In this document: positions 1 to 32,676 of the stretch, piece after piece
Layout of the letters: each line of letters begins with the position of its first letter
Position numbering within the stretch: the first letter of the stretch is position 1
DNA from: Planctomycetaceae bacterium
GTDB taxonomy: Bacteria > Planctomycetota > Planctomycetia > Planctomycetales > Planctomycetaceae
NCBI GenBank assembly: GCA_028284885.1
Contig: JANQQW010000056.1
Coordinates: 1 to 32,676, forward strand
Direction of reading: 5' to 3'
Length of the DNA stretch: 32,676 nucleotides
Position numbers and translations under genes: made by a program
The notes under the pieces: model-generated
What the model saw: only the letters and a program-made list of their open reading frames with translations
Database searches by the model: none
What the model was told of the DNA's origin: nothing

Positions 1-83
1 CGACGCTCGCCTCGCGTGGCATTCCCCGCGGATCGGCCGGAATCCGGACGGCCGGCGGACGCGTCCTCGACGGCGAGGTCCCG

Positions 84-1292
84 GTGACCGACACGAACCC
101 GCCCTCGCGGCGTCCACAGGCCCAGCAGGGGCTCGGCGCCGTCTCGGCCTGGGGCGACGACGCGGCCGACGAGCAGGTCGCCGACGCCGTCCAGCCAAGG
201 CGAACGTTGAAACCGCCCAGTCAGTTCGCCGAGACTCCGTCGCAGCCCCGCGTCGAGCTGATCGCGGCCGAGGACGTCGAACGACCGTCTGCGCGCCCGG
301 CGATCGACCGGCGACCGGCCGAACCTTTCGGTGCCCCCGGCACACGGTCCCCGGGCCGCCGCCCGACCGCCACCTCGAACGGGCAGCCGCGGGCCGTCGC
401 CGAACTGCCGGTCCGCGAGACCGCCTCGCCGGGCGACCCGTGGCCGGCCCCCTCGACCGCCGAGCCTGCGGGAGATCTGACGGACCGTTCGATGTCCTCC
501 AACTTCACGACGAGCGCCCCGGGGGCCCGGCCGACGGTCGAACTCGAGAACGACACGCCCTACGGGCCGGCCATTCGGCACCTCGAACAACGCATCCAGT
601 CGATCCGCGAGCACGGCGACCTGAGCGCGGTCGAGCAGCAGCAGCTGTTCGAGGACGAGGTCTTCCTGCGGCTGGTCTACCTCGCAGACGGCCAAGAAGA
701 CCGGGCGACCGAGCCGGTCGACGGGTTGTCGCCCGAGGAGAAACAGTTCTGGACGAACACGCTGTGGGCGCTGACGAACTACTTCGACGTGGACGGCATC
801 GAGAACCCCTCCGACCGGACGGGGCAGGTGCTGGTGCAGTTGCGGGCCGCCGTGCGGGCGTTGCAGTCGAAGGCCCGCCTCGAACTGCGGAACGTGAACC
901 TCTGCCGCGTGGTCCGCAGCTTCGGCGACTACGAGCCGCTCGACTCCAACGAGTTGGCCGCCCGGCAGAAGGTGATCGTCTACGCGGAGGTGGAGAACTT
1001 CCGCAGCACGATGACCGACACGGGCGACTTCGTGACGAACCTGCTCCCGCGGATCGAGTTCTACCGCGAGGGGGACGGCAGCAACGTCGTCGAGAAGATC
1101 GAGTTCGACGAGACGATCGACTACAGCCGCAACCACCGCCGCGACTACTTCCTCGTGTTCGAGTTCAACCTGCCGGCCGATTTGAGCCCGGGTCGGTACA
1201 CCATGGTGCTGCAGGTGGACGACGGGGCGGGCGAGGACTCGTCGAGCGGTCGCGTCGTGACGCGGACGTTGAAGTTCCGCGTGGCCGGCTGA
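84..1292 (+). CDS. Hypothetical protein with disordered N-terminus and beta-rich C-terminal domain
   Basis: Not recognised as a named family. The first ~150 of 402 residues are rich in Pro, Arg, Ala and Ser and look disordered. Residues ~155-260 look helical and charged. Residues ~265-400 alternate hydrophobic and polar residues as in a beta-sandwich, ending in a segment like SPGRYTMVLQVDD, similar to ligand- or wall-binding domains. There is no signal peptide or membrane segment from this start. The GTG at 84 has a GAGG five bases upstream, which favours it. However, the frame is open to the left edge of the window, so the true start could lie outside. The gene is followed by about 170 bases without an obvious gene before tRNA-Cys. 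Coding is confident from the long frame and codon use; function is unknown. Confidence 0.8.
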   Translation: MTDTNPPSRRPQAQQGLGAVSAWGDDAADEQVADAVQPRRTLKPPSQFAETPSQPRVELIAAEDVERPSARPAIDRRPAEPFGAPGTRSPGRRPTATSNGQPRAVAELPVRETASPGDPWPAPSTAEPAGDLTDRSMSSNFTTSAPGARPTVELENDTPYGPAIRHLEQRIQSIREHGDLSAVEQQQLFEDEVFLRLVYLADGQEDRATEPVDGLSPEEKQFWTNTLWALTNYFDVDGIENPSDRTGQVLVQLRAAVRALQSKARLELRNVNLCRVVRSFGDYEPLDSNELAARQKVIVYAEVENFRSTMTDTGDFVTNLLPRIEFYREGDGSNVVEKIEFDETIDYSRNHRRDYFLVFEFNLPADLSPGRYTMVLQVDDGAGEDSSSGRVVTRTLKFRVAG

Positions 1293-1466
1293 CGAACTTG
1301 CGGCCGTCGCGGTCGCCACCTAGCATTCCAGCGTGCGAACCCCGACGGGTCTCGCGTGTCGAGAGACGAGCAGGACAAACGACGGAAAAGGTCGAAGACC
1401 GACCGCCTCCCTGTCCGATAGTTGTCTTGCGATCGGCGTGACACACCAAGTCGTCACAACGAGAAC

Positions 1467-1540
1467 GGCGCCGTAGCCAAGTGGTCCAAGGCAGCGGATT
1501 GCAAATCCGCCATTCGCCGGTTCGAATCCGGCCGGCGCCT
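1467..1540 (+). tRNA. tRNA-Cys (anticodon GCA)
   Basis: A full cloverleaf can be folded. The acceptor stem pairs GGCGCCG (1467-1473) with CGGCGCC (1533-1539). The anticodon stem pairs GCGGA (1494-1498) with TCCGC (1506-1510) around loop TTGCAAA, giving anticodon GCA at 1501-1503. The T arm is GCCGG-TTCGAAT-CCGGC (1516-1532). The discriminator at 1540 is T, as expected for cysteine tRNAs. CCA is not encoded, so the 3' end must be added after transcription. Confidence 0.97.
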
Positions 1541-1547
1541 CTCTCCC

Positions 1548-1581
1548 AAACCGCGGCCTCCCTTCGAGGCCGCGGTTTTTT
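1548..1581 (+). terminator. Rho-independent terminator of tRNA-Cys
   Basis: The arm AAACCGCGGCCTC (1548-1560) pairs with GAGGCCGCGGTTT (1566-1578) around a short loop. A run of six T (1576-1581) completes the hairpin and follows it. It lies 8 bases after the tRNA and 28 bases before nnrE, so it should separate the two transcripts. This is the clearest intrinsic terminator in the window. Confidence 0.9.
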
Positions 1582-1608
1582 CGTGCGCCGAGACCGAGGA
1601 ACCCGCGA

Positions 1609-2283
1609 ATGACACTCCGACCGCTCAGCCGTGACGACGTCCGCGAGATCGACCGCCGGGCCGTCGAGGAGTTCGGACTGCCGATCGTCGCGCTCATGGA
1701 GAACGCGGGGGCCGGGGTCGCCCGGGGGATCGTCGCGCGCGGCCTCGGCGGCCCGTTCGTCGTCTGCTGTGGTCGCGGGAACAACGGCGGAGACGGATTC
1801 GTGATCGCGCGGCACCTCGACGGCCGAGGGCACGACGTGCGGGTGCTGCTCGCCGGACCGCCGGGCCTCACCGGGGCCGCAGCGACCAACTTGGACGTCC
1901 TGCAGAAGGCCGGTGTCCCGGTCGACTCGGTCGACGAGGCCGTCACGGCCGACGAGGTCGCGACACGACTCGACGGTGCCGGCTGTCTCGTCGACGCCCT
2001 GCTCGGTATCGGAGCCCGCGGGCCGATGCGGCCTCCCTACGCCGCCATCGTCGAGGCGATGAACGCGAACCCGGCGGCCTTCGTCGCCGTCGATCTCCCG
2101 TCCGGCCTCGACTGCGACACCGGCCAGCCGGCCGAACCGACCGTTCGAGCCGACGTCACCTTCACCATGGTCGCCCCGAAGCGAGGGTTCGACTCGTCTG
2201 AAGCGGCCGAGCTTCTCGGAGAGGTCGAGACGATCGACATCGGAGCCCCGCGACGGCTGCTGCTGGAGTTCCAGGGACGATGA
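1609..2283 (+). CDS. nnrE: NAD(P)H-hydrate epimerase (YjeF N-terminal domain)
   Basis: This is a 224-residue stand-alone YjeF_N protein. The family interconverts the R and S forms of damaged, hydrated NADH and NADPH so that a dehydratase can repair them. The Rossmann-like signature GRGNNGGDGFVIARHL (about residues 56-71) matches the family GxGNNGGDG motif. DALLGIGARG and VAVDLPSGLDCDTG match the later conserved motifs around the metal and substrate site. The ADP-dependent dehydratase (NnrD) domain, fused in many bacteria, is absent and must be encoded elsewhere. The ATG start lies just after the tRNA terminator. Its stop codon overlaps the start of the next gene (ATGA), implying translational coupling with a DNA repair fusion protein. 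Confidence 0.93.
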   Translation: MTLRPLSRDDVREIDRRAVEEFGLPIVALMENAGAGVARGIVARGLGGPFVVCCGRGNNGGDGFVIARHLDGRGHDVRVLLAGPPGLTGAAATNLDVLQKAGVPVDSVDEAVTADEVATRLDGAGCLVDALLGIGARGPMRPPYAAIVEAMNANPAAFVAVDLPSGLDCDTGQPAEPTVRADVTFTMVAPKRGFDSSEAAELLGEVETIDIGAPRRLLLEFQGR

Positions 2284-3272
2284 GCGACGCCCCACTGACG
2301 TCGATGCCCGACGTGCCAGACCTTTGTCGCCACCTGGCCGAGTTGCTGCACCAGATCCCGCCCGGTTGTGTCGCCGCGTACGGCACGCTGGCCGAGGCAC
2401 TCGGGACGGTCAAGGCGGCACGCTGGGTCGCCGAGGCACTCACCGACCCCGACGACGACGTGCGGCACCTCTGTCATCGCGTCGTCCGGCGGACGGGCGA
2501 ACTCGGCGGCTACTTCACCGGTCGGCCGGACGAGAAGCCCCGGCTGCTCGCCGCCGAGGGAGTGCGGATTACGGACGGCGTGATCGACCTCGACGAGTTC
2601 GAGCACCGCGACTTCCGCTGCGAACGCCCGTTGGCGACCCTGCTCGACTGGCAGCACGATCTCGCCGAGCAGGTTCGGATCGAACCGTACCGCGGCCGAC
2701 CGAAGCACGTGGCCGGCGTCGACGTCTCGTACACGCCCGGCGGTCGCGCGGTCGGCGGGTACGTCGTCGTCGAGGTCGCGACGGGGCGTGTCGAGTGGTC
2801 GACGACCGTGGAGGTCGACGTGCGGTTCCCGTACATCGTCGGGTTCCTCGCCTTCCGTGAGCTGCCCGTCCACCTCGAACTGTTCGAGGCGGCCCGAGCC
2901 GCCGGGCAGCTCGTCCCGGTCACGTTCGTGGACGGCAACGGCTATCTGCACCCGCGACGCGCGGGCGTCGCCTGCCAACTCGGCGTCGTCGCCGGCGTGC
3001 GGACGATCGGCATCGGCAAGACGCTGCTGTGCGGGTCGGTCGACTTCGACGACGTGACTCCCGAAGAGCCGGCCGACGTGATCGACGACGTCGGCACCGT
3101 TATGGGGGCCGCTTGCCGTGCGAAGGCGACCTCGAAGCCGTTCCTCGCCTCGCCGGGTCACCGAGTCGACGTCCGGGCCTCGGTCCGCCTCGCTCGGACG
3201 TGCCTGCACGGTCATCTCCTGCCGGAGCCGATCTACCACGCGGACCGGCTGAGCCGTGCGGCCTGCCGTTGA
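2280..3272 (+). CDS. Alkyltransferase-like / endonuclease V fusion protein
   Basis: A 330-residue two-domain protein. Residues ~14-80 resemble the C-terminal domain of O6-methylguanine methyltransferases and ATL proteins: IPPGCVAAYGTLAEALG is the helix-turn-helix region and LCHRVV (Cys65) stands where the family has PCHRV, so the acceptor cysteine is kept but the preceding Pro is Leu. Residues ~118-330 are endonuclease V, which nicks DNA 3' to deoxyinosine. Catalytic positions are visible: Asp148 (VAGVDVSY), Glu194 (FLAFRELP), Asp218 (VDGNGYLHPRR), Lys247 (IGIGKT) and His294 (SPGHRV). The PYIVGFLAFRELP wedge is present. AGT-EndoV fusions have been characterised from Ferroplasma, so the pairing is precedented. 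The start overlaps the nnrE stop by ATGA; Met9 is an alternative start. Whether the N-terminal domain repairs or only senses alkylated DNA is unclear. Confidence 0.9.
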   Translation: MSDAPLTSMPDVPDLCRHLAELLHQIPPGCVAAYGTLAEALGTVKAARWVAEALTDPDDDVRHLCHRVVRRTGELGGYFTGRPDEKPRLLAAEGVRITDGVIDLDEFEHRDFRCERPLATLLDWQHDLAEQVRIEPYRGRPKHVAGVDVSYTPGGRAVGGYVVVEVATGRVEWSTTVEVDVRFPYIVGFLAFRELPVHLELFEAARAAGQLVPVTFVDGNGYLHPRRAGVACQLGVVAGVRTIGIGKTLLCGSVDFDDVTPEEPADVIDDVGTVMGAACRAKATSKPFLASPGHRVDVRASVRLARTCLHGHLLPEPIYHADRLSRAACR

Positions 3273-3537
3273 GGGCGAGCCGCCGGGGGAGTTGGCCTTC
3301 CCACGAGCGGCCGTTCTCCGATAATCCCCGGCCGCCCGGCCTCCGCCCAGTCGTCGTGGCCCGCACAACCCGCAGACTCGCCCACGGGAATTCGAGCAGC
3401 CGCGGTCGCTCGACAGCCCCCGTGGAGACCGATTCCACCCCAACCCGATAGTTCCCTTCGACCCCCGGCCTTGCCGAGGCCGACGACGTCCTCCGACGGC
3501 ACGACGGTGTGCCCCTCTGGCCCGAGACGCCCACTCG

Positions 3538-4989
3538 ATGACCGACACGTCGATCGCGACCCGCACGAGAGAGACCGCGGCTCGCGTCGCCCCTCCGCTC
3601 GACGAGCTGCGGAACGTCCACCTCGTGGGCATCTGCGGATCGGGCATGAAGTCGTTGGCCGAGTTCCTCGAAGGGCGGGGGATCGCCGTCACCGGTTCGG
3701 ACCGGCAGGAGTCGCATCCGGTCATCCGGGCGATGCAGGCCCGCGGTCTCCGCGTGCACGGCGGCCACCACGACTCCTTCCTGCCCCGCGAGGCGGATCT
3801 CGTCGTCCACAGCGTCGCGGTCGGACCGGAGAACGCCGAGCGTCAGCTGGCGACGCGGCTCGGAGTGCCGCAGCTCTGCTACAGCGAGATGCTCGGCCGG
3901 ATCGCCGCCGGCCGGAACACGCTGGCCGTCGCCGGCACCCACGGGAAGAGCACCACGACCGCCCTCGTGGCCGCCATGCTGGGCGAGGCGGGCCGCGACC
4001 CCTCGGCCGTCATCGGGGCAGAGATCCAAGGCCTCGGGGTCGGTGGCTGGGCCGGGAAGGGGAACGACCTCGTCGTCGAGGCGTGCGAGTACCGCCGGAG
4101 CTTCCTCGACGTCCCCGCCCGTCACGCGACGATCCTCGGAGTCGAGCCGGACCACTTCGACTACTTCGCCGACACCGAGGACCTCGTCTCGGCCTTCTCC
4201 GAGTTCGCCCGACAGATCGACGGCGACGGCCGACTCGTCGTCCGCGGCAGCTGCTCCCTCGCTCGCGTGGCCGCGACCTCGGCGACGGCCGAGGTCGTGA
4301 CGTTCGGCACCGAACGCGGCGCGGACTGGTGGATCACCGACGCCCGCCCAGCGGCCGAGGGGACGCGGTACCGGGTCTTCCACGGGGACTCCTTCTACGG
4401 CGACTTCACGATCCGGATTCCCGGCCGGCACAACGCCCTGAACGCGGTCGCGGCGATCGCCCTCTGCGACGGGCTCGGCGTCGACAAGCACTCGATCCGA
4501 ACGACGCTCGCCGACTTCCCCGGCATCAAGCGGCGGTTCGAGCGGGTCGGCAGCTACCGCGGGATCACGCTGGTCGACGACTACGCCCACCACCCGACGG
4601 CCGTCGCCGCCACGCTGCAGGTCGCCCGGCAGCAGTTCGGCCGTCGCCGCGTCTGGTGTGCCTTCCAGCCGCACCAGCTCTCGCGGCTGCAGGAGTTGAT
4701 GGACGACTTCTCCGGCAGTTTCGGCGATGCGGACCAGGTGCTGGTCGCCCCGGTCTACGCGGCCCGAGAGGGGCACGGCGACGCGACGCGGGCCGCCTCC
4801 GCCGAGCTGGCCGAGCGGCTGTCGCTGCGTGGCGTCGCGGCTCGGGCGACGGCGTCTCTTGACCGCCTCGTGGCGACCATAGACGATGAGGCCCAGCCGG
4901 GAGACGTTCTGATCACGATGGGAGCCGGCGACATCGACCGAGTTCACCAGCAGTATGCTCGCCGACTTCGCCGAAATCACCAAGACTGA
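3538..4989 (+). CDS. murC: UDP-N-acetylmuramate--L-alanine ligase
   Basis: The 483-residue Mur ligase joins L-Ala to UDP-MurNAc in the cytoplasm, the first step of the stem peptide. The N-terminal Rossmann motif is HLVGICGSGMKSLAEFL (residues 28-44), with Cys and Ser where many MurC proteins have GIGGAGM. The ATP-binding loop GTHGKSTTT is at 133-141. Later motifs EPDHFDYF and DDYAHHPTAVAATL are typical of MurC. Mpl, which recycles tripeptide and shares a GICG motif, was considered. The murB and ddl genes directly downstream and the MurC-type DHFDYF motif favour MurC. The ATG has only a weak ribosome binding site. The 3' end overlaps murB by 35 bases. This is the first gene of a four-gene wall and division cluster. 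Confidence 0.93.
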   Translation: MTDTSIATRTRETAARVAPPLDELRNVHLVGICGSGMKSLAEFLEGRGIAVTGSDRQESHPVIRAMQARGLRVHGGHHDSFLPREADLVVHSVAVGPENAERQLATRLGVPQLCYSEMLGRIAAGRNTLAVAGTHGKSTTTALVAAMLGEAGRDPSAVIGAEIQGLGVGGWAGKGNDLVVEACEYRRSFLDVPARHATILGVEPDHFDYFADTEDLVSAFSEFARQIDGDGRLVVRGSCSLARVAATSATAEVVTFGTERGADWWITDARPAAEGTRYRVFHGDSFYGDFTIRIPGRHNALNAVAAIALCDGLGVDKHSIRTTLADFPGIKRRFERVGSYRGITLVDDYAHHPTAVAATLQVARQQFGRRRVWCAFQPHQLSRLQELMDDFSGSFGDADQVLVAPVYAAREGHGDATRAASAELAERLSLRGVAARATASLDRLVATIDDEAQPGDVLITMGAGDIDRVHQQYARRLRRNHQD

Positions 4990-5827
4990 CGAGCCGCTCG
5001 CCCCGTTGACCTGGCTGAAGGTCGGGGGAGCCGCTCAGTACGTGGTCGAGCCCCGCAACGCCGACGAGCTGCTCGCCGTCGTCAACGCCTGCCGGGAGGA
5101 AGGGCTGCCGGTCCGGCTGCTCGGCGGGGGCTCCAACCTGCTCGTCCGGCAGGAGGGGGTCGCGGGCGTCGTCGTCCGGCTCACCAACCCCACGTTCGGC
5201 GAGATCGCCGTCGAGGAAGACGTGATTCGCTGCGGCGGCGGAGCCCGGCTCTCCGAGTTCGTCTCGCAGGCGGCCCGCAGCGGCCTCGCCGGCCCGGAAA
5301 TCCTCGCCGGCATCCCGGGAACGGTCGGCGGGGCCCTCCACGGCAACGCCGGCAACCGAGCCGGCGACGTCGGTCAGTTCGTGAAGTCCGTCACCGTGAT
5401 GACGGTCGGCGGCGAACAGTACACCCGGCAGCGAGAGGACCTCTCCTTCGGGTACCGGGAGAGCAGCGTGGACGAGTTCGCCGTGCTGAGCGCCGAGTTC
5501 GCCCTCCAGCCGGGCCACCCGGAGGACATCACGCGGCGGCTACGCGAACTCTGGATCGTCAAGAAGTCGACGCAGCCGCTCTCCTTCCAGTCGGCCGGGT
5601 GCATCTTCAAGAACCCCCGCGGGATCGCCGCCGGGGCGTTGATCGAGAAGGCCGGGCTGAAGGGGACACGCGTCGGCGGGGCCGAGATCAGCGACCGGCA
5701 CGCCAATTTCGTCGTCACCCACGAAGGGGCGAAGTCCGACGACGTGCTCCAGTTGATCGATCTCGCCCGCACCAAGGTGAGCGAGTCCTTCGGAGTCGAT
5801 CTGGAGCTGGAAATCCAGATCTGGTAG
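4955..5827 (+). CDS. murB: UDP-N-acetylenolpyruvoylglucosamine reductase
   Basis: This 290-residue FAD enzyme reduces UDP-GlcNAc-enolpyruvate to UDP-MurNAc. The FAD-binding motifs LGGGSNLLVR (56-65) and GIPGTVGGALHGNAG (119-133) are intact, as is GGAEISDRHANFVV near the C-terminus. The length and the lack of the extra type I domain point to a type II MurB. The motif SAGCIFKNP (213-221) places Cys216 where many MurB enzymes carry the proton-donating Ser; Cys is seen at this site in some relatives and can plausibly act as donor. The ATG lies inside the last 35 bases of murC in another frame, so the two are likely co-translated. The product feeds murC, its neighbour. Confidence 0.95.
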   Translation: MLADFAEITKTDEPLAPLTWLKVGGAAQYVVEPRNADELLAVVNACREEGLPVRLLGGGSNLLVRQEGVAGVVVRLTNPTFGEIAVEEDVIRCGGGARLSEFVSQAARSGLAGPEILAGIPGTVGGALHGNAGNRAGDVGQFVKSVTVMTVGGEQYTRQREDLSFGYRESSVDEFAVLSAEFALQPGHPEDITRRLRELWIVKKSTQPLSFQSAGCIFKNPRGIAAGALIEKAGLKGTRVGGAEISDRHANFVVTHEGAKSDDVLQLIDLARTKVSESFGVDLELEIQIW

Positions 5828-5872
5828 CTCTTCGCGATTCCTCGGAATCCGTCCGCTCGCACGGAGGCGAAC

Positions 5873-6856
5873 GTGACCAGTAAACCCTCGTTGTTCCACC
5901 GGCCCCTGCACGTCGCCCTGCTGGGCGGGGGACGCTCGGCCGAACGGGCCGTCTCGCTCGACTCCGCGGCGACCGTCCGGGCCGCACTCGAAGAGGTCGG
6001 CCACACCGTCACGCCGATCGACCCGGCAGCCGACCGGCTCGTCGACGTCGACTGGTCCCCCTTCGACGTGGCGTTCCTCGCCCTGCACGGGACGGAGGGG
6101 GAGGACGGCCAGGTCCAGTCGCTGCTCGAGTGCGTTCGCGTGCCGTACACCGGCAGCGCACCGCGGGAGTCGGCCCTCGCCTTCTCGAAGTCGTCCGCGA
6201 AGACCCGCTTCCGTCGCGAACGGGTGCCCACGCCGCACTGGAAGGTGCTGCACGAAGGAGACCATGCCAGCACGATCCACCTCGCGGCCGAGGCGGTCGG
6301 CTACCCGCTCGTCGTCAAGCCGGACGGCCAGGGAAGCAGCCTCGGCGTCACGATCGTCGAACAACCGGAGCAGCTCTCGCGGGCGCTGTCGAACTGCTTC
6401 CGGTTCGGGTCGCTGGGACTGATCGAGGCGTACGTGCCGGGGACCGAGTGGACGGTCGGCGTGCTGGACGACATGTCGCTGCCGCTCGTCCGCATCGACG
6501 CCGGTCGCGGCTTCTACGACTACGCCGCCAAGTACGAGCGCGGCGACACGCGGTACGAACTGGACGTCGACCTGCCGACCGAGACGCAGCTGGCGATCTT
6601 CCACGCCGGCGTCGCCCCCTGCCGGGCGGTCGGGACGACCGGCATCGCCCGGGCCGACGTCCGGCTCGACGAGCAGGGCCGGCCGTGGGTGCTCGAGGTG
6701 AACACGATTCCGGGCTTCACGTCGCACACCCTCGTGCCGAAGCCGGCCGCTCGGGCCGGAATCGAGTTCGCCGAACTCTGCGAGCGGGCCCTCGCGTCGG
6801 CGTTGTCGCGCGACATGCCCGGCTCGGCCGACGTGCTCGACCGACCGGCAGCCTGA
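5873..6856 (+). CDS. ddl: D-alanine--D-alanine ligase
   Basis: This 327-residue ATP-grasp enzyme makes the D-Ala-D-Ala dipeptide for peptidoglycan. The N-terminal LGGGRSAERAVSLDSA matches the family GGxSxExxVSxxSG motif, with Glu24 as the conserved substrate-binding residue. VVKPDGQGSSLGVTIV is the ATP-grasp lysine and loop region. The C-terminal RADVRLDEQ and VLEVNTIPGFTSHTLVPK carry the Mg-ligating and substrate-binding residues. Start is GTG with a good GGAGG at 5863-5867, six bases upstream. It follows murB by 45 bases in the same direction. Nothing suggests a vancomycin-resistance D-Ala-D-Lac ligase, although the sequence alone cannot exclude altered specificity. Confidence 0.95.
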   Translation: MTSKPSLFHRPLHVALLGGGRSAERAVSLDSAATVRAALEEVGHTVTPIDPAADRLVDVDWSPFDVAFLALHGTEGEDGQVQSLLECVRVPYTGSAPRESALAFSKSSAKTRFRRERVPTPHWKVLHEGDHASTIHLAAEAVGYPLVVKPDGQGSSLGVTIVEQPEQLSRALSNCFRFGSLGLIEAYVPGTEWTVGVLDDMSLPLVRIDAGRGFYDYAAKYERGDTRYELDVDLPTETQLAIFHAGVAPCRAVGTTGIARADVRLDEQGRPWVLEVNTIPGFTSHTLVPKPAARAGIEFAELCERALASALSRDMPGSADVLDRPAA

Positions 6857-6960
6857 ACGGACCGGGCGGTCGACGGTGCGGCCCGCGGACATTCCCCGCG
6901 ACCGCGGACGTCCCCCGCGCCGATGACGAACACAGGTCTCCGTCTCCGTCGCCGGTCCCG

Positions 6961-7881
6961 ATGTCCCCTCGCGCGCCAAGCAAGTCGAAGAACACGACGA
7001 CCGAGTCCCGGTGGACGCGGTTGCGGCGGCGGCTGTACCGACCGACCGTCTTGCTGGTGATCGGCCTGCTGCCGATGACGGTCCTGTTGTTCGCCGCCGT
7101 CCGGCGGTCGCTCCCGCGGCTGGAGTCGCGGCCCGAGTACGCGGTGACGGCCGAGTCGGTCGAGGTCGTCGATCCGCCGGCGTGGATTCCGCGGTCGTTC
7201 GTCGCCCGCACGCTCGACCGGGCGGAACTCCCGCTGCCGATGTCGCTGCTCGACGAGTCGCTCGTCGCCGACCTCGCGGGTGCGTTCGAGCGGAGCCCGT
7301 GGGTGGCCGACGTGGAGGAGGTGCGGAAGCACGCCGACGGTCGGGTCGTCGCGAAGCTCGTGTTCCGCGAACCGGTCGCCGTCGTCCGGCTGGACCGGGT
7401 CTCCTACCCGGTCGATGCCCACGGCATCCTGCTGCCGGCGGAGGACTTCGACCCGCAGCGGGCCGCCCGGTTGCCGACGATCGTCGGCATCGGCACGGAG
7501 CCCGGCTCGCCGGGGGAGTCGTGGGTCGATCCCGTGCTCGCCGGAGCCGCTCGACTGGCCGAGGCGATCCGCCGCGACTGGAGCCGCTTCGGGTTCGACT
7601 CGATCCGGCTGCGGTTCGACGAGAGCCGCGGTCGCGAGGCAACGGACCTCGTCTACGAGATCCGCACCCGCGAGGGCTCGCTGGTCGTGTGGGGCCGCGC
7701 CCCCGGGTCGAACCACCCGGGCGAACTCACCGTGCCGCAGAAGCTCGGCAAGCTCACCCGGTACCTCGAGAAGTTCGAGTCGTTCGACAAGCCGAACGGA
7801 CCGTACGAGATCGACATTCGGCACTGGCGGGAGATCACGCGGCAGCGGATCGCCGTCACGCCGGAGCGGACGATCCGCTGA
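6961..7881 (+). CDS. FtsQ/DivIB-like single-pass membrane protein with POTRA-type region
   Basis: A 306-residue protein with a basic cytoplasmic head (residues 1-29), one membrane helix at about 30-47 (VLLVIGLLPMTVLLFAAV) and a large extracytoplasmic part. Residues ~58-125 fit a POTRA-like fold, with WVADVEEVRKHADGRVVAKLVFREPVAV... resembling the FtsQ segment that ends in a repeated E-P-V-A motif. The region after it corresponds to the FtsQ beta domain. Position directly after murC-murB-ddl is the classical place of ftsQ in dcw clusters, which supports the call more than sequence identity does. FtsQ normally links FtsB/FtsL and the division septum; here ftsA and ftsZ do not follow. The ATG at 6961 was chosen because the translated sequence upstream in this frame does not look like a protein. 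Confidence 0.75.
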   Translation: MSPRAPSKSKNTTTESRWTRLRRRLYRPTVLLVIGLLPMTVLLFAAVRRSLPRLESRPEYAVTAESVEVVDPPAWIPRSFVARTLDRAELPLPMSLLDESLVADLAGAFERSPWVADVEEVRKHADGRVVAKLVFREPVAVVRLDRVSYPVDAHGILLPAEDFDPQRAARLPTIVGIGTEPGSPGESWVDPVLAGAARLAEAIRRDWSRFGFDSIRLRFDESRGREATDLVYEIRTREGSLVVWGRAPGSNHPGELTVPQKLGKLTRYLEKFESFDKPNGPYEIDIRHWREITRQRIAVTPERTIR

Positions 7882-7890
7882 CGCCGTCGG

Positions 7891-8157
7891 TCACCTCGAG
7901 CGGTACGAGCGGTAGCTCCTCTTGGGGAACCCGCCGAACTGCCAGATGCCGACGTGGCGACGGACCCGCTGCCCCTTCGCCGCCTTCCGGTAGGCCCGCT
8001 TGATCATGAAGCTGCGGTGCAGGTTGGCCCCCACGCCACCGGGCACGGAACGGTAGCGGCTGCCGCTGCCCCCCGCCTCGGCCGAGGAGAGCGAGACACC
8101 CATCGTCATGCCGCAGACGGCCAACGCGATCACGAGCTTCTTGGTCCAGTTGTTCAT
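7891..8157 (-). CDS. Small secreted basic protein
   Basis: An 88-residue protein of unknown function. MNNWTKKLVIALAVCGMTMGVSLSSAEAGG is a classical signal peptide with likely cleavage after AEA. The mature part of about 60 residues is strongly basic and ends in a Ser-Tyr-Arg repeat (KRSYRSYRSR). The ATG at 8157 is chosen over upstream codons because the signal peptide begins there and a purine-rich GGAGAAGGAAGAAG precedes it. It converges on the ftsQ-like gene with 9 bases between stops. Short basic secreted proteins of this style are common in Planctomycetota, but no function is known to me. Confidence 0.75.
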   Translation of the reverse strand: MNNWTKKLVIALAVCGMTMGVSLSSAEAGGSGSRYRSVPGGVGANLHRSFMIKRAYRKAAKGQRVRRHVGIWQFGGFPKRSYRSYRSR

Positions 8158-8409
8158 CGCTTCTTCCTTCTCCGGTTGGGGTTTCGTTCCGGACCGCCTC
8201 ACTGACGATCCTACTCTCCGAGCGACGGGAGGCAATTTGTGTTACGGCCGCCGCGGCGGACTCCCTCTTCCCACGCAACCGCCGAACGCGTAGACTCCCC
8301 GCCCCACGTTCGACGACGCGACGGGGCAACGACTTACGTCGTGACCCGACGAACGCGGACGAGTTCAACACGGACTCGCGACCCACCTTCAGCCAGGCGA
8401 CGGATCGCC

Positions 8410-9288
8410 ATGCGGCGTCGATACTTCCATCTCGTGCCGTTCTGGCCGACGCTGCTCCTCGCCGCGACCGGGTGCGCCTCGCGCGGCGGCATGGAGATCG
8501 TCGAGGCTCGGCTCCGCGACGCCCAGGACCAGAACCTGCAGCTCGCCGCCCGCATGGAGCAGGTGCAGGAGGAGCTGCGAATCGCCCGGACGGACGCGGA
8601 CCAACTGCGGTCGCAACTCGTCGGCCGGGGGGAGTCGGTCGTCCTGCCCGAACAGGCGGACGCCTTGTTCCGAGCCCGGAGTCTCGAGATCAACGAGATG
8701 CTGACGGCCGGAGTGGACAGCGACGGCGAGCCGGGCGACGAGGCGATCACGACCGTCGTCACGCCGGTCGACGCGACCGGCCGTCCGGTCCGGCTACCGG
8801 GCGAACTGATCGTGGTGCTCACCGACGAGGAGGGGAAGACGCCCTACCAGCGGTGGGCCATCACGCCGGAGGAGAGCCGCGGGCTGTGGCAGCGCGACCT
8901 GCTCGCCGGCGGCTTCCGGCTGCAGCTGCCGCTGGAGTCCCGGCCGCCGACCGAGCGGGTGCGAATCAGTGCTCGCCTCGCCACCGCGGACGGCCGAAAG
9001 CTCGAGTCGTCCCACGCGTTCGCCCTGCGGTTCGCGGACGAGCCGGCGACCGACGACGGCACGCCCGGCCCCGTACCGCTCCCACTGCCGGACGACGACA
9101 TCGGTGACTTCGAGGCGGACCTCGTACCGGTCGGCGCGGAGGAAGAGGCGTCGAACGCACCCGCCGTCGAGTTCGCACCGCCGGACGGGTCGGACGAGGC
9201 GAACGGCAACGGGCTCGACCGGACGAAGCCGACCCGGACCTCGGACCGGTTCCGCTTCGAGGACGCGAACATCCCCCGCTACAACTGA
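8410..9288 (+). CDS. Coiled-coil lipoprotein of unknown function
   Basis: A 292-residue predicted lipoprotein. The N-terminus MRRRYFHLVPFWPTLLLAATGC has basic residues, a hydrophobic stretch and a lipobox ending at Cys22. Residues ~28-70 form a likely coiled coil with regular hydrophobic spacing (EARLRDAQDQNLQLAARMEQ). Residues ~100-205 look like a beta-sandwich carrying phrases such as GELIVVLTDEEGKTPYQRW. The tail is acidic and proline-rich, probably disordered. The start at 8410 is set by the signal sequence; the open frame continues upstream to about 8239 without sensible protein. The gene converges on the amphi-Trp gene with 15 bases between them. Confidence 0.8.
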   Translation: MRRRYFHLVPFWPTLLLAATGCASRGGMEIVEARLRDAQDQNLQLAARMEQVQEELRIARTDADQLRSQLVGRGESVVLPEQADALFRARSLEINEMLTAGVDSDGEPGDEAITTVVTPVDATGRPVRLPGELIVVLTDEEGKTPYQRWAITPEESRGLWQRDLLAGGFRLQLPLESRPPTERVRISARLATADGRKLESSHAFALRFADEPATDDGTPGPVPLPLPDDDIGDFEADLVPVGAEEEASNAPAVEFAPPDGSDEANGNGLDRTKPTRTSDRFRFEDANIPRYN

Positions 9289-9303
9289 GCGGCCGCGAGT
9301 CGG

Positions 9304-9537
9304 TCAGTCGTCGTCGCCGACCGACCACTTGATCTGGAACTCGATCTCCTCGACTCCGTCCTCGCGTTCGTGCTCGATGGTGTACTCGGCACGGACGGGA
9401 ACGTAGATCCGCTCGTTCGCGATCTGGATCTCGAACTTCTCGCCGGTCTCGATCGCGTCGGCCAGGCGTCGCAGCTTGGCGACGAACTCGGCGTCGGTGT
9501 AACCCTTCTCGACGTCGCGCTCCGGTTTGTCGGACAC
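9304..9537 (-). CDS. Amphi-Trp domain-containing protein
   Basis: A 77-residue protein matching the small amphi-Trp family. The conserved pattern is a short helical start (YTDAEFVAKLRRLADAIETG) followed by amphipathic strands that end in EEIEFQIKW, with the tryptophan that names the family. The biochemical role is not established. The GTG start has GGAGA upstream at suitable spacing. It lies downstream of the receiver/ATPase gene on the same strand, with 79 bases between, so the two may be co-transcribed. Confidence 0.85.
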   Translation of the reverse strand: MSDKPERDVEKGYTDAEFVAKLRRLADAIETGEKFEIQIANERIYVPVRAEYTIEHEREDGVEEIEFQIKWSVGDDD

Positions 9538-9616
9538 GTCGGTCTCCAGTCGCTGCAGTGGGGGGAAGGTGGTCCGGGACGGTCGCAGAAGCCAACGCGT
9601 CGCCGGTTCGTGTGGA

Positions 9617-10504
9617 TCACGACTTTCTGCGGACGACGAGCGTGACCTTGTTGCCCGCCTCGTTGAAGCGGACGTCGTCGAGGAACGTCCGCATCAGCCG
9701 GATGCCACGGCCGCCGGCGGACTCCATCTCGGCCGGGTCGTCGGGGTCGGGGAGGGCCGCGTGGTCGAAGCCGTTGCCGTCGTCGGCGATCACGTAGACC
9801 GCCTCCTCCGGCGTGCAGCGAACGCCGACGTGAATCCGTCGCTCGGTGTACGGGCTCTCGGTCCGCCGCTTCTCGGCCACCTCGTGGAACGCCTGCGGGT
9901 CGTACTCGGCGACCTCGTCGCGGACCTGCAGGTTACCGTGGTAGTACGCGTTGAAGAGGGCCTCCTGCAGGGCCATGCTGAACCGCACGAGGTCGGCAGC
10001 CGGCCACAGGTCGAGCGACTCCAACTCGTCCCGCAGATGGCCGACGGCCGCGAGGAGCATGGCCGGGTCGTTCTCCAGGTGGAACCGGGACTCGGTGAAC
10101 TCGAGCTGCGACATCAGTCGCTTGCGTTCGAGTTCCGAGTGGGCCGCCCCGAGCACGCGTTCCAGCGTGGGGACGAGGTCGCGGGCGAGGGCGTCCTTCG
10201 GCACGTAACTGGCCGCCCCGGCCTGCAGGGCCCGCACGGCGGCCGCCTCGCTGCCGCGGGCCGTCATCAGCACCACCGGCACGTCCGGCCGCGTGTTCCG
10301 CATGGCGGTGACGAGTTCGTACCCGTCCATCTCCGGCATCTGGATGTCGGTCACCACGACCGCCACCTCGTTCGCCTCGACCGCCGCGAGCGCCTCGACC
10401 CCGTCCGTCGCCTCCAGCAAGTCCGCCACCCCGGCCTTCCGCAGCAGCCCGAGAGCGAGAACGCGAGCCGACTTGGTGTCGTCGACGACGAGAAGGTGGG
10501 GCAT
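9617..10504 (-). CDS. Response regulator receiver fused to anti-sigma-kinase-type ATPase domain
   Basis: A 295-residue signalling protein. Residues 1-120 are a CheY-like receiver: acidic pair Asp8/Asp9, phospho-acceptor Asp53 (VTDIQMPEMDG), Thr81 and Lys103. Residues ~140-295 are a HATPase_c domain of the RsbW/SpoIIAB type: N box ALQEALFNAYYHGN (Glu181, Asn185), G1 box DDGNGFD (241-247) and G2 box GGRGIRLM (264-271). There is no HisKA dimerisation helix with a phospho-accepting His, so it is not an ordinary histidine kinase. By analogy it may phosphorylate an anti-sigma-factor antagonist or bind a partner under control of the receiver. No partner gene is adjacent. A TAGGAT sequence about 27 bases before the ATG could be a -10 box, but no -35 match is seen. 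Confidence 0.9.
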   Translation of the reverse strand: MPHLLVVDDTKSARVLALGLLRKAGVADLLEATDGVEALAAVEANEVAVVVTDIQMPEMDGYELVTAMRNTRPDVPVVLMTARGSEAAAVRALQAGAASYVPKDALARDLVPTLERVLGAAHSELERKRLMSQLEFTESRFHLENDPAMLLAAVGHLRDELESLDLWPAADLVRFSMALQEALFNAYYHGNLQVRDEVAEYDPQAFHEVAEKRRTESPYTERRIHVGVRCTPEEAVYVIADDGNGFDHAALPDPDDPAEMESAGGRGIRLMRTFLDDVRFNEAGNKVTLVVRRKS

Positions 10505-10584
10505 GGCTCGGTCCCGAGTGAGTGCTCGTTCATCCTACCCGAACTCGAGGCCGAAGCTCGCTCGCTCACGCATGATTTGCAGGG

Positions 10585-10944
10585 TCAGTCGCTGAGCCAA
10601 GACAACATCGGGTAGGCATGGTGCGGACAGAGGGCCATTCCCCGAAGAGGCTGACGATCACAACCTGCCCACGCGCACGTGCCTTCTGTCAGCCCGCCGT
10701 GGAAGTCGATCATGTTCTGCATCCGCGCTGGCCGATCGTCGAACTCACTCCAAGACTCTGGCTCGTTGACCCGGATCGCAAGCCCGCCGCGGCCAACGTC
10801 GATCTGCCAGTACTCGCCGCATTCCTCGCACCTTCGCAGTTCCACGTCCTGCCGGTTTCCGACCATCGTGAACCCATCGTCGAATGTCGGCGAGTCGTCC
10901 CAAGCGATCTCGGTGACGTCGGGCAGCGACTTGCATTCACACAC
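10585..10944 (-). CDS. Small Cys/His-rich protein, probable zinc binder
   Basis: A 119-residue protein without a recognised family. It carries two likely metal sites: CEEC at 39-42, and C90-x4-C95 followed by C106-x2-H109 (CAWAGC, CPHH). Cys2 and Cys4 add to these. The GTG start has AGGAG six bases upstream, and that ribosome binding site begins right at the end of the upstream SDR gene, only 9 bases away. The two are therefore almost certainly co-transcribed. Base composition is slightly less GC-rich than its neighbours. It resembles single-gene accessory or immunity-type proteins rather than a core enzyme, but this is inference. Confidence 0.7.
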   Translation of the reverse strand: MCECKSLPDVTEIAWDDSPTFDDGFTMVGNRQDVELRRCEECGEYWQIDVGRGGLAIRVNEPESWSEFDDRPARMQNMIDFHGGLTEGTCAWAGCDRQPLRGMALCPHHAYPMLSWLSD

Positions 10945-10953
10945 GATCGACTC

Positions 10954-11748
10954 CTACTGCTTCCCGGGCTTGTCCGGTTGCTGCCACGCGCTCATGCCGC
11001 CGTCGACGAGCCACGTCTGGCCGTGGACGTGTTCGGCGAGGTCGCTGAGCAGGAAGGCGGCCGTGGGACCGCAGACGTCGGCGGGGGGGACCCGACCGTT
11101 CGGCGTGTGGAGTTCCATCCAGCGGAGGAAGTCGGCGTCGTGGTCGAGGACGGTGTTCGTCAGCGGCGTGCGGACGAGGCCGGGGGCCATGCCGTTCACG
11201 CGGATGCCGTGCGGGGCGAGCGAGACGCAGAGCGTGCGGACCATCGCCTCGACGGCCCCCTTCGACGTGTCGTACGCCGCGTGGTCCGGCTCGGAGAGAC
11301 GGCCGTTGATCGAACCGGTGACCACGACCCGGCCGCGGACGTCGTGCTCGACCCATCGTCTCGCGAATCGCTGTACGAGGAAGAAGGGCGTGGCCACGTT
11401 CAGCCGCATCGTCCGCTCGAAGCGGTCGACGTCCATCTCGAGGTAGGGGACGTCGAACAGGCCGCCGGCGTTGTTGGCGAGCAGGTCGATCTCCGGCATC
11501 ACGTCGAGGACCGCCTCGAAGACCGCATCGACGCAGGCCTCCGTCGGCCCGGCGAGGTCGCCGACGATCAGTTCGGCCCGCACCCCGTGCTCGCGGCAGA
11601 GGGCGAGCGTCTCCTCGGCCGTCGGCCCCGCCTCGTGCCCGTGCACGACGACGTCCGCCCCGGCTGTCGCCAGGGAGACGGCGATCGCGCGGCCGACGCC
11701 CTGCGTGGAGCCGGTGACGAGTGCGGCGTGGTTGCGGAGGTCGATCAC
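10954..11748 (-). CDS. SDR family NAD(P)-dependent oxidoreductase
   Basis: This 264-residue classical short-chain dehydrogenase has TGSTQGVGRAIA as the nucleotide-binding loop (about residues 12-23), NNAG at ~95, catalytic Ser in VVVTGSINGRLSEPDHAAYDTSKGA with the YxxxK pair, and the C-terminal RVNGMAPGLVRTPLT and VDGG segments. The substrate cannot be told from sequence. Some relatives act on sugars or fatty acyl chains. The start is GTG at 11748. It lies downstream of sulfatase 1 on the same strand, separated by a hairpin repeat, and directly upstream of the small Cys/His protein. Confidence 0.93.
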   Translation of the reverse strand: MIDLRNHAALVTGSTQGVGRAIAVSLATAGADVVVHGHEAGPTAEETLALCREHGVRAELIVGDLAGPTEACVDAVFEAVLDVMPEIDLLANNAGGLFDVPYLEMDVDRFERTMRLNVATPFFLVQRFARRWVEHDVRGRVVVTGSINGRLSEPDHAAYDTSKGAVEAMVRTLCVSLAPHGIRVNGMAPGLVRTPLTNTVLDHDADFLRWMELHTPNGRVPPADVCGPTAAFLLSDLAEHVHGQTWLVDGGMSAWQQPDKPGKQ

Positions 11749-11783
11749 GTCTGCTCTCTTCGATGTGGGCCGAACGCCGATGG

Positions 11784-11825
11784 GCCCCTCACCCCGGCCC
11801 TCTCCCCAAGGGAGAGGGTGCCAGA
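11784..11825. repeat. Hairpin repeat between sulfatase 1 and the SDR gene
   Basis: CCCTCTCCC (11798-11806) pairs perfectly with GGGAGAGGG (11810-11818) around a 3-base loop, preceded by CCCCTCACCCCGG. This CCTCACCCC...GGGAGAGGG form recurs as an intergenic palindrome in many GC-rich genomes, from memory. It sits 8 bases past the end of the sulfatase gene, so it could also weaken or end that transcript. There is no T-run. Confidence 0.75.
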
Positions 11826-11833
11826 CTTGGTTT

Positions 11834-13237
<1,404 letters not shown>

Positions 13238-13383
13238 CGATCGGCTCCGCAGGGTCGCGTTCGGGCTTCGGAAGGCTCCACCGTAACCCGAACGGTGCAG
13301 GAATCGAATCGTCGGAACGGAGAAGCGACCGGCGGATCGGTTATGCTCGACCACTCGACACCCCGAACCGTGGACGCCCCGGC

Positions 13384-13638
13384 ATGTTCGACTTCCTGTA
13401 CTTTCTCGTCATCGGCCTCGCAGCCGGCTGGTTGGCCGGGCAGTTCATGAAGGGGGCCAGCTTCGGGCTCGTCGGCAACCTGTTGGTCGGGGTCGTCGGT
13501 GCCGTCTTCGGCGGATTCCTGTTCCGACTCGTCGGCTTCACGGCCTACGGCTTGATCGCCGACCTGATCGTCGCGACGGTCGGCGCGGTGGCGTTCCTGT
13601 ACCTGCTTCGCTTCCTGAAGGGCCGCGGTGTCGGCTGA
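13384..13638 (+). CDS. GlsB/YeaQ/YmgE family small membrane protein
   Basis: An 84-residue protein with three hydrophobic helices. The glycine-rich pattern [18 protein letters not shown]...[19 protein letters not shown] is the hallmark of this transglycosylase-associated family, induced by stress in several bacteria but of unknown mechanism. The second and third helices continue to [13 protein letters not shown]. It is divergent from sulfatase 1, with a TATGCT (13342-13347) that might be a -10 box. No good Shine-Dalgarno sequence is seen before the ATG. Confidence 0.92.
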
Positions 13639-13662
13639 CGCCGGCGGCCGGAGTCTCGAAAC

Positions 13663-14502
13663 ATGCGCTCGACTCGACTCGTTCTCGCACTCGCCACCCT
13701 CGCGTCGCTCCCCGCACTCACGTCGGCCGGGGAGCCGGTGAAGCTCCCCGCCAAGGAGAGCTTCCACCTGTTCGTCCTCGCCGGGCAGTCGAACATGGCG
13801 GGGCGGGGGAAGGTGGCGGATGTGGACCGCAAGGTGCATCCGCGGGTGCTCGTGTTGGCGAAGGACGGGACGTGGAAGCCGGCCGTCGATCCGCTGCACT
13901 GGGACAAGTCGGTCGCGGGCGTCGGGCCCGGCAAGGCGTTCGGCCTCGTGCTCGCCGAGCAGAACCCGGACGTCACGATCGGCCTGATTCCCACCGCTTG
14001 CGGCGGTTCACCGATCTCGACGTGGGAGCCCGACGGGTATCACGGGCAGACGAAGTCGCATCCCTGGGACGACTGCGTCGAGCGGACGAGGCGGGCCATG
14101 CAGGACGGCACGCTCAAGGGCGTGATCTGGCACCAGGGGGAGTCGGACTCGAAGGCGGAACTCGCGTCCGTCTACGCCGAGAAGCTGCACGCCGTGGTCG
14201 CGCGGTTCCGCAAGGAGTTCAACGCACCACGGCTGATCTTCGTCGCGGGGCAGATGGGGCAGTTCGAGGAGCAGCCGTGGAGCGACGCGAAGAAGACCGT
14301 CGACGCTGCCCACCAGAACCTGCCGAAGGCCGTGAAGCACACCGGCTTCGTGTCGTCGGACGGACTGAAGCACAAGGGGGACAAGGTCCACTTCGACGCG
14401 GAGTCGGCCCGCCAACTCGGGCAACGGTACGCCAAGGTGTACTTGGCTCTTCTACACAGCAGCCAGGTTCGACACGACCTCCCAACGGTGCCGACTCGGT
14501 GA
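13663..14502 (+). CDS. Secreted SASA-domain carbohydrate esterase (sialate O-acetylesterase-like)
   Basis: A 279-residue exported protein. After a signal peptide (residues 1-22) comes FHLFVLAGQSNMAGRG, in which Ser43 is the family nucleophile. WHQGESDS matches the conserved block, and DGLKHKGDKVHFD near residues 233-245 supplies the Asp and the catalytic His243. Family members remove acetyl groups from sugars such as sialic acid or xylan. The neighbouring sulfatases suggest work on a modified polysaccharide, but the substrate is not readable from sequence. The ATG lies 24 bases after the membrane protein gene, so the two may share a transcript. Confidence 0.9.
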   Translation: MRSTRLVLALATLASLPALTSAGEPVKLPAKESFHLFVLAGQSNMAGRGKVADVDRKVHPRVLVLAKDGTWKPAVDPLHWDKSVAGVGPGKAFGLVLAEQNPDVTIGLIPTACGGSPISTWEPDGYHGQTKSHPWDDCVERTRRAMQDGTLKGVIWHQGESDSKAELASVYAEKLHAVVARFRKEFNAPRLIFVAGQMGQFEEQPWSDAKKTVDAAHQNLPKAVKHTGFVSSDGLKHKGDKVHFDAESARQLGQRYAKVYLALLHSSQVRHDLPTVPTR

Positions 14503-14514
14503 CGCAGGGAACCT

Positions 14515-14546
14515 AGCCCGCCGGCGAAACGAAGCGCCTTCCGGCT
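14515..14546. repeat. Imperfect hairpin between convergent genes
   Basis: AGCCCGCCGGCG (14515-14526) faces CGCCTTCCGGCT (14535-14546) with 9 of 12 pairs and an 8-base loop. It lies 12 bases after the esterase stop and 15 bases beyond the stop of the convergent oxygenase gene, the position expected for a shared terminator. It lacks a T-run on either strand. It may instead be a decayed short palindromic repeat. Confidence 0.45.
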
Positions 14547-14561
14547 CCTGTCCGTGTCGCG

Positions 14562-15005
14562 TCACTTCTCCTTCAACACCCAGCCGATGCTGAGGACGTA
14601 TCGCGTGCCGCGCTCGACGCGGGTCACGCTGTGGGGCGAGCGGTCCGGACGGAAGAACTTGACGCGGCGGCTCGCGTAGATCGTGTCGCCGCACGTGAAC
14701 CGGCCCCCCTCCCGCGCCTCGACGAGCACGACGTTCACCCGGTAGTGCCGCTTGCCCGCGACGGGGTCCGTGTGCTCCCCGATCTCGGCCCCCTCCCGGT
14801 ACCGCAGCAGGTAGCAGTCCCACGGCACGAGGAACGGATTGATCGCCAGCAGCATCTTCTCGTACCCCGAGTGCTGCCGCCCCTCCCGCCAACGCAGGAA
14901 GTTGTGGGCGAACGTCTTGAGGGCGGAACGGATCACGGGGAGGTCGTTGGGGAGCGAGTTCCGCTTCAGTGTAGTCGAGGCCTGCCCGCGGGCGGGATCT
15001 CGCAT
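14562..15005 (-). CDS. 2OG-Fe(II) oxygenase family protein
   Basis: A 147-residue small dioxygenase. The iron triad is visible as His78-x-Asp80 (IGEHTDP) and His125 (SPHSVTRV), and Arg135 (GTRYVLSIGW) is placed to bind 2-oxoglutarate. Spacing and the GGRFTCGDT strand resemble the prolyl-4-hydroxylase-like group that acts on proteins or small molecules. The product is short but keeps all visible catalytic residues. The ATG at 15005 is the only reasonable start; its Shine-Dalgarno sequence is weak. It is divergent from the low-GC gene at 15063, and convergent with the esterase. Confidence 0.85.
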   Translation of the reverse strand: MRDPARGQASTTLKRNSLPNDLPVIRSALKTFAHNFLRWREGRQHSGYEKMLLAINPFLVPWDCYLLRYREGAEIGEHTDPVAGKRHYRVNVVLVEAREGGRFTCGDTIYASRRVKFFRPDRSPHSVTRVERGTRYVLSIGWVLKEK

Positions 15006-15062
15006 TTGCCCCAGTCCACTCGTTAGCGTACGTGGCTGATCTTCTGTTGAGGACGAAGTGCA

Positions 15063-15893
15063 GTGGCCAAGAAACAGTCGAGTCGTTCAACGAAGCCGAA
15101 GAAGAAGCCGATCTGCGGGCTCGTCATGCCGATCTCGGACATCGACGGCTGCACCGCCGAGCACTGGGCTCGCGTCCGCGGCATCATAGAGGAATCGCTG
15201 GCGTCGGACTTCGAGGTCCAGATGGTGAGCGACGCCCCGGACTCCGGAGTGATCCAGTCGGACATCGTCCAGAATCTCGCGACCAATCCAGTTGTCGTCT
15301 GCGATGTCAGCGGTCGAAATCCGAATGTGATGGTCGAGCTTGGGCTTCGACTGGCGATTGGCATGCCAGTGGTGATCATCAAGGACGACAAGACGCCGCG
15401 CGTATTTGACGTTGATCCGCTGCGGTATGTTCCATACCGCCGAGACTTGCGCTATGACGCGATATCGGACTTCAAGAGGGAGCTGAAGGACCGGGTTCGA
15501 GGATCGATAAGAAGGGCGGAAGAGGATCCCAAGTATTCGGCGTTCATGGATGCTTTCGGCCCAATAAAGGTGGCAAGAGTAGATAGGCTCGAAGCTGGCG
15601 TGTGGGAGTTGATCTCTGACAGGCTCGTCCGTATCGAGCACAGGATCGCGACGGCTGCATCGCGTGATGATCTTGCGGTAGAAGATCCCAGCTCCGTCTC
15701 CGTGCAGAGCACAGAGACTCTCACCGCGGTCGAGAAGGACGAGCTATTTGAGACTCTGCGTCGTCTCTGTGATGGACTGAACGAGGTCAGTGGGCGGCAT
15801 GTCCTGCAGTCTTGCTTTCGTCTCTTCAACAAGAGGCTCAGCCGTGTTTATGCGAACTCGCTCTACGACGAGTACTTGGAGTCCACAACCTAG
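15063..15893 (+). CDS. Deoxyribosyltransferase/TIR-like nucleotide-binding domain protein, probably transferred
   Basis: A 276-residue protein. Residues ~17-130 carry the pattern CGLVMPISD...SDIVQNLATNPVVVCDVSGRNPNVMVELGLRLAIGMPVVIIKD. The D-x-S/T-x-R/K-N-P-N-V-x-x-E-L-G signature occurs in nucleoside 2-deoxyribosyltransferase-like and TIR-like Rossmann domains, where Glu98 or a neighbour would be the active-site acid. Residues ~150-276 are helical without a recognised domain. The N-terminus is Lys/Ser-rich and there is no signal peptide. The gene is visibly richer in A and T than everything around it, with codons such as ATA and AGA that the neighbours avoid. The start is GTG with GAGGA nine bases upstream. 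Involvement in NAD or nucleotide signalling, or in defence, is inference. Confidence 0.75.
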   Translation: MAKKQSSRSTKPKKKPICGLVMPISDIDGCTAEHWARVRGIIEESLASDFEVQMVSDAPDSGVIQSDIVQNLATNPVVVCDVSGRNPNVMVELGLRLAIGMPVVIIKDDKTPRVFDVDPLRYVPYRRDLRYDAISDFKRELKDRVRGSIRRAEEDPKYSAFMDAFGPIKVARVDRLEAGVWELISDRLVRIEHRIATAASRDDLAVEDPSSVSVQSTETLTAVEKDELFETLRRLCDGLNEVSGRHVLQSCFRLFNKRLSRVYANSLYDEYLESTT

Positions 15894-15909
15894 CTGCCTT
15901 GTTGGCTGC

Positions 15910-16338
15910 TCAGTCGTCCGAAGCCTCCCCGCGGATCGCCACCGGCCGCTGGGCCTCGCCCTCTCCCGCAACGGCGACGAACGTCGCCTCGCCCTTCGTG
16001 ACGGCGATGGGGCCTTCCCCGCGGTCGGTCTCGACTTCGACACGGATCGTGATCGACGTGCGGCCGAGGCGGACGACCGAGGTCCAGTAGCTGACCGTGT
16101 CCCCCACGATCACCGGCACGTGGAACTCGATGTCCCCCATCGCCACGGTGACCATCTTCCGTTCCGGCCAGCGGTTCGACCGGACAACGTGCCGGGCGCC
16201 AATGCCGGCGGCGAGGTCGATCTGCGAGAGCAGCACGCCGCCGAAGATGGTGCCGTACTGGTTCGTGTCCTTCGGCAGCATGGCCGTCTTCAGCGCCAGG
16301 TGACGCTCGCCACCCTCCGGGGGAGTCGGCTCGGACAT
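15910..16338 (-). CDS. Acyl-CoA thioesterase, hotdog fold
   Basis: A 142-residue YciA/BFIT-type thioesterase that hydrolyses acyl-CoA to free acid and CoA. The hotdog helix region DTNQYGTIFGGVLLSQIDLAAGIGA (residues 24-48) and the later GDTVSYWTSVVRLGRTSITI are characteristic. The ATG at 16338 starts MSEPTPPEGG and lies 8 bases after the transporter stop. The same reading frame stays open upstream through the transporter gene but makes no sense there. It is the last gene of a three-gene operon with the transporter and the universal stress protein. The role of a thioesterase in that operon is unclear. Confidence 0.93.
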   Translation of the reverse strand: MSEPTPPEGGERHLALKTAMLPKDTNQYGTIFGGVLLSQIDLAAGIGARHVVRSNRWPERKMVTVAMGDIEFHVPVIVGDTVSYWTSVVRLGRTSITIRVEVETDRGEGPIAVTKGEATFVAVAGEGEAQRPVAIRGEASDD

Positions 16339-16346
16339 CGCGGGTC

Positions 16347-17807
16347 TCACACGAGCAGGGCGTAGATCCAGACGTACAGAATCGCGAGCGCGATCTGCAC
16401 GAGGGCGAACGGGACGGCCACCTTCACGAAGCCGAGGAACGTGAGCGGCAGCTTCTGGCGGTGGATGATCGTCATGGCGACGACCGTGGAGGCCGAGCCG
16501 ATGGGCGTGATGTTCCCCCCGAGGTTCGCCCCGAAGACGACACACCACCAGAAGGGGGAGCCGGGGTTCGAACCGGTCTCGCCGACGACGAGCGGGTCGA
16601 CGGCGAGGATCTTCGCGAGGACGGCGGCGAGCGGGATGTTGTCCGTGACGGAGCTCGCGGCCGCGGCGCTGACGAGCAGCGAGCCCTGCGCGAGCATCGC
16701 CGGCAGCCCCAGCATCAGGCCGATCCCCTTGCCGATGAGGGCCAGCACCTCGGCCTGTTCCATCACGTAGATGACGACGAACAGGGCCGCGAAGAACCCG
16801 AGTAGGTCCCAGTCGACCGCCTTGTAGAAGGTGTCGACCTCCTTCTTGTAGAACCACAGGGCCGTACCGGCGAAGAACAGGGCGACGAAGCCCATGCCGA
16901 GTTCGTTCAGCTGGAACGGCAGGGCCGACTGCCCGGCGAGACAGAGGATGAAGCCGACGAGGAGTGCGACCGACGTCCAGAAGAAGCGGTCGGACGGGAC
17001 GTAGTCGCTCTCGTCGAAGCCGGCGACGAGCTCGGCCGCCTCCGTTCGCTCCTCGTCGGTCGTCAGCCCCTTCACGCCGAACGTCATCCGGGCCTGCAGC
17101 AGCGTGACGGCGGTCGCCACGACGACGTACGGCGAGGCGACGAAGAAGAACTGCGCGAAGCTGATGCCGGCCGTCTTGCCGACGATGATGTTGGGGACGC
17201 TGCTGATGAGCGTGAGCAGGCCGCCGACGTTCGTCAGCAGGCCTTCGGTGACGAGGAAGCCGAGCAGCAGGTCCCGGCGGTCGAGCTTGCCGAGCGAGAC
17301 GGTGGTGAGCGACCCGATGATGATCATGGCCGTCACGTTGTTGAGCACGGCCGAGAAGACGACGGTGAGCACGCCGTAGAACAGCAACAGTCGCCACGGG
17401 TCGCCGCCGGACTTCTTGGTGAGCCGGATCGCCATCCAGGTGAAGATGCCCGACCGGCTGGTGACCTCCACGAACAGGCTCGCTCCCAGGATGATCGTGA
17501 TCACCGACCAGTCGATGGCCGGGATGAAGATCGGGAGGTTCATCTCGTGCCCGTTGGGCAGCGTGACGGGCCCGAACGGCAGCATCGGGTGGGCGCGGTC
17601 GGTGAAGTACCCGATGACCGTCTCGGTGATCAGGCAGAAGCCGGCGAACGTGCCGACGAGCAGCGACTTCTTGACGTGCAGCTTCTCCTCGAGGGCGAGG
17701 CAGACGACCATCGCCGCGAGAACCACGGCGTAGAAGCCGGTGACCCAGCCGGGCACGTGCGCGTGGCCACCGGCCTCCGCGAGCAACAGCATCGAGGGGA
17801 CGTTCAT
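16347..17807 (-). CDS. NhaD/ArsB/CitM-type ion transporter
   Basis: A 486-residue inner-membrane protein with about 11-12 hydrophobic helices and the two-fold internal repeat of the ion transporter superfamily. Half one contains SAVLNNVTAMIIIG and NVGGLLTLISSVPNIIVG. Half two contains SSVTDNIPLAAVLAK and GANLGGNITPIGSASTVVA. These NNVT/DNIP and GGNxTPIG motifs mark NhaD-type Na+/H+ antiporters, ArsB and CitMHS carriers. Sodium/proton exchange would suit a marine bacterium, but the substrate cannot be assigned from motifs alone. A charged loop at about residues 235-262 separates the halves. The start ATG lies 12 bases after the stress-protein stop. Confidence 0.88.
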   Translation of the reverse strand: MNVPSMLLLAEAGGHAHVPGWVTGFYAVVLAAMVVCLALEEKLHVKKSLLVGTFAGFCLITETVIGYFTDRAHPMLPFGPVTLPNGHEMNLPIFIPAIDWSVITIILGASLFVEVTSRSGIFTWMAIRLTKKSGGDPWRLLLFYGVLTVVFSAVLNNVTAMIIIGSLTTVSLGKLDRRDLLLGFLVTEGLLTNVGGLLTLISSVPNIIVGKTAGISFAQFFFVASPYVVVATAVTLLQARMTFGVKGLTTDEERTEAAELVAGFDESDYVPSDRFFWTSVALLVGFILCLAGQSALPFQLNELGMGFVALFFAGTALWFYKKEVDTFYKAVDWDLLGFFAALFVVIYVMEQAEVLALIGKGIGLMLGLPAMLAQGSLLVSAAAASSVTDNIPLAAVLAKILAVDPLVVGETGSNPGSPFWWCVVFGANLGGNITPIGSASTVVAMTIIHRQKLPLTFLGFVKVAVPFALVQIALAILYVWIYALLV

Positions 17808-17819
17808 CCGTGACGCGAC

Positions 17820-18713
17820 CTACAGGAGGAGTTGCGGGACGTCGGTGATCTCGACGCTGAGGGCGTACGCCAGCCCCTGCATGGCGAGCTGGTCCTCGTC
17901 CTTGGTGTCCGTGACGAGCAGGTCGACCTTCCGTTCGTCGGCCAGCGTTCGGTACCGCACGATGCGGTGCCCGAACTCGACGACCTTCTCGACCGTGTAG
18001 TCCCGGTCGGACCGTTTGAGCTCGGCGGCGCAGGCGTCGACGTAGTGCGACGCGACCGCGAGCAGCTGTTCGGCGATCAGCTCGCGGGCCTGGTCCGTGT
18101 TGATCTGCGGGACACGGCCGATCGCCTCGACGTGCCGACGGAAGGCGACGTCGTCCTCGACGTGGCACAGCACCAGCGTTCCCCCCGGGGGACAGAAACG
18201 GGCCGCCGCGTTGACCAGCTGGTCGTCGCCGGCAAGGTGGTCGGTGACGACCATCACCTCGCGACACGGTTCGGCCTTCAGCGGACGCGGCTGGGGCGCG
18301 GTGCCCGGCAGCAACAGCACGGGGAAGTCGGCCACCTGCGTCAACACGTCGACGTAGACCCCCAACGTGTGCTGCGGCACGAGCGACTTCTCGAACAGAC
18401 ACCGCGACGTGACGACGAGGTCCGGCCCGACGTCCCGCAGCACGTCCAGCAGTTCGTTGACGTTCTGGTACCGGTCGCCGGGGACCGTCTGCCACGTGGT
18501 CCGGTCGTCGAACCGGGTGAAGTGGTCGCGGACCTGGTCGGCGAGCGCGGCGGCTTCCTCGGGACTGCCGTCCGTGACCACGGCGACCGTGCCGATCGGC
18601 AACTCGTGGTAGTGGAACGGTGAGCGTTCGGCCCGCTTGAACATCGACTCGAACTCGTCGATGGCCCCGAGCCGGCGGTCCGGCGGTTCGTGCTGCGGCG
18701 GTGGATCGCTCAT
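17820..18713 (-). CDS. Tandem universal stress protein-like protein
   Basis: A 297-residue cytoplasmic protein with two USP-like alpha/beta halves. Half one (~40-137) begins GTVAVVTDGSPEEA and ends VADFPVLLLPG. Half two (~150-297) begins REVMVVTDHLAGDDQLVNAA and ends ITDVPQLLL, the usual last strand. Each has the VVTD opening strand. The ATP-binding G-x2-G-x9-G-S/T motif is not evident, so nucleotide binding is doubtful. It is first in an operon with the NhaD-type transporter, a pairing seen for USP domains that regulate antiporters. A promoter-like element ends only a few bases upstream of the ATG, and no Shine-Dalgarno sequence is present. Confidence 0.85.
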   Translation of the reverse strand: MSDPPPQHEPPDRRLGAIDEFESMFKRAERSPFHYHELPIGTVAVVTDGSPEEAAALADQVRDHFTRFDDRTTWQTVPGDRYQNVNELLDVLRDVGPDLVVTSRCLFEKSLVPQHTLGVYVDVLTQVADFPVLLLPGTAPQPRPLKAEPCREVMVVTDHLAGDDQLVNAAARFCPPGGTLVLCHVEDDVAFRRHVEAIGRVPQINTDQARELIAEQLLAVASHYVDACAAELKRSDRDYTVEKVVEFGHRIVRYRTLADERKVDLLVTDTKDEDQLAMQGLAYALSVEITDVPQLLL

Positions 18714-18720
18714 GCCGCGG

Positions 18721-18751
18721 AGTATACCGCTGCCGAGGGGCCCGCGTTCAA
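18721..18751 (-). promoter_or_regulatory. Sigma-70-like promoter of the stress protein/transporter operon, probably leaderless
   Basis: On the minus strand a TTGAAC box (18746-18751) and a TATACT box (18721-18726) are separated by 19 bases, slightly longer than the usual 17. A transcript starting about 7 bases past the -10 box would begin at or next to the ATG (18711-18713), leaving no leader. The absence of a Shine-Dalgarno sequence fits this. Confidence 0.5.
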
Positions 18752-18788
18752 GTCACCCCGCATCGACGGGAGAGGGGGCCGGTGCGGG

Positions 18789-20156
18789 TCACTCCTCGAC
18801 CGGCGTCGGCATGTTGGCCTTCAGGTCTTCTCGCCACTGCCGAAGTCGGCTCAGCATCGCGGCCGCCCGTTCCGGCTCGGCCTCCGCGAGGTTCTTCCTC
18901 TCGCCCAAGTCGTCCCGAAGGTCGAACAGTTCGAGCGATCCGTCGTCGAACCGTTCGATGAGCTTGTAGTCGCCGAAGCGGACGGCCGACCCGAGCCGGT
19001 TGCCGCCGTGCCAGGCGTAGTTGGGGAAGTGGAAGTAGAGCGGCCGTTCGGCGAGGCGTTCGCGATCCCGGCCCTCCAGCAACGGGACGAGGCTCTCGCC
19101 GTCGAGCCCGTCGGCCGACGTGCCGCCGACTTCGAGGAACGTCGCCGAGAGGTCGAGGCTGGAGACCGGCGTCGCCTCGACGGTTCCCGCCTTCACGTGC
19201 CCCGGCCAGCGGACGACGAGCGGCACGCGGATGCCCCCCTCGTAGAGGTGCCCCTTCGCAGCCCGTAGCGGCCGGTTGTCCGAGACGCCCGCGAAGCCGC
19301 CGTTGTCGGACGTGAAGACGACCAGCGTCTCGTCCGCGACCTTCAGCCGGTCGAGCTCGGCCAGCACCCGCCCGACGGCCGCGTCCATCGCCTCGATCAT
19401 CGCCCCGTACCGCGTGTCGTTCAGGCCGGGCCCCTTCCGGTCGGCGTACTTCTCCAGCAACGGCTCCGGCGCCTCCATCGGCCAGTGCACCGTGTAGTTC
19501 CACAGGAAGACGGCGAACGGCTTCCCGTCGTGGCCGCGACTCTTCTGCATGAAGTCGATCGCCTCGTCCGCCAATCGGTCCGGCAGGTACTCGCCCTTCC
19601 TCCGGTTCTCGATCGTCGGGATGCGATAGGGGTCGAAGAAGGTGGGCGGGCCGCCGAAGTTGCAGCCGCCGACGTTCACGTCGAACCCCTGGAACTCCGG
19701 CCGCAACTTCGGGTCCTCCGGCGAACCGCTGAGGTGCCACTTGCCGAAGAAGCCGGTCGCGTACCCCGCCTCCCGCAGCCGTTCGGCCACGGTCACCTGC
19801 TCCAGCGGCAGCCGGTCCACCATGGGAGCCGAGAGCAGCAGGGCCGTCTTCGGCCGGTACCGCGGCCGGTCGGGAACGTGGTTCGTGAGATGCAGCCGGG
19901 CCGGGTGCAACCCGGTGATCAGCCCCGCCCGGGTCGGCGAGCAGACGGGCGAGATGGCGTACGCGTCCGTGAATCGCACCCCCTGCGTCGCCAGCCGGTC
20001 GAGGTGCGGCGTCTCGACGAGCTTGTTCCCCTGGCAGGCGAGGTCGCTCCAGCCGAGGTCGTCGATGAGGACGAACAGGATGTTCGGCTGCTCGGCCGCC
20101 GAGGCGGGGGCGAACGGAGCCAACAGCAGCATCGCGACCGGCAACCACCTCAACAT
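18789..20156 (-). CDS. Secreted sulfatase 2 (arylsulfatase-like)
   Basis: A 455-residue exported sulfatase. Signal peptide residues 1-21 (MLRWLPVAMLLLAPFAPASAA) precede NILFVLIDDLGWSDLACQG with the calcium-binding Asp32/Asp33. The formylglycine motif is CSPTRAGLITG (Cys72). GFFGKWHLSG and FTSDNGGFAGVSDNRPLRAAKGHLYEGGIRVPL are conserved sulfatase blocks. The C-terminal YKLIERFDDGSLELFDLRDDLGERKNLA is the usual planctomycete sulfatase tail. The ATG has a strong AAGGAGAG upstream. The frame remains open upstream through the antisense of sulfatase 3, an effect of high GC and not a longer protein. It is divergent from sulfatase 3. Confidence 0.95.
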   Translation of the reverse strand: MLRWLPVAMLLLAPFAPASAAEQPNILFVLIDDLGWSDLACQGNKLVETPHLDRLATQGVRFTDAYAISPVCSPTRAGLITGLHPARLHLTNHVPDRPRYRPKTALLLSAPMVDRLPLEQVTVAERLREAGYATGFFGKWHLSGSPEDPKLRPEFQGFDVNVGGCNFGGPPTFFDPYRIPTIENRRKGEYLPDRLADEAIDFMQKSRGHDGKPFAVFLWNYTVHWPMEAPEPLLEKYADRKGPGLNDTRYGAMIEAMDAAVGRVLAELDRLKVADETLVVFTSDNGGFAGVSDNRPLRAAKGHLYEGGIRVPLVVRWPGHVKAGTVEATPVSSLDLSATFLEVGGTSADGLDGESLVPLLEGRDRERLAERPLYFHFPNYAWHGGNRLGSAVRFGDYKLIERFDDGSLELFDLRDDLGERKNLAEAEPERAAAMLSRLRQWREDLKANMPTPVEE

Positions 20157-20220
20157 CGAACTCTCCTTCGCACGGGAATCAGCGGAACATCGTAACCGGT
20201 CGAACGGACCCCAATCGACA

Positions 20221-20317
20221 TCGCCACGACGAGTCCTGCTTGCGATTCGCCGTTGACCACGGAGTGGACGCCCCTCTCCGAGCGACCGCCAAGTGCAAGC
20301 AGGACTCGTCGCGGCGA
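20221..20317. repeat. Long inverted repeat between divergent sulfatases
   Basis: CGACGAGTCCTGCTTGC (20227-20243) has a perfect 17-base inverted copy at 20295-20311. Allowing one mismatch, the arms extend to 23 bases (20221-20243 and 20295-20317), with a 51-base spacer. It lies in the 234-base promoter region between sulfatases 2 and 3. The ~97-base size and arm length resemble a REPIN or a small non-autonomous mobile element. A regulatory role by cruciform or RNA hairpin is also possible. Confidence 0.8.
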
Positions 20318-20390
20318 GCCGGTTGGTTGACGCCCCCAGCATCGTTGCGTCCCATGGAGCCCGCACCTCAACCCATCCGGGATCGACATC

Positions 20391-21914
20391 GTGATTCGAC
20401 TCTTGCCGCTGCTCGCCCTGCTCTTCGTCGGGAACGTCGCCCACGCCGCCGACGCCAAACCGAACATCGTGCTCGTCTACGCCGACGACCTCGGCTATGG
20501 AGACGTCTCCGCGTACGGGGCGACGCGGGTGAAGACGCCCTACATGGACCGGCTCGCGAAGGACGGTCTCCGCTTCACCGACGGCCACTCCCCCTCCGCC
20601 ACCTGCACGCCGTCGCGGTACGCCATGCTGACCGGCGAGTACGCGTGGCGGAGGAAGGGGACCGGCATCGCCCGCGGCGACGCAGCCGCCATCATCCAGC
20701 CGGGCCGCGTCACGCTCGCCTCGCTGCTGAAGCAGGCCGGCTACCACACGGCCGTCGTCGGCAAGTGGCACCTCGGACTGGGCGACGGCAACCTCGACTG
20801 GAACGGCAAGATCGCCCCCGGCCCGCTCGAAGTCGGCTTCGACTACTGCTACCTCGTCCCGGCCACCGGCGACCGCGTTCCCACGACCTACGTCGAGAAC
20901 CACGCCGTCGTCGGCCTGAACTCGAAGAAGGACGCCCCGCTCCGTGTCAGCTTCAAGGGGAAGATCGGCGACCTGCCGACCGGCAAGGACCGGCCCGACC
21001 TGCTGAAGATGCACCCCAGCCACGGGCACGACATGACGATCGTCAACGGCATCAGCCGCATCGGCTACATGGACGGCGGGCAGTCGGCGTGGTGGAAGGA
21101 CGAGGACATGGCCGACGTCCTCGCCAGCCAGGCGACCGCCTACATCGAGGAACGAGCCGAGCAGGACGACCCGTTCTTCCTGTTCTTCTCCGCCCACGAC
21201 ATCCACGTCCCTCGCGTGCCGCACGCGCGGTTCGTCGGCAAGACCCCCATGGGCCCCCGCGGCGACGCCATCGTCCAGTTCGACTGGTGCGTCGGCGAGA
21301 TCCTCAAGAAGCTCGACGAGCTCGACCTCACGGACGACACGCTGTTCCTCCTGACCAGCGACAACGGCCCCGTCATCGACGACGGCTACGAGGACGAGGC
21401 CGTCACGAAGCTCGGCGACCACGAGGCCGCCGGTCCGTGGCGTGGCGGCAAGTACTCGAACTTCGAGGGGGGCACGCGGGTGCCGTTCGTCGCCCACTGG
21501 CCCGGCACCGTCGAGCCGGGCGTCTCGGACGCGCTCGTCTGCCAGATCGACTTCCCGCACAGCCTGGCCCGCCTCGCCGGCGTGAAGACGTTCGCCGAGA
21601 CGGCCGTCCCGGACAGCGAGAACGTCCTCCCCGCCCTGCTCGGCCAGTCGAAGACCGGCCGCGAGACCCTCGTCGAACACGCCCGCGGCCTCTCCCTCCG
21701 CTGGGGCGACTGGAAGTACATCCCGCCCGGCAAGGGCCCGAAGGTCAACCGCAACACGAACACCGAACTCGGCATCGACCCCGCCGGCCAACTCTACAAC
21801 CTCGCCACCGACCCCGGCGAACGCAAGAACCTGATCAAGACGAACCCCGACAAGGCGCAAGCGATGGCCGCGGAGTTGCAGCGGATTCGCGAGGCGAAGC
21901 GGACGCGCGAGTAG
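20391..21914 (+). CDS. Secreted sulfatase 3 (arylsulfatase-like)
   Basis: A 507-residue exported sulfatase. The signal peptide MIRLLPLLALLFVGNVAHA is followed by KPNIVLVYADDLGYGDVSAYG. The formylglycine motif is CTPSRYAMLTG (Cys72). AVVGKWHLGLG, FFSAHDIHVPRVPH and LLTSDNGPVIDDGY are conserved metal and substrate blocks. The insert HPSHGHDMTIVNGISRIGYMDGG around residues 205-228 recurs, as I recall, in planctomycete sulfatases. The start is GTG with no clear Shine-Dalgarno sequence. It is divergent from sulfatase 2 and followed 5 bases after its stop by a short palindromic element. The substrate is unknown. Confidence 0.95.
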   Translation: MIRLLPLLALLFVGNVAHAADAKPNIVLVYADDLGYGDVSAYGATRVKTPYMDRLAKDGLRFTDGHSPSATCTPSRYAMLTGEYAWRRKGTGIARGDAAAIIQPGRVTLASLLKQAGYHTAVVGKWHLGLGDGNLDWNGKIAPGPLEVGFDYCYLVPATGDRVPTTYVENHAVVGLNSKKDAPLRVSFKGKIGDLPTGKDRPDLLKMHPSHGHDMTIVNGISRIGYMDGGQSAWWKDEDMADVLASQATAYIEERAEQDDPFFLFFSAHDIHVPRVPHARFVGKTPMGPRGDAIVQFDWCVGEILKKLDELDLTDDTLFLLTSDNGPVIDDGYEDEAVTKLGDHEAAGPWRGGKYSNFEGGTRVPFVAHWPGTVEPGVSDALVCQIDFPHSLARLAGVKTFAETAVPDSENVLPALLGQSKTGRETLVEHARGLSLRWGDWKYIPPGKGPKVNRNTNTELGIDPAGQLYNLATDPGERKNLIKTNPDKAQAMAAELQRIREAKRTRE

Positions 21915-21919
21915 TCAGG

Positions 21920-21985
21920 TAGGGTGGGCTTTGCCCACCGACCATCGCGGACACCTGTCACGCCTGGTGGACGCAGCCCACCCGA
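21920..21985. repeat. REPIN-like element after sulfatase 3
   Basis: The left arm (21920-21943) contains the perfect palindrome GGTGGGCTTTGCCCACC (21923-21939). The right arm (21962-21985) is its inverted relative, matching 17 of 24 positions and ending in AGCCCACCC. An 18-base spacer separates them. The TAGGGTGGGC...GCCCACC theme is a frequent bacterial interspersed repeat, from memory. No transposase is nearby. Confidence 0.8.
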
Positions 21986-22012
21986 CTTCACTCGTCATTC
22001 CGAGAAGAGCCC

Positions 22013-22540
22013 ATGCCCCGTCATCCCGGCAGCGTCCCGATTCTCGTCCTCTGTTTGGTACTGCTGCCCGGCTCGGTCGCCTTCGCCGGGCAGAAGGAGG
22101 AGGTTCCGCTCAAGGGGCTCTCTCGACGCAACGACGTCTCCGGCCTGCCGGAGAAGCTGGCCCGGATGACGTTCGTGCATGCGGGGACGCTTTCGCCGAA
22201 GGAGTTCGTCCAGTCGCACCACTGTGTCGTCGGCACGTGGGAGTACCGGTCCGAGACGAAGACGCACTGGGTCGGCGTGCTGCACTACCCGTCGAACAAC
22301 CACCAGAAGGACTCCATCACGTTCCTGGCGGATGCGAGGATTCGAAAGTCGGGAGACGTGAAGGTCGACATGACGACGTGGAAGGGCCGGCTCCTCCTGC
22401 AGGCCAAACCATCGAAACCCGTGGCCGGCCAGAAGAAACCGCCCACGCCCGAGATGCTCGTGATCGGCTACGACAAAGCGGGCCTACGCGACGGCATCGT
22501 CGACCTCCACGAGGCCCTGCCCTACGCACCGCCGAAATAA
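22013..22540 (+). CDS. Small secreted protein of unknown function
   Basis: A 175-residue protein with a clear signal peptide (MPRHPGSVPILVLCLVLLPGSVAFA) and a mature domain of about 150 residues. No family is recognised. Features include HHCVVGTWEYRSETKTHWVG, a beta-rich middle and a basic Lys/Pro segment (AKPSKPVAGQKKPP) before the end DLHEALPYAPPK. The ATG has GAGAAG upstream. It sits between sulfatases 3 and 4 on the same strand, 33 bases before sulfatase 4, so it is likely co-transcribed with the latter. A role in handling polysaccharide is only a guess from position. Confidence 0.75.
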   Translation: MPRHPGSVPILVLCLVLLPGSVAFAGQKEEVPLKGLSRRNDVSGLPEKLARMTFVHAGTLSPKEFVQSHHCVVGTWEYRSETKTHWVGVLHYPSNNHQKDSITFLADARIRKSGDVKVDMTTWKGRLLLQAKPSKPVAGQKKPPTPEMLVIGYDKAGLRDGIVDLHEALPYAPPK

Positions 22541-22573
22541 CACGTCCTGCGTGTCCCAGGTCTGGAGTGACGA

Positions 22574-23956
22574 ATGCGGTTGATCCTACTCGTGCTTCTC
22601 GGTTTCCCGGCGACCACGGTCACCCTCGCCGACGAACCGCCCAGGCCGCGGAACGTGCTGTTCATCGTCTCGGACGACCTGAAGGCGAGCGTGCTCGGCT
22701 GCTACGGGAACGAGTTGGCTCGGACGCCGAACCTGGACCGGTTGGCGGAGCGAGGGATGGTGTTCGAGCGGGCGTACTGCCAGGGGCTCGTCTGTGGGCC
22801 GTCGCGGCAGTCGTTCATGTTCAGCCGGTACGTCGGCTCGCCCGCCGGCGGGCCCAGCATGGCGGAGCACTTCAAGGCGAACGGCTGGTACTCGGCCCGG
22901 GTCGGCAAGATCTACCACATGCGGGTGCCGGGCGACGTCATCGCCGGGACGAACGGCCGCGACCACGCCGCGTCCTGGACGGAGCGGTTCAACGCCCCCG
23001 GCCGCGAGGCCCACACGCCCGGCCGGTACGCGCTCCTCAACAAGAACGTCTTCTCCACCGGCGACGAGGAGAACCGGCAGTCGACCGGCGACCCGCACCG
23101 CATGTTCGTCACGGTCGAGGTCGAGGGGGAGGGGTCGGACCAGCCGGACCACCGGGCGGCGGCGAAGGCGATCGAACTGCTTCGGAAGCACGCAGACGTG
23201 CCGTTCTTCCTCGCGGTGGGGTTCGTGCGGCCGCACTACCCGATGGTCGCGCCGACCGAGTACTTCGAGCCGTACCCGCTGGAGAAGATCACGCTGCCGA
23301 GGACGATCCCCGGCGACCACGCGGACATGCCGAAGGCCGGGATCGCCGGGACGACGTCCGAGAAGTGCGGCATCGGCCGCTTCCCGGACAACCAGAAGCG
23401 GATGTGGGCCGGCTACCACGCCACCGTCGAGTTCATGGACCAGCAGGTCGGCCGGCTGCTCGACGAGCTCGACCGGCTGAAACTCCGGGACAACACGACG
23501 GTCGTCTTCACCAGCGACCACGGCTACCACCTCGGCGAGCACGAGTTCTGGCAGAAGGCGAACCTGCACGAGGAGGTGGTCCGCGTGCCGCTGATCGTCT
23601 CGGCCCCCGGCAGGAAGACCGGCCGAGCGACGACGTTCGCCGAACTCGTCGACGTCTACCCGACCGTGACCGAACTCGCCGGGCTCCCGGTCCCGAAGAA
23701 CCTGCACGGCCGCAGTCTCGTGCCGGCGCTCGACGACCCGAAGGCGGTCGTCCGCGAGTTCGCCTACTCCGGCAGCGGACGTCAGCGCTCGGTTCGCACC
23801 GACCGCTGGGCCTACATGTCCTACGGCAAGAACGGCGGCGAGGAACTGTACGACATGCACGCGGACCCCGAGCAGTTCACGAACCTCGCCCGGGACCAGA
23901 AGTACGCCGACGTGCTTCGCGAACTGCGAGCACGGCTTGCCGGCGTCGGGCGATGA
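22574..23956 (+). CDS. Secreted sulfatase 4 (iduronate-2-sulfatase-like)
   Basis: A 460-residue exported sulfatase. The signal peptide MRLILLVLLGFPATTVTLA precedes NVLFIVSDDLKASVLGCYG. The active-site motif is CGPSRQSFMFSRYVG (Cys74); the usual LLTG after the motif is replaced by FMFSR. TSDHGYHLGEHEFWQKANLHEEVVRVPL is typical of the iduronate-2-sulfatase-like group, as in sulfatase 1. The end KYADVLRELRARLAG is the family tail. The ATG has GGAGTGA at good spacing. It follows the small secreted protein closely. Substrate unknown. Confidence 0.95.
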   Translation: MRLILLVLLGFPATTVTLADEPPRPRNVLFIVSDDLKASVLGCYGNELARTPNLDRLAERGMVFERAYCQGLVCGPSRQSFMFSRYVGSPAGGPSMAEHFKANGWYSARVGKIYHMRVPGDVIAGTNGRDHAASWTERFNAPGREAHTPGRYALLNKNVFSTGDEENRQSTGDPHRMFVTVEVEGEGSDQPDHRAAAKAIELLRKHADVPFFLAVGFVRPHYPMVAPTEYFEPYPLEKITLPRTIPGDHADMPKAGIAGTTSEKCGIGRFPDNQKRMWAGYHATVEFMDQQVGRLLDELDRLKLRDNTTVVFTSDHGYHLGEHEFWQKANLHEEVVRVPLIVSAPGRKTGRATTFAELVDVYPTVTELAGLPVPKNLHGRSLVPALDDPKAVVREFAYSGSGRQRSVRTDRWAYMSYGKNGGEELYDMHADPEQFTNLARDQKYADVLRELRARLAGVGR

Positions 23957-24076
23957 TCGCCGCTCGACCGCCCGCACACGTGGCTGTTCACGCAGGCAGA
24001 GGCGGTTCAGCAGCGCAGTCGCGCGGAAAGTCGGGTAGGCTCGATCCCTTCCTCGAATCTCACGGGACGACACTCG

Positions 24077-25138
24077 ATGCGAACACGACGAACTCGCTGC
24101 GCGGCTTGGCTGCTGACTTTCCTGCTTCCGACGACCGTTGCCTGCGGTGACGACACGCCGGCGGGCAAGCAGGGGATCGACGTTCCCCACCTCACCGCGG
24201 ACCACGCACTGGTCCTCGTCTTCCAGCCGAAGCGAAGCCTGAACTCGAAGTTCGCCAAGGCGGTCCCGACCGGCGCGCTCGAGAACACCGTCAAGGAGTC
24301 CGGCATCGACACGAAGGAGCTCGAGCGGATGGTCTGGGCGTTCAAGGCGCCGACGGCCGAGCAGATCAAGGCCGCGCGGGACGGCGACCCCGACGGACCG
24401 AAGCCGGAGGCCCCGTCGTTCCACTTCGAGTTCGCCGAGACGCCCGAACGGCAGCCGATCCTCGACGTGACGGAGGCCGACGAAGCCAAGCGGCACGCCG
24501 GCCAGGAGTACTTCGTCTCCGAGACCTGGCACACTGTGGCGTTCCCGACGGACAAGTCGATCGTCATCGCGCCCGAGGACGAGGTGAAGCGCGTGCTGGG
24601 CGCCGGCAACGCCGCCGGCAAGGGGGCACTCGCGGACCGGCTGCGGACGTCGTCCCGCGAGTTCGACATGCTGATCGTGTGCGACCTGGCCGGACGGGAG
24701 GAACTGGTCAAGTTCCTCGTGGAGCAGGCGAAGGAGAGCGCGCCGCCGCAGATGGCGCCGCAGCTGGAACTGGCGGAGAAGGTGAAGTCGCTCGTCCTCG
24801 TCGCCGACCTCGACGGCGACACGCTGGTCAAGGCGGACGTCGAGGCGCGTGACGGCGACGTCGACGAGGTGAAGGCCCGGCTGGACGGTGTCGTCCAACT
24901 CGCCCGCACGCTCTACCAGTTCTCCGCCCGCCCGGAACTGCAGCGGAGCCCGCTCCCGTTCAAGGAGCAGGCCCTCGCCGTCGCCGACGACCTCGTCGCC
25001 AAGCTCGCGGTCTCCAGCGAGGGCAACACGGTCACGTTCACGGTCGCCCGCCCGAAGGGCATGGACGACCTGCTGAAGGCCGCGAAGCCACTGCTCGACC
25101 AGTTCGGCGGTGCCGGCGAGGACGCCGCGGAAGAGTGA
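24077..25138 (+). CDS. Secreted protein of unknown function
   Basis: A 353-residue exported protein without a recognised family. The N-terminus MRTRRTRCAAWLLTFLLPTTVACG is a signal sequence; Cys23 could make it a lipoprotein, although the residue at -3 is not the usual Leu. The mature part is charged and alternates helices and strands (FDMLIVCDLAGREELVKFLVEQ, VKSLVLVADLDGDTLVKADV). This layout of two similar alpha/beta halves resembles secreted planctomycete proteins of unknown role. The gene converges on the phosphatase-like gene with 27 bases between stops. Confidence 0.8.
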   Translation: MRTRRTRCAAWLLTFLLPTTVACGDDTPAGKQGIDVPHLTADHALVLVFQPKRSLNSKFAKAVPTGALENTVKESGIDTKELERMVWAFKAPTAEQIKAARDGDPDGPKPEAPSFHFEFAETPERQPILDVTEADEAKRHAGQEYFVSETWHTVAFPTDKSIVIAPEDEVKRVLGAGNAAGKGALADRLRTSSREFDMLIVCDLAGREELVKFLVEQAKESAPPQMAPQLELAEKVKSLVLVADLDGDTLVKADVEARDGDVDEVKARLDGVVQLARTLYQFSARPELQRSPLPFKEQALAVADDLVAKLAVSSEGNTVTFTVARPKGMDDLLKAAKPLLDQFGGAGEDAAEE

Positions 25139-25165
25139 CGCTCGGCAGCACGTCCGGGAGTCGGT

Positions 25166-25708
25166 TCAGCCGGAACCGGGCGTGGGCCGTGTCAGCGTTT
25201 CGAAGTGTGACGGCAGCCGTGCGAGCGGGTGACCCTGCCGGTTTCGCCACGCGACCACGGCCGACGTGATCTCCGGCGTCCTCGACAGCAAGGCGTCACC
25301 GGCGGTGGCGACGAGCACGTTCGGCAGCAGCTCGGACAACTCGGCGGACGCAACTACCCGCTCCAGGTGCTCGGCGGCCGGCGTCTGGGGTTCGAGCGTG
25401 CACAGGGCGACCAATGCGACGGCCGGAGCCCGCCCACGACCGGCCGCACAGTGGACGAGCAGCCCGTCGACGTTCGTCAGGCGACCGATCCACTCGACGA
25501 GCGGCAACAGGTTCTCCGGACGCGGCGCGTCGGGATCGTCCGTGTCGTGCACGTCGGCGAATCGGAGAACCAAGTGGTCCGCGGCTGCCACCTCCGGCAG
25601 CCGCAACCCGGCCAAGTCGTCCCCGACGTCCCCGACGGAGATCATGTGACTGAACCCCCGTCCCTCGAACGCCGCGACCTCGTGACGACCACAGACCCGC
25701 AACTGCAT
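25166..25708 (-). CDS. Dual-specificity/tyrosine phosphatase-like protein
   Basis: A 180-residue protein with the cysteine phosphatase signature VHCAAGRGRAPAVAL: Cys87-x5-Arg93 (HCxxGxxR). Asp52 or Asp55 in FADVHDTDDPD upstream is a suitable general acid. The opening MQLRVCGRHEVAAFEGRGFSHMISVGD resembles the small bacterial group annotated as tyrosine protein phosphatases, related to plant and archaeal dual-specificity enzymes. The Ala after Arg-Gly-Arg, in place of the usual Ser/Thr, could slow phosphoenzyme hydrolysis. It is cytoplasmic and sits alone, convergent with the upstream secreted protein gene. Confidence 0.85.
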   Translation of the reverse strand: MQLRVCGRHEVAAFEGRGFSHMISVGDVGDDLAGLRLPEVAAADHLVLRFADVHDTDDPDAPRPENLLPLVEWIGRLTNVDGLLVHCAAGRGRAPAVALVALCTLEPQTPAAEHLERVVASAELSELLPNVLVATAGDALLSRTPEITSAVVAWRNRQGHPLARLPSHFETLTRPTPGSG

Positions 25709-25746
25709 CCGCTGCTCCGATCGGCTTGTCGAGTAGGACAGAGCAC

Positions 25747-25823
25747 CCGCGGTTCACGCTCCCGCCGGACGACGTTCGCGATTCCGTTCCGGTCGTCGAG
25801 TCAGGCGGGAGCCCGACCCGCGG
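25747..25823. repeat. REPIN-like element, copy A of the GCTCCCGCC family
   Basis: The left arm (25747-25770) and the inverted right arm (25800-25823) agree at 20 of 24 positions around the core GCTCCCGCC (25758-25766) / GGCGGGAGC (25804-25812). The spacer is 29 bases. It ends 4 bases from the stop of the TolB-like gene. Copy B, on the other side of that gene, has the same core, the same spacer length and a related spacer. Confidence 0.8.
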
Positions 25824-25827
25824 GCGT

Positions 25828-26772
25828 TCACTTCGGGGTCGCCTCGCCGTGCGGGTAGCGGTAGTCCGCATCGTCGTCGGTCGAAACCTGCTTCGTCGAC
25901 CCGTCGGCGAGCGCGTACAGGAACAGCTTTCGGCCGGCGTGGTAGACGATCGCCTTCTCGTCGGGAGTCCAGCGTGGGTAGGCGAACCAGACCGGCTTCC
26001 CCTCCTCGTTGGCGAACGGCTTCGCGTTCGTGACCGTTCGGGTCCGGGCGTCGAATTCGGCCACGTACAGCGTGCGGCCCGGCACACGACGCTCGAACCC
26101 CTTCGTGAACTCGAAGCAGATCCGTTTCTCGCTCGGCGAGAGGCTCACGCGGTCGAACGTGCCGGTCTTCGCCAGCGCACTCACGACCCGCTCGAACGTC
26201 GGCTCGCCGTCCCGGTTCGGCGTCATCAGGAAGTAGCCCGGCCCGTGCCCCGGCGGACGCGCTCCGACGAAGATGCGGCCGTCCTTCAGGCAGGTGAAGG
26301 CCCAAGCGTGGTAGTCAGGCCCGGTGAGGGCGTACTCCTCGCCCGGCTTGGCCCCCACCTTGCTGGCCATCACGGTGTAGCCTCCGCCGGCGGGCTTCTT
26401 GCGATTCCAGATCGGCGTGTTGGTCCCGTCCCGCGTCCAGGTCTGGTTGAAGTCGGTGTGGGACCCGTCGCTGAGCTGGTGGAAGCCGGTGCCGTCGACG
26501 TTGACCACGCAGATCGCCGTCTTCCACTGGCTGACGTCTCGGTGATCGACGACGCGGCGGAAGAAGACCAGCCGGTCGCCCGTCTTCGACCAGGACGGCT
26601 TGAAGTCCCAGTGCCCCGACGTCAACGGCTTCCCCTCCGGCGTGCCCAGCACGTTCACGTGGATCTCACCGTCCTTGAAGTAGGACGACCGGTACTCCTC
26701 CGCGGCGAGGTGGGCCGACGCGACGAGTACCGCGGCAGCGGCGAGCAGCCCCTCGGACAGCGTTCTTCGCAT
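25828..26772 (-). CDS. Secreted TolB-like (PD40) beta-propeller protein
   Basis: A 314-residue exported protein with a signal peptide (MRRTLSEGLLAAAAVLVASAHLAA). Repeated propeller blades are visible: DFKPSWSKTGDRLVFFRRV, TAICVVNVDGTGFHQLSDG, DFNQTWTRDGTNTPIW, RVSLSPSEKRICFEF, YPRWTPDEKAIVYHAG and LFLYALADGSTKQVS. These match the WSPDG-x(n)-hydrophobic pattern of PD40/TolB repeats. It likely binds protein or sugar ligands outside the cytoplasmic membrane. The ATG has a strong GAGGAGAG. It is bracketed by two copies of one short inverted-repeat family. Confidence 0.88.
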   Translation of the reverse strand: MRRTLSEGLLAAAAVLVASAHLAAEEYRSSYFKDGEIHVNVLGTPEGKPLTSGHWDFKPSWSKTGDRLVFFRRVVDHRDVSQWKTAICVVNVDGTGFHQLSDGSHTDFNQTWTRDGTNTPIWNRKKPAGGGYTVMASKVGAKPGEEYALTGPDYHAWAFTCLKDGRIFVGARPPGHGPGYFLMTPNRDGEPTFERVVSALAKTGTFDRVSLSPSEKRICFEFTKGFERRVPGRTLYVAEFDARTRTVTNAKPFANEEGKPVWFAYPRWTPDEKAIVYHAGRKLFLYALADGSTKQVSTDDDADYRYPHGEATPK

Positions 26773-26795
26773 GATCTCTCCTCTGGTTCCGTTTT

Positions 26796-26872
26796 GATGG
26801 AGCCAAGCTCCCGCCTGACGTCAGACACGATTCGGCCCCGCTTGGCGAGTCAGGCTGGAGTCAGGCCTATTG
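26796..26872. repeat. REPIN-like element, copy B of the GCTCCCGCC family
   Basis: GCTCCCGCCTGAC (26807-26819) faces GTCAGGCTGGAGT (26849-26861), matching at 11 of 13 positions, with a 29-base spacer. Spacer and left core resemble copy A at 25747-25823 (about 18 of 29 spacer bases agree). The outer arms have decayed. It ends 3 bases from the stop codon of the gene at 26876, and lies about 23 bases upstream of the TolB-like start codon. Confidence 0.65.
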
Positions 26873-26875
26873 GGG

Positions 26876-27229
26876 CTACGACAGGAAGAACGAGTCGTCG
26901 TCGAGAATGCTCTCGTCGTACACGAACTCCGCATGGCAGTCGCCGTCACACGTGAGCGTCAGCTCGAACTGGTACCGTTCCTCGGGGAACCACTCCTTCT
27001 TCGCCTCCCACATCTCCGCCACTTCGAATCGCAAGCGTGAGGGCATCGAGACCGACTCTCGCTCACCATGGGGTCCGAGACATCTCAGTTTCGACGCAAT
27101 GCCGCCACTCGAACGACCGCGGGCGGTGAAGGTGGCCTCCCTCCACGCGTTGGGTTCCTGCGAGGTCCTGACGACCACGAAGAGTTCGGCTGCGAACCCT
27201 CGAAGCCAATCGTTGAACTCTTCGATCAC
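26876..27229 (-). CDS. Small hypothetical protein, possibly immunity-like (YezG/DUF600-type)
   Basis: A 117-residue cytoplasmic protein. The ending ERYQFELTLTCDGDCHAEFVYDESILDDDSFFLS resembles the DG-x(n)-F-x-YD closing strand of the YezG/DUF600 immunity family, but the match is from memory and weak. The N-terminal half is a helix (MIEEFNDWLRGFAAELFVVV) followed by strands. The start is GTG with a poorly placed Shine-Dalgarno sequence, so an alternative start cannot be excluded. No toxin gene is adjacent. Orphan immunity genes of this kind are common accessory genes. Confidence 0.6.
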   Translation of the reverse strand: MIEEFNDWLRGFAAELFVVVRTSQEPNAWREATFTARGRSSGGIASKLRCLGPHGERESVSMPSRLRFEVAEMWEAKKEWFPEERYQFELTLTCDGDCHAEFVYDESILDDDSFFLS

Positions 27230-27290
27230 GGCAATCGCTCTGCCTCACTTCCAGTAGCGGTACGACGATCGGCGAACGTCACGCACCATG

Positions 27291-27360
27291 TAGCCCGGAG
27301 CGCAAGCGATGGGGATTCGCGCTGATTGACCCGAAGTCCCGTCGCGTGCGCCCAGGGCTA
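27291..27360. repeat. REPIN-like element of the TAGCCCGGAGCGC family
   Basis: The left arm starts TAGCCCGGAGCGCAAGCG (27291-27314). The right arm (27337-27360) is its inverted relative, ending CCCAGGGCTA, and matches at 19 of 24 positions. The spacer is 22 bases. It sits 35 bases beyond the stop of the DUF2695 gene and 61 bases upstream of the next small gene. A single arm with the same start, TAGCCCGGATCGGG, occurs at 32018-32031. Confidence 0.8.
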
Positions 27361-27395
27361 CTTGCAGACTTCCTCGAGCCGCCGGTCGATGTCGC

Positions 27396-27707
27396 TCAGC
27401 GTTCGCCCATCGCGGCGAGGAATGCCTCCTCGGAATTTGCCAACACCTCGCAATCGCAGTACCCGTGATTTTCGCGGCACCAATCGACGAGGGTCTCAGT
27501 GGGTAGATCGTATTCCGCGGCCCAGGCTCGGACGAGGCGAAGCGAGTGGTCGCAGCCCTGCGCTGGCAACTCCTCATCCAACATGTCGAACAACCTCCGC
27601 ATCGTCTCGGCTGGCAACGGGAGTGAGTCGAGGGCTTTTTCCTGCACGGAGCGCTTCGCGCGACGAAGCAACTCCTTCCGCTTTGACTTGTCTGGTCGGT
27701 TTGACAT
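27396..27707 (-). CDS. DUF2695 family protein
   Basis: A 103-residue protein. The C-terminal HSLRLVRAWAAEYDLPTETLVDWCRENHGYCDCEVLANSEE matches the DUF2695 pattern, ending in the characteristic GYCDCEVLANxE with two cysteines. The function is unknown; members are often found singly among accessory genes, some beside toxin or immunity loci. The ATG at 27707 was chosen over a GTG at 27719 that overlaps the preceding stop, because GGGAAG lies about 10 bases before the ATG. The gap to the PQQ-propeller gene stop is 8 bases, so the two probably share a transcript. The gene is slightly AT-richer than its neighbours. Confidence 0.8.
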   Translation of the reverse strand: MSNRPDKSKRKELLRRAKRSVQEKALDSLPLPAETMRRLFDMLDEELPAQGCDHSLRLVRAWAAEYDLPTETLVDWCRENHGYCDCEVLANSEEAFLAAMGER

Positions 27708-27715
27708 ATGCGGAA

Positions 27716-29089
27716 TCACTTCCCGATGCAGTACAGCATCTCCTGCCGTCCCCCGGGGCCACGGTTGGCGACGCGGGCGTAGATCTTGTTGCCGACGAAG
27801 GTCTGGGTGGCGAAGGACTCGGTGCCGAGTTGGTTCTTGGCGACCGGGCGGAACTCGTCGGGGGTGGCGGCGAAGACGAAAGTAGTTCCCTTCTCGTTCG
27901 TCGCGTAGACGTGGCCGTTGGCGAGAACGGGGGAGGCGGAGACCGGGCCGACGAGGCGTTCTCGCCAGAGTTCCTCACCGGTCTGGCCGTGCCAGCAGAA
28001 GGCGATGCCGTTGTCGGTGACGGCGTAGACGTGGCCGCCGGTGGCGAGCATCGACTGCTCGTAGCACTTCTGGGTGTTCGTCCAGAGGATCTCGCCGCTG
28101 CCGTCGGCCTTCACGGCGATGGTCTGCTTCCGCGGGTAGCCGCCGCTGGCGTAGACCGTGTCGCCGTCCCAGACCATGGTCCCGCAGGTCGCCATGGTGG
28201 TGCCGGCGACCGCCCACAGCAGCTTGCCGGTGGCGGGGTCGTAGCTGGAGACCTTCTCGCAGCCGCTGATGAGGAGTTGGTCGCGCCCGGCGACGTTCGC
28301 GACGATGGGCGAGGAGAAGCTGAGCTTCTCGGGGCGGTCGGTCTGCCAGGCGGGCTTGCCGGTCGCTCGTTCGAACGCCTTGATCCAGCCGCCGTCCTCG
28401 TAGTCGCCGGAGACGATGACGAGGTCGTCGTAGAGGAGGGGCGAGGGGGCGTAGCCGTACTCGTAGAGCTGCGGGTCGAACGGTCCGACGACCTTCTCCC
28501 AGGCCGGCTTGCCGTCGAGGTCGAGGGCGGTGAGGGTGACCTTGGCGTGGTGGTGGAAGGCGGCGAAGACGTGCTTGCCGTCGCAGGCGACGGTGCAGGT
28601 GGCGTGGGTGTTGTTGGGGTGGGTGCGGGGGAAGCCGCCCTGGCTGACGTCCCGCTTCCACCTCGGCTTGCCGGTCGCCCGGTCGAAGGCGAGCACGGAC
28701 TGGACCTGCTTCTGTTCGTCCGCGGTCGCCATGTAGATGGTGTCGCCGACGATGGTGGGGGAGGAGTGGCCGCGACCGGGGACGGGCGTCTTCCAGAGGA
28801 CGTTCTTCGTCTCGCTCCACTCGGTGGGGGGCTCCTGCCCCGTGGTGGTGCCGTTGTAGTTCGGTCCCCGCCACCACGGCCAGTCGCCTTCGGCGGCCTG
28901 CAGGATCTTCGACGGGGCGGCCGAGAGGGAGGTCTCGGTGGTGTCGGTGCTGGTCTCGGTCGGCTCGGCGGTGGGGGTGCCGGTCTCGGTGGTGTTCGAC
29001 GGCGACGTGGCGGACTCGGCGTCGCCGCCGCAGCCGAGGAACAGCGTCAGCGGGGCGAGAAGGAGGGTCAGCAGGGCGAAGCGGGGCAT
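27716..29089 (-). CDS. PQQ-like beta-propeller lipoprotein
   Basis: A 457-residue predicted lipoprotein. MPRFALLTLLLAPLTLFLGC gives a lipobox ending at Cys20. A Thr/Glu-rich linker (~25-60) follows. From WPWWRGPNYNGTT the rest is a propeller of PQQ-like repeats with the tryptophan-docking pattern: VLAFDRATGKPRWKRD, LTALDLDGKPAWEKV, AFERATGKPAWQTDR, VSSYDPATGKLLWAVAG and AFCWHGQTGEELWRER. BamB-like family members bind outer-membrane assembly partners or act as quinoprotein-like scaffolds. No PQQ-ligating residues are evident, so cofactor binding is doubtful. The start is set by the lipobox; upstream in-frame sequence to 29272 is not protein-like. It is divergent from ribH. Confidence 0.9.
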   Translation of the reverse strand: MPRFALLTLLLAPLTLFLGCGGDAESATSPSNTTETGTPTAEPTETSTDTTETSLSAAPSKILQAAEGDWPWWRGPNYNGTTTGQEPPTEWSETKNVLWKTPVPGRGHSSPTIVGDTIYMATADEQKQVQSVLAFDRATGKPRWKRDVSQGGFPRTHPNNTHATCTVACDGKHVFAAFHHHAKVTLTALDLDGKPAWEKVVGPFDPQLYEYGYAPSPLLYDDLVIVSGDYEDGGWIKAFERATGKPAWQTDRPEKLSFSSPIVANVAGRDQLLISGCEKVSSYDPATGKLLWAVAGTTMATCGTMVWDGDTVYASGGYPRKQTIAVKADGSGEILWTNTQKCYEQSMLATGGHVYAVTDNGIAFCWHGQTGEELWRERLVGPVSASPVLANGHVYATNEKGTTFVFAATPDEFRPVAKNQLGTESFATQTFVGNKIYARVANRGPGGRQEMLYCIGK

Positions 29090-29258
29090 GTGTGCGGTTC
29101 CTGTCCGTGGTGGGCGTTCCCGTTGGGCGGATTCTAACGGTCCCGGTTCGCCGGGTGGAGCGGCGAACGGCTTCCGAACCCGCCCGGCGGGAATCACGTT
29201 GGCCGACCGACTACCATGAAGGGTCCAACTGCTCCGACCGACTTCCCGAGTTCTCGCC

Positions 29259-29735
29259 ATGCCCACCGTCATCGAAGGTCGACACGTCGCCCCCGAGGGT
29301 CGCTTCGCGATCGTCGTCGCGCGTTGGAACGAACTGGTGACCGAGCGGCTGCTCGAGGGGGCGATCGCGACGCTGCGGCGGCACGGCGTGGACGAGGACC
29401 GCGTGACGGTCGTCCGCGTGCCAGGCTCGTTCGAGATCCCACTTGCCGCTCAGCGGCTGGCGAGCAGCGGCAAGTTCGCGGCCGTCGTCTGCCTGGGGGC
29501 GGTCGTCAAGGGGGAGACGACGCACGACGAGTACATCAACTCGCAGGTGGCCGGAGGGATCGCCCGCGCCGGCGAGACGAGCGGCGTGCCGGTCGCGTTC
29601 GGCGTGCTGACCTGCCTGACGATGGAACAGGCTCTCGACCGTGCGGGCGGCAAGGCGGGCAACAAGGGCGAGGAGGCCGTGCTGGCGGCCCTGGAACTCT
29701 GCAGCGTGCTCGAACAAATCGACGCACTCGACTGA
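29259..29735 (+). CDS. ribH: 6,7-dimethyl-8-ribityllumazine synthase
   Basis: This 158-residue enzyme condenses 3,4-dihydroxybutanone phosphate with the aminouracil intermediate in riboflavin synthesis. [24 protein letters not shown] carries the substrate tryptophan position. [15 protein letters not shown] (54-68) and [16 protein letters not shown] (78-93) are diagnostic, with His89 as the catalytic base. [26 protein letters not shown] completes the active site. Length and motif order are normal for a capsid-forming lumazine synthase. Start ATG at 29259. The usual partner nusB follows, but a WD40 gene lies between. Confidence 0.97.
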
Positions 29736-29780
29736 CGGCTGCGGTACGATCACGCTCGTTCCCCCGAACGGAGACGAGCC

Positions 29781-30749
29781 ATGTCGTCGCGACGCCTCCC
29801 CGTGCTGTTGCTCGCCGTCGTCTGCTGTCCCGCGGTCGCCGAGGACAGACCCACTCAACGGGATCTGGTCTTCAGCCGAGACGGGACGCGGCTCGCGATC
29901 GACACGACGAAGGGCGTCGTGCTCTGGGACGTCCAGAAGCAGCAGAAGCTCCGCGTTCTAGGCGACCGGTTCAAGTCGCCCGCGATCTCGGCGGCGTTCT
30001 CGCCGGACGGCAAGTGGTTCGCCGCGCGACGACTGTGGAGCCTCTCGAACCCGCCCGTCGAGCGGAGGTGGCCGCCCATCGTGTACGGAAAATGGGGGCC
30101 GCCGACCGCCTTCGCCGCGGACGAACGGACCTACCTCGCCACCACGCCGCAACACGTCTTCCGGGTGGACCGCGACGTGCCGGCCGGCTTCGTCGAGATC
30201 CGAGACGTCGCCGAAGGTGAGAGCTTCGACGTGCTCGCCGGGGACGCCAGCGGAAAGAAGGTCGCCGTCGCCGGCATGAAGGACGAGCGACCGTTCCTCG
30301 AACTCTGGGACCTCTCTGGCGACGAGCCGCGACGGACGGTCGTGCTGAAGGGGCACGTCGGTGGCATTACGTCGCTGGAGTTCGCCAAGGACGGGAAGCG
30401 TCTGCTCTCCGGCAGCTGGGACGAGACCGTCCGGCTGTGGGACGTGGCGAGCGGCGAGTGCGTTCGCGTCTTCCGCGGGCACGTCTACACGGTCTACTTC
30501 GCCCAGTTCGGCGAGGACGAGAAGACCGTGCGCAGCGGCAGCTACAGCGGCGAGGTGCGGGAGTGGGACGCGGCCAGCGGAAAGCTGCTGCGGTCGCGGA
30601 CGAAGCAGAACTCGCTCGCCGCCGTCACGCGGGACGGAAAGCGGATCGCCTGGAGTGCCGGTGACGGCAAGGTCCGCATCGAGCGTCTCGGCGACGGCAA
30701 GCTGTTGCAGGAGATCGACTTGACGTCGCTGGCGGAACCCGTCGAGTAG
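29781..30749 (+). CDS. Secreted WD40-repeat protein
   Basis: A 322-residue protein with a signal peptide (MSSRRLPVLLLAVVCCPAVA). At least five WD-type blades can be seen, most clearly GHVGGITSLEFAKDGKRLLS with GSWDETVRLWDVASGECVRV, then GSYSGEVREWDAASGKLLR. Blades end in WD or WDV as expected. Such planctomycete proteins scaffold assemblies in the periplasm or paryphoplasm, but partners are unknown. The ATG has GGAGACGAG upstream. It sits between ribH and nusB in the same direction, 45 bases after ribH. Confidence 0.88.
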   Translation: MSSRRLPVLLLAVVCCPAVAEDRPTQRDLVFSRDGTRLAIDTTKGVVLWDVQKQQKLRVLGDRFKSPAISAAFSPDGKWFAARRLWSLSNPPVERRWPPIVYGKWGPPTAFAADERTYLATTPQHVFRVDRDVPAGFVEIRDVAEGESFDVLAGDASGKKVAVAGMKDERPFLELWDLSGDEPRRTVVLKGHVGGITSLEFAKDGKRLLSGSWDETVRLWDVASGECVRVFRGHVYTVYFAQFGEDEKTVRSGSYSGEVREWDAASGKLLRSRTKQNSLAAVTRDGKRIAWSAGDGKVRIERLGDGKLLQEIDLTSLAEPVE

Positions 30750-30790
30750 CCGCGGAAAGAGACCGGTGGGTTCAGCGACGGTCGGGTTCC

Positions 30791-30821
30791 TTGATCGCAT
30801 GCCCGCACGATCGCGTAGAAT
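30791..30821 (+). promoter_or_regulatory. Candidate promoter of the nusB-GNAT gene
   Basis: TTGATC (30791-30796) and TAGAAT (30816-30821) are 19 bases apart in the 197-base gap before the nusB start. Both boxes deviate modestly from consensus and the spacing is long. The element would leave a leader of about 120 bases. Confidence 0.35.
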
Positions 30822-30946
30822 GCGGATGGCCGCCGCCGCGTGACGGAGTCCGGCCGCGCCCCGAGGCGTCTCCCGCCGACGCCCAACCCCGACGAGAACC
30901 GCCGTGGCGTCCTGCGCTCGACGCGACGCCCGGTGAGCAGCACCCA

Positions 30947-31924
30947 ATGGCCCGGCGTACCAAGGCCCGCGAAGTCGTCGTCCAGATGCTCTACCTCCGG
31001 GACCTCAACCCGGACGTGGACGCGGAGACGGTCCACGCGCTCATCGACGAGCAACTCCGGAGTGCCGACCTCCGCGAGTTCGCCTGGCGGCTGTTCGTCG
31101 GCGTCATCGAGTTCCGCGACCGGATCGACGAGAGGATTCAGGACGCGGCCGAGAACTGGGCCATCAAGCGGATGGCGCCGACCGACCGCAACGTTCTCCG
31201 GCTCGGTGCCTACGAACTGCTGCAGACCGACACGCCGCACCGGGTCGTGCTCGATGAGGCAATCGAAGTCGCGAAGCGGTTCGGCGGCGGGCAGTCGCCG
31301 CAGTTCGTGAACGGCGTGCTCGACCACCTCGTGCCGGCCGAGAAGCGAAAGGCCGCGGGCGAGTCACCGCGAGAGCCCTCGCCGGAGGGGACGACGATCG
31401 TCACCGAGTCGCTGCGGCTCGTGCCGGCGACCGAGGAGTCTCTGACCGCCGCTCTCGCGGGGCCGCTCGAACTGGGGAACGCGCTCGGCGTGACGGTCCC
31501 GGGCACGTGGCCGCCGGAGCACTTCGACGACGCGGCCCTCGAGTACGCCCGCGACCGCCTCGCCGAGGGGGACGCCCAGGACGGCTGGTGGACCTACTTC
31601 TTCGTCCACGCCCACGACGCGGTCGTCGTCGGGGCCGGCGGCTTCAAAGGCCCGCCGAACGACGACGGCCTCGTCGAGATCGGCTACTCGGTCGTCCCCG
31701 AGTTCCGCCGCCGCGGCTACGCGAAAGAGGCCGTCCGCGGGCTGGTGAAGCGCGCGTTCGAGACGCCGGCCGTCCGGACAATCGTCGGCGACACACTGCC
31801 GCTGCTGACCGCCTCGATCCGCACACTGGAGTCGTGCGGCTTCCAACCCATGGGAACGTCCCCGGAACCGGGCGTGCTGCGGTTCGCGGTGACGCGGGAG
31901 GGTTTGGCCGAGGCCACCGTCTGA
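30947..31924 (+). CDS. NusB antitermination factor fused to a GNAT acetyltransferase
   Basis: A 325-residue fusion. Residues 1-~132 are NusB, which with NusE binds boxA RNA to support transcription antitermination: MARRTKAREVVVQMLYLRDL, NWAIKRMAPTDRNVLRLGAYELL, PHRVVLDEAIEVAKRFGGGQ and FVNGVLDHLV are the usual blocks. After a short proline-rich linker (~133-150), residues ~150-320 form a GNAT acetyltransferase: EIGYSVVPEFRRRGYAKEAVRGLVKRAF carries the acetyl-CoA loop R-R-G-Y-A, and ASIRTLESCGFQPMG the closing strand. No stop codon or second start with a ribosome binding site separates them; a GTG at codon 129 is the only visible internal start. The ATG at 30947 is chosen from the NusB N-terminus. 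A sequencing frameshift that joined two genes is possible but unlikely, because both parts read well in one frame. Confidence 0.88.
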   Translation: MARRTKAREVVVQMLYLRDLNPDVDAETVHALIDEQLRSADLREFAWRLFVGVIEFRDRIDERIQDAAENWAIKRMAPTDRNVLRLGAYELLQTDTPHRVVLDEAIEVAKRFGGGQSPQFVNGVLDHLVPAEKRKAAGESPREPSPEGTTIVTESLRLVPATEESLTAALAGPLELGNALGVTVPGTWPPEHFDDAALEYARDRLAEGDAQDGWWTYFFVHAHDAVVVGAGGFKGPPNDDGLVEIGYSVVPEFRRRGYAKEAVRGLVKRAFETPAVRTIVGDTLPLLTASIRTLESCGFQPMGTSPEPGVLRFAVTREGLAEATV

Positions 31925-32017
31925 CTGCAACCTGGACCGACTAGAGCGCATCTCACGAGCGTGTGGCGGTCGTTGATCGAGGATTTCACGACCAAACGTC
32001 GTTCGAGTCGCTACACA

Positions 32018-32031
32018 TAGCCCGGATCGGG
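32018..32031. repeat. Solitary REP-like arm beside the RND transporter stop
   Basis: TAGCCCGGATCGGG shares its first nine bases with the left arm of the element at 27291. It ends one base before the stop codon of the minus-strand transporter gene. No inverted mate was found within 100 bases, so this could be a decayed element or chance. Confidence 0.35.
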
Positions 32032-32032
32032 T

Positions 32033-32676
32033 CTAACGTTCGACGGGGGCCTGCACCCGTTGCCTGCGTCGCACGAGGTGCGGCTTCGGGACCTGGCGTT
32101 GGCTGGCGGGCGCGCGACCACGTTTCGCCGACGAGCCGCCGGGGCGCAGGGAGAGCAGGGCCGGCAGCAGCACGAGGTCGCCGACGAGGGCGGTCGTCAG
32201 CAGGGTCGCCATCATGGTGCCGAAGCGCGCCGTCGGCGTGAACGGGCTGAGGGTGAGCGCCAGCATGCCGAGGCTGGCGACGACGGCCGCCTCGAAGATG
32301 GGCGCGCCGGTCGTCAGCAGGGCGGTGCGGGCCGCGCCCGGGGAGTCGTTCGTCTTGCGGTACTCGGCCTCGTAGCGGACCAGGTAGTGGAACGTGCCGT
32401 CGACGGCGATGCCGAGCGCGATGCTGGCGGTCAGCGTCATGCCGATGTCGACCGGGAAGCCGATCCAGCCGAGCGTGCCGAACACCAGGCAGATCGGCGT
32501 GAGGTTGGGGATCATCGCCACGAGCCCGGCCCGCAACGACTGCAGCGAGACGACCATCACGACCGAGATGATCAGGAAGGCGGTCGTGAAGCTCTGCCAG
32601 AAGCCGGTGAAGATCGCCTTCTGGGCGTGGTCGAGCAGCGGGGCGACGCCCGTGAACGTGATCGGCTCGCCGGCCG
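32033..32676 (-). CDS. RND/MMPL family transporter, C-terminal part (runs off window)
   Basis: The visible 213 codons are the C-terminal end of a large transporter whose start lies to the right of the window. Hydrophobic helices FQSFTTAFLIISVVMVV-type, AMIPNLTPICLVFGTLGWIG, GMTLTASIALGIAVDGTFHY and AAVVASLGMLALTLSPFT are typical of the second membrane bundle of MMPL/RND proteins. The segment D-I-G-M-T-L-x-A-S-I-x-L-G-I-A-V-D-G-T-F-H contains the conserved Asp of helix 10. The soluble porter domain is off the window. The substrate (lipid, hopanoid or drug) cannot be told. The basic tail after LLSLRPGG is cytoplasmic. Confidence 0.88.
   Translation of the reverse strand, partial: AGEPITFTGVAPLLDHAQKAIFTGFWQSFTTAFLIISVVMVVSLQSLRAGLVAMIPNLTPICLVFGTLGWIGFPVDIGMTLTASIALGIAVDGTFHYLVRYEAEYRKTNDSPGAARTALLTTGAPIFEAAVVASLGMLALTLSPFTPTARFGTMMATLLTTALVGDLVLLPALLSLRPGGSSAKRGRAPASQRQVPKPHLVRRRQRVQAPVER

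Follow-up and report, generated by a model that had tools for sequence, protein, structure and literature searches.

REPINs are doublets of REP sequences in inverted orientation, with a less conserved spacer between them, which form hairpins (PMC3116915). REPs of the GTAG super-family, of which planctomycete members have already been described in R. baltica, often lie directly behind stop codons, the TAG of the tag being used as the stop (PMC3733652). From work on other bacteria, REPs are known to be mobilised by a RAYT, whose single-strand cleavage takes place at the GTAG tag and hairpin (PMC8266576), and repeat families do not correlate strictly with transposase genes (PMC3733652).

Analysis of a 32,676-nt stretch of Planctomycetaceae DNA (the window) revealed two elements, A (25749..25821) and B (26798..26870), situated on either side of a gene encoding a secreted propeller protein. 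In all likelihood these are two decayed REPINs, paired head-to-head, of a small GTAG-tagged family with the consensus GTAG-GTCRGGC-TCCY-GCCYGAC. The family shares with the GTAG REP super-family an unpaired GTAG beside a 7-bp stem with a 4-nt loop, intergenic siting, the use of TAG as a stop and head-to-head dimers 20-100 bp apart (PMC3733652), a likeness of structure rather than one drawn consensus by consensus with the 24 published consensuses; it differs in the tags of the two window copies, GCGG in A and TGGA and ATAG in B. With the REPINs GI-GIII of Pseudomonas fluorescens SBW25 (PMC3116915) it has in common inverted doublets, one long hairpin, a less conserved spacer and a similar size, but there are about ten copies as opposed to hundreds, and no linked RAYT was found for the A/B family. 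The kind of element is well known and the A/B family is a new, ordinary addition to it, apparently orphaned. For a phylum in which few such families have been described, the analysis supplies one more, small and well delimited, together with its consensus, copies and host range. The same genome carries several REP/RAYT pairs alongside this family, for which no mobiliser is visible. Both points are of use in annotation and in studying the persistence or decay of REPINs once the transposase is gone.

The A/B family in the genome and in relatives

An arm search followed by a search with a longer consensus, both over the whole genome holding the window (6.47 Mb in 399 contigs), gave a 22-nt tagged hairpin as the family unit. 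Counts of single arms were misleading, as the reversed control beat the real pattern at one mismatch, and the full 22-nt REP was used for this reason; at up to three mismatches it has 20 matches genome-wide and the reversed pattern has one. The REPs pair head-to-head with GTAG outside, mostly as dimers. Eight other dimers are near-intact; their spacers measure 24-61 bases and they are present on contigs C18, C61, C242, C313, C341, C377, C5 and C260, and in seven of these eight both REPs are within one mismatch of the consensus. The family is small, with about ten to twelve copies, and the near-intact and decayed copies lie on different contigs.

Within each REP the hairpin stem covaries, one position alternating between A-U and G-C in both REPs of the dimer, and none of 500 shuffles reached the covariation score. 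Nine of ten copies lie outside or abut predicted genes, the copy on C313 overlapping the ends of predicted ORFs. As in GTAG REPs, the consensus has its GTAG tag outside an imperfect palindrome, with a stem in the range of 5-13 bp and a short loop, and as in REPINs, inverted REPs within 20-100 bp of each other form a hairpin and are dispersed in the genome, mostly in intergenic DNA. The spacers of the copies are mostly unrelated, with a few weakly similar pairs.

Regarding relatives, the nearest of those compared belong to other genera. The relatives search found the REP at one mismatch in 12 of 78 other genomes, G015, G021 and G022 being rich in it; the reversed control matched once across all genomes of the search, in one that lacks the REP. 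A phylum-wide sample contained the REP in 2 of 391 other genomes, and six contigs with exact dimers are from Planctomycetaceae/Planctomycetota MAGs. These distributions show that the A/B REPIN family is real and that it occurs patchily, for the most part within the taxonomic family to which the window belongs. In three loci of one relative (G015; L064, L075 and L083) and two MAG loci (L114 and L118), the A/B-family copies share a conserved spacer, GCGAACGGTGATT...ATCGC; such sharing, unlike the situation in the window's genome, is a sign of what would be a more recent spread there. Another locus, L060 (G048:C576), has an A/B-family dimer without a spacer, which is a perfect 44-base palindrome.

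RAYT genes and the mobiliser

The genome has several genes encoding RAYT or TnpA-like (Y1) proteins, detected using Pfam Y1_Tnp, a RAYT model and a RAYT protein query; Y1_Tnp alone misses some of the RAYTs present here. At least three are bracketed by their own REP types. REPINs of GTAGGGTGGGCTTTGCCCACC surround the RAYT gene on C31, the RAYT gene at C380:59084-59521 (L178/L186) lies between 40-nt inverted repeats holding GTAGGGGCCGGACTCCGTGCCGGCCC, with a related dimer at L029, and the gene on C130 is surrounded by GGGTGGCGGGGTCAG repeats. These units resemble the A/B family in having GTAG-type or similar REPs, here around a RAYT gene, but their stems and loops are different, and none of their RAYTs is known to act on the A/B family. 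At L033 (C94), an IS200-like transposase is located between near-perfect inverted repeats, AGGGTCGCGACAAGCGGGAGCGCACCCT, and resembles the published TIR-flanked type.

No A/B-family REP was detected in the flanks of about 1.5 kb of the RAYT/Y1 loci fetched from the 399-contig assembly. The preliminary description had suggested dispersal by a RAYT-type transposase encoded elsewhere in the genome; Y1 RAYTs do exist there, but none of those fetched carries an A/B-family REP within that distance. Two candidates for a cognate gene in relatives were not convincing: a Y1 gene in G051 is flanked on both sides, at a distance of about 570 nt, by REPs with the same stem but another loop, with other repeats nearer to the gene, and a RAYT gene in G087 has related REPs at least about 850 nt away, beyond another gene. 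The A/B family is thus apparently orphaned, with no cognate transposase visible in this genome, and its RAYT may have been lost, may lie in an assembly gap or may have been replaced by action in trans. The lack of a flanking RAYT counts against the REPIN reading, as does the low copy number, but since transposase genes and repeat families are not strictly correlated (PMC3733652) it bears on the mobiliser and not on the type of repeat.

By analogy with described systems, the copies would be non-autonomous elements, each inserted after a RAYT (TnpA-REP, HUH/Y1) had acted on its GTAG tag and hairpin and moved it as a single strand. The RAYT of the A/B family would by now be lost, unassembled or unrecognised, with the copies mutating as inert remnants. 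It is also conceivable, though improbable, that the family is an orphan spread patchily over many planctomycete genera and sustained in trans by the RAYT of another family, inserting preferentially behind stop codons and with some copies kept as hairpins at mRNA ends.

Structure and membership of elements A and B

Element A, to which no strand is assigned, is an inverted pair of GTAG-type REPs with a 29-nt spacer (25771-25799). Its left REP (25749..25770, plus strand; GCGG-TTCACGC-TCCC-GCCGGAC) has five mismatches and its own stem is broken, while the right REP (25800..25821, minus strand; GCGG-GTCGGGC-TCCC-GCCTGAC) has two mismatches to the consensus and an intact 7-bp stem; among the REPs of A and B it is the only one to keep its stem. 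The tag GTAG is changed to GCGG at both ends of A, so the left end still pairs with the right end and the long hairpin is preserved. Element A forms a single long hairpin over its whole length (folding z -4.3/-4.1) and folds well on both strands. Element B, likewise without an assigned strand, is a strongly decayed inverted pair with a 29-nt spacer (26820-26848) and five to six mismatches per REP. The 3' half of its left REP (26798..26819, plus strand; TGGA-GCCAAGC-TCCC-GCCTGAC) is intact and the 5' half and tag are lost, the family's GTAG reading TGGA, and its right REP (26849..26870, minus strand; ATAG-GCCTGAC-TCCA-GCCTGAC) has five mismatches and the tag ATAG.

Direct reading of the sequence gives arms of GCTCCCGCCGGAC-29-GTCAGGCGGGAGC for A and GCTCCCGCCTGAC-29-GTCAGGCTGGAGT for B, so that 13-base arms frame the 29-base spacer in both. 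Most of what the preliminary description reported for the pair was confirmed or supported: the equal 77-base frames (25747-25823 and 26796-26872), the 29-base spacer and a spacer likeness of about 18 of 29 bases, which is exactly 18 of 29 and is reached by random pairs of 29-mers from the window at a frequency of 0.0005; and the membership of both elements in one dispersed family, borne out by the eight other near-intact copies. A and B are the top two inverted dimers of the window, far above a first-order Markov null. The proposed common pattern GCTCCCGCC...29...GGCGGGAGC fits A but not B, the right arm of which is GGCTGGAGT, and the core GCTCCCGCC, which does belong to the unit, is just a portion of the 22-nt tagged hairpin. 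A and B agree at 41/55 positions of the core and at 49/77 of the 77-base frame, and their longest exact run in common is 10 nt. Both units are palindromic, and the previously noted same orientation of A and B therefore rests on the spacer alone.

Membership was scored using a position-weight matrix trained on the other genome copies, with A and B left out. Among head-to-head dimers in the window (32.7 kb), A is best with 32.0 bits and B second with 10.1 bits, the maximum among 25 random windows (first-order Markov chain of the window) being -3.1 bits; the left REP of B on its own scores 1.2 bits. The covariance model R1 gave E=2.6e-7 for A and E=4.1e-5 for B in the window search, and 5e-5 for A and 0.008 (minus strand) or 0.17 (plus strand) for B genome-wide. 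An Rfam search of the window found one tRNA and nothing else. Judged from the matrix scores and E-values, A is certain to belong to the REPIN family and B, though decayed, very probably belongs to it. The genome-wide E-values of B (0.008-0.17) speak against the REPIN reading and, together with its number of mismatches per REP, are the argument for A alone being a REPIN; this is quite unlikely, since B is the second best dimer of the window, 13 bits over the best of the 25 random windows, and has a spacer equal in length and similar in sequence to that of A.

Stop codons and the propeller gene

Element A is located 6 nt behind the stop of the propeller gene (25828..26772, minus strand), an ORF encoding 314 aa, TolB/DPPIV-N-like and secreted, with a weak Pfam DPPIV_N match below the cut-off. 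A phosphatase-like gene (25166..25708, minus strand; ORF with a Pfam match below the cut-off) lies 40 nt beyond A. Element B is located 5 nt behind the stop of a small gene (26876..27229, minus strand; ORF of 117 aa with no Pfam match) and lies 25 nt before the ATG of the propeller gene. Six of ten copies in this genome are within 10 nt of a stop codon, with gene ends taken from ORFs and a codon-position filter and not from annotation, and in the C18 copy the TAG of its GTAG serves as the stop codon.

Being a strong hairpin just 3' of the propeller-gene stop, A may affect the end of that mRNA. Another explanation would make A and B native hairpins of the genes on either side, acting in transcription end or mRNA stability, that simply resemble each other. 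This would account for the distance of 5-6 nt from stop codons in both and for the good folding of A on either strand; it is very unlikely, given that no terminator-like site was found in the region and that sequence, beyond the hairpin alone, is shared with copies that follow unrelated genes and with copies in other genera.

Recombination between A and B had been put forward as a means of deleting the propeller gene. Efficient recombination is unlikely with 10 or fewer identical bases in a row. As A and B share at most 10 such bases, an efficient deletion of the propeller gene by this route is unlikely, and it was rejected as a likely explanation, the orientation of the elements and the orthologs adding no support. 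A search of 60 other family genomes gave orthologs of the propeller gene, with 63-70% identity, in four, and no REP of the A/B family was present in the surrounding DNA examined for these four, from which the tested window neighbours were absent too.

That A and B arose by local direct duplication and form a composite unit, which carries the propeller gene and can be lost or moved by recombination between them, is very unlikely: the equal 29-nt spacers with 18 of 29 bases identical in the same orientation and the patchiness of the gene in relatives (4 of 60 others) would agree with it, but spacer relatedness of A and B (z 3.2) does not exceed that of the unlinked copies C242-C260 (5.5) and C313-C260 (4.3), the longest identical run is 10 nt, neither the gene together with both elements elsewhere nor long identical ends were found, and the orthologs in relatives share neither nearby A/B-family REPs nor the tested neighbours. 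The bracketing is more simply explained by what would be two independent insertion events, A having entered the gap on one side of the propeller gene and B the gap on the other, in each case right after a stop codon. Knowledge of the propeller gene itself is unchanged by the REPIN finding.

Other repeats were also observed. A second REPIN family in this genome, of about 82 nt (GTACGACGGGCACTCCTGCCCGTC ... GGACGGGCAGGAGTGCCCGTCCTAC) and with a conserved spacer, is found at loci L136-L142 and L144 on contigs C205, C276, C22, C336, C33, C18 and C28; conservation extends into the flanks of at least four copies, which suggests a unit of about 150 nt. The window contains a REPIN-like element of yet another family at 21919-21986 (GTAGGGTGGGCTTTGCCCACC ... 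TGGTGGACGCAGCCCACCCGAC), which lies 4 nt past the stop codon of the ORF 20391-21914 and the REP of which also surrounds the RAYT gene on C31.

Follow-up and report, generated by a model that had tools for sequence, protein, structure and literature searches.

Structure and Genomic Context of the nusB Locus

The window analyzed in this study, i.e., the whole stretch of 32,676 nucleotides, represents an entire contig (C187; the contig end was deduced from the coordinates) of a Planctomycetaceae assembly, which comprises 6.47 Mb in 399 contigs and was rated 100% complete and 2.73% contaminated. On the forward strand, a single open reading frame (ORF; 30947–31924) extends from an ATG to a TGA codon (31922–31924) and encodes 325 amino acids, compared to approximately 130–150 residues for a stand-alone NusB protein. 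The ORF ends 752 bases before the contig end and encodes, on the same strand throughout, a NusB domain (residues 1–128; 30947–31330), a tail of 21 residues (residues 129–149, VPAEKRKAAGESPREPSPEGT; 31331–31393), and a GNAT N-acetyltransferase domain (residues 150–325; 31394–31921). The third-position G+C content ranged between 0.83 and 1.00 in each 30-codon stretch of this ORF, including the linker and the junction, indicating that the frame is coding throughout and does not represent a chance extension. Chance read-through was rejected as an explanation, given this composition and the complete second domain. A first-pass annotation of this DNA had described the nusB frame as running without interruption into a GNAT domain, which was confirmed for the full 325 codons by the continuous frame and its coding composition.

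To place the locus in context, it was compared with 80 related nusB loci originating from 79 genomes plus one duplicate record (L036 and L109, taken as one contig and featuring an identical tail); these loci cover 79 of the 161 genomes in which the order scan detected a match to the fusion. The gene ribH, encoding lumazine synthase (29259–29735, forward strand; TIGR00114, 168.7 bits), is the usual upstream neighbor of nusB, preceding it in the same orientation in 66 of the 80 loci. In most of the relatives read, ribH and nusB lie near each other, whereas in the source genome they are separated by a gene for a WD40-repeat protein (29781–30749, forward strand; PF00400, 75.7 bits). No same-strand copy of the latter was detected in the 80 related loci, the one weak match (L115) being located behind nusB on the other strand. 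On the far side of ribH, a PQQ_2 beta-propeller protein with a lipoprotein-like N-terminus, as judged by eye, is encoded on the reverse strand (27716–29272) and adjoins this gene. Downstream of the fusion, a convergent gene for an MMPL/RND-type membrane protein (32033–32674, reverse strand; PF03176, 36.4 bits) is truncated by the contig end. Its product is 67% identical to that of the convergent gene located right behind a stand-alone nusB in a related genome (L073), with no GNAT gene in between. Altogether, three of the 80 loci showed an MMPL gene at this position, many loci being too short to cover it. The GNAT domain, therefore, fills a gap in an otherwise known gene order, which makes a chimeric contig unlikely.

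The NusB Domain and Its C-Terminal Tail

Profile searches assigned residues 4–129 of the fusion to the curated NusB equivalog model TIGR01951 (127.2 bits; cut-off 88.35) and to PF01029 (115.8 bits; cut-off 23.1). The best solved structure found by sequence (phmmer) was 1tzt (E = 6.4e-21), which we take to be the NusB protein of Thermotoga maritima. The alignment of the 80 related loci contains 38 columns with an identity of at least 90%, all of which are retained in the fusion. Only two loci encoding a NusB domain are present in the genome, the second of which also encodes the methyltransferase domain of RsmB and represents RsmB (L002); this domain (Methyltr_RsmB-F) is absent from the fusion. 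The fusion gene is the sole stand-alone-type nusB in the genome. NusB usually acts together with S10 on boxA RNA, and since the genome features no other NusB, the NusB half of the fusion probably performs this ordinary function.

In all 80 related loci, nusB stops after its own tail, which comprises between 3 and 304 residues (median 16) and in many cases starts with (V/I)P-x-EKR; the tail of L070, for comparison, reads IPDEKRESAGES and is followed by TAA. The first-pass annotation had referred to a proline-rich linker between both domains. The segment is indeed rich in proline (four of its 21 residues), but does not appear to be a special linker: as it resembles the tails of the 80 related loci, it is, judging from the sequence, the old and ordinarily variable NusB C-terminus, the stop codon of which was lost. 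The AlphaFold model of the whole fusion reached a pLDDT of 90.8 and a pTM of 0.58, with pLDDT values below 50 at residues 140–145. As expected, this prediction depicts two confident domains on a flexible tether, featuring no fixed mutual orientation.

The longest tail was observed in L067 (866–2320, reverse strand; genome G062, contig C708), where NusB is followed by 304 low-complexity residues of Pro, Ala, and Glu, including a run of TPEAV/TPEDV repeats; Pfam detected NusB alone in this protein. Such tails suggest that the NusB C-terminus is free to carry extra sequence.

The GNAT Domain

The second half of the fusion matched PF13302 at residues 189–300 (69.8 bits; cut-off 25.4) and also PF00583 (41.3 bits). 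The motif R-R-R-G-Y-A at residues 254–259 (31706–31723, forward strand), which lines up with the equivalent positions in 24 free-standing relatives, corresponds to the acetyl-CoA loop motif of GNATs. Moreover, the fusion retains W214, P237, G241, G257, S290, and L294, i.e., columns being invariant in 25 out of 25 sequences (the fusion itself and the 24 relatives). These results agree with the initial description of a complete GNAT domain with an intact acetyl-CoA loop. AlphaFold modeling of the GNAT half alone resulted in a mean pLDDT of 93.9 and a pTM of 0.90. The best Foldseek matches of this model were RimL, RimJ, AAC(6′)-Ib, SpeG, and similar enzymes with identities between 12% and 24%, and the best 50 matches listed were acetyltransferases, or annotated as such or as hypothetical proteins. 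A phmmer search of the GNAT half against solved structures returned no match at E-values up to 1e-3, whereas profile and fold searches did.

These fold matches do not fix the acceptor of the enzyme. Models of RimJ and RimL were not listed for the fusion GNAT at E-values up to 0.01, and its scores stayed below the curated cut-offs for RimJ, RimL, and AAC alike. It matched AAC(6′)-type models only, and weakly so (AAC(6′), 22.1 bits; cut-off 280). Within the GNAT alignment, 12 of the 25 members weakly matched the RimJ model PRK10809 (best E-value 3.2e-6). For the fusion GNAT, a small molecule is no less likely to be the acceptor than a protein. The GNAT half retains its acetyl-CoA site, and the acceptor it had before the fusion is probably still acetylated. 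Among the members of this group, 14 of 25 also showed weak matches to the arsinothricin-resistance model ArsN1 (best E-value 3.3e-8), the fusion GNAT not being listed.

Probable Traces of a Former GNAT Start Site

The GNAT half appears to begin exactly where free-standing relatives start. Codon 150 of the fusion is an ACG (Thr150; 31394–31396, forward strand), differing from ATG by one change, and an ATG is located precisely at this column in the free-standing relatives L086, L039, and L091. For the nearest relative (L134, genome G690), an in-frame TAA is followed by five codons other than ATG, GTG, or TTG and then by a TTG at the Thr150 column, which is, therefore, the earliest possible start of this gene. 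Other free-standing relatives, such as L038 and L089, start some residues further upstream. As codons one change away from a start codon are common (2472 of the 5783 internal codons in the long ORFs of the window), the ACG alone represents weak evidence, and it is the column match that counts.

In addition, the motif GGAGG (31384–31388, forward strand) is located 5 nt before the ACG. At a spacing of 4–7 nt, it precedes 25 of the 5783 internal codons in the window's long ORFs, and applying a looser Shine–Dalgarno definition (any 5-nt match, spacing 4–11) raises this proportion to 5.6%; both background rates were computed after the motif had been noticed. GGAGG is, thus, a probable vestigial Shine–Dalgarno sequence of a former GNAT gene, providing supporting evidence rather than proof.

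Distribution of the Fusion and of Its GNAT Domain

To evaluate the prevalence of the fusion, related genomes were searched at several taxonomic levels. Within the order, which consists of one family, 161 of 170 genomes matched the fusion, and, among the matches listed, the fusion itself was the only one spanning both halves. The family and order scans covered the same 170 genomes and are, hence, not independent. The phylum scan of 392 genomes at E-values up to 1e-44, a threshold at which a distant, lower-scoring fusion would be missed, likewise revealed no other match across both halves. In the class scan for the GNAT domain (397 genomes), no second NusB-GNAT fusion was found, the long frame of one genome (G220; 332 aa) being left out of the reading; the long open frame of another (G395; L091, 375 aa) contained no NusB-like sequence by eye. 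The viral collection did not contain a NusB-GNAT fusion either, and a scan of the named genomes' contigs yielded two planctomycete NusB loci, both being stand-alone. The expectation that several genomes would share the fusion together with its linker was, consequently, not supported in the 170 order genomes (among the matches listed) or the 392 phylum genomes. The source genome was the only one of its genus among the genomes searched, and the fusion was observed in this single assembly.

The GNAT domain alone was detected in 46 of the 170 order genomes (E-values up to 1e-3) and in 47 of the 397 class genomes (E-values up to 1e-10). Its nearest relative in the phylum scan (51% identity) originates from a genome of another class, in the order of which this GNAT was present in one of 17 genomes (E-values up to 1e-22). 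This patchy distribution suggests that the GNAT gene was acquired laterally. Separate nusB and GNAT genes in close relatives, with a stop codon where the fusion lacks one, had been proposed as an indication of an assembly error or local indel. Stand-alone nusB genes with their own stop codon were indeed found in all 80 related loci, but none of these matched the GNAT profile, i.e., no unfused GNAT gene was located directly behind nusB.

Proposed Origin of the Fusion and Alternative Explanations

The most plausible explanation, to which we assign a probability of approximately 70%, is a lineage-specific stop-loss fusion of nusB with a GNAT gene obtained by lateral transfer; both domains are probably active, and their coupling is probably incidental. 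In this scenario, a GNAT gene that was previously free-standing and possessed a ribosome-binding site of its own would have been placed immediately downstream of nusB and in frame with it. Subsequently, the stop codon of nusB would have disappeared, and the start codon of the GNAT gene, either ATG or TTG, would have changed to ACG. This order of events, including the unfused intermediate state, is the one we infer from the locus. The product would be one protein of 325 residues consisting of a normal NusB, a flexible tail of 21 residues, and a normal GNAT enzyme, and the link may be tolerated since the NusB C-terminus is free and hypervariable among related NusB proteins. The previously suggested recent join is well supported: the fusion occurred in one of 170 order genomes (among the matches listed), it probably contains a vestigial start site, and the flanking gene order is conserved.

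As the fusion was found in a draft assembly, near a contig end, and with no independent second copy, it may be asked whether a miscalled base, missing sequence, or a chimeric contig joined two adjacent genes artificially. Such an error is unlikely to have caused the join. Frame +1 is free of stop codons between 31308 and 31443, and none occurs in frame +2 between 31255 and approximately 31600, where the scan ended. As both frames thus stay open from the junction until well inside the GNAT region, the join is difficult to attribute to a one-base indel, and an artefact of this kind was rejected. Furthermore, a stop and a start codon would both have to be misread, the third-position G+C content remains steady over the join, and the upstream ribH and downstream MMPL genes fit the gene order of the relatives. 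Rather unlikely, too, is the production of some free GNAT protein from an internal start, either at the ACG (31394) or at one of the GTG codons at 31307, 31316, and 31331. These GTG codons are in frame and the ACG is preceded by GGAGG at 5 nt, but ACG is a very poor start: in an E. coli reporter study, it is one of four codons together reaching 0.1–1.5% of the ATG level (PMC6925171).

Functional coupling of both halves is possible in view of their physical linkage, but appears doubtful. NusB would bring the GNAT enzyme to the rRNA antitermination complex or to ribosome assembly, where acetyl-CoA supply would mark a ribosomal or transcription protein; conceivable, though improbable, targets include S10 or a further ribosomal protein that binds the rRNA while it is being transcribed, as well as NusA/NusG and RNA polymerase. 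If the halves cooperate, acetyl-CoA would be linked to rRNA synthesis. Such a role is in line with the fold being nearest to RimL, RimJ, AAC(6′)-Ib, and similar enzymes, with the weak RimJ matches of 12 of the 25 alignment members, and with the reported contribution of the antitermination complex to rRNA folding, maturation, and subunit assembly (PMC6614801). However, a coupled fusion is expected to be conserved, and it was found, among the matches listed, in one genome only. Moreover, AAC(6′)-type models are the only ones matched by the fusion GNAT, and weakly so, small-molecule acceptors being at least as likely, and the linker is flexible, with no docking predicted by AlphaFold. The physical link between NusB and GNAT is probably incidental.

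If real, the stop-loss fusion represents a core transcription factor in a two-domain form not previously described. Its origin can still be read from the position at which the start codon was lost, the remnant of the ribosome-binding site, and the former NusB tail now serving as a linker. It would also illustrate that a complete enzyme can be attached to the C-terminus of NusB even where the genome encodes no other NusB.

Comparison with Known Systems

The searched literature, consisting of titles, abstract openings, and few subscription papers, yielded no description of a NusB-GNAT fusion. The protein is a new domain combination of two well-known families. It resembles stand-alone NusB proteins (TIGR01951/PF01029) in residues 1–128, including all 38 family-conserved columns, and in its position behind ribH, but, lacking a stop codon there, continues beyond the usual tail into a GNAT domain. 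With free-standing Acetyltransf_3/RimJ-RimL-like GNATs (PF13302; L134, L086, and L038), it shares the fold, the acetyl-CoA loop, and 39–51% identity, and, in the case of L134 and L086, also the N-terminal start position; in contrast to the fusion, all three are separate genes.

RsmB, a known NusB-domain fusion also encoded in this genome, likewise combines an N-terminal NusB domain with an enzyme domain in one chain. However, RsmB methylates 16S rRNA and is widespread, and its NusB domain is paired with a methyltransferase instead of a GNAT. A further joined frame involving nusB at the same locus was identified in L077 (1774–2814, reverse strand; genome G167, contig C50), where RibH (PF00885) and NusB are connected in one uninterrupted frame by an acidic, Ser-Glu-rich linker. 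In L130 (genome G168, contig C70), belonging to the same genus as L077, a frame also runs into nusB via a repeat-rich stretch, the contig ending before ribH. As in the NusB-GNAT fusion, nusB is joined in frame with a neighboring gene in L077; however, the join is located at the NusB N-terminus, the partner is lumazine synthase, and the NusB ATG codon is kept at the junction.
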